Virus record (IMG/VR): IMGVR_UViG_3300020478_000038
Coordinates: 1-31,365 of that record
Length of the DNA stretch: 31,365 bases
Source: a virus
Reading direction: 5' to 3' (one strand)
Every line of letters begins with the position of its first letter. Positions within the stretch are counted from its first letter, which is position 1. The translations under genes were made by a program, and so were the position numbers. Shown piece by piece: positions 1 through 31,365 of this stretch. The notes under the pieces are model-generated. The model was given only the letters and a program-made list of their open reading frames with translations. It was not told the origin of the DNA and ran no database searches.

Positions 1-116
1 AGTTTCTCCTTCAATATGTGTACGTCCTTGCTACTCATAGTGCATGACTCGGGACGCAAATTGATATGGTTAAATCTACCAATGAGATGTATAAGTTCAG
101 CACTATTTAAATTCAA
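1..116 (-). CDS. Small early protein, partial (runs off left edge)
   Basis: The frame is open from a TTG at 116-114 to the window edge (38 codons seen). A perfect GGAGG ribosome binding site at 121-125 lies four bases upstream, which is why I chose the TTG; an internal ATG at about 39 is the alternative. The visible peptide has no motif I recognise and contains a Ser-Lys-Asp-Val stretch encoded by one of the CAAGGAC motifs. It is the last of the chain of tiny early genes and is preceded by a double hairpin at 143-181. The product is unknown; the Shine-Dalgarno sequence is the main support. Confidence 0.5.
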   Translation of the reverse strand, partial: MNLNSAELIHLIGRFNHINLRPESCTMSSKDVHILKEK

Positions 117-142
117 TTAACCTCCATAAGATAGGTGTGCTA

Positions 143-181
143 AGGGATATGAATCCCTCATCCAACCCACGCATGGGCTGG
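143..181 (-). other. Double hairpin between two small early genes
   Basis: Reading the minus strand, an 8-bp stem (CCAGCCCA / TGGGTTGG, one G-T pair, loop TGCG, 162-181) is followed after 3 nt by a 6-bp stem (AGGGAT / ATCCCT, loop TCAT, 143-158). The pair sits between the stop of the 192-413 gene and the start at 116. Its layout matches the two-structure units at the other early junctions, but the first element here is a plain hairpin and not tRNA-like. Confidence 0.7.
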
Positions 182-191
182 AGGAGAGAAT

Positions 192-413
192 CTATTTAGT
201 AGATGTAGTCTTCTTCTTTGGTGTTACTTCTTTCTCAAGAGATTTCTTTACTATGTCTTGAGCAAACTTGAGCATAGTCTCAGGCTTGACACCATCAATA
301 ACTACACGATCCTCATAGTCTCTACTGATAACCAAACCACTGTGCTCCTCGCAGTACCAGATCTGTGCGTCCTTGAGGTAGTACTCGTGTGTTGATTCGA
401 ATGTTAAAGCCAT
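192..413 (-). CDS. Small early hypothetical protein, 73 aa
   Basis: I start this gene at the ATG at 413; the frame is also open to a TTG at 431. Neither start has a clear ribosome binding site. The protein is mixed charged, with a central beta-like segment (tyrosines, VVID) and a very lysine/threonine-rich C-terminal tail of about 15 residues that suggests nucleic-acid or RNA polymerase contact, although that is only inference. I do not recognise the family. It is downstream of the 92-aa gene and is separated from it by two hairpins (433-451 and 457-486). Early T7-like genes in this position usually encode small host-takeover proteins. Confidence 0.6.
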   Translation of the reverse strand: MALTFESTHEYYLKDAQIWYCEEHSGLVISRDYEDRVVIDGVKPETMLKFAQDIVKKSLEKEVTPKKKTTSTK

Positions 414-432
414 GAATGAATTGATAAACAAC

Positions 433-486
433 GAAGGGTGTTGAGTCCTTCATCAAGCCAAGTATACCCAAGTGGATATACATGGC
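433..486 (-). other. Double hairpin upstream of the 73-aa gene
   Basis: On the minus strand, 486-457 folds into a long stem: GCCA/TGGC, one T-T mismatch, then GTATATCC/GGGTATAC (one T-G pair) with loop ACTT. After 5 nt a second stem GAAGG/CCTTC (433-437 with 447-451) follows, and the ATG lies about 19 nt further on. It repeats the strong-structure plus short-hairpin layout seen at the other early junctions. Confidence 0.65.
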
Positions 487-498
487 AAGAGGAAAGAA

Positions 499-777
499 TC
501 AATTAAACGCACGCGCATAAGCTCGGTCATAGATGACACGTGCTTGCTTGCCTACGTTCATGATGTCCTTGGTAATTGCACGCCATTCAGTGAGATGTAT
601 ATCCCAGCGTGTGCGTACGTCCTTGATGTAACTTTGAGGACTAATAAGTGTTGGCTTATCTACCTCAAAGAGTAAACAATGTCCTTGTAATGTACTAGCA
701 ATCTCAGCTAACTTAGCTCGCGTGAGTTTCTTATCAGTGAGATCAATAGATACATTGAGTGCGTCCTTGTAGTTCAT
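499..777 (-). CDS. Small early hypothetical protein, 92 aa
   Basis: The ATG at 777 overlaps the TGA of the 23-aa ORF just upstream (TCATGA), so translation is probably coupled. The protein is basic and mostly helical by composition, with an LTDKKLTRAKLAEIAS stretch near residues 13-28 and an arginine-rich C-terminus. I recognise no catalytic motif. Four CAAGGAC motifs fall inside it, read in two different frames. The position in the early chain suggests a small host-interaction or DNA-metabolism accessory protein, without further evidence. Confidence 0.65.
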   Translation of the reverse strand: MNYKDALNVSIDLTDKKLTRAKLAEIASTLQGHCLLFEVDKPTLISPQSYIKDVRTRWDIHLTEWRAITKDIMNVGKQARVIYDRAYARAFN

Positions 778-845
778 GAGTCGAAGTGGAATACAGCGAG
801 GTATGTCAATACAAGTGGCAGCAAAGCTACAGGTAATGCAAGCAT
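774..845 (-). CDS. Hydrophobic 23-aa micropeptide
   Basis: ATG at 845-843 opens a 23-codon frame made almost entirely of Leu, Ala, Val and Pro for about 18 residues, ending in a short charged tail. It would form a single membrane-spanning peptide. Its TGA overlaps the ATG of the next gene at 777. A competing ATG at 850, closer to the GAGAGG in the 3' arm of the upstream hairpin, gives only seven codons and could be a leader peptide. Too short to call firmly; the start/stop overlap and the all-hydrophobic content support it. Confidence 0.4.
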   Translation of the reverse strand: MLALPVALLPLVLTYLAVFHFDS

Positions 846-856
846 GACATGATTAA

Positions 857-873
857 CCTCTCTCATTGAGAGG
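857..873 (-). promoter_or_regulatory. AATGA-loop hairpin 1 (5' leader)
   Basis: Minus strand CCTCTC-AATGA-GAGAGG, a perfect 6-bp stem. It begins 3 nt after the tRNA-Asp 3' end and stops 6 nt before an ATG. The 3' arm holds the only SD-like sequence (GAGAGG), so opening of the hairpin could control initiation. Two other hairpins in this operon have the same loop with different stems. Confidence 0.7.
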
Positions 874-876
874 CAA

Positions 877-948
877 CGGTCCATGCGGGAATCGAACCCG
901 CATTACTAGCGTGACAAGCTAGCGTACTAACCGTTATACGAATGGACC
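877..948 (-). tRNA. tRNA-Asp (anticodon GUC)
   Basis: A complete cloverleaf reads on the minus strand from 948 to 877. It has acceptor GGTCCAT/ATGGACC, D-stem GTAT/GTAC with a GG-containing loop, anticodon stem CTAGC/GCTAG, loop TTGTCAC with anticodon GUC after U33, a 4-nt variable loop, T-stem GCGGG/CCCGC and T-loop TTCGATT. The discriminator base is G, as expected for aspartate. CCA is not encoded. It is the only full canonical tRNA in the window. It sits between two small early genes and is followed after 3 nt by a hairpin, so it may also serve as an mRNA processing site. Confidence 0.95.
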
Positions 949-979
949 AGTAAAGGACTGGTGTGTCCTTGGTATTTGT

Positions 980-1261
980 TTATACAAACTCAGGTAATTG
1001 TGGACCGAAGTCATATGGCTGTGATCCATACCCAACTAACTCAGCTCTATCTGCATGTACACAGCACTGATTGACAAAAAATCCAAGTGAAGTTAGTGGA
1101 TTAAATAACACTTGAGCTATTGCTCTAGCTGATACATTCTCATACTCATACTCATATCCATTCTTGAAAGTAACTAAAGCCTTACGTGCTAATAGATCTA
1201 CCTTCAAGTCCTTGATAGCAGCAGATGTACGAGTTGGAACTGTGATATACATGTTGATCAT
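980..1261 (-). CDS. KTSC-like domain small early protein, 93 aa
   Basis: Residues about 28-67 fit the KTSC pattern. A beta-strand with an F-x-N-G turn is followed by Y-x-Y-x-x-V, then a helix ending in L-x-x-x-x-S-x-G-x-F-x-N. KTSC domains are small, occur in phage and bacterial proteins, and are often linked to nucleic-acid functions; the exact role is not known. Two ATGs three codons apart (1261 and 1252) are both possible; neither has a strong ribosome binding site. It lies between the minihelix/hairpin unit (1285-1342) and tRNA-Asp, with a short noncoding gap that holds a CAAGGAC motif. Confidence 0.7.
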   Translation of the reverse strand: MINMYITVPTRTSAAIKDLKVDLLARKALVTFKNGYEYEYENVSARAIAQVLFNPLTSLGFFVNQCCVHADRAELVGYGSQPYDFGPQLPEFV

Positions 1262-1284
1262 GTTGATAAGTAAGTGAACAATTA

Positions 1285-1301
1285 AGGGATGTAATATCCC
1301 T
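1285..1301 (-). promoter_or_regulatory. Leader hairpin of the KTSC-like gene
   Basis: Minus strand AGGGAT-ATTAC-ATCCCT, a perfect 6-bp stem with a 5-nt loop. It starts 2 nt after the tRNA-like minihelix and 23 nt before the ATG at 1261. It occupies the same place as the AATGA-loop hairpins of neighbouring genes but has a different loop. Confidence 0.65.
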
Positions 1302-1303
1302 AA

Positions 1304-1342
1304 GCTTGAGGCAGGAATCGAACCTGCCTTACACCATCAAGC
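1304..1342 (-). ncRNA. tRNA-like minihelix (acceptor-like stem plus T-arm)
   Basis: On the minus strand GCTTGA (1342-1337) pairs with TCAAGC (1309-1304). Directly stacked on it is a textbook T-arm: GGCAGG/CCTGCC with loop TTCGATT. The two stems give 12 stacked pairs, the same total as the acceptor plus T-stem of a tRNA; an 8-nt bulge replaces the D and anticodon arms. The TGA stop of the 100-aa gene lies inside the 5' strand of the acceptor-like stem. Such minihelices are known minimal substrates for RNase P and for RNase Z. A leftover tRNA fragment or attachment-site core is the alternative. Confidence 0.65.
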
Positions 1343-1639
1343 AACTACGCTTTCAAACTCATTGAGTTTTGTTTCGCAATAGATTTCAACTACTAACCAA
1401 ACTGAATTGTTGATTAAGTTATTCACTGAATATGGAGGTCTTTCTTCAATGAAGAATTCATACCCGTAGTTGTCCTCGATATAACTCTCGATATCGTCCT
1501 CATGTTCAAAGAAGAAGCGACGTATATCTCCGTAGTAAATAAAGTCAGAGATTCCTTGACTCATCCCGTAATGAGATATGTCTTTTACTTCATCAATGTC
1601 AGTGAATCTTTCATCGAGAGCATCAGTTAAACGTGACAT
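1337..1639 (-). CDS. Acidic small early protein, 100 aa
   Basis: The frame is open upstream to a GTG at 1693, but that codon lies inside the T-arm of a tRNA-like element. The ATG at 1639, 12 nt past the AATGA-loop hairpin, is the better start. The protein is acidic and rich in Asp, Glu, Tyr and Phe, with an aromatic central part (residues about 30-70). I recall similar small acidic proteins as conserved cyanophage hypotheticals, without assigned function. Acidic early proteins of T7-like phages are often inhibitors of host enzymes or DNA mimics; that is inference only. Its stop codon lies in the minihelix at 1304-1342. Confidence 0.7.
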   Translation of the reverse strand: MSRLTDALDERFTDIDEVKDISHYGMSQGISDFIYYGDIRRFFFEHEDDIESYIEDNYGYEFFIEERPPYSVNNLINNSVWLVVEIYCETKLNEFESVVA

Positions 1640-1651
1640 GTTTAATAAGAA

Positions 1652-1670
1652 GCTACTCTCATTGAGTAGC
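1652..1670 (-). promoter_or_regulatory. AATGA-loop hairpin 2 (5' leader)
   Basis: Minus strand GCTACTC-AATGA-GAGTAGC, a perfect 7-bp stem. It begins 4 nt after the tRNA-like element and ends 12 nt before the ATG at 1639. The loop is identical to hairpins 1 and 3 while the stem is different, which points to selection on structure and loop. Confidence 0.75.
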
Positions 1671-1674
1671 AATA

Positions 1675-1719
1675 GTTGCGAGGGGAATTGCACCCCTCCT
1701 TGCGCTATTACGCAGCAAC
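1675..1719 (-). ncRNA. tRNA-like element with T-arm
   Basis: Minus strand: GTTGC (1719-1715) can pair with GCAAC (1679-1675). A T-arm follows inside it, stem AGGGG/CCCCT with 7-nt loop TGCAATT, keeping the C and A of the conserved T-loop. Between them a short arm TGCG/CGCA with loop TAATAG contains the TAA stop of the 81-aa gene. One C is unpaired between T-stem and acceptor-like stem. It is less perfect than the two neighbouring elements, so the closing stem is the uncertain part; the T-arm itself is clear. Confidence 0.5.
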
Positions 1720-1953
1720 ATCTGTTAATTCAGTAGGATCAATTTGATTTCTTAGATCTTCTAAAGCACACTGCAATTCCTCAAGAATTGGATACTTTTC
1801 TACGACCTCCCACCAATCATCCTCATCAACTTGATCAAGAAATCTTTCATAGTATTTGTTAACTGTTTTAGTTAATCTCAATACTTCTGTGATCTCTTCC
1901 ATCGCATCAATGCGTTCAGATAGGTTTACAAACTGAGCAGAATTAGTAGACAT
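1708..1953 (-). CDS. Acidic small early protein, 81 aa
   Basis: The ATG at 1953 is 13 nt past an AATGA-loop hairpin whose 3' arm carries AAGG. The protein is strongly acidic (runs such as VDEDDWWEVVEKYP near residues 43-56) and predicted mainly helical, with heptad-like leucines in both halves, so a small coiled-coil or helical hairpin is likely. No family recognised. It lies second in the early chain after the 68-aa gene, and its TAA is embedded in a tRNA-like fold. Host-takeover or DNA-mimic roles are possible but unproven. Confidence 0.7.
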   Translation of the reverse strand: MSTNSAQFVNLSERIDAMEEITEVLRLTKTVNKYYERFLDQVDEDDWWEVVEKYPILEELQCALEDLRNQIDPTELTDVAA

Positions 1954-1966
1954 GATTAATAACTAA

Positions 1967-1983
1967 CCTTGCTCATTGCAAGG
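1967..1983 (-). promoter_or_regulatory. AATGA-loop hairpin 3 (5' leader)
   Basis: Minus strand CCTTGC-AATGA-GCAAGG, a perfect 6-bp stem with the same loop as hairpins 1 and 2. It begins 5 nt after the tRNA-like element at 1989-2031 and ends 13 nt before the ATG at 1953. Confidence 0.75.
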
Positions 1984-1988
1984 CAATT

Positions 1989-2031
1989 GAAAGAGGAGGA
2001 TTTGATCCTCAGCTACACGCTGTACTCTTCC
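1989..2031 (-). ncRNA. 43-nt miniature tRNA-like element
   Basis: Minus strand: GGAAGAG (2031-2025) pairs with CTCTTTC (1995-1989), seven pairs with one G-U. Immediately inside are a 3-bp mini-arm TAC/GTA (loop AGCGT), a 3-nt linker GCT, and a T-arm-like stem GAGGA/TCCTC. Read as 4 bp the T-arm has a 7-nt loop ATCAAAT that keeps the conserved T, C and A. The T-stem joins the acceptor strand with no gap, giving 7+5 stacked pairs exactly as in a tRNA. The TAG stop of the 68-aa gene lies in the mini-arm. There is no anticodon arm, so it cannot decode. Confidence 0.6.
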
Positions 2032-2219
2032 CAATATTCCTGAAGCTCATCAGGATCAGTAATACTTTGACTATCCACGTAGTAGTGATCACCTAGTCCT
2101 GAACTGGATTTATCCCAGCTATTGTTAATAACATCAAGGACTAACTGCGAACAGTTAGGTGATACCAATGCAACAGGACGTGTGTGTCCTTGAGGTGTGA
2201 ATGGTACTAATTTTTTCAT
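2013..2219 (-). CDS. First sizeable early protein, 68 aa
   Basis: The frame is open upstream to 2330 but passes through the tRNA-like element and a hairpin. The ATG at 2219 (Met-Lys-Lys-Leu start), about 22 nt past the tRNA-like fold in an AT-rich leader, is the better start. The C-terminal third is acidic (DPDELQEYWEEY). There is one CAAGGAC motif, here read in a different frame (Gln-Gly-His) from the Lys-Asp copies in other genes. No family recognised. Function unknown; the position fits an early takeover protein. Confidence 0.6.
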   Translation of the reverse strand: MKKLVPFTPQGHTRPVALVSPNCSQLVLDVINNSWDKSSSGLGDHYYVDSQSITDPDELQEYWEEYSV

Positions 2220-2241
2220 GAGAAAATATATATAAACAAAC

Positions 2242-2299
2242 GGGGATGAGCAGGTCTTGAACCTGCACTCTTGAAGAGAGTGAGCCGAACGGCATCCCC
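2242..2299 (-). tRNA. Reduced tRNA-like gene (possible tRNA-Glu UUC, or pseudo-tRNA)
   Basis: Minus strand 2299-2242: acceptor GGGGATG/CATCCCC is a perfect 7 bp. A tiny D-like arm CC-GTTC-GG follows, then an anticodon-like arm with loop TCTTCAA (triplet UUC at the anticodon position, but C instead of the universal U33), and a T-arm GCAGG/CCTGC with loop TTCAAGA. There is no variable loop and the total is 58 nt. The missing D-arm and variable loop resemble mitochondrial minimal tRNAs. Decoding ability is doubtful. As a processing signal upstream of the 68-aa gene it would work equally well without decoding. Confidence 0.5.
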
Positions 2300-2315
2300 T
2301 GTTCATGTCAACATT

Positions 2316-2334
2316 GCAAGTGCAACCCACTTGC
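2316..2334 (-). other. 7-bp hairpin upstream of the tRNA-like gene
   Basis: Minus strand GCAAGTG/CACTTGC, perfect 7-bp stem with loop GGTTG. It lies between the micro-ORF 2346-2405 and the reduced tRNA-like fold. No run of T follows, so it is not an intrinsic terminator. Confidence 0.6.
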
Positions 2335-2345
2335 TAGTCACCAGC

Positions 2346-2405
2346 TCATTTCAAACGCCGCTGGTTCGGCGGTGTCAGCTGCTTGTTGGATGCTGACTGC
2401 TCCAT
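2346..2405 (-). CDS. 19-aa micro-ORF with strong ribosome binding site
   Basis: ATG at 2405 is preceded by GAGGAG with an 8-nt spacer, one of the best Shine-Dalgarno sequences in the window. The 19-codon frame encodes a hydrophilic basic peptide (MEQSASNKQL...RRLK) and ends in TGA at 2346. Two hairpins (GTCAGC/GCTGAC and CCGC/GCGG) fall within it. It would be the first translated frame after the genome-end region. A leader peptide role is possible; nothing is recognised by sequence. Confidence 0.45.
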   Translation of the reverse strand: MEQSASNKQLTPPNQRRLK

Positions 2406-2463
2406 CGATGAATCTCCTCTACAGGCAGATTGTTTGTTTGGCGAAAGAACCAGTTTCGCTCTG

Positions 2464-2541
2464 GGAGAGAGTTGTAGTTAAGTACGAGACTCTCCTCACC
2501 CTTTCAGGGAGAGTCGAGTACGTACGTAAACAACTCTTCTC
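2464..2541 (-). other. Long nested imperfect inverted repeat
   Basis: The core GACTCTCC (2488-2495) pairs with GGAGAGTC (2508-2515). Outside it, symmetrical GA/GA mismatches are followed by GTAC/GTAC, and then GAGAGAGTTGT (about 2465-2475) pairs with ACAACTCT-TCTC (about 2530-2541). The fold lies just upstream of the first early genes. T7 processes its early transcript with RNase III at extended, imperfect stem-loops, and this structure would fit that role or a late terminator; there is no T-run. Confidence 0.6.
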
Positions 2542-2547
2542 GATCTA

Positions 2548-2556
2548 AGTATACCA
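2548..2556 (-). promoter_or_regulatory. Candidate early promoter, extended -10
   Basis: Minus strand TGG-TATACT is a good extended -10 (TGn plus 5 of 6 matches to TATAAT), placed upstream of the whole early chain where T7-like phages keep host-polymerase promoters. The -35 region at 17 nt is poor. Supported mainly by position. Confidence 0.35.
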
Positions 2557-2617
2557 CGGTGTATTGCAAGATCCACTGAGCATTTATACTCAACTTTATA
2601 CGAAAGTGGATAGAACC

Positions 2618-2752
2618 CAGTGATAGCAGTGGTGATAATTATTTCTTATGTAAAACAAATCGATTCATTACCACAGTGATAGCAAGGTGTCTAGCATCTG
2701 TGTTGATTTGCTGACCGACAGATCGCCTCATGCTCACACATCGCGAGTGATA
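2618..2752. repeat. AGTGATA direct repeats
   Basis: AGTGATA occurs three times in one orientation (starting at 2619, 2675 and 2746) and GTGATA a fourth time at 2632. Two copies share the 11-mer CAGTGATAGCA (2618-2628 and 2674-2684). Clustering in 135 bp next to the presumed genome end suggests binding sites for a replication, packaging or repressor protein. Confidence 0.55.
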
Positions 2753-2756
2753 CCAA

Positions 2757-2858
2757 CTACCGCGCCCAGGTATGCACGCCCAGGCGCGTTAGTAGGTCAA
2801 ATCCCAGTCATATCAAGTAGATTCTTAATCTACCGCGCGATCAATTAACGCAGGCGCG
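2757..2858. repeat. Two GC-rich repeat units CTACCGCG-N-CAGGCGCG
   Basis: CTACCGCG is followed by CAGGCGCG after 16 nt (2757-2788) and again after 13 nt (2830-2858). Spacers are unrelated. Each unit also has CGCG-containing complementary ends, so both can form stems. The composition stands out from the AT-rich surroundings. Confidence 0.65.
2817..2833. other. Perfect 7-bp hairpin, 3-nt loop
   Basis: GTAGATT (2817-2823) and AATCTAC (2827-2833) pair around CTT. It lies between the two GC-rich repeat units. No adjacent T-run, so termination is not implied. Confidence 0.6.
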
Positions 2859-2860
2859 CG

Positions 2861-2876
2861 ACCCCCCTACGGGGGT
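2861..2876. other. GC hairpin ACCCCC/GGGGGT
   Basis: A six-pair stem, five of them G-C, with loop CTAC, directly beside the second GC-rich unit. On the minus strand it follows talC by about 120 nt. There is no T-run on either side, so it is not a classical terminator; a packaging or end-formation role is a guess from position. Confidence 0.6.
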
Positions 2877-2995
2877 AAAGCACTCCCGCCCTCGTTAATA
2901 TAAGACCTCAGAAATTTATGTTGAATTTTCAGGGAATATAAAGATTAAATAGTAGATAATTAGAGATATCATACATATCCATAAAATAATCGAAC

Positions 2996-3634
2996 TCATA
3001 ACTTGAAATCAGCGTTAAACTGCTCTAATCCCTTATCTGTCAACACATGATTAGCCATATTATCGAAGACTTTAGGAGGAATAGTACATATATCAGCACC
3101 AAACTCAAAAGACCTACCAACTGACTGCACATCACGTATAGATGCAGCTAAAACCTTAGTATCTACCTTCTGTTTCTCAAATACATCACATATATCATGT
3201 AATAGACTTAAACCAGTAAGACTATTATCATCCATACGTCCAATAAAGGGAGATATATAGGTTGCACCTGCCAAACTACACAATATTGCTTGAGAAGTAC
3301 TAAATACGAGAGTCATATTAACTCTAAGACCAATATTAGTTAAATACTTACAAGCTTTAAGTCCTTCAACGGTACAAGGTAGTTTAATCGTAGCAACATT
3401 ACCATAATTCTTGTTAACGGCTACTCCATTCTCTATTAACTCTTTAGAAGTCTCACCATAGACCTCAATACTAAGATCTTCTACTCCTAATTCAATAATA
3501 TCTGTATAAACCTGCCAAGGATCCCTACCACTCTTTTTAATTAGTGTAGGGTTAGTTGTAACACCAGCTATAAGACCAGTAGATAATCTTTCTTCTATAT
3601 CAGATACTATAGCTGTATCCAGAAATAACTTCAT
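2996..3634 (-). CDS. talC: Transaldolase (TalC/FSA-type), auxiliary metabolic gene
   Basis: 212 aa, the usual length of the short TalC/fructose-6-phosphate aldolase type. The signature GVTTNPTLI is at residues 24-32, and the Schiff-base lysine is K84 in ATIKLPCT. The C-terminal ASIRD segment and GADICTIP strand of the family are also present. Transaldolase moves a dihydroxyacetone unit between sugar phosphates in the pentose phosphate pathway; cyanophage TalC is thought to push host carbon toward NADPH and nucleotide synthesis. The ATG at 3634 lies inside the end of thyX (35-bp overlap), so the two are co-translated. In P-SSP7-like phages it is the last gene of the late region, as here. Confidence 0.95.
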
Positions 3635-4247
3635 AAGTGAGTGGAAATTGAGTTTTAATTAATTGTTTACAAGCTTCTGCTATATCTCTGTGTTCTTTCT
3701 GAGTACCATTAGCTGTTCTAAGGTCTACATAATGAATCCAAGACCTCAAAGTACCATTCATATAAAGACGTGTTGGAGTACCCATTGGAAGGACTTCTCT
3801 AGCACATTCTTTAGCTATACCAGCAGCTAACATATTCTTATAAAGATTATAAGTCTGTATATAGTTAGAACGTATAACATACTCTAACTGTTCTTTATCT
3901 AATAACCTTGTATCTTCTATACTATTCTGTCTATTCTTAGGATCTTGAAGTCTTAGGTTTGGAGGAGTAGGAAGTTCTAATTCTTCTACACTTGCATACC
4001 GTTGACTAAACTCTTGAAAGCTAAAGGATCTGTGTCTAAGTATCTGAGCACTAATAGACCTAGTAGTATTAATCTCTACACACATATTCACCATCTCAAA
4101 GGGAGACCAGTGTTTATGTTTAATAAGATACTTAATTAGTTTAGAGCTATCTTTATTATCTTGATTAGTAGGGTTGGACACTCTAGCCATATAGGCTATC
4201 AATTCATCACCATCTTTAGTGGAATGAATTAGAGTTACTTTACTCAT
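3600..4247 (-). CDS. thyX: Flavin-dependent thymidylate synthase ThyX
   Basis: 215 aa. The family signature RHR-x7-S is complete at residues 71-81 (R71 H72 R73 ... S81), and the HxSPFE segment (residues 46-51) and the REVLP segment of ThyX are both present. It makes dTMP from dUMP using FAD, NADPH and methylene-tetrahydrofolate, supplying thymidine for phage DNA. ATG at 4247 overlaps the TGA of the 55-aa ORF (ATGA), and its 3' end overlaps talC, giving a three-gene nucleotide and sugar-metabolism cassette downstream of the terminase. Confidence 0.95.
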
Positions 4248-4411
4248 AAATTAAGTTCTAGTTGAGTTTGAGGTGTATAAAAGGTATCTTCTTTATTCTT
4301 TCTAATCTGACATACATAGGTTGTACCATCAGGTCTTCTATAAGTCATATCAGATTCATGACTATTAATAAGTAGCATCTCTACTATCTTATCTTCCTTA
4401 CCTATATACAT
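4244..4411 (-). CDS. Conserved-looking 55-aa protein upstream of thyX
   Basis: An uninterrupted 56-codon frame from ATG 4411 to a TGA that overlaps the thyX ATG. It encodes a hydrophilic peptide with an [17 protein letters not shown]-type beta stretch in the centre. No motif recognised. There is no clear Shine-Dalgarno sequence. The exact start/stop overlap with thyX and the clean reading frame argue that it is real. It follows a strongly structured leader. Confidence 0.6.
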
Positions 4412-4464
4412 ATATGATATACGTATTACGTCTTGTTTGGGTGTTGTGTGTAGGTGTTATAAGA

Positions 4465-4486
4465 ATATCGAAACCATGGTCGATAT
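4465..4486 (-). other. Hairpin ATATCG/CGATAT in the terminase-thyX gap
   Basis: A 6-bp stem (4465-4470 with 4481-4486) around a loop that contains CCATGG. It is the second structure after the long hairpin 4493-4534, again a two-structure leader before a small gene. Confidence 0.55.
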
Positions 4487-4492
4487 ATGTAT

Positions 4493-4534
4493 AAGGGGAA
4501 GAGTTGTCTACGAAGTAGGCAATGTCTTCCCCTT
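4493..4534 (-). other. Long hairpin downstream of the large terminase
   Basis: AAGGGGAAGA (4493-4502) pairs perfectly with TCTTCCCCTT (4525-4534). Inside, TTG/CAA and CTAC/GTAG extend the stem to a 3-nt loop. On the minus strand it is followed by an AT-rich stretch but no T-run. It could be an RNase III-type processing site or stabiliser separating terminase from the metabolic cassette. Confidence 0.7.
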
Positions 4535-4549
4535 GAGGGACGAGTCCAC
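4508..4549 (-). CDS. Possible 13-aa leader peptide
   Basis: GGAGGAG (4554-4560) lies 4 nt upstream of a GTG at 4549 that opens 13 codons and stops at the tip of the long hairpin. A ribosome on this frame would unfold the hairpin, so it may be a leader peptide. Very short; supported only by the strong ribosome binding site and its position. Confidence 0.3.
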   Translation of the reverse strand: MDSSLKGKTLPTS

Positions 4550-4575
4550 CCTTCTCCTCCCTGTATAGATGACGA

Positions 4576-4593
4576 ACCTGGCTAAACCCAGGT
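4576..4593 (-). other. Hairpin over the terminase stop codon
   Basis: ACCTGG (4576-4581) and CCAGGT (4588-4593) form a 6-bp stem whose loop contains the TAG of the large terminase. Structure over a stop codon recurs in this phage (compare the early tRNA-like elements). No T-run follows. Confidence 0.6.
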
Positions 4594-6321
4594 AGGGACT
4601 GACTTGTTGTCTTCTAGTAAATTAGCTTGATCTCTTTGGTCTTTATTCATTCCAAAGACAAGATGATTAGCTGAAGCTTGAGGTCTATCTATTGCATCTT
4701 TCATTAAAGATTCCCATTCTTCTCTTTTTCTTGTCTTAATAGCTTCATGAGCAGAGATAGATAGAGCATCTGTAAAGTACTTAACGCCTTGAGCGAGACA
4801 GTCTACTCTATCGTCGTGTTTAACTGCACCTTTCTCTCTACACATTCTAGACATTTGGTAGAAGAGCATGTACATGAGTCTCTTTTCAGGAGCTTCATCT
4901 TTATTAGAATGGTAATCCCACTCTATTACTTTTTTGTCTACTACTAACCTGTGTTGGTTAAGTACAGGTTCAAGTGAGTCTATTATTCTGTCTTCTTTAC
5001 GGACATTAGCTCTTACCTCTTCTATGTCTATACCTAACCCAGTTTGTTGAAGGTGTTTTTTAAATAGTTCAGCAACGATACCGTCACCAAAGTTTGTTTC
5101 AATAACTAGTTTAGTAACTCCATATTTTCTGCATCCTCTGAGTATATCGAGCAAGGTATTATCAGAGTACCCGTCCCTGTATGCACGCATTTCATGCAAG
5201 AATAGGAAGCCGTTTTTTTGAGATATGAATGCTGCGGATGTTTCGTCAGTTCCTCTACCTGAAGGATCGACGCTGCATATTGTTTCTGAGTAATCGGTCC
5301 ATTCTCCTTGGAGTTGCATTGGAGAGTAAAAGTAATCTCCTGGGAGACCGACTGTGGGTAAATCTTTGATAACGTTTTGAGGGTCTGAGCACCAGACGAT
5401 TCGATCGGGAGCAGACTTAGGATTAACACTGGTGACGATAAGGTCAGCCATTTTAAGAGGGAATTTCTCACTATCAGATAAGCTTGTGTCTAATTGGAAC
5501 TGAAGCAAGTAGTTACTCCGTCCCATAGCAGCTTCACGTTCTATGAGATCGTCATTAGAGAATCTATCTGGATCTGTTACGTCCCATTCATCAACACCAT
5601 TATCAAGATCTTCTTGTATTTGAGGTGCTAATAATCCTTCGTATTTAGATAGTTTGTCTTTTCTTGGGTATCTGCTTGGCCAAACGAACGGACGGTAGTT
5701 ACGCTCTGCCAGCTTACGATAAACAGTAAAAGTAGTCTGAGGAGTCCCGAGATAGCAAATACGGCTATCAGTTTTGGGTGTAAGGATACTTTCGGCTTCT
5801 GTGCAAAGTTGAAGAAGTTTTTCACGCATCAACTCCGTCATAGAGTTTCCTGGTACTTCTACGTCGTCTAATACCATGAGGTCTGCACGAGAACCAGTAA
5901 GTTGTCCAGTAATACCAACGCTTTTTACGCTTGGAGCCTGATGAGGAGAACAAGCTACGTCGAAGGAGATACGACTCCACCTTGCCTCGTCGCTTTTTGG
6001 TTGTAGGTGAGATAACCATGGTGTTTCTATGATTAGTTTTTGTAGGAAGATCGACATGTTGTCTGCACGTTCTTTAGATGCAGAGATAATCATGATCTTC
6101 TTTTCTTTGTCTTTGAATAGCGTCCACAACACGAACGCACCTGTAATCCACGATTTACCGACTCCTCGGAAAGCTTGGATTTGTAGACGTTTAGGACCGT
6201 GTTGTAAATAGTCAGCTATAGCGAATTGCGCTCTTGTTGGAGGGGGTAGATCAAGCTGTTCCCATAAAGCGGTCAGAAACAGCTTGAAATCGCCCTGTAG
6301 AGCCTCTAAAGGGTTCTCCAT
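4582..6321 (-). CDS. terL: Terminase large subunit (T7 gp19-like DNA maturase B)
   Basis: 579 aa, close to T7 gp19 (586). ATPase: Walker A FRGVGKSW at residues 51-58, Walker B LMVLDDVE at 148-155, and a YLGTPQT coupling motif near residue 205. The RNase H-like nuclease carries acidic residues in CSVDPSGRG (near 350), VIETNFGDG (near 410) and HDDRVD (near 505). It drives DNA into the prohead and cuts the concatemer. The small subunit is three genes upstream, separated by an HNH gene and a 352-aa protein, whereas T7 has only one small gene there. It ends under a hairpin at 4576-4593. Confidence 0.97.
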   Translation of the reverse strand: MENPLEALQGDFKLFLTALWEQLDLPPPTRAQFAIADYLQHGPKRLQIQAFRGVGKSWITGAFVLWTLFKDKEKKIMIISASKERADNMSIFLQKLIIETPWLSHLQPKSDEARWSRISFDVACSPHQAPSVKSVGITGQLTGSRADLMVLDDVEVPGNSMTELMREKLLQLCTEAESILTPKTDSRICYLGTPQTTFTVYRKLAERNYRPFVWPSRYPRKDKLSKYEGLLAPQIQEDLDNGVDEWDVTDPDRFSNDDLIEREAAMGRSNYLLQFQLDTSLSDSEKFPLKMADLIVTSVNPKSAPDRIVWCSDPQNVIKDLPTVGLPGDYFYSPMQLQGEWTDYSETICSVDPSGRGTDETSAAFISQKNGFLFLHEMRAYRDGYSDNTLLDILRGCRKYGVTKLVIETNFGDGIVAELFKKHLQQTGLGIDIEEVRANVRKEDRIIDSLEPVLNQHRLVVDKKVIEWDYHSNKDEAPEKRLMYMLFYQMSRMCREKGAVKHDDRVDCLAQGVKYFTDALSISAHEAIKTRKREEWESLMKDAIDRPQASANHLVFGMNKDQRDQANLLEDNKSVPTWV

Positions 6322-6331
6322 GTATGTTTAA

Positions 6332-7390
6332 TCATTTAACTATTTTCTTGCGCCTTATATAGGCTTCTATATAGTCATCCCAATTCAGGATTGATCCTTT
6401 TTTAATTAAGACACTATCTGGTAAGTCATTTCTAAATCCCCTACTAAAGTTACCTTTTTCTTTAATAGTGCTCTTACCAATCTCACCAGTAATATTTTCA
6501 GCTATATCAAAACCTTTATTAGCTAATGATTTTAGATGTCCTACTGTTAAACCACTTTTTTTAATCTGATCAACCTTGTAGGCATGTCTAACTTTCATAT
6601 CTTTTAAAATATCATCTATACTGCTACCCACTCCTTTTCGATTAGCAGCATCAGTTATAGCTTGCTTATCAGTAATCCATGGATGCTCTCTATTAGCTCT
6701 GGTCTTAGCGTATTTCGTTTTTTTTTTATCAGAAACTAATTTCAAAGACATAGGTTGTCCAGCTTTCATATTAGTCTTTGGTAAATAAGCCTCACCATTA
6801 ATATAAAATCTGGGATAATTCTTTAAATCAAAGTTAGGATTAGTATGTTTAAAAGTATATGCTTTTCGCATGTATATATCAGCTGCTTGTTTAAACTCTT
6901 TAGGTACTCTTGCAAGTGTAGTTATTTTGCTAGAAGGATACGAATCAGCATATACTTTCTGAGCTGGAATATTGGAATAAAAGTTTTTAAGAACTGTATT
7001 TTTAGTTTTTACAAAAGGACTTCCAAAAGCCTTTCTGTTCTTTAGAAAAACTGCTGTTGCAAATGCTAAAGCTCTTGGATCAAACCCTCTTCCGTTTGCC
7101 TTACCATCAAAGGGGTTTGAATCGATATATTTAGTTAATTGAGCACCATTATTTGCTAAATAGCTGATCCCATTTCCAAGGTGTTTTTCTACATCAATAA
7201 AGTCAGCAAAATCAGAATATCCATTTACTAATTGACCAAACTTTGAGTTTCCGTTCTGTTCTTTTATCTGTTGTATTGCTTGATCTGATTTATCAAAGAA
7301 ACCATTTACTTGTTTAATTACTGGTGCATTACTTATGGTTTGCTGGAGTAGATCTATTTCCTCCTCGAAGTAATAAGGACGTTCTTGCAT
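6332..7390 (-). CDS. Unrecognised 352-aa protein between HNH and terminase genes
   Basis: A full-length frame with ATG at 7390, directly abutting the T-run of the terminator before it; no Shine-Dalgarno sequence is visible. The protein is basic and very rich in Lys and Asn. The middle (residues about 90-215) has several Tyr/Phe-rich segments. The C-terminal part (about 225-352) starts with a KYAKTRANREHPWIT stretch and then helical, Lys-rich sequence. I recognise no family. The unusually AT-rich coding and position next to an HNH gene suggest recent acquisition, perhaps a DNA-binding or virion-associated protein. Confidence 0.8.
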   Translation of the reverse strand: MQERPYYFEEEIDLLQQTISNAPVIKQVNGFFDKSDQAIQQIKEQNGNSKFGQLVNGYSDFADFIDVEKHLGNGISYLANNGAQLTKYIDSNPFDGKANGRGFDPRALAFATAVFLKNRKAFGSPFVKTKNTVLKNFYSNIPAQKVYADSYPSSKITTLARVPKEFKQAADIYMRKAYTFKHTNPNFDLKNYPRFYINGEAYLPKTNMKAGQPMSLKLVSDKKKTKYAKTRANREHPWITDKQAITDAANRKGVGSSIDDILKDMKVRHAYKVDQIKKSGLTVGHLKSLANKGFDIAENITGEIGKSTIKEKGNFSRGFRNDLPDSVLIKKGSILNWDDYIEAYIRRKKIVK

Positions 7391-7416
7391 AAAAAAAGCC
7401 GCCCTTGCGGACGGCT
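7391..7416 (-). terminator. Rho-independent terminator after the HNH gene
   Basis: Minus strand AGCCGTCC/GGGCGGCT, 8 bp with one G-U and a GCAA tetraloop, followed by seven T. The T-run touches the ATG of the 352-aa gene, so that gene and the large terminase need read-through or their own promoter. Confidence 0.85.
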
Positions 7417-7438
7417 GTGAGATATTGCTTTGTGGGTG

Positions 7439-7768
7439 TTAGTTGATGTGACTAATAATTAGTCGTTCTCTCAGAGGGTTATGTCCATATGTTTGACGCA
7501 TCCATCTGAGCCAATGACTGCTACCTTTCCCTTGATTGCACTTCTTGCAGGCGGGTACCAAATTACTTGTAAGATTCTCTCCACCGTTTGTTTTAGGTTT
7601 GACATGATCGAGTGTAAGTTCATTAATTTCATAGTTATTACCGCAATAAACACATGTACAATTGAAGTGCTCTTTAATAGCTCTTCTCCAGAGCCGCTTA
7701 GCGTCTGAATTTGTCATGGTTATTAGGTTGTATAGATAGTGTTTAGGGGTTGGTAGAAGTGGGGTCAT
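7439..7768 (-). CDS. HNH endonuclease
   Basis: 109 aa. Zinc-binding cysteine pairs CVYC (C39/C42) and CKKC (C74/C77) flank the HNH core with LTLDH (D54 H55), N62-GG and the conserved NLVPAC segment. The ATG at 7768 overlaps the TGA of the upstream gene. A second Met at residue 18 is an alternative start. HNH proteins next to terminase genes often assist packaging-site cleavage in other phages; free-standing homing endonucleases are the other option. The gene is followed at once by its own terminator, which makes it look like a self-contained cassette inserted between the two terminase subunits. Confidence 0.92.
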   Translation of the reverse strand: MTPLLPTPKHYLYNLITMTNSDAKRLWRRAIKEHFNCTCVYCGNNYEINELTLDHVKPKTNGGENLTSNLVPACKKCNQGKGSSHWLRWMRQTYGHNPLRERLIISHIN

Positions 7769-8019
7769 CTATTAGTTTTGAGTCTGCTACGTCTATTAGT
7801 TGAAGGTTTTTGTAAAGTTGCGTCTTTAGCTTTTCTGCTACTTTCTTTACCTTTCTTATGAGCGACATCTAAGCCGTCACCATTGCCATAGGTTTTTTTC
7901 CTTCTATTAATCGCATTAGCATTGACTCTTAACTCTAGACCTTTCTTTGTTTTGTTGTATGCCTTTTGTTGATTTTTATAATTGCCATTGGCATATTTGG
8001 CTCCGCTACCTTTTACCAT
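7765..8019 (-). CDS. Small very basic protein, 84 aa
   Basis: The start overlaps the 3' end of the small terminase gene by 14 bp, and its TGA overlaps the HNH ATG. The protein is highly basic (Lys, Arg, Asn), begins with a VKGSGAKYANGNYKN-type segment and has little hydrophobic content, so it is likely nucleic-acid binding and partly disordered. I recall similar proteins beside the small terminase in marine T7-like cyanophages, function unassigned. A packaging accessory or virion DNA-binding role is inference from neighbours. Confidence 0.75.
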   Translation of the reverse strand: MVKGSGAKYANGNYKNQQKAYNKTKKGLELRVNANAINRRKKTYGNGDGLDVAHKKGKESSRKAKDATLQKPSTNRRSRLKTNR

Positions 8020-8248
8020 AAAGTCTTTGTTGTACGAGTTCGGGATCTACCTTTGGCATAACAGCTGCAAGTTTGGCGAGTGGACTACCTTCAATTGCTA
8101 CACCGCTAATATCGTTTGTTTTAAGCCAATCACAGGCTGCCTTGAGATCTTGAGTAGAAGCTTCGCCACTTTTGACTCGCTTTAGAAACTCAGTTGTAAC
8201 AAGGTTATGTAGTTCGTTAAATTGGTCTTCAGTGGCTCGTTTCTTCAT
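8006..8248 (-). CDS. terS: Terminase small subunit (T7 gp18 position)
   Basis: 80 aa, near the length of T7 gp18 (89). The sequence has an N-terminal helix-rich part and a SGEASTQDLKAACDWLKTNDISG segment (about residues 29-51) typical of cyanophage small terminases, which recognise viral DNA and recruit the large subunit. It starts with ATG at 8248 overlapping the TGA of the 55-aa ORF. The large terminase is 1.7 kb downstream, separated by three genes. Confidence 0.8.
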   Translation of the reverse strand: MKKRATEDQFNELHNLVTTEFLKRVKSGEASTQDLKAACDWLKTNDISGVAIEGSPLAKLAAVMPKVDPELVQQRLYGKR

Positions 8249-8412
8249 TCGTCTTTCATACCTGGGAATAGATTTCGTTTGACAATCTCTACTGCTTTAT
8301 CGTCAATAGTATTATCTGTTGTATTTGCATAAGCTTCGAGAAGCTGAATGATCAAATTCTTCACTGCAGTAGTGGAGAGAAAGGTCATTAGGATGGGTTT
8401 GATGATGATCAT
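8245..8412 (-). CDS. 55-aa membrane-associated small protein
   Basis: ATG at 8412 overlaps the TGA of the upstream 60-aa gene, and its own TGA overlaps the small terminase ATG. The first 25 residues are hydrophobic (MIIIKPILMTFLST...), followed by an amphipathic C-terminal half with TTDNTIDDKAVEIVKR. Small proteins with this design occur in cyanophage lysis/packaging blocks. In T7 the gene just before gp18 is the holin 17.5, so a holin-like role is possible but unproven. Confidence 0.7.
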   Translation of the reverse strand: MIIIKPILMTFLSTTAVKNLIIQLLEAYANTTDNTIDDKAVEIVKRNLFPGMKDE

Positions 8413-8591
8413 TTGTTTAGAGAGTTTGGTATCTGTAGTGGTGATTTTTGTAAGTCCTCAATTAATTGTTTTTTCTCTTGTAGCTGCTCTATTACTTGAC
8501 CAGTAGGTGAGTTTCTAAATTCGTTTACCTTATGGATACCGAATGAAGCACCTGCAATAACAAGGACAAAGAGTGCAATTCTAACTTTCAT
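8409..8591 (-). CDS. 60-aa membrane-anchored protein (spanin-like candidate)
   Basis: An N-terminal transmembrane segment (residues 4-19, RIALFVLVIAGASFGI) is followed by a charged, glutamine-rich helical tail. This layout resembles small inner-membrane spanins (Rz-like), but at 60 aa it is shorter than usual. The ATG at 8591 overlaps the end of the 33-aa ORF by 11 bp. Assignment to lysis is inferred from topology and the place between fibre and terminase genes. Confidence 0.65.
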   Translation of the reverse strand: MKVRIALFVLVIAGASFGIHKVNEFRNSPTGQVIEQLQEKKQLIEDLQKSPLQIPNSLNK

Positions 8592-8682
8592 CTGTCTTTA
8601 CTGTTTTCTTAGTAGACTTTTTCTTTTTAGATTTGGCTTTCTCTTCTACTTCTTTTTGCCATTGATCACTTAATGTACTCAT
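8581..8682 (-). CDS. 33-aa lysine-rich protein
   Basis: ATG at 8682 overlaps the TGA of the upstream exported protein (ATGA). The C-terminal two thirds are mostly Lys, Ser and Thr. No hydrophobic segment. The chain of start/stop overlaps on both sides is the main evidence that it is translated. Function unknown. Confidence 0.5.
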   Translation of the reverse strand: MSTLSDQWQKEVEEKAKSKKKKSTKKTVKTDES

Positions 8683-9350
8683 TTTTTATCAGTGGGTTGT
8701 TTTTGATTTGCTAATACGGCTATAGGTACTACGTCACTACACAAAGATTCAAACCTTGATTTAGGTCTTATGGTGAAACCTCTTTGCATAAAGCGTGTGC
8801 AGTTATCGATACGAACTAATTCGTAATCAAGCCTTTCTTTTTCGAGTTGCTTTTCAGCAATTGCCTTACATATTTCTACGGAACGACCATCTAAAGGAAT
8901 CATGAAAGATAGTTGTACTCCCCAGTTCTGTGTCATGCTGTATGACTCTGGATCGTACGGTCTACCTTCAGTTCCTAAGTAATAGGGAGAGAGGCTCATA
9001 ACTGATCCGTTACAAACCACTCCACCTCCATATTGTTGTCGTGAAACTCCAGAATTATTCTGAAATTGCACAGCTTGATTAGTTACATTTCCTGTTGCAG
9101 CAGCTGAAGTTTGAGGGTTTAAAACCGTGTTACCATCTTCAGCTCTGACTGGTACTCCTATTGAGAGAAGACCGATAAGGAAGTAGTAGTAGAGGTTGTA
9201 TCTATTGTTCTGTTGATGTCTGTTACTTCGATTATTCCTGCAGCTCTTTGGACTATTTCTAGCTGAAAGTTCTGACCTGGAGTTGTTATGTCGAAGTTTG
9301 TTGCATGATCGTTTATGTGTCCTGAAGGCGTGATGTTGTGTCCAGTCCAA
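8679..9350 (-). CDS. Exported protein with unclear start
   Basis: The conserved-looking part begins with a hydrophobic signal (YYYFLIGLLSIGVPVRA, about residues 54-70 of the open frame) and a probable cleavage site before EDGN. A soluble C-terminal domain with five or more cysteines follows. The only canonical start before the signal is the ATG at 9350, which would add about 50 odd basic residues. Those residues are encoded over the real 118-aa gene in another frame. No ATG, GTG, TTG or CTG lies between. A -1 frameshift from the upstream gene, a rare start codon or a sequence error could explain this. Function unknown; probably envelope or virion-associated. Confidence 0.6.
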   Translation of the reverse strand: MDWTQHHAFRTHKRSCNKLRHNNSRSELSARNSPKSCRNNRSNRHQQNNRYNLYYYFLIGLLSIGVPVRAEDGNTVLNPQTSAAATGNVTNQAVQFQNNSGVSRQQYGGGVVCNGSVMSLSPYYLGTEGRPYDPESYSMTQNWGVQLSFMIPLDGRSVEICKAIAEKQLEKERLDYELVRIDNCTRFMQRGFTIRPKSRFESLCSDVVPIAVLANQKQPTDKK

Positions 9351-9514
9351 CTGGAATAATCTCCTCCGTAAACGTTTGTTTGAATTGTCTCTACAATTTG
9401 TTGAGTGGAATTGGTGGTTGAGTTCATAGAACCCTGGGTGAAGGCGGGTGTTACAGTATTTGCTCTAACTGCAGTTGGAACTAGCAAGAATAGAGCTAGT
9501 AAATACTTTTTCAT
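9158..9514 (-). CDS. Exported small protein, 118 aa
   Basis: A clear signal peptide is followed by a Thr/Ser/Asn-rich mature part: MKKYLLALFLLVPTAVRA, with cleavage expected after residue 18. It contains a WTGHNITPSG turn and an EVTDINRTI stretch. The ATG at 9514 overlaps the TGA of the holin-like gene. The last 190 bp are shared with the frame of the next exported protein. The two have similar signal sequences and may act together at the cell envelope, for example in lysis or superinfection exclusion; that is inference. Confidence 0.75.
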   Translation of the reverse strand: MKKYLLALFLLVPTAVRANTVTPAFTQGSMNSTTNSTQQIVETIQTNVYGGDYSSWTGHNITPSGHINDHATNFDITTPGQNFQLEIVQRAAGIIEVTDINRTIDTTSTTTSLSVFSQ

Positions 9515-9819
9515 GCGTCTTCTTTCTTTTTAACCATGGGACAATTTACAGGACTATTTTTACCACCATTCTTATTACCAGTGGTCAAGCCAAATGTTGC
9601 TAAGGCTCCCGTAAAGACCGAAGCAACGAACGTGATATCCGAGTTACCTGACTTCTTAACCATAGGTATTTCTACGTAATTAAGAGTGATTATAAAACCA
9701 GACCAAACTACAACTCCTAGACGTACAAAAGTTCCTAAGATTTGAATTTGTTCTTCTTTATCGTCAATACCTTCTTTTAATTTATGAAGAAGGTTCTTCG
9801 GTTTCTCCTTTGTTTCCAT
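9511..9819 (-). CDS. Two-span membrane protein, holin-like candidate
   Basis: 102 aa with a charged N-terminus, two hydrophobic segments (about 31-49 and 62-80) and a lysine-rich C-terminal tail. This is the topology and size of class II holins, and the gene is in the fibre-to-terminase interval where T7 has holin 17.5. No endolysin is recognisable next to it. The start lies within the 3' end of the 161-aa gene (38-bp overlap). The 55-aa protein at 8245 is a competing holin candidate. Confidence 0.65.
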   Translation of the reverse strand: METKEKPKNLLHKLKEGIDDKEEQIQILGTFVRLGVVVWSGFIITLNYVEIPMVKKSGNSDITFVASVFTGALATFGLTTGNKNGGKNSPVNCPMVKKKEDA

Positions 9820-10267
9820 TCAATTTCTTTTGTATTCGTTTAGCAATCTGCATAATGATAGGTTTCATTACTTTAACAGTTTGCTTAAATAACGAAGTTA
9901 CAGTAAGGGTGGCTATAACGCTCACTGACGCTGTAGTTCCTGCAGTCACGAGTATTTCTTCTTTGGGAACTGGAAACGTCAGGTCAGTGAATGGTATATC
10001 TATACGTTTAACTTCAGCAGCTTCTTGTTTAGGTTTAGGTGGTTTACCTTCCTGTTTTCTTTCAAGCTCCTCTTCCATTAACTCTTCAAACTCTGGTGTG
10101 ATAACACCTACAGGAGGTGCTAATACACTAGGAGCTATAACTAATGGGTCATAGCTAGGAAGGTCAGCTGTAGGTTGTTCTAGGGTAGGTATAGGAATAT
10201 CTACAGCACCTGGGATGGTCAGTGCATCAGGTAGAGTTATAGAAGGGAGGAGTGGTTCATCTCCCAT
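9782..10267 (-). CDS. Proline-rich membrane protein, 161 aa
   Basis: Residues 1-58 are proline-rich with many PxxP-like spacings. Then come an acidic stretch EFEELMEEELER, a Pro/Lys segment, one transmembrane helix (about 105-127) and a basic C-terminal tail. The layout suggests an extended periplasmic or cytoplasmic arm anchored in the inner membrane. It is between the halogenase-like gene and the holin-like gene. I do not recognise a family; a lysis accessory or envelope role is possible. Confidence 0.7.
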   Translation of the reverse strand: MGDEPLLPSITLPDALTIPGAVDIPIPTLEQPTADLPSYDPLVIAPSVLAPPVGVITPEFEELMEEELERKQEGKPPKPKQEAAEVKRIDIPFTDLTFPVPKEEILVTAGTTASVSVIATLTVTSLFKQTVKVMKPIIMQIAKRIQKKLNGNKGETEEPSS

Positions 10268-10272
10268 ATTTA

Positions 10273-11316
10273 TTAAGTATTATTTTCCCATATTTCAAAA
10301 CTTTTATGATGCCATTGTCCGTACAGTTCTCCTTTTTTTGGAGCTTTAATAGGTGTAAATGGTAATGTTTCCACGTGAGACCAAAACCTACTATTAAATT
10401 TAGATCCAGTTTTATAGTGCCATAATATGAAATTTTGGATTGTATCTACTTCTCGGTGCAGTCGTTTCACACATTCAGTAATTGGTAAGTTATTTAAAAA
10501 TCTTTCAAAACCAACTCTTGCAATATATTGATATAGACCTGTAGCTGTAGCCTCAAGTGGTTCAACAAATGCACATTGATTACCATTTAATAAGGTACGT
10601 TCTCCAACAAATGGGTTATAAGAACAGTAGTTATCAAACTTCATCTTGTGCTCTATTTCTTCCACTCCAAATCGTTCTTGAAAGTCTTTAGTTGCTTCTT
10701 CTAATGATGTTAATTCATGATTATATAAATAACCAAGACTTAATTTATCCTCAGTAGGAACAACAAAAGTCCATCCATTAGGGGTTGCTTGAGCTTCAGT
10801 CCATATCAAGTCTCTTTTGGGTAGGCTTGCAAGTAATACTGAATTAATAGGGTTGATGAGTTTCTTTATATTTTGGTTGTCAATAGCTTTTCTACCACGA
10901 CAATCAATAATGAAATCAGCATCTATTTCTTTTTCTGGATCTTTTATTTCTTGTTCTATAACATTAAATTTTCCAGATGATAAGACAAGTTCAGATAATT
11001 TCTTAGGGGTATAGTGAATAGATACATTGTGCATTGAGTAGAAATCATGAAAAAATTCATCTTTCTTTGTTCCCCAATTTTTATATAAAATACCTGTCTT
11101 TAGTGTTGCACCAATATTATTGTCGTACCACGTACAGCCTAAGCCGTCAGATATTAATCCTGCTATAACAGTTATAGTACCTTGACCAACTCTTTCGATT
11201 GGGTGATGATCGGAGTCATGATATAAGTCAATTTCTATATCTGGTCTATATAAATGATAATGCAAAGCTGTTACACAGCCTGCATTACCTGCACCAACAA
11301 TGGCTAGTCGTTTCAT
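10273..11316 (-). CDS. Flavin-dependent (tryptophan-type) halogenase-like enzyme
   Basis: 347 aa. The N-terminal FAD fold has VGAGNAG (residues 7-13); a VGQGT segment (43-47) corresponds to the family's VGE-T-P loop. The catalytic lysine appears conserved as K73 in ATLKTG. GWTFVVP (181-187) stands where PrnA-type enzymes have GWxWxIP, with Phe and Val replacing Trp and Ile. EPLEATATG (252-260) matches the EPLEST stretch. It is much shorter than the classical ~530-aa enzymes. Homologues occur in marine phages; the substrate is unknown. The gene sits right after the fibre genes and overlaps the 45-aa ORF (ATGA), so it may modify a fibre or small molecule. Confidence 0.8.
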   Translation of the reverse strand: MKRLAIVGAGNAGCVTALHYHLYRPDIEIDLYHDSDHHPIERVGQGTITVIAGLISDGLGCTWYDNNIGATLKTGILYKNWGTKKDEFFHDFYSMHNVSIHYTPKKLSELVLSSGKFNVIEQEIKDPEKEIDADFIIDCRGRKAIDNQNIKKLINPINSVLLASLPKRDLIWTEAQATPNGWTFVVPTEDKLSLGYLYNHELTSLEEATKDFQERFGVEEIEHKMKFDNYCSYNPFVGERTLLNGNQCAFVEPLEATATGLYQYIARVGFERFLNNLPITECVKRLHREVDTIQNFILWHYKTGSKFNSRFWSHVETLPFTPIKAPKKGELYGQWHHKSFEIWENNT

Positions 11317-11450
11317 TCATTGATATCATATTGTTTTATGTGATCGTTATAGAATTTTTCTATATCAGATTTTTTAATTGTTTTAGAATCTAATTCTAAT
11401 TTACTTGTATTACCATTTTTATCAGTGTATACAATATTAGGTGTTGCCAT
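11313..11450 (-). CDS. 45-aa protein coupled to the halogenase-like gene
   Basis: ATG at 11450, 46 codons, with a TGA that overlaps the halogenase ATG. The peptide is hydrophilic, Lys/Asp/Asn-rich, with a YTDKNGN turn and a helical C-terminal half. It could be a small partner of the enzyme or simply a spacer gene. No family recognised. It begins 8 nt after the stop of the glycine-rich fibre protein. Confidence 0.6.
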   Translation of the reverse strand: MATPNIVYTDKNGNTSKLELDSKTIKKSDIEKFYNDHIKQYDINE

Positions 11451-11458
11451 AATTTTAA

Positions 11459-12466
11459 CTATTGATCAGTTGTAAGTGTGTTTGGATATTGACGTGAATC
11501 ACCTGGCCATATAATTCTTACACAGCCTCTACCACCTTGGTTTGAGCTTCCATGACCAGTAGTATAATCAGCACTACCACCACCATAGCCGCCGCTAGGA
11601 ACTCCTGTAGAAGTACTGTTATTTGTTGGGTAACCACCTGAGCCACCTTGACCAGCATCTCCTTCTGAATTAGCTGCAGGTTTTGCACCATCGCTTCCTT
11701 TACCAAATTTACCTGTACCACCTCCAGCACCAGCCATCAGAGCAGTAGCTTGACCTGATGTATTACCAGAAGAATTAACCCATGCACTATACCCACCTGC
11801 ACCACCGCCACTACTTGTTTCTGGGTTATCACCGTTAGCAGACCCAGCTACATATCCATAACCACCATTACCACCATCACCCTCATAACCAGCGCAACCG
11901 CCTCCTGCACCATAATAATTAGTTGTAGTACCCCAACTAGTGTGAGAAGCATATAAACCACCAGTCCCACCATGGTAAGTATTATAAGGGACACTACCTG
12001 AAATATTAGGATTATAGGAAACTTGACCACTAGCACCACCAACAAGACCTTGTAGATGGCGATCAGCAGCGTAAGCAACCATATCAAGACTTCGACTAGT
12101 ATTACTATTTGTTCCTTTAAAACGACTACCTACTTCCCATAGTTCATCGTTTTGGTAAGGAGTATTAGGGAAATTATCTTCTGTATCATAACCTCCACAA
12201 ACGTAGATGTTATATGTATCACCTGGATTTACTTCTATATCGTTTAACCAAGTTAGGCTACCACCTGCTCCTCCGTAGTAACCAACTTCTCCTTTACCAC
12301 CTCTACCTATACAAAGTACACTTATTGAAGTAACTCCAGCAGGAACTGTCCATGTAGTGTTATAGGTATTGACTGTGTTTGTAGCTCCTTCACCTGCTTC
12401 AAAAGTAACTTGTCCTGTTACTGTTCCACCAGCGCCTGCTCCTAATAGCATTTGTTGAAGAGACAT
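11459..12466 (-). CDS. Glycine-rich tail fibre tip / adhesin-like protein
   Basis: I start at the ATG 12466, which overlaps the TAA of the collagen-like fibre and has GGAGG nine bases upstream; the open frame extends 48 bp further. 335 aa. An N-terminal beta part has a TWTVPAGVTSISV strand typical of phage fibre proteins. Then comes a long Gly/Ser/Tyr/Asn-rich region with GGxGG repeats (polyglycine-helix style), as in receptor-binding tips of other phages. It probably binds the host surface together with the two upstream fibre proteins and is expected to vary fast. Confidence 0.8.
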   Translation of the reverse strand: MSLQQMLLGAGAGGTVTGQVTFEAGEGATNTVNTYNTTWTVPAGVTSISVLCIGRGGKGEVGYYGGAGGSLTWLNDIEVNPGDTYNIYVCGGYDTEDNFPNTPYQNDELWEVGSRFKGTNSNTSRSLDMVAYAADRHLQGLVGGASGQVSYNPNISGSVPYNTYHGGTGGLYASHTSWGTTTNYYGAGGGCAGYEGDGGNGGYGYVAGSANGDNPETSSGGGAGGYSAWVNSSGNTSGQATALMAGAGGGTGKFGKGSDGAKPAANSEGDAGQGGSGGYPTNNSTSTGVPSGGYGGGSADYTTGHGSSNQGGRGCVRIIWPGDSRQYPNTLTTDQ

Positions 12467-15400
12467 TAACTGAGTCCTCCACCTGAGATATAACATTGTG
12501 TCGCTGATGTCCACATAATAGTAGCCATTCCTCTTCCCGCAAGCGTACGGTTTCCTGTTGCTCCATCAGCAGAGTTGTACATAGTTACCCCAGAACCTTG
12601 TGTAATTGTTTGATCTGAACCACTATCGTTAATGATTGTCAGCATATCTCCAGAAGCAAAGGCTGGTGTCGCGTTAGAAATAGTTACTCCTGAGTCTGCT
12701 ATATGTACAGCCCTACCAGCATGATTACCGTTTGGTGTCCAATTACCACCTGACATGGTGATAATAGAAATAGACCTTACATCACCAAGATCATCATGTA
12801 GTTTTGTTGCTGTCAGTTTTCCTGTACTAGAATCAAAAGTTAAATTCGGTTGTGTTTTAGGAGCTAAATCACCAGTAGCATCAGTAAAGAACGCAACATT
12901 ACAAGAAGTATCTGATGTCTCAGAAGCAACTGTAATAGTTGTTGGAGTTGCAGCAGTCACAGTCTGCCAAGAGCAAGAACCGTCGCCATCTTCTCGGAGG
13001 AACTTAGTACCACCTGATTCTCCAGTTGAGAGAATCGCGGTTCCTTCTGGGGTAGAACTAACACTAGCCCACGTTAAACCACCAGTATTACCTGATTGTT
13101 TTTGTAGGAATTGTCCATCACTACCAGCATTACTAATTTTTAAATTAGCTTCATCAACTGTATCATCAGTTATAACTGTTGCTCCATCAGCAGTAGAAGT
13201 TACTTCTCCACTGTGGTTTGGGTGAGAATAGTTGTTAGCACTAGTAGCTATACCTGAAAGTTTTGTTTTCTCTGCATCTGTATATGCATTTGTATCTGAC
13301 TCTGCTTCATAAGCTGTTTTTATTTCTGCACCAGTTTGATCAGCCGTAGCACTAGTCTCAATACCATTTAACTTAGTATGATCAGCATCAGTAAATGTAT
13401 TAGAATCACTAGCTGCCTCTACTGCTGTAGCTATTTGTGCAGCTGTTATAGCTCCTGTATTACCGTTAACACTTAAGACAGCATCAGTAGGTGTTCTAAG
13501 TAACGTATAGTCAGCCATAGAATTAGCTGTACCTCCGTTATGAACATACGATTTGTTCTCGTCAGTTCTAACGACTACATCACCTTCTTGTGCAGTTAAA
13601 GCTAATTGAGCAGACTCGTTTGCAGCCTCCTGTACTGTTGTAAGTGCAACTGCATTAACAGAGAATTGAGTACCAGTTAGTGTTAAACCTGTACCAGCTG
13701 TATACGTTGTATTTGTATCAGTAGGTGTAGCCCATGTTAGCCCACCTGTATTACCAGATTGAGCAGACAAGAACTGACCATTTGTAGGTGCATTACTTAC
13801 TTTAAGATTAGCTTCGTCTACAACATTGTCTATAATTACTGTAGCTCCATCAGCAGTTGATGTTACTTCACCTGTATGGTTTGGATGTGCATAAGGAGTT
13901 GTCCATGATAAATTATTTGATCCATCAGTTTTTAAAATCTGATTTGCAGATCCATCACTACTTGGAAACTCCATACCACTTAATACAACATGACCTGAAC
14001 CATGTGGAGTGATGTTTATATTTGCATTACCTGAAGGAGATATAATTGATTTATTATTAACACTTAAATTACCACCAAGTTCAGGTGTGGTATCTTCAAG
14101 TAATTCTGTAATTCCAGATTGAGTTAAGCTAGATGCTGTAGCAAACGATAAGACACCATTACCATCTGTTTTTAATATCTCATTAGCATTACCATCAGTA
14201 GGTAGTTGATAAGTAACATTAGAAGATAATGAAGATGGTGCTTTTAAAGCTATATAATTACTACCATTTGCAGTCTCTTCACTTACTCTTACTTCCTTAC
14301 CGTTCTTAACAGTTACGTGTTCATCAAGATTTACTGAACCTGTAAATGTCTCACCAGCTATAGATGCATATCTGGTTTCTGATGTATTAGCAAAGTATCT
14401 TTTCCATTTCCAACTAGAACTACCAGTCGTTGTGTATTGAAGTCTTACAGTTAAACCTGAATCACCTACAAAGCCAGAAGGCATTCCTGACATAGGTGTA
14501 AAGGATTCAATACCAGTAGAATCAGTAACCTCTACTCCAGTACCATTTGTAGGGTTAGTAACAGCTACTGCTGTAGCACCTGTACCACCACCTCCACTAA
14601 ATGCAACTGTTGCACCAGCTGAATATCCTGAACCAGCAGCTGTAATAGTAACACCAGTAACAGCACCTGCATTTATAGTAGCTGTAGCTGTCGCACCTGA
14701 ACCTGAAGACCCAGAAGAATTAGTGATAGTTACAGTAGGAGCACTAGAATAACCTGAACCACCAGCTGTAAGTGATATACTACTAACTACAAAATTAGGT
14801 ATAGCATTTTTATTAGCTACTGTATTATAAATAATCTCACTATCTGCTTTCGGAACATTAACCCAGTTAACACCATTATATTCTAATTTATCTAATGCAC
14901 TAGGACTAGCTAAAACTACGTCTGTCAATGTACCCATTGTAGTGGCTACACCTGATGGACCCTGTAGACCTGTTGGACCTTGTAAACCTTGTGGTCCTGT
15001 TGAACCTGCTGGTCCAGTATCACCTTTTGCACCCGCTGGTCCTGCTGGACCTTGTGGACCTGTCGGACCTGTAGCACCTGCTGGTCCAGCTGCACCTGCT
15101 GCACCTGTAGCACCAGTTGTACCTTGAGCACCTGCTGCACCTGTAGCACCTGTTGCACCTGTTGCACCAGCAAGTGCTCCTACATTCATCCATGCAGTAC
15201 CACTATAAGCCCAACAATTATTATCACTAGCTTTCCATAGATCCCCTTGTGTTGGGTTTGGTGCAGTAGTACTATTTGGTGCTCCTGTGTAGGCATAAGT
15301 TCCAAGAAGTCTCAGACCTGTACCTTGATCACCTTTTGGACCTGCTACACCTTGTGGTCCTGCTGGACCCGCTTGTCCTTGTGGACCTTGTTCACCTTGT

Positions 15401-15657
15401 GGTCCTCTCTCACCTTTTACACCTTGTGTACCTTGTGTTCCTTGTGTACCTTGTGGTCCTTGAGCACCTTGAGCACCTGCAGCTCCTGTTGGACCAGCTG
15501 GACCTTGTATACCTCTATCACCTTGTGGTCCCTTCATTGTTCCAGAAGGGTTAGTTATTGCTCCTTCTAGTTCTTGGAGTTGTAGTTGTATTTCAGTAAA
15601 GTTTTCATTCAGTGCATCTGCTCTTATAGCATTGCCTGGATTAAATGAATTTGTCAT
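12466..15657 (-). CDS. Collagen-like long tail fibre, 1063 aa
   Basis: Two blocks of Gly-X-Y triplets (residues about 43-113 and 164-237) form collagen-like trimer rods, separated by a small globular patch with [15 protein letters not shown] (139-153). Next is a GSGYxSAPTVTI / GATATA beta module (293-367), then a long beta-repeat region. Two copies of a [18 protein letters not shown] unit of about 55 aa lie there and are nearly identical. The C-terminus has a [19 protein letters not shown]-type beta strand set. It is a structural fibre or spike following the T7-type gp17 homologue. The GTx/GCx repeats generate false open frames on the plus strand. Confidence 0.92.
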
Positions 15658-15678
15658 GTTGTTATAAGAGTTAAATAC

Positions 15679-17214
15679 CTATGATTGAATGTCTATTGAT
15701 TTTGAAGTTCCATCCCATGATGCCTCTACCGTTTTATCCTCACCTGGAGAGTTACTAAATTCCCATTTACCAGATATAGAAGCACTATCTGCTATTTGTT
15801 TTGAATTAAATTTAAAACCAGGCTGTTGACATAAACCAACACCATTTACACTTAAACCACCTATATGTGGAACTGCTGGACCTATACCGTAACTTTGAGC
15901 AGTGCTAGGTACTCCAGTTAAAGAACTACCACTCTGCCATGGAGAAGCTTCTTGTAAATGGTTATTACCTATACCAAGATCATAAAAATATGGTCCCATA
16001 TGATGTACAGCTAGAAACCAACCGTTGCTTGTGCAAACTGATGGATCATTTATTTGTAGAAATCCATCAGTTTTGTTTGCTGAAAAATCGTTATATTTAT
16101 ACCAATCTGTAGTCCATGGTCCCTGTGGAACATCATTTGCAGGTGTGGTATGCCAGACATTACCAAAGGCATTTAGATGTTCTTTTTCAGCAAATTTTAC
16201 GATACCTGAACCTACCCATCTAGCATACTCATATTGAGTTGTATCTACAGGTTGTGTACATCTTAATGAGTACTGCCAAGCAGAACTTGATGAACCTGTT
16301 TCAATAGTTATATAAGCTGAATCCGTAGGTTTGTTAATTATAAATGCAGTTGGTGTGTTTGCATTAACAGTATGAGTGGCGGTATTTCCATTAGGAAAGG
16401 TATGAACAAATGTCTGACCTGCGGGAGGACTAGTAGCTGTTAAAGATAAAACACCATGACCACTACCTATATTATGTAATTTAGCAGTTGACGTTGTACC
16501 TATTTCAGCTTTCTCACCACAATTACTTGATTCTAATATTGAAGTATCTTCAAATTCTGGAGTACTACCGTTGAATTCAGAACAAAGACCATCTGGAGGT
16601 CCACAACCGATACATTTAACTCTTATGCTTAATTTATTATCTTTTAAAGTATCGTCAATTTTTAGAGATGTTGTTCTATCTTCTCCACGTAGTTCAGTAG
16701 ATCTTACTAAAGTTGCTGAACCTCCTGTTCTTGGGGTCTTATACCAATTAACATTAGCACCTTGAATACATGGAGATGTATAAGTAATAGTATCTCCAGT
16801 TTTAAAAGGTCTAAGTGGATCATCTCTATCATCAACAAGTATGCCTGGGGTTCCATCAGTCTCTCCTCTAGTACCATCGTCAGTATCTGGATCTGGTATA
16901 GGGTCAAATTTATTAGTTAATTCTGTACCACAAGCTAAAGTACATCTTCTAATTCTAATCTTAGGTTGTGTATCTGATATCTTCTTAGGTGCAATTTCAA
17001 ATTCAATCGTATTCTCATTGATGAATGTATAAGTACCACCTTCGTATTGTTTTATCCATTTATTTTTATTGTTATCAAATAATTCAACAATTACGTGTTT
17101 CTTCTCTTTATAAGGAAATGGAAAATAATATCTAGTTGTATGACCATCTCCATAAAAGAGAACCTTAACTCGACCTGCTCGGCCAAGCCAGGTTTTATTA
17201 ATTTGAGATGGCAT
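15679..17214 (-). CDS. Tail fibre protein with T7 gp17-type N-terminus
   Basis: 511 aa. Residues 1 to about 95 match the T7 tail-fibre N-terminal domain that docks the fibre onto the tail (VLFYGDGHTTRYYFPFPY, GTYTFINENTIEFEIAPK, then an IRIRR strand). After a Asp/Pro-rich linker (about 103-130) the body has Ig-like beta segments with paired cysteines. The C-terminal 200 residues are Trp/Tyr/His-rich and probably receptor binding. Its start overlaps the end of the gp16-like gene by one base. Confidence 0.9.
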   Translation of the reverse strand: MPSQINKTWLGRAGRVKVLFYGDGHTTRYYFPFPYKEKKHVIVELFDNNKNKWIKQYEGGTYTFINENTIEFEIAPKKISDTQPKIRIRRCTLACGTELTNKFDPIPDPDTDDGTRGETDGTPGILVDDRDDPLRPFKTGDTITYTSPCIQGANVNWYKTPRTGGSATLVRSTELRGEDRTTSLKIDDTLKDNKLSIRVKCIGCGPPDGLCSEFNGSTPEFEDTSILESSNCGEKAEIGTTSTAKLHNIGSGHGVLSLTATSPPAGQTFVHTFPNGNTATHTVNANTPTAFIINKPTDSAYITIETGSSSSAWQYSLRCTQPVDTTQYEYARWVGSGIVKFAEKEHLNAFGNVWHTTPANDVPQGPWTTDWYKYNDFSANKTDGFLQINDPSVCTSNGWFLAVHHMGPYFYDLGIGNNHLQEASPWQSGSSLTGVPSTAQSYGIGPAVPHIGGLSVNGVGLCQQPGFKFNSKQIADSASISGKWEFSNSPGEDKTVEASWDGTSKSIDIQS

Positions 17215-20200
17215 TAATGATTCCTCCTAGGGTCTAATAGTTGTTCAACAAATTCAGATGTACGTTTTAAACTGTCAGCTTCTTTTTGTTTAATTAAGAT
17301 AGTCTCGTCATATAAAGCTTTTACTTCTGGATCGTTAAGTATCGATGACCAACCTAGTTGTCTATGCTCTTCAAAGAGTTGTTTGATTTGCTTGTTATGG
17401 TAGTAAGATTTACCAGGATCTTTATCAAATTCACCATTCTTCATATCCTTTTGCATCTCATTAATAGAGTTAAGGATTTGTTTGTTCTTAGATAGTTTGA
17501 TTAATCTATCTTCTAAACTCTTACCATTTACTCTTGAGTCACCAATAGCTTTTTGGAATTTAGACCTAATGTCATTCTCTTCTCTAAGACTTAGCCTTAT
17601 ACCGTTAACACTTGGTGCAGATAAGGTAGATGTTCTTTCATCAAAGTTACTTTGTTTAAGTAGCCATACTGCTTTAGTGTTTCCAGTTGTCACTGCAAAT
17701 GGAGTAACAGCATCAATCATCCTTAGTAGTGGAAATCTACTGCCTGCTGGATTACCATTAAGAATATTGTATTTCTTAGGTAGTGGATCTTTAGCTAGGT
17801 ATTCAGAAGATAAGTTTCTATTTCTAATTGTATCTCTGATATCACTATTCAGTTCCCTCATATAAGGGTTGATGGTTCTGCCTAATGCATTTCTAGCACC
17901 AGCTAAAGGTACAAAATCATTTGCAATACCACCTACGATCTTCTCAAGTTGTCCTGGTCTCATCTTAAAGACATCAACCATCTGGTTAAGACCAGTCATC
18001 ATTGACTTGTTAGTGATTGAACCAGCTACGATTAATGGAATTGTCTGGAATCTTTGATCAGCCCACTCTGGACCCATTAGATACATGTTATCGCCTATAT
18101 CAGCAACAGCCTTACCTAATGTATTAAACGGCTCAAGTAGATCTACATTGACTCCTAAATCTCCAAACCACATCTTATTACGTTGCCATCCTGCATCTTC
18201 CCATGACTTTCTGATAGTTGTATCAGCAGGACCATCACCAGATAGTTCACCTGCTAGGTACTTATCAATAAATAGTTTAGTAAATACAGTTCCTGTGATA
18301 AGTCTACCTTGCCACATCTGTTGAGCATTGCGTAATTCATCAACATTCGTAATACCGTATTTAGCTAGATCTTTAATGTTATCTGGTTTAGCCATAAATA
18401 CACTTCTCATCTCCTTATGGAGTAGTGATATTCCTGGCATTCTTTTTGTATCTAGAATGAAATCATTAATACTTGGTCTGATGAAGTTAAAGAATGGTAC
18501 TAATTGAGGAAATCTATTAAATGCAGATTGTAAGGTTGCTAATCTGTCACCAAGACCATTCATTAAAGTTGATTCTTTGAATTGATAGTCAAGGAAAGCA
18601 TCTTTTGTGGTATCTATATCACCATTTTCATCAAGTAATTTGCTGTAGTAATGATCCTCAGCTCTCTTTAAAACCTCTGGTGTGACCTCAGAGATCTCAT
18701 TTCTAGCTTCTTTCTCTAGTGCATCAATAAAGGCTAACTCTCTTGCTCTTGCTCTTGATTGAATAACAGCATGTGCATCGTCAGCTGCAGCTAAAGTTCT
18801 ACTACTCCAACCTGCAATATTACTCTTTTGGATCTTATCTAATATGTGAGCAAATCCCGAAGCTAGTTTGTCAGAGAAATTACCTCTCTGTTCAGTCCAT
18901 GCATCATAGACTTTCCAATCAAAGTCTTTATGATTCCTAGTGCTATATCTATTTTTTATTGTTGTTACATCACTAGAGAAGTAAGAATTCATCTTACTCA
19001 TCATGGTATCCCAAGCCTCTGGTAATACCTCATACATACGTTTGAACTTTGCAAGTTGGATTCTTGCAGCTCTGGTATCACCTGTTCTACCAGCTCTTAT
19101 ACCAGCACCTAATAAGGTTTCAAACTGTGTTAGATAACTGTTAAATCCAGTACCCCATAGAGCACGTTGTGGTGTTTTTGGACTAGATAATCTTGAATGA
19201 ATCAAGATACCTTGCATATCTCTAATGATCTGTCCAGTTCTAGTCTTTCCTTTAATCTCTCCACCACGTAATAACTTACGCATGTAAGAGTCTAAGTCCA
19301 TCCATGTTTGGATCTCATCAGCTTGAGAGAAGATCTCTAGTATTCCATTAGCTAATTCTTTAGATTCACTTTCTTTCATGAACTTATTCATTAGCTCAAC
19401 ACTAGCCTTAGTTTCACCATGGATATCAGCTAATCTCTTAGCTACATCCGCATCAGAAACAGTCATACCTTTTCTCATCTTCCGACCCATAACACCCCAT
19501 AGGTATCGGCTCTTCTTGACGTTTCCTAATCCAATAACTAACTTATCTCCTATCTTTTTCATAGGACCATCAACTGCAAAGACATCTCCAAAGTTGTTGA
19601 TCTCTCTAGCAGCTAATGCATGATCTCTTAGGTTTTTAAATAAAGCACTGTTTACTAAATCAGCAGCTAATAGGTTTTCACCTGCAGCCCATATCTCATA
19701 ACCACTTAGCTTATCCTTACTTAATTCTTCAAGTGGACCCCAGAACTCATCAGCACTCATTTCTTGCCAATTCCTACCCATCATTTCTTTGTAACGTTGG
19801 TAGGCTGGTTCAAAGTATTCTCTAAATGATTTGTTAGCTGCTTTAGCTTCCGCTTTTATCTCTTGAAGTCTTGCATCAGTAAATAACTCCTTACCCATCT
19901 TCTCTAGCTCTTCAATTGGCATCCCATTTTCCGTAGACATGCGATGTAATTGAGCAGCTGTTAGTGGTGAGTCAGTTGAACCTCCCTTAGCACTTGGATC
20001 AGTATCAATTTGATTTAATTGTCTATGTATCTCAGCTGGTGGAGCTGTTGAAGTAGGACTACCTTGCCATGGATCTGCAAAAGGCTTGTTCTTATGTCCT
20101 CTGAATTCAGTAGTAGGTTGCTTAGGTTTTGGAGTTGTACCCTCTGGTAAAGCTCCAGCTGTTGTTGTTCCTGTTATATCTGGTTTATCAGGTACAACAT

Positions 20201-21101
20201 CAACATCAACTGTTTGACCACCTAGCTGTCTATCAATACTTAAGATACGCTCTTCAACAAGTTCTTGTTGTCCAGCTTCTTTTATTTGAGCATCAACATT
20301 AGCTTTCCTTGCAGCTGCTATCTCATCTCCTTTTGGTAAGTTACCAGCTCTATTCCAGATAATTCCAATCAATGTATCCAGACCTTTCTCTAGATACATC
20401 TCTTCTAAGATATTCTTGAATTTCTTAAATAAAGGATGATCTGTATCTTTAGTAGCGAATGGTCCGAGAACAACATCCATAAATGGAGCTTTCTCTACAA
20501 TCTCTGCAGATAAACTATCTCCATCAGTGTAGGTAGATGTTGCAGCTACTAGACCAGTTGTTGCTAATCCTCCAGCTGCAGGTACACCAGCTGTTCCAGC
20601 AACTACTGCTGCAGGTACACCAAGTGTTCCATAGTGAACTACACCCTCAGTAAATTTACCCCACCAAGTTCTAACGATTGGATCTTCTACATTCTTGAGA
20701 GGATCCCAATCAGGTGTATAACCTTTAGATGGATCAATATCCTCTCCACGAGCTGCATCATATAGACGTTCAGGTAAAGTTAAGATTGAATCAATAGCAC
20801 CAATAGCACCTTTTTGAATAGCTGCACCGTATTCTTCACCTGCATCTGCGAGGTTGTAATCCTTTGGATCTTTCTCTAGACGTGTTTTGTAAACCTCCTT
20901 TCTTTCTTCTTTAGTGCCAAACTTGTTTAGAGTTTCATCTATGTCAGCAACCATCTCACCAGCTTCAGTAATCATGTTCTGTAAGCTGGCTTGTTGCTCT
21001 ACCTGTTCTGCACTTTCTTCAGCTGCTATTTGTTGCTCTATATAGTTGGCACGCTCCATTGCGCCCAAGTTTGGACCCGTGGGTTCCGTGTTTGTAGGCA
21101 T
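17214..21101 (-). CDS. Large internal virion protein (T7 gp16 position)
   Basis: 1295 aa, similar in size to T7 gp16 (1318). The position directly before the fibre gene fits the ejectosome protein that enters the host envelope first. The N-terminal 110 residues are acidic and helical. A hydrophobic Ala/Gly/Val/Pro segment (about 150-185) could contact membrane. The rest is helical. I do not see the lytic transglycosylase motif that T7 gp16 carries at its N-terminus, so wall opening may rely on another protein. Confidence 0.88.
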   Translation of the reverse strand: MPTNTEPTGPNLGAMERANYIEQQIAAEESAEQVEQQASLQNMITEAGEMVADIDETLNKFGTKEERKEVYKTRLEKDPKDYNLADAGEEYGAAIQKGAIGAIDSILTLPERLYDAARGEDIDPSKGYTPDWDPLKNVEDPIVRTWWGKFTEGVVHYGTLGVPAAVVAGTAGVPAAGGLATTGLVAATSTYTDGDSLSAEIVEKAPFMDVVLGPFATKDTDHPLFKKFKNILEEMYLEKGLDTLIGIIWNRAGNLPKGDEIAAARKANVDAQIKEAGQQELVEERILSIDRQLGGQTVDVDVVPDKPDITGTTTAGALPEGTTPKPKQPTTEFRGHKNKPFADPWQGSPTSTAPPAEIHRQLNQIDTDPSAKGGSTDSPLTAAQLHRMSTENGMPIEELEKMGKELFTDARLQEIKAEAKAANKSFREYFEPAYQRYKEMMGRNWQEMSADEFWGPLEELSKDKLSGYEIWAAGENLLAADLVNSALFKNLRDHALAAREINNFGDVFAVDGPMKKIGDKLVIGLGNVKKSRYLWGVMGRKMRKGMTVSDADVAKRLADIHGETKASVELMNKFMKESESKELANGILEIFSQADEIQTWMDLDSYMRKLLRGGEIKGKTRTGQIIRDMQGILIHSRLSSPKTPQRALWGTGFNSYLTQFETLLGAGIRAGRTGDTRAARIQLAKFKRMYEVLPEAWDTMMSKMNSYFSSDVTTIKNRYSTRNHKDFDWKVYDAWTEQRGNFSDKLASGFAHILDKIQKSNIAGWSSRTLAAADDAHAVIQSRARARELAFIDALEKEARNEISEVTPEVLKRAEDHYYSKLLDENGDIDTTKDAFLDYQFKESTLMNGLGDRLATLQSAFNRFPQLVPFFNFIRPSINDFILDTKRMPGISLLHKEMRSVFMAKPDNIKDLAKYGITNVDELRNAQQMWQGRLITGTVFTKLFIDKYLAGELSGDGPADTTIRKSWEDAGWQRNKMWFGDLGVNVDLLEPFNTLGKAVADIGDNMYLMGPEWADQRFQTIPLIVAGSITNKSMMTGLNQMVDVFKMRPGQLEKIVGGIANDFVPLAGARNALGRTINPYMRELNSDIRDTIRNRNLSSEYLAKDPLPKKYNILNGNPAGSRFPLLRMIDAVTPFAVTTGNTKAVWLLKQSNFDERTSTLSAPSVNGIRLSLREENDIRSKFQKAIGDSRVNGKSLEDRLIKLSKNKQILNSINEMQKDMKNGEFDKDPGKSYYHNKQIKQLFEEHRQLGWSSILNDPEVKALYDETILIKQKEADSLKRTSEFVEQLLDPRRNH

Positions 21102-21113
21102 AATTCTATTTGG

Positions 21114-23147
21114 TTAGTATTCAAGACCTGGAGTGAGGAACTCTGGATTACTCCAATCCATTTGGTAGCCATCCTCATCTTCACCTTTTAGGCGTTGCAC
21201 CTCGACATAACATCTAGCTAACCCAGTTTGTGTTGGTTGACATCGTAATGTCCTTAGTAGATTGTCTGGTGCTTTATCTATATCTTGTTCTATTTGTGGC
21301 TTATCTACTGGCTTAAGACCAGCTGCTTTAAGCTGACCATTCATGATATCGAATGCTTCTAGAGTAGGAAACTCTTTAGCTATCATGCTATAGATTTGAG
21401 GTACAGGATCACCTTCTTGAGCTGTGTCCCTATACTTCTCAGCTTGATCTAAATGTTCTTTATCTACTACTACTAACTTATCGTATTGAGATGGATTATA
21501 AGCTAAAGCATTCATAGCTTTTGCTAAGTCTTTTCTAAATTCTCTTGTAGTTCCTTTATCAAAGGTAGTGTTGAGTGCTCGTTTAGCTTCTTCTAAATAT
21601 AGTTTCTTACCATCAGTATTTATCTTAGCTCTAACATGATCTTTGATCTGTTGGTAAGCTTGTTCAGGTGTGTACTGAGTAAGTAGATCTCGTGTCATGC
21701 TTGCTATATCTGCCTCCATAATATCTTTCATCTCAAGCTCTAAATCACCACCTTTTTTATACCAGGTCAATCCTTGTGATTCAGTAATAGCTGTATCAAT
21801 TAATTTTTCTATCTTTTCAGCATAATCATCATCAAACTTTCTAAGGTCTTCTCCTTTAGTTACTTGATCTAAGAACTCAGCTCGTATGGTATCTGAATAT
21901 GGAATTAGATCTTCTTTAGTTAAATAACCTCTAAGAAATTCAAGATCTCGTAATTCAGCTCTAGCTTGGTCATCGCTTCTATCTTGTCTGGTTTCATAGT
22001 CCTTTAAGAAATCTGCGTTCCGACCAGTAGCCTTTAAGACTTGATCATTGAAGTCCTTTTTATCTGCTTCAGTAATTTCATTTTCTGCTGCAAAGTCTTC
22101 CCATTCGTTTTCAAAGGAATCATAAACTTGATCTCGTTGTTTATTTTTTCGATCCTCGATCTTTGTCCATGCATCCTCATTCATATCATATAGACTACCA
22201 ATCCATTGCGAATCAAACTCACTATATTTCTTCTTCATATGAGGGGCTACTTCGTTGGCTATTCTATCGACAAGATCTTCAAAATCTCCAAAAGAAAAAT
22301 CTTCATCATCAGCTAATGCCTGTAATGTTTTATCTGCTATTTTTCTAGCATCACCATAGTTCCTATCTTTACCTTTATCGTCATAGGTAGCAGCTAAAGC
22401 ATTTAAATAATCAACATACTTACCACCGTTTTTAAAAGCTACTGTAGCCTTATCCGTATCAACGAATCCTTGTTTAATCCTATCGTCTGTTTCCTTAGCT
22501 TTAATTAATGCACCTTCTGCTTTCTTGATATTCTCCCAAGCGTTATCATCAACAATAATAGGATTAATTTCATTAAGACCACTAAATAAATAGTAATCTT
22601 CTCTTAAGTCAGCTAAGGCTGCTTTTAACTCAGCAGCTGATTCAATCTCATTAAGTTTAAATTTCCTACCACCTTCGCTTGTTAAATCAATTTCTAATGT
22701 TTCATTATTATTTAATTGATTTTCTAGCCAACTACCATACATCTCACCTGATAATTTAGCAGCTTCTTTAGCAGCTCCAAATTGCTCCCAGGGAGACATT
22801 TTTCTTATCTCGTCAATGACGTTATAACGAACACCTTGCTTTCTTAGCTTTACAGCCTCTGCATTTATCTCACTATGTGCTTTACTAAACTTCTCTTCAT
22901 TTGTTCTTAGTTCCTTGTATTGCTCTGGAGTGAATAGCTGAAGCTCATGTATCTTCATTTTACCTCGGACTTCAGCTCTTTCCTGTCCTCTTTTACCCGC
23001 GTCAAAAGCAATGTTAGAAGCAGTTTTAGATAGATTTACCCAAGGCTGTACAACGTTAGAAAGGTTAGAATCAATGGCGTTTAATTCTTGCTGCTGTCTG
23101 TTGTTTATGTTTTGAATGTAGGTGTTATAAAATGATGTATCTCTCAT
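21114..23147 (-). CDS. Internal virion protein (T7 gp15 position)
   Basis: 677 aa, mostly charged helical sequence with many Asp, Glu and Lys residues, as in T7 gp15 (747 aa), the middle protein of the internal core and ejection tube. ATG at 23147 overlaps the stop of the gp14-like gene. No enzymatic motif is visible. The assignment rests on order (13-14-15-16-fibre) and composition. Confidence 0.85.
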   Translation of the reverse strand: MRDTSFYNTYIQNINNRQQQELNAIDSNLSNVVQPWVNLSKTASNIAFDAGKRGQERAEVRGKMKIHELQLFTPEQYKELRTNEEKFSKAHSEINAEAVKLRKQGVRYNVIDEIRKMSPWEQFGAAKEAAKLSGEMYGSWLENQLNNNETLEIDLTSEGGRKFKLNEIESAAELKAALADLREDYYLFSGLNEINPIIVDDNAWENIKKAEGALIKAKETDDRIKQGFVDTDKATVAFKNGGKYVDYLNALAATYDDKGKDRNYGDARKIADKTLQALADDEDFSFGDFEDLVDRIANEVAPHMKKKYSEFDSQWIGSLYDMNEDAWTKIEDRKNKQRDQVYDSFENEWEDFAAENEITEADKKDFNDQVLKATGRNADFLKDYETRQDRSDDQARAELRDLEFLRGYLTKEDLIPYSDTIRAEFLDQVTKGEDLRKFDDDYAEKIEKLIDTAITESQGLTWYKKGGDLELEMKDIMEADIASMTRDLLTQYTPEQAYQQIKDHVRAKINTDGKKLYLEEAKRALNTTFDKGTTREFRKDLAKAMNALAYNPSQYDKLVVVDKEHLDQAEKYRDTAQEGDPVPQIYSMIAKEFPTLEAFDIMNGQLKAAGLKPVDKPQIEQDIDKAPDNLLRTLRCQPTQTGLARCYVEVQRLKGEDEDGYQMDWSNPEFLTPGLEY

Positions 23148-23770
23148 GTGACTAACGGATCTATTGATGGTTTGACTAACGGATCTATTGGTGGTTTACT
23201 TGCTTCATATGCATCCCATGTTTTACCTGCAGCTCCTAAGAACGTAGGTAATAGACTTGGAGCACGTTGAGGTATTGGATCAGATTCAAGTATTAGTGGA
23301 CTACCTGTTCTTATGTTGGCATTATACTGAGATGATAAAGCTTCTTTTTTAAGTTCAGTCTGTTCAAGCCCACGTGAAAACGCTGCAGCTGCATTAGACA
23401 TAGCCTTACCTTCAACCTGCCAAGATTTATTTCTAAGTCTAGATGCAGTATTTCCAAAACTTTCCATGCCTCCAGCATTACTCATTATTTTCATTAATGA
23501 GTTGACGTTTCGTTGAGATAGTTCAGATGCTAATTGATAAGCATGTAAATCCTGTCCACCAATTGCAGCCACTACACTGGCTTTATTAGCATCCTGAATT
23601 TTAGATTGGTTAGCTTTATCTTCATTATGCTTTGCAATCTTAATTGTATTTCTATTATTTTTAGCTATTTCATTAGCTCGGTTTTTAGCAGCAACAGCTT
23701 TACGCTGTTCCATCGCTCCATAAATGGAACCAACTCCACTAATTACTGCTCCTGCTATTGGAGAACACAC
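23144..23770 (-). CDS. Internal virion protein (T7 gp14 position)
   Basis: 208 aa from a GTG start at 23770 that overlaps the gp13-like gene. The N-terminus MCSPIAGAVISGVGSIYGA is hydrophobic and Gly-rich, the usual signature of gp14-like proteins that form a channel in the outer membrane at ejection. A Lys/Ala/Asn-rich helix follows. The C-terminus carries a tandem P-x-I-D-P-L-V repeat produced by a 24-bp duplication at 23150-23197. Confidence 0.85.
   Translation of the reverse strand: MCSPIAGAVISGVGSIYGAMEQRKAVAAKNRANEIAKNNRNTIKIAKHNEDKANQSKIQDANKASVVAAIGGQDLHAYQLASELSQRNVNSLMKIMSNAGGMESFGNTASRLRNKSWQVEGKAMSNAAAAFSRGLEQTELKKEALSSQYNANIRTGSPLILESDPIPQRAPSLLPTFLGAAGKTWDAYEASKPPIDPLVKPSIDPLVT
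23150..23197. repeat. 24-bp tandem duplication in the gp14-like gene
   Basis: Two adjacent 24-bp units (23150-23173 and 23174-23197) differ at one base. They encode a repeated P-x-I-D-P-L-V ending of the protein. Being in frame and next to the stop, it looks like a recent slippage event. Confidence 0.85.
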
Positions 23771-24218
23771 GGCAAAATTCTATAAAGGACAAATTATTTG
23801 GTCCGTAAGTGACCTCACGGAGGAATTTAAAACCTAAGAATTTCAAAAGTTTTAAATGTACAGTGTTTCTTTTATCAACAATGTTCCAAAGTAATGGCTC
23901 ATCTCTTGATTCAATGAAACGTTTTGCTTCTCTAGCAAATGTTATTGGGTAGTCGTGGATAGCTGATGTGGTTAACATCCACACAAGCCCACCATCCTGA
24001 ATACCTACCAATCCAGCAGTCCTGCCGTTTGGTACGGTAAATGACTTACAGAAGCCCACCAGAGACATGAAAGGTATCGACAACATAGGATCTAGCCCAT
24101 GACCTTCTACGACTTCTCTGAGATCATCTGGACGTAAATTAGAGGCCACTTCTAATGCAGCCTCTGGTGTTACGTCATGGATATATTTAGACTTTTTTAT
24201 AGTATCTTTGATTGTAAT
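23739..24218 (-). CDS. Internal virion protein (T7 gp13 position), probable AUU start
   Basis: The frame from a GTG at 24149 gives 136 aa, but the reading frame is open 23 codons further. The extra residues (ITIKDTIKKSKYIHDVTPEAALEV) complete the N-terminal helix that runs into SNLRPDDLREV. The best-placed start is an ATT at 24218 just after GGGAGGGAG inside the tail tubular B gene; no ATG, GTG or TTG lies between. The LLWNIVDKRNTVHLKLLKFLGF stretch gives the acetyltransferase-like fold known for gp13-type virion proteins. It overlaps tail tubular B by 32 bp if this start is right. Confidence 0.8.
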   Translation of the reverse strand: MTIKDTIKKSKYIHDVTPEAALEVASNLRPDDLREVVEGHGLDPMLSIPFMSLVGFCKSFTVPNGRTAGLVGIQDGGLVWMLTTSAIHDYPITFAREAKRFIESRDEPLLWNIVDKRNTVHLKLLKFLGFKFLREVTYGPNNLSFIEFCRVFSNSRSSN

Positions 24219-27200
24219 CTCCCTCCCAAAAGGATGAATATAATGTGCAAGGTGAAGGATGATTAGCTTCTAAAGATAATTTAAAATCTCCATTCCTTGC
24301 ATAAACTGGAATAGTTGTTTTTGTACTATCTAAGAAAAGGTAACGATTCTCTTCAAAACCATAATTTAAACTTGCTTCATGGTTTTGTATCCAATCATTA
24401 CGTCTCTTTCTTTTTAGTCTTGTCTGGTGATAACCAGTTGGACCTAAGTTTAAATCTACTCTATGTATAATTGTAGATGCTCTTGTATCAGCTCTTACTG
24501 CATCGCCTTCTGATTGCTTAAGATAAGGTACTGGAAATTCAACCTTCATATCATAGGTATAACCTGCATATACAGTAGATGTAGACCAATCTCCTTTAAC
24601 TGTAAAATCACTACCTTCACTTAATATTGGATAATCAGCTTGTCCCTTCATTGGACCTGCTGTAGCAAAGATAGTAAACTTCTTATTACCTGCTACAACA
24701 AAATTCTCAGGTTGACTAAAGGTTGTTAGCTTAGTAGATGAACTATAAGTCTGTCCTGTTAGTGGTAATAAGTTATCCATATGAAGAGGATAATCAACTA
24801 ATTGAGAATCTAACTTTGGTTGATTCTTTAGATCAATCTTTTGTAGTTGTATATCTTGGTTATCAACTCTAATAACTGCATAATAGATTCCATCAACAAG
24901 AGCATGGAAAATTGTATTACCATGCATCTTCCATCTAAACCAAGAAGCTAGTATTCTCTTCTCTCCAGTATTAAACCATTTATAACCATAGATATCTTCA
25001 TTAGTATCACTAGTAGCAAATAGAACTAGCCCATCTTCTTTTGACTCAGCTACTGAATTAATAGTAGTAGGTAGTAAAGAAGATACAAGTTTACTTTGTT
25101 CTATAACTTCTGTTTGTGATGGATTTGAGATGTTTGTCATCTCCATAAACTTAGTATGACTTCCTACGTTATTAACAAAACCTATTGTCGTACCTAATGA
25201 AAATGGTTCAACTAGAGGATTGTAATTAAATGTAGAGATACTTTGAATCTTAGCTGTTTCAGGTGATAAGACATCATTATCTGTAGTCAGTAAGAATTGC
25301 TTCTCTTTACTAAATAGAAGTAATCCTTTTTGTGTAGATATACTATGTACTAAAGTAGCTGGTTTTGTATCTCCCACTGATAGATCGATACTATCTGCAG
25401 GACTGATAGTCATTGCACTCTTAGCCCAGAAATTAAAGTCATCTCCAGGTTGAGAAAGAATAATACTATCGTTAGCTAATAAGGCTAATCTATTCCTATA
25501 GAAGGCTAAGTTCTGTATTGGATGACCAGCTACAAGATCATAAGTATCCTCTCCAAAAGCCTTTGATAAAACAGCGTTAAATTTGGAATAGTGAGGGTTG
25601 AATATAAAACTAGGGCTAGGATTAGTGTTATCATCACCAACAATTTTACCTTGCCAATCAATTGGTTTCAGTTCAAAGTGTTTAGGTCTAGTTCCTCTAG
25701 CATTTACCTTAACTAGCTGATGAGGCATTGTATCAGCTGCAAATTCTGTACGACTACCTGGTTTTACACATTCTTCCCAAACCCCTGGACCATCATCAGG
25801 TGCAGAGTTTGATTTAAATTGTAGGTAATAATCATCTTTATCAGATGTACTATTCACCACCTTCACTACATAACCATGTCTACAATGAGTAGGTAGATCA
25901 CCTACATCATTAACTTCATCAGTAAGTACATTAATTAATTTAGAATCTGATGCTGTTACAGTCCAATCTAGTTCGTTTGGATATTCAGTATCTGCTACTC
26001 CATTTATTTTATCACTGGTATACATCCTAAAATAAATACCATTACCTATTCTTTTAGCGTGCCATGGCCAACCTTCACCTGTTCTTGGATTGTTATTGTT
26101 GTATTGATAAGTTGGCTTCATATCTCTAGGATTCAGTTTCCTATCAAATTCAGCCATAATAGATTCTAAAATTCCATCAGCAGTTACTGTCTCATCAGCT
26201 GAAGCTGAAGTAGGTTCAGGTCTTATTGCTCCAAGACTTGCTTCATAACCTATTACTTCATGATCAGTAACCATTATCTTATAATTGGTTGCAGATGGAT
26301 CTGTATAATTTGGAGTATCAGAAGTTTTTATATCTGAACCACCCATAACAACAAAGAAATAGTCACCTTTCTTCCAACCTTCTCCACCATGTAAAAGCTT
26401 AACCTCTACATTGTAGTCGCAATGATATTCTTCCCCTACTGCTTTAGGAGTACCAGTATTTTTTAATTCAAATCTTAAGTTTAACTTATCGTGATAATTC
26501 AGTATTTGACCACTATTAGAATCTTTTGAAAAATTCATAGGGTAAGGTTTACAAAGACTACCACTGTGATAAGGCAAGGATGTTGCAGTAATCCCTTCAA
26601 AACTATTCTCAGGATCAGATTGTAGTGGTCCGTACTTATTCCTATCTGAGTCGTTTTTAGCTAAGTAAGACTTTCCAGTTGGGTTAATAGTGAATATTTC
26701 TCTAGCAGTATATCTACAAGCACCATCTTTGGTTTCATTAGGTGGGTTTGCAGCCCATCGCTCTGTAACTGTACCATCTGCATTAGCAGCTACTGCAGCA
26801 GACGTATTTTTATCTTGAATCTCACCCTTTGGTCCCTTTGTAAGAGTCGGGAAAGTTGTACCAGTAACAGGTGTTCCCCACCATTGCACACTTAATTTTG
26901 TAGCTCTAGATATACTTCTTTGTTCACCACCTTTCTCATGAAAGTTAAGACCATACTGTTTGTTATATGCTATTTGCTTTAACTCTATATATGCTTCCTT
27001 TGGTCGTCTATTTCCGTGATACAAAATCGTACTTTCTCCAGGCATCTTCGTCTTTTTATATTCATGACCTCCACGTGTTGCATTTGAATCCAACATGGAA
27101 TCATCAATACAAGTATCACGTGTCAGATTACTCATCTCAGTACGTCTCTCTCTATTCGTTATAAATGTATAATCATTTATATTTAATACCTGAATAGAGT

Positions 27201-28044
27201 CCTCTCCAGTATGTTCTAAGTAAGGTTTATATAAAGCTGCAGTAGCAGTTGCTGTAGTACCCGATGAAGGTGCAGCTATCGTTACTGTTGCAGTTACATA
27301 GCCTTTACCTTTATTAGTTATCTCAATATTAGTAACTTTTCCATCAACTACTGTTGCTGTTGCTGTTGCTTGTGTACCAACATATTTCCAAGTTACAGCA
27401 CCATCAGAGACACTTCCTGTTGTATGTGTAGGTGCAGTATTACCAGAAGTACCAGCATTAGTAGCAAGATATAATTTATTGGCATTAAATACCTGAGCAT
27501 TTTCACTGTAAGAAACTCCAGCCGCCCATTGCACACCTATTGTAATAGTAGGTGCAGATGTATATCCTGATCCAGCGTTCGTTATGTTGATTTGTTGTAC
27601 AGAAAGATCCATCCAAGTCTGAGATAGAAAATAATTAACCCAGTTCTTGCCTTTTGGTTTATATGTATATGGATCTCGTCTAAAATAAGTTGGACCGATT
27701 TCATCATCAGCAGGGTTATCAGGATCAAAGTATATAGTATGTTTTTCTTGCCAAACTTCATACTCATTACCTTGTAAATCCCAAATCTGTATTACACCTG
27801 ATTTATCAATACGTCCTATGAACTTCTCTTCTTGATCAATAATAAAATACTTCCCTGAAGTTAATTGATCTCCATGTATATCTAAAGTTGAAAGAAACTC
27901 AGACCCAGGTCTCTTCTCTAATCCTTTAGTTATATTAGGTAGAACGTTTAAAGCATCATTAACTTGTCCTGGTAGTTTTAATTCATCAGGTTGTTGTGAG
28001 ATGCCTTGTATATAGTTTGGTATTGTCTGAGTTACTCCAGCCAT
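24187..28044 (-). CDS. Tail tubular protein B (T7 gp12-like nozzle), enlarged
   Basis: 1285 aa against 794 in T7 gp12. The N-terminus GVTQTIPNYIQGISQQPDELKLPGQV is the classical start of gp12-like nozzle proteins. The C-terminal half has the expected AGHPIQNLAFYRNRLALL segment. After about residue 150 an insertion occurs. A GSGYTSAPTITI strand (158-169) is interrupted by a chitin-binding-like module (171-224, AWxxGVxYxxN ... LYxATNAGTSGNTAP ... WxYVG) and then resumes with GKGYVTATVTI / TATATA. The same GxGY module occurs in the collagen-like fibre. The insert probably decorates the nozzle surface for adsorption. Confidence 0.93.
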   Translation of the reverse strand: MAGVTQTIPNYIQGISQQPDELKLPGQVNDALNVLPNITKGLEKRPGSEFLSTLDIHGDQLTSGKYFIIDQEEKFIGRIDKSGVIQIWDLQGNEYEVWQEKHTIYFDPDNPADDEIGPTYFRRDPYTYKPKGKNWVNYFLSQTWMDLSVQQINITNAGSGYTSAPTITIGVQWAAGVSYSENAQVFNANKLYLATNAGTSGNTAPTHTTGSVSDGAVTWKYVGTQATATATVVDGKVTNIEITNKGKGYVTATVTIAAPSSGTTATATAALYKPYLEHTGEDSIQVLNINDYTFITNRERRTEMSNLTRDTCIDDSMLDSNATRGGHEYKKTKMPGESTILYHGNRRPKEAYIELKQIAYNKQYGLNFHEKGGEQRSISRATKLSVQWWGTPVTGTTFPTLTKGPKGEIQDKNTSAAVAANADGTVTERWAANPPNETKDGACRYTAREIFTINPTGKSYLAKNDSDRNKYGPLQSDPENSFEGITATSLPYHSGSLCKPYPMNFSKDSNSGQILNYHDKLNLRFELKNTGTPKAVGEEYHCDYNVEVKLLHGGEGWKKGDYFFVVMGGSDIKTSDTPNYTDPSATNYKIMVTDHEVIGYEASLGAIRPEPTSASADETVTADGILESIMAEFDRKLNPRDMKPTYQYNNNNPRTGEGWPWHAKRIGNGIYFRMYTSDKINGVADTEYPNELDWTVTASDSKLINVLTDEVNDVGDLPTHCRHGYVVKVVNSTSDKDDYYLQFKSNSAPDDGPGVWEECVKPGSRTEFAADTMPHQLVKVNARGTRPKHFELKPIDWQGKIVGDDNTNPSPSFIFNPHYSKFNAVLSKAFGEDTYDLVAGHPIQNLAFYRNRLALLANDSIILSQPGDDFNFWAKSAMTISPADSIDLSVGDTKPATLVHSISTQKGLLLFSKEKQFLLTTDNDVLSPETAKIQSISTFNYNPLVEPFSLGTTIGFVNNVGSHTKFMEMTNISNPSQTEVIEQSKLVSSLLPTTINSVAESKEDGLVLFATSDTNEDIYGYKWFNTGEKRILASWFRWKMHGNTIFHALVDGIYYAVIRVDNQDIQLQKIDLKNQPKLDSQLVDYPLHMDNLLPLTGQTYSSSTKLTTFSQPENFVVAGNKKFTIFATAGPMKGQADYPILSEGSDFTVKGDWSTSTVYAGYTYDMKVEFPVPYLKQSEGDAVRADTRASTIIHRVDLNLGPTGYHQTRLKRKRRNDWIQNHEASLNYGFEENRYLFLDSTKTTIPVYARNGDFKLSLEANHPSPCTLYSSFWEGDYNQRYYKKV

Positions 28045-28694
28045 TAGATTCTAGATAGTGCTTGATAAGGTTGATATGTTTTATATGAACTGTTATGACC
28101 CATACCTAAGTAGTTATGATCACCTTGATTACATTCATATTCCATACAAATTGACCTAGCTACTGCTTCTTGTTGAGCAAGAACTTGTGCTAAGTCTGGG
28201 TTAGTGATTAGTTGTGTTGCAGCTCTGGTACTTGCTTTAGCAATTATGTATCTTTTAAAAACTGCTGGTATTGAATGACCTACCTCAGCTTTATTAGTAA
28301 GGTCAAGATCAAAACCAAATTGCCATACTACATCTATCTCTACTGAGCTTGTAAAGACATCTGTATGTTCTACTTTATCGTAAAGCCTACCATTCTTAAT
28401 GGTAACGTCTTTCGTTCTTAGTGATTGACCATCACTGATATCATAATGTAATGCGTTAGCAGGTATCTCTATAAAACCATTTGTATCTGGTACAACTGTT
28501 ATATGTTCTTCTCTATTAAATGACCATCCCTCACTTTGTACATCTAATGATGCATCTTGGAGAATGTTATAGATAAGATTAACTTCTGGGTTCTCTAGAT
28601 CAATACCTTGAATAGGGGCTTGACCAATAGTCCCTAAGATTGTATTTATTGCGGATAGTTCTGTATCGATATACGAATAGTTAGGGTTTGCCAT
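28044..28694 (-). CDS. Tail tubular protein A (T7 gp11-like gatekeeper)
   Basis: 216 aa (T7 gp11 is 196). The N-terminal ELSAINTILGTIGQAPI and the EGWSFNREEH segment are hallmarks of the gp11 family that forms the ring between portal and nozzle. The stop and the start of tail tubular B share one base. The gene begins 14 nt after the terminator that follows the capsid gene, so its expression depends on read-through. Confidence 0.95.
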   Translation of the reverse strand: MANPNYSYIDTELSAINTILGTIGQAPIQGIDLENPEVNLIYNILQDASLDVQSEGWSFNREEHITVVPDTNGFIEIPANALHYDISDGQSLRTKDVTIKNGRLYDKVEHTDVFTSSVEIDVVWQFGFDLDLTNKAEVGHSIPAVFKRYIIAKASTRAATQLITNPDLAQVLAQQEAVARSICMEYECNQGDHNYLGMGHNSSYKTYQPYQALSRI

Positions 28695-28699
28695 AAGTT

Positions 28700-28747
28700 A
28701 TGTGAATAAAAAAAAAAGGGAGACCGAAGCCTCCCCATGTGAATAAA
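28700..28747 (-). repeat. 11-bp direct repeats flanking a terminator
   Basis: ATGTGAATAAA is present at 28700-28710 and 28737-28747, exactly bracketing the terminator hairpin. The first copy overlaps the T-run of the terminator (as A on this strand). It may mark insertion or duplication of the terminator. Confidence 0.8.
28708..28736 (-). terminator. Rho-independent terminator after the capsid gene
   Basis: Minus strand GGGAGGC-TTCG-GTCTCCC, a 7-bp stem with one G-U and a UUCG tetraloop, followed by ten T. This is the strongest intrinsic terminator in the window. T7 also has its late terminator (T-phi) directly after the capsid gene 10, so the location is conserved and would give capsid excess over tail proteins. 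Confidence 0.95.
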
Positions 28748-28757
28748 GAAATATTGT

Positions 28758-29948
28758 TTACTGATAACCAGCGTTGTTGGTTGCAGTCTGAACAGTACCA
28801 AACTGAGCTGGCTTTGTAGCAGTACCTGCGAAAAGTTCAACAGCAGCAGCTGGATTCAAGTAGTCTGCACCCATTGCAAGGCGGCCAAGAATAACATCAC
28901 CCTGATAAATCACGGAGACATCACCTGATGTGACTTGTACTTGTGGTCCGATAGCTTCTACTACACCTGCAGCTTCACGTTGGAAGATAAGTCCACAAGA
29001 GTTAGCGAAGTTAGATGCTTGACCATATTCGTTATGGATACCTGTAACAGAGTTACGTCCATCTTCGATATCTGGTGCAATGAAATCACCTGTATTACCA
29101 GGATCAGCTACGTTAGTATCTACAGTATCGTCATTTCCTGATGAAGGTGTGTACTTTGTACCATACTTACTTAGGAATGGGATATTCATAGACTTGTAGA
29201 TCTTGATACCAGCGATCTCTACAATTCCATTACCCTTCTGACGGGATGTACCTTGTGAGTCTCTGTTAACTAGACCATTCTCACCAACCTGTTGGATTAG
29301 TTCATAGTACTGGCGTGGGTTAAGTACACCTACACGTCCCTCAGAACTAACTCCTTTTTCGTCTAGTGCAGCAGCTGCATCATAGAATGCATTAACAAGT
29401 GCAGTTGCACTGTAAGCATCATTAGCATCAGCATTTGTACCAACACGAATCTGTGTTCCACCTGGCTCTTCGAAGTTAGACTTCATGACAGGAGACTTAG
29501 CTCTTGCTCCACGAGTGATAGCTCTGAAGATTAGACGGTCATATTTTTCAGCTAGTGCATAACCAATCTTCTTAGAGATCTCTCCTCTTAATTCATAGTG
29601 AGTAAGAGTCTCGTCTAATTCGTAAACGAAAGCTGAACTGATTAGTAGGTCGTCGCATGTAATTGTCTTCTCTGCGACTGGTGGTGCGCCGTCACTGTTA
29701 CCTAAGATACTTTGACCTGGAACATGGAACTCGGCGTTGGTGCGACCTGTGTAGATGAACTGTAAAGAGCGACCATTTTTAAGGGTACGCTTCATTACAA
29801 GATCCCTTGCTATAGCATTGTTCTGGAAGCCTTTAAACATCTCTCCAGAGAACAGCTTAAGTAGCAAAGCTCTTTGATCGGACGCACCATTGAGCGAGCC
29901 GGGGCGCGTTAAGTCAGCTAACGGCTCGTTACTATTTTGATGTGCCAT
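28758..29948 (-). CDS. Major capsid protein (T7 gp10-like, HK97 fold)
   Basis: 396 aa. The N-terminal region has DQRALLLKLFSGEMFKGFQNNAIARDLVMKRTLKNGRS (residues about 24-60), the N-arm and E-loop pattern of T7-like capsid proteins. The P-domain helix segment DETLTHYELRGEISKKIGYALAEKYDR and a C-terminal GDVILGRLAMGADYLNP strand are also typical. No Shine-Dalgarno sequence is visible before the ATG at 29948. The gene is preceded by a structured 120-bp leader and followed by a strong terminator. The scaffold and portal genes expected upstream are not next to it in this window. Confidence 0.95.
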   Translation of the reverse strand: MAHQNSNEPLADLTRPGSLNGASDQRALLLKLFSGEMFKGFQNNAIARDLVMKRTLKNGRSLQFIYTGRTNAEFHVPGQSILGNSDGAPPVAEKTITCDDLLISSAFVYELDETLTHYELRGEISKKIGYALAEKYDRLIFRAITRGARAKSPVMKSNFEEPGGTQIRVGTNADANDAYSATALVNAFYDAAAALDEKGVSSEGRVGVLNPRQYYELIQQVGENGLVNRDSQGTSRQKGNGIVEIAGIKIYKSMNIPFLSKYGTKYTPSSGNDDTVDTNVADPGNTGDFIAPDIEDGRNSVTGIHNEYGQASNFANSCGLIFQREAAGVVEAIGPQVQVTSGDVSVIYQGDVILGRLAMGADYLNPAAAVELFAGTATKPAQFGTVQTATNNAGYQ

Positions 29949-30134
29949 TTATATGTATTTTAAAATGTATTGAAGGTATAAATCATCATCGCTAGCAATT
30001 TTAATTCGAAGTTTTGTGGTCTATCCCACCGTCTAGACGGCTGATGAGTATCCTCGTAAGGGTCAAAAGCCAAATTACAGAGAGGTCCGACACTGAGGTG
30101 CCTCTCTGCTATGGAAGTTCACATGAAGAACTTC
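29949..30134 (-). other. Structured leader upstream of the capsid gene
   Basis: Three inverted repeats lie between the small membrane protein and the capsid gene. They are CCGTC-TA-GACGG (30029-30040), CAGAGAGG/CCTCTCTG (30078-30085 with 30101-30108, inner CAC/GTG) and GAAGTTC/GAACTTC (30114-30120 with 30128-30134). The last two lie within the coding part of the 40-aa ORF. No T-runs follow. They may set mRNA processing and stability of the capsid message. Confidence 0.6.
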
Positions 30135-30197
30135 TATATGTATGAAGAAGGCTAGAGCCATAAAGACTACTAGCCATAATTCATTAATCTTTTTCAC
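30075..30197 (-). CDS. 40-aa single-span membrane protein
   Basis: GTG at 30197 opens 40 codons overlapping the end of the 41-aa ORF. Residues 1-6 are basic or polar, and about 7-24 form a hydrophobic helix (LWLVVFMALAFFIHIEVL). The tail is short and polar with one cysteine. An ATG at codon 13 would cut the helix in half. No Shine-Dalgarno sequence is present. It has no recognised homologue; the topology and position before the capsid gene are all that can be said. Confidence 0.45.
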   Translation of the reverse strand: MKKINELWLVVFMALAFFIHIEVLHVNFHSREAPQCRTSL

Positions 30198-30309
30198 TAG
30201 GTTTAGTTTCTGTTTCTTCTTGGTGCTCCTCTGGTTTATTGTGATGTGCGTCTGTTTGAAGACGGTACGATGTCACATGAGCTAGATTACCTTTTGATTG
30301 ATGAGACAT
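30184..30309 (-). CDS. 41-aa hydrophilic protein
   Basis: ATG at 30309 overlaps the TAA of the beta-barrel-like gene (TAATG). The peptide is His/Gln-rich at the N-terminal half and Glu/Lys/Thr-rich at the C-terminus, with no hydrophobic core, so probably disordered. The overlap suggests translational coupling. Function unknown. Confidence 0.5.
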   Translation of the reverse strand: MSHQSKGNLAHVTSYRLQTDAHHNKPEEHQEETETKPSEKD

Positions 30310-30671
30310 TAAAACTTATACTTAGCTCCAACTTTTAGGTTGTAAACATTGTCATTATCGCCATTAGTGATACCAGCGAACTCGCCATAGAGTGATGTCT
30401 TAGCAGTCCAGTTATATGTACCACCAACTTTTCCTGATAGTTCAGTCTCTGTACCATCTATACCATCAACAGCTGTAAGTGTTGGACCACCTTGAATATA
30501 GTAATCAAACTTCTCTTTAGCTCCATCAAGTCCGATGTGTAAATCTACTGTTCTACCAACATACTCAGAACCATAGTAACCATTGTTGATTTCTGTGTTT
30601 AAGTATGTACCAGCGAATGCAGGTGCAGACGCTAGAGTGGTTGTTGCGAGAGCAAGTGCAATTGTTTTCAT
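30309..30671 (-). CDS. Exported beta-barrel-like protein, 120 aa
   Basis: A good signal peptide (MKTIALALATTTLASAPAFA, cleavage after residue 20) is followed by alternating polar and aromatic beta strands (YGSEYVGRTVDLHIGL, FDYYIQGGPTLTAV, LSGKVGGTYNW). The C-terminal residue is Phe after KVGAKY. A terminal aromatic residue is the outer-membrane insertion signal of porin-like barrels, although 100 residues give only a small barrel. It sits between psbA and the capsid gene and may remodel the host outer membrane. No family name can be given with certainty. Confidence 0.75.
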   Translation of the reverse strand: MKTIALALATTTLASAPAFAGTYLNTEINNGYYGSEYVGRTVDLHIGLDGAKEKFDYYIQGGPTLTAVDGIDGTETELSGKVGGTYNWTAKTSLYGEFAGITNGDNDNVYNLKVGAKYKF

Positions 30672-30675
30672 TTAA

Positions 30676-30738
30676 TTAAATAGTTTTTGATTTTGTGTAA
30701 GCGATGCCGCGATACTTGTAAGTAACTTTGATAGTCAT
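30676..30738 (-). CDS. DUF4278-like 20-aa protein
   Basis: ATG at 30738 with GAGG seven bases upstream, 21 codons. The peptide MTIKVTYKYRGIAYTKSK has the Y-R-G-x-x-Y core of the tiny cyanobacterial DUF4278 proteins, many of which are found in picocyanobacteria and their phages. It is between psbA and the exported protein. Function unknown; the family resemblance and ribosome binding site make it credible in spite of its length. Confidence 0.6.
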   Translation of the reverse strand: MTIKVTYKYRGIAYTKSKTI

Positions 30739-30754
30739 TAGATAACCTCAAGTA

Positions 30755-30778
30755 CCTAAGCCCCGTTCCATGCTTAGG
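30755..30778 (-). other. Hairpin downstream of psbA
   Basis: CCTAAGC/GCTTAGG, a perfect 7-bp stem with a 10-nt loop, between the psbA stop and the DUF4278-like start. A second weaker stem CGTCC/GGACG lies nearer the stop. There is no T-run, so an mRNA 3'-stabilising or processing function is more likely than termination. Confidence 0.55.
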
Positions 30779-30812
30779 CTTCATGCGTCCCGAAGGATGA
30801 ACGGACGTATCG

Positions 30813-31365
30813 TTAGGCAATAGGTGCGACTTCTTTAGCCGCTAAGTCAAGTGGGAAATTATGTGCATTCCTTTCATGCATTACTTCCATACCAAGGTCA
30901 GCTCTGTTTAATACATCAGCCCATGTAGGAATTGTTTTACCACTAGCATCAACTACGGACTGATTGAAATTGAATCCATTGAGGTTAAATGCCATTGTAG
31001 AAATTCCCATGGAGGTAAGCCATATGCAAACGACTGGCCAAGTAGCAAGGAAGAAATGAAGAGAACGACTATTATTGAAAGAAGCATATTGAAAAATCAA
31101 TCTCCCGAAGTAGCCATGTGCGGCTACGATGTTATAGGTTTCATCCTCTTGTCCAAACTTATATCCATAGTTCTGCGATACAAGTCCAGTTGTTTCCCTA
31201 ACAAGTGAGGAAGTAACCAGACTTCCGTGCATAGCAGCGAATAAAGCTCCACCGAATACCCCTGCAACGCCGAGCATGTGGAAAGGATGCATGAGGATAT
31301 TATGTTCTGCCTGAAAAACAAACATAAAATTGAAAGTCCCTGAAATACCAAGAGGCATACCATCA
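30813..31365 (-). CDS. psbA: Photosystem II D1 protein, 3' part
   Basis: The C-terminal 183 residues of D1 are visible; the 5' end is off the window. All key residues in this part are present: iron and quinone ligand His215 in MHPFHMLG, Ser264 in [10 protein letters not shown], His272 in SLHFF, and the manganese-cluster ligands H332, E333, H337, D342 and A344 in [13 protein letters not shown]. Phage D1 replaces light-damaged host D1 to keep photosynthesis running during infection. The C-terminal extension removed by CtpA is only 8 residues here against about 16 in model cyanobacteria. Location upstream of the capsid gene fits cyanopodoviruses. Confidence 0.98.

Follow-up and report, generated by a model that had tools for sequence, protein, structure and literature searches.

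Conserved tRNA-like elements and adjacent hairpins at early gene junctions of T7-like cyanophages: candidate sites of host tRNA 3'-end processing

The early operon of a T7-like cyanophage carries folded RNA elements at its gene junctions, which raises the question of what these structures are and whether host tRNA maturation could act on them. The window analysed here is a viral DNA stretch of 31,365 nt (IMG/VR record IMGVR_UViG_3300020478_000038). On its minus strand, within positions 1-2300, a tRNA-Asp occupies one junction and tRNA-like folds occupy four others (J1-J4); at J2-J7 a second hairpin (structure 2) begins 1-5 nt past the first fold (structure 1), and J1, which sits before the first gene, is without one. 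All genes of the operon lie on this strand: gene 1 (2013..2219; 68 aa, no known family, homologues found), gene 2 (1708..1953; 81 aa), gene 3 (1337..1639; 100 aa, PF23864 DUF7222), gene 4 (980..1261; 93 aa, PHROG 7365, weak KTSC), gene 5 (774..845), encoding a 23-aa hydrophobic peptide whose start is conserved in relatives, gene 6 (499..777; 92 aa), which overlaps the gene 5 stop, gene 7 (192..413; 73 aa, PHROG 25656), and the start of gene 8 (1..116), which begins with TTG after GGAGG (121-125) and continues beyond the window.

The first folds range from a whole tRNA to strongly reduced forms. J1 (2242..2299) is a reduced tRNA with a 7-bp acceptor (GGGGAUG/CAUCCCC), a T arm (GCAGG-UUCAAGA-CCUGC) and vestigial D and anticodon hairpins. 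Structure 1 of J2 (1989..2031) joins a 7-bp acceptor (GGAAGAG/CUCUUUC) to a 5-bp stem (GAGGA/UCCUC), overlaps the gene 1 stop codon and carries the pentaloop UCAAA, a variant T-loop; in its family of about 20 loci the pentaloop is UCRAA and the loop-closing pair covaries. Structure 1 of J3 (1675..1719), overlapping the gene 2 stop codon, consists of an acceptor (GUUGC/GCAAC, 5 bp), a D-like hairpin and a T arm (stem GAGGGG/CCCCUC, 6 bp; loop UGCAAUU); it is matched by CM R1 (E=0.0022), and a related T-arm with hairpin is located at 1021-1067 of P-SSP7. At J4 (1304..1342) a 6-bp acceptor (GCUUGA/UCAAGC) and a 6-bp T stem (GGCAGG/CCUGCC; loop UUCGAUU, linker UGGUGUAA) add up to 12 bp, with the gene 3 stop codon inside; this element scores 53.8 bits against CM R2, whose training set includes the J4 sequence itself. 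J5 (877..948) is a complete tRNA-Asp (GTC) with CCA not encoded, called by ARAGORN and Rfam (65.9 bits). The second hairpins of J2-J5 have 6-7 bp each: CCUUGC-AAUGA-GCAAGG at the start of the gene 2 leader (1967..1983), GCUACUC-AAUGA-GAGUAGC (1652..1670), AGGGAU-AUUAC-AUCCCU (1285..1301) and a further hairpin with an AAUGA loop (857..873).

Structure 1 is of a different kind at J6 and J7, where plain hairpins without tRNA-like features are found. At J6 (457..486) it is a 12-bp hairpin with one mismatch, whose sequence differs in relatives while the pairing is kept; the second hairpin (433..451) is weak, with 5 bp, and stronger in relatives (AAGGAUUCAUAUCCUU). At J7 the hairpin CCAGCCCA-UGCG-UGGGUUGG (162..181) is followed by AGGGAU-UCAU-AUCCCU (143..158), which competes with an extended structure 1; in the minimum-energy fold, structure 1 is paired with part of structure 2. 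Assessed as RNase III sites, which are long near-continuous duplexes, both are plain hairpins of 8-12 bp, and any such cleavage is putative. The sequence-only reading had described six two-part junctions and an operon punctuated by tRNA-like signals, so placed that each next message would open with a hairpin. This description is supported, with qualifications for J6 and J7: their first structures are not tRNA-like, the J6 second hairpin is weak and the J7 structures compete.

The minus-strand layout itself was reproduced at the same coordinates, lies far above shuffled expectation and is conserved in relatives. A strict descriptor of a 12-bp stack with a T-loop identified three elements (J1, J4 and J5) in positions 1-2620, against a mean of 0.003 in dinucleotide shuffles of this region (n=1000); the opposite strand and the rest of these positions had no match. 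Conservation of the junction elements is overwhelming. Across 123 related loci, 93 distinct acceptor and T-arm elements were collected on the coding strand; matches with the T-loop numbered 122 on the coding strand and at most 8 on the opposite strand, whereas altered loop motifs, used as a control, gave 5-15 and 3-21, respectively. The elements are present in many genera and in the cultured phages P-SSP7, P-SSP2, 9515-10a, NATL1A-7, S-RIP2, S-TIP37 and P-GSP1. Ahead of the major capsid gene, the window junction carries an ordinary hairpin that is not tRNA-like, in which P-SSP7 differs.

The coaxial stack of acceptor and T stem in a tRNA is 12 bp long. The paired 3' strand is typically 12-13 nt; it measures 11-13 nt in 75 of the 93 elements, with a mode of 12, and the split between T stem and acceptor varies among them (5+7, 6+6, 7+5). 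The length of this stack is what RNase P and RNase Z measure from the elbow (PMC4919913, PMC11996679). Short linkers contain GG in all 27 cases (16.6 expected), whereas the longer ones (13-24 nt) show no enrichment (19/31 vs 19.6 from shuffling), so that the D-loop GG argument is limited to the short-linker class. In the J1 family, ten sequences gathered by protein homology only, pairing amounts to 99.4% and double-sided changes occur at 10 of 17 pairs, and the anticodon loop is not kept. Covariation was also detected in two further element alignments, the rows of which were picked by a descriptor demanding pairing. Thus the folds show both the covariation and the conservation in relatives on which the sequence-only reading had staked its interpretation. 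A hairpin lies within 8 nt of the stack at 51 of 60 distinct junctions (background 18%), and its offset is 1-3 for 49 of these 51.

The two structures belong to different neighbours. For structure 1, similarity tracks the upstream gene (0.77 vs 0.50); for structure 2, it tracks the gene downstream (0.71 vs 0.43). Loose gene clusters gave a weak structure 1 signal, and the comparison was rerun with tighter pairs. The element of gene 1 is found ahead of at least five different genes. As structure 1 goes with the upstream gene and structure 2 with the downstream one, the module boundary is therefore the point of tRNA 3' processing. In 30 of the 47 scored elements the stop codon of the preceding gene falls within the fold, so that cleavage by RNase P would shorten that gene. 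Judged by sequence, the only cut that would fit all elements is the 3' one, and stops so placed speak against the customary order in which RNase P acts first. The original proposal, in which RNase P and RNase Z together release separate, intact messages, is not supported in that form, as the same 30 of 47 stops are incomplete before the acceptor 5' end and would be removed by a canonical RNase P cut.

Beyond these relatives, 2.9 million viral contigs were scanned for a T-loop followed by a hairpin, with a stem requirement of two G-C pairs only. Among the 38 distinct matches, 24 completed the 12-bp stack, compared with 6.8% when the upstream sequence was shuffled. Several were complete tRNAs (Asp-type, Leu) in which the same hairpin comes right after the discriminator base; a true tRNA and a reduced element can stand in for each other ahead of the same hairpins. 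In 84,980 bacterial and archaeal genomes the pattern gave seven scattered matches, about the chance expectation, and none in cyanobacteria; hence it is a viral feature, and a copied host operon signal was rejected on these counts. At gathering threshold, Rfam returned for the window and 11 relatives tRNA genes only, apart from a glutamine-II riboswitch located in the window, and the junction elements, which are not in Rfam 15, are thus not a catalogued family. Only J5 is a full cloverleaf with an anticodon matched by ARAGORN and Rfam; J1-J4 are not, and the short elements are without an anticodon arm. Searches of a library of open-access papers brought up no account of such tRNA-like signals for RNA processing in phages, cyanophages included.

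We consider the best explanation, with a probability of about 0.7, to be that these are phage "t-elements" whose 3' edge is cut by host RNase Z, leaving messages protected by 5' hairpins; the cut, the enzyme and the protection are what we infer from the observed elements. The early operon of T7-like cyanophages would then be a series of cassettes, each with a 5' hairpin, an ORF and a 3' tRNA-like element. The latter would represent the minimal top half of a tRNA, made up of the 12-bp stack of acceptor and T stem, a T-loop, and a short linker that bears GG or a D-like hairpin; now and then a whole tRNA takes its place. The host machinery that matures tRNA 3' ends, most likely RNase Z, would measure from the elbow and cut just past the discriminator position, the base after the stack. 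The downstream message would begin 1-3 nt ahead of its own hairpin, which would shield the 5'-monophosphate end against RNases E and J, and a folded tRNA-like 3' end would stay on the upstream message. Cyanobacteria possess RNases Z, P, E and J (PMC10989914). An RNase Z model matches S. elongatus, and host RNase E is raised by P-SSP7. Against this explanation, human RNase Z disfavours 5'-unprocessed substrates, which makes a 3' cut with no 5' cut questionable, and J1 is without the second hairpin. New 5' ends are predicted in the window at ~2240 (J1), ~1987 (J2), ~1673 (J3), ~1302 (J4) and 876 (J5), and monophosphate 5' ends in P-SSP7 (NC_006882.2) at ~650, ~1047 and ~20681; J6 and J7 would need another nuclease. 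An RNase P cut may occur too and would inactivate the upstream gene for most elements.

In a variant of this explanation, which is not a full alternative, RNase P and RNase Z would both act to excise the element, as in mitochondria, and the loss of the stop would be tolerated or would serve to silence the upstream gene once early translation is over. The geometry is that of a minimal RNase P substrate and both enzymes cut plant and archaeal t-elements, but a 5' cut would yield non-stop messages for most genes, and we regard this variant as doubtful. Less probable still is an uncut, tRNA-shaped roadblock that guards the upstream 3' end or separates the translation of neighbours, the second hairpin acting on translation initiation. 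The folds are stable, and with the stop codon inside in 30 of 47 cases the element is the physical 3' end of the upstream gene; however, a generic block needs neither a T-loop, a 12-bp stack and a D-like GG nor a second hairpin 1-3 nt past the discriminator position, and the slot is also filled by true tRNAs.

Two further explanations concern the DNA and its history. Cassettes shuffle at the element boundary, these phages carry integrases and a tRNA-like attP is known in halovirus HF2, which would suit recombination or integration sites for swapping early gene cassettes. This is very unlikely: an attP occurs once and matches the end of a host tRNA gene exactly, whereas each genome holds several dissimilar, strand-specific elements, and compensatory stem changes are not required of a DNA site. 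Least credible is the chance retention of decaying phage tRNA genes, suggested by the full tRNA-Asp and the reduced J1 tRNA in one operon. Simple decay is rejected because the stems covary; moreover, the 12-bp rule is kept while anticodon loops are lost, and the elements occur in many genera.

In plant mitochondria (for instance, upstream of cox1 or downstream of ccmC) and before the 5S rRNA of Haloferax volcanii, t-elements are likewise tRNA-like, untranslated structures at transcript ends; they are cut by RNase P/RNase Z to form mRNA or rRNA ends, and those of Arabidopsis are not aminoacylated (PMC11658184, PMC4326828). The cyanophage elements share the coaxial acceptor/T arm of about 12 bp with a T-loop (a variant loop at J2; absent at J6 and J7), the terminal position on a coding or structural RNA, as judged by ORF context, and, for the short elements and the J1 family, the lack of a decoding tRNA. 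They differ in occurring in a bacterial virus, as putative processing sites at successive junctions of one operon, and in having the 12-bp stack only, an overlapped upstream stop and an added 5' hairpin. Mitochondrial tRNA punctuation also sets the genes of one polycistronic RNA apart by tRNA structures, but the cyanophage elements are mostly non-functional tRNAs with no translation role except for tRNA-Asp. In the T7 early transcript, host RNase III cuts between the early genes. The putative cyanophage cut would likewise be made by a host nuclease at early gene junctions, although its signal is tRNA-like and not a double-strand hairpin. Synechococcus-type relatives have an unrelated internal-loop hairpin at the equivalent junctions, the 3' strand of which, if cut in the loop, can be modelled to refold into a 5'-terminal hairpin. 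In MALAT1/mascRNA, as mentioned in PMC11658184, an RNA end is set by a tRNA-like element via RNase P and RNase Z; unlike the cyanophage elements, it is a single element in a eukaryotic nuclear long non-coding RNA.

Taken jointly, it seems somewhat probable that each early gene of marine T7-like cyanophages becomes its own protected mRNA through a bacterial-virus form of tRNA punctuation, as an exchangeable one-gene cassette with an RNase Z-cut tRNA mimic and a 5' hairpin, Synechococcus-type phages using an RNase III-like element instead. Several of the elements are in cultured model phages, so the idea is directly testable. If true, host tRNA maturation has been turned into a phage mRNA-processing system, and nature offers minimal substrates of RNase Z and RNase P in which a 12-bp ruler would be held by selection and sequence and stem split would be free to vary; this would also go some way towards accounting for the survival of early messages at a time when P-SSP7 raises host RNase E.

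The 31,365-base record, a virus contig, belongs with T7-like cyanophages, as judged from its terminase, transaldolase and ThyX. Its early operon runs on the minus strand from about position 2600 down to 1 and comprises seven complete, small genes (68, 81, 100, 93, 23, 92 and 73 codons); one more, incomplete gene, the eighth, extends past the window end. Most of these genes have no assigned function. The junction coordinates of the sequence-only reading were correct when checked on the window. Among the seven successive junctions on the minus strand, J1 (2242-2299) carries a reduced tRNA, J5 a complete tRNA-Asp, J3 and J4 an acceptor stem joined through a short linker to a T arm, and J6 and J7 (the latter at 162-181) plain hairpins. 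J2 combines an acceptor stem and a short linker with an arm capped by a UCRAA pentaloop, the closing pair of which covaries in relatives (A/U, U/A, G/C, C/G). A strict descriptor of the tRNA-like element was passed by J1, J4 and J5 and by nothing elsewhere in the window; 1000 dinucleotide shuffles of the early region gave a mean of 0.003 elements.

Several other features of the window were recorded. In the early region the 7-mer CAAGGAC has nine copies on the coding (minus) strand (2192, 1214, 971, 769, 687, 625, 571, 375 and 30) versus one on the other strand (0.16 expected), falling in different reading frames and in a spacer. Close relatives show it as the most enriched 7-mer of their early regions (71 vs 6), and further copies are present in P-SSP7 (7/0), P-SSP2 (8/0) and S-TIP37 (6/0). 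S-TIP37 has an exact copy of a 34-nt, hairpin-containing stretch of the early leader (2485-2518, minus strand); in S-CBP3 and S-CBP4 the identity is 94%. A glutamine-II riboswitch lies at 30755-30806 (minus strand), downstream of psbA and ahead of a 120-aa ORF.

Related loci were gathered by protein homology (early genes and RNA polymerase), independently of RNA structure, and isolates were added, giving 123 loci (1.13 Mb). In this set a first descriptor of the acceptor stem and T arm matched 85 times on the coding strand versus once on the opposite strand, and a more general scoring gave 122 (93 distinct) versus 8, a few of the coding-strand matches, located within genes, probably being due to chance. 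Covariance models placed early-region elements in P-SSP7, P-SSP2, 9515-10a, NATL1A-7, S-RIP2, S-TIP37 and P-GSP1; the first model matched 13 of 19 records at E <= 0.05, and S-CBP4, S-SRP01 and WH11-B had no covariance-model match. P-SSP7 (20639-20680), S-TIP37 (20512-20560) and P-SSP2 (27149-27190) also have a late-region tRNA-like element, placed between a small post-psbA gene and the major capsid gene; its stem sequences differ widely, with 5+7 bp for P-SSP7 and 6+6 bp for S-TIP37. L129 too has such an element immediately ahead of the capsid gene. The highly conserved leader that follows the element, GAGGAUAC...GACGGUGGGA.AGACCACA, is also present in the window at about 30010-30060. In four loci (L008 750, L009 552, L027 4558, L033 1042) an extra minihelix element lies about 110-140 nt past tRNA-Asp and occupies the slot ahead of the hairpin, as if an element had been duplicated or inserted.

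Covariation in relatives, a check named when the sequence-only reading proposed that host tRNA-processing enzymes cut the operon into hairpin-protected mRNAs, is present. In the J1 family, collected via protein homology, 99.4% of cells are paired and both sides have changed in 10 of 17 pairs; shifting the partners by 1-3 columns lowers pairing to 27-45%. Alignments of long-linker and short-linker elements, the rows of which were picked by a descriptor requiring pairing, concur. As the aligned sequences are related, the counts do not stand for independent events. The anticodon-like loop of the J1 family is not conserved, and therefore decoding is not the selected property.

The paired length along the uninterrupted 3' strand is 12 in 34, 13 in 27 and 11-13 in 75 of 93 elements, many 13-long stacks belonging to genuine tRNAs or having gained a single additional pair by chance. 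How the pairs divide between T stem and acceptor differs among elements, with 5+7, 6+6 and 7+5 frequent. GG is found in all 27 linkers of 8-12 nt (16.6 predicted by shuffles); a 4-bp D-like hairpin is frequent in its place in linkers of 14-17 nt, and the longer-linker class has no GG enrichment over shuffles. RNase P and RNase Z clamp a substrate of this shape and, starting at the elbow, measure along its acceptor/T-stem stack (PMC4919913; PMC11996679).

At 51 of 60 distinct junctions, versus 18% in the background, a second hairpin with 5 or more base pairs starts no further than 8 nt from the stack, with an offset of 1-3 in 49 of those 51, and the start codon usually lies 33-45 nt past the stack. 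A scan of viral contigs with a T-loop plus second hairpin as the sole requirement returned 40 stretches, 36 of them bearing T7-like cyanophage genes; a 12-bp stack was completed in 24 of 38 distinct matches versus 6.8% with shuffled upstream sequence. Some matches are complete tRNAs, tRNA-Leu among them, with the hairpin immediately after the discriminator base. The position of the hairpin is thus set by the point of tRNA 3' processing. In bacteria, hairpins lying 1-3 nt from an end made by processing are a well-known means of protection, and the second hairpin may likewise protect the new 5' end of the message.

The upstream stop codon is incomplete before the acceptor start, and often lies inside the acceptor, in 30 of 47 scored elements, which most simply points to a 3' cut as their predicted conserved output; a canonical RNase P cut would yield an upstream message without a stop codon. 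Cyanobacteria encode RNase Z (PMC10989914), as a search in this analysis also supports. No encoded CCA follows the elements, and CCA-less tRNAs are matured by RNase Z (PMC4919913). As a caveat to the 3'-cut reading, human RNase Z disfavours substrates bearing a 5' leader (PMC11996679). t-elements, which are tRNA-like RNA processing signals, are already known from plant mitochondria and haloarchaea (PMC11658184, PMC4326828); a description in phages was not found in the open-licence papers searched, and the phage elements are absent from Rfam 15.

At the equivalent junctions, Synechococcus-type T7-like relatives carry a different conserved intergenic element, GUUACA-CU-[stem]-UC-UGUAGC followed by GCUAC, with 25 copies on the coding strand and none on the opposite strand (L013 850, 1173, 1563; L120 5740, 6130; L121 5966; and in L068, L071, L075, L077, L081, L097, L103, L106, L112 and L114). 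It folds best into a duplex interrupted by a 2x2 internal loop (z about -4.5), the upper stem covaries, and UGUAGC has GCUAC as an alternative partner. At T7 early sites RNase III cuts in the internal loop; by likeness to these sites, a cut proposed here at the same place would put the UGUAGC/GCUAC hairpin at the new 5' end. The element is possibly an RNase III site, its product refolding to form a hairpin at the 5' end. That two elements with no relation to each other would lead to one and the same output supports the idea of processing.

The two structures also appear to travel with different genes. Junction pairs with the upstream gene alone in common have a structure 1 (tRNA-like element or plain hairpin) identity of 0.77 versus 0.50 for unrelated pairs in a small set of 17 pairs, and those sharing the downstream gene alone have a structure 2 (second hairpin) identity of 0.71 versus 0.43. 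Gene 1, the 68-aa first early gene, together with its 3' element precedes at least five different genes across viruses, each carrying its own 5' sequence. As judged from these sequence comparisons, the module boundary of the cassettes coincides with the predicted cleavage point.
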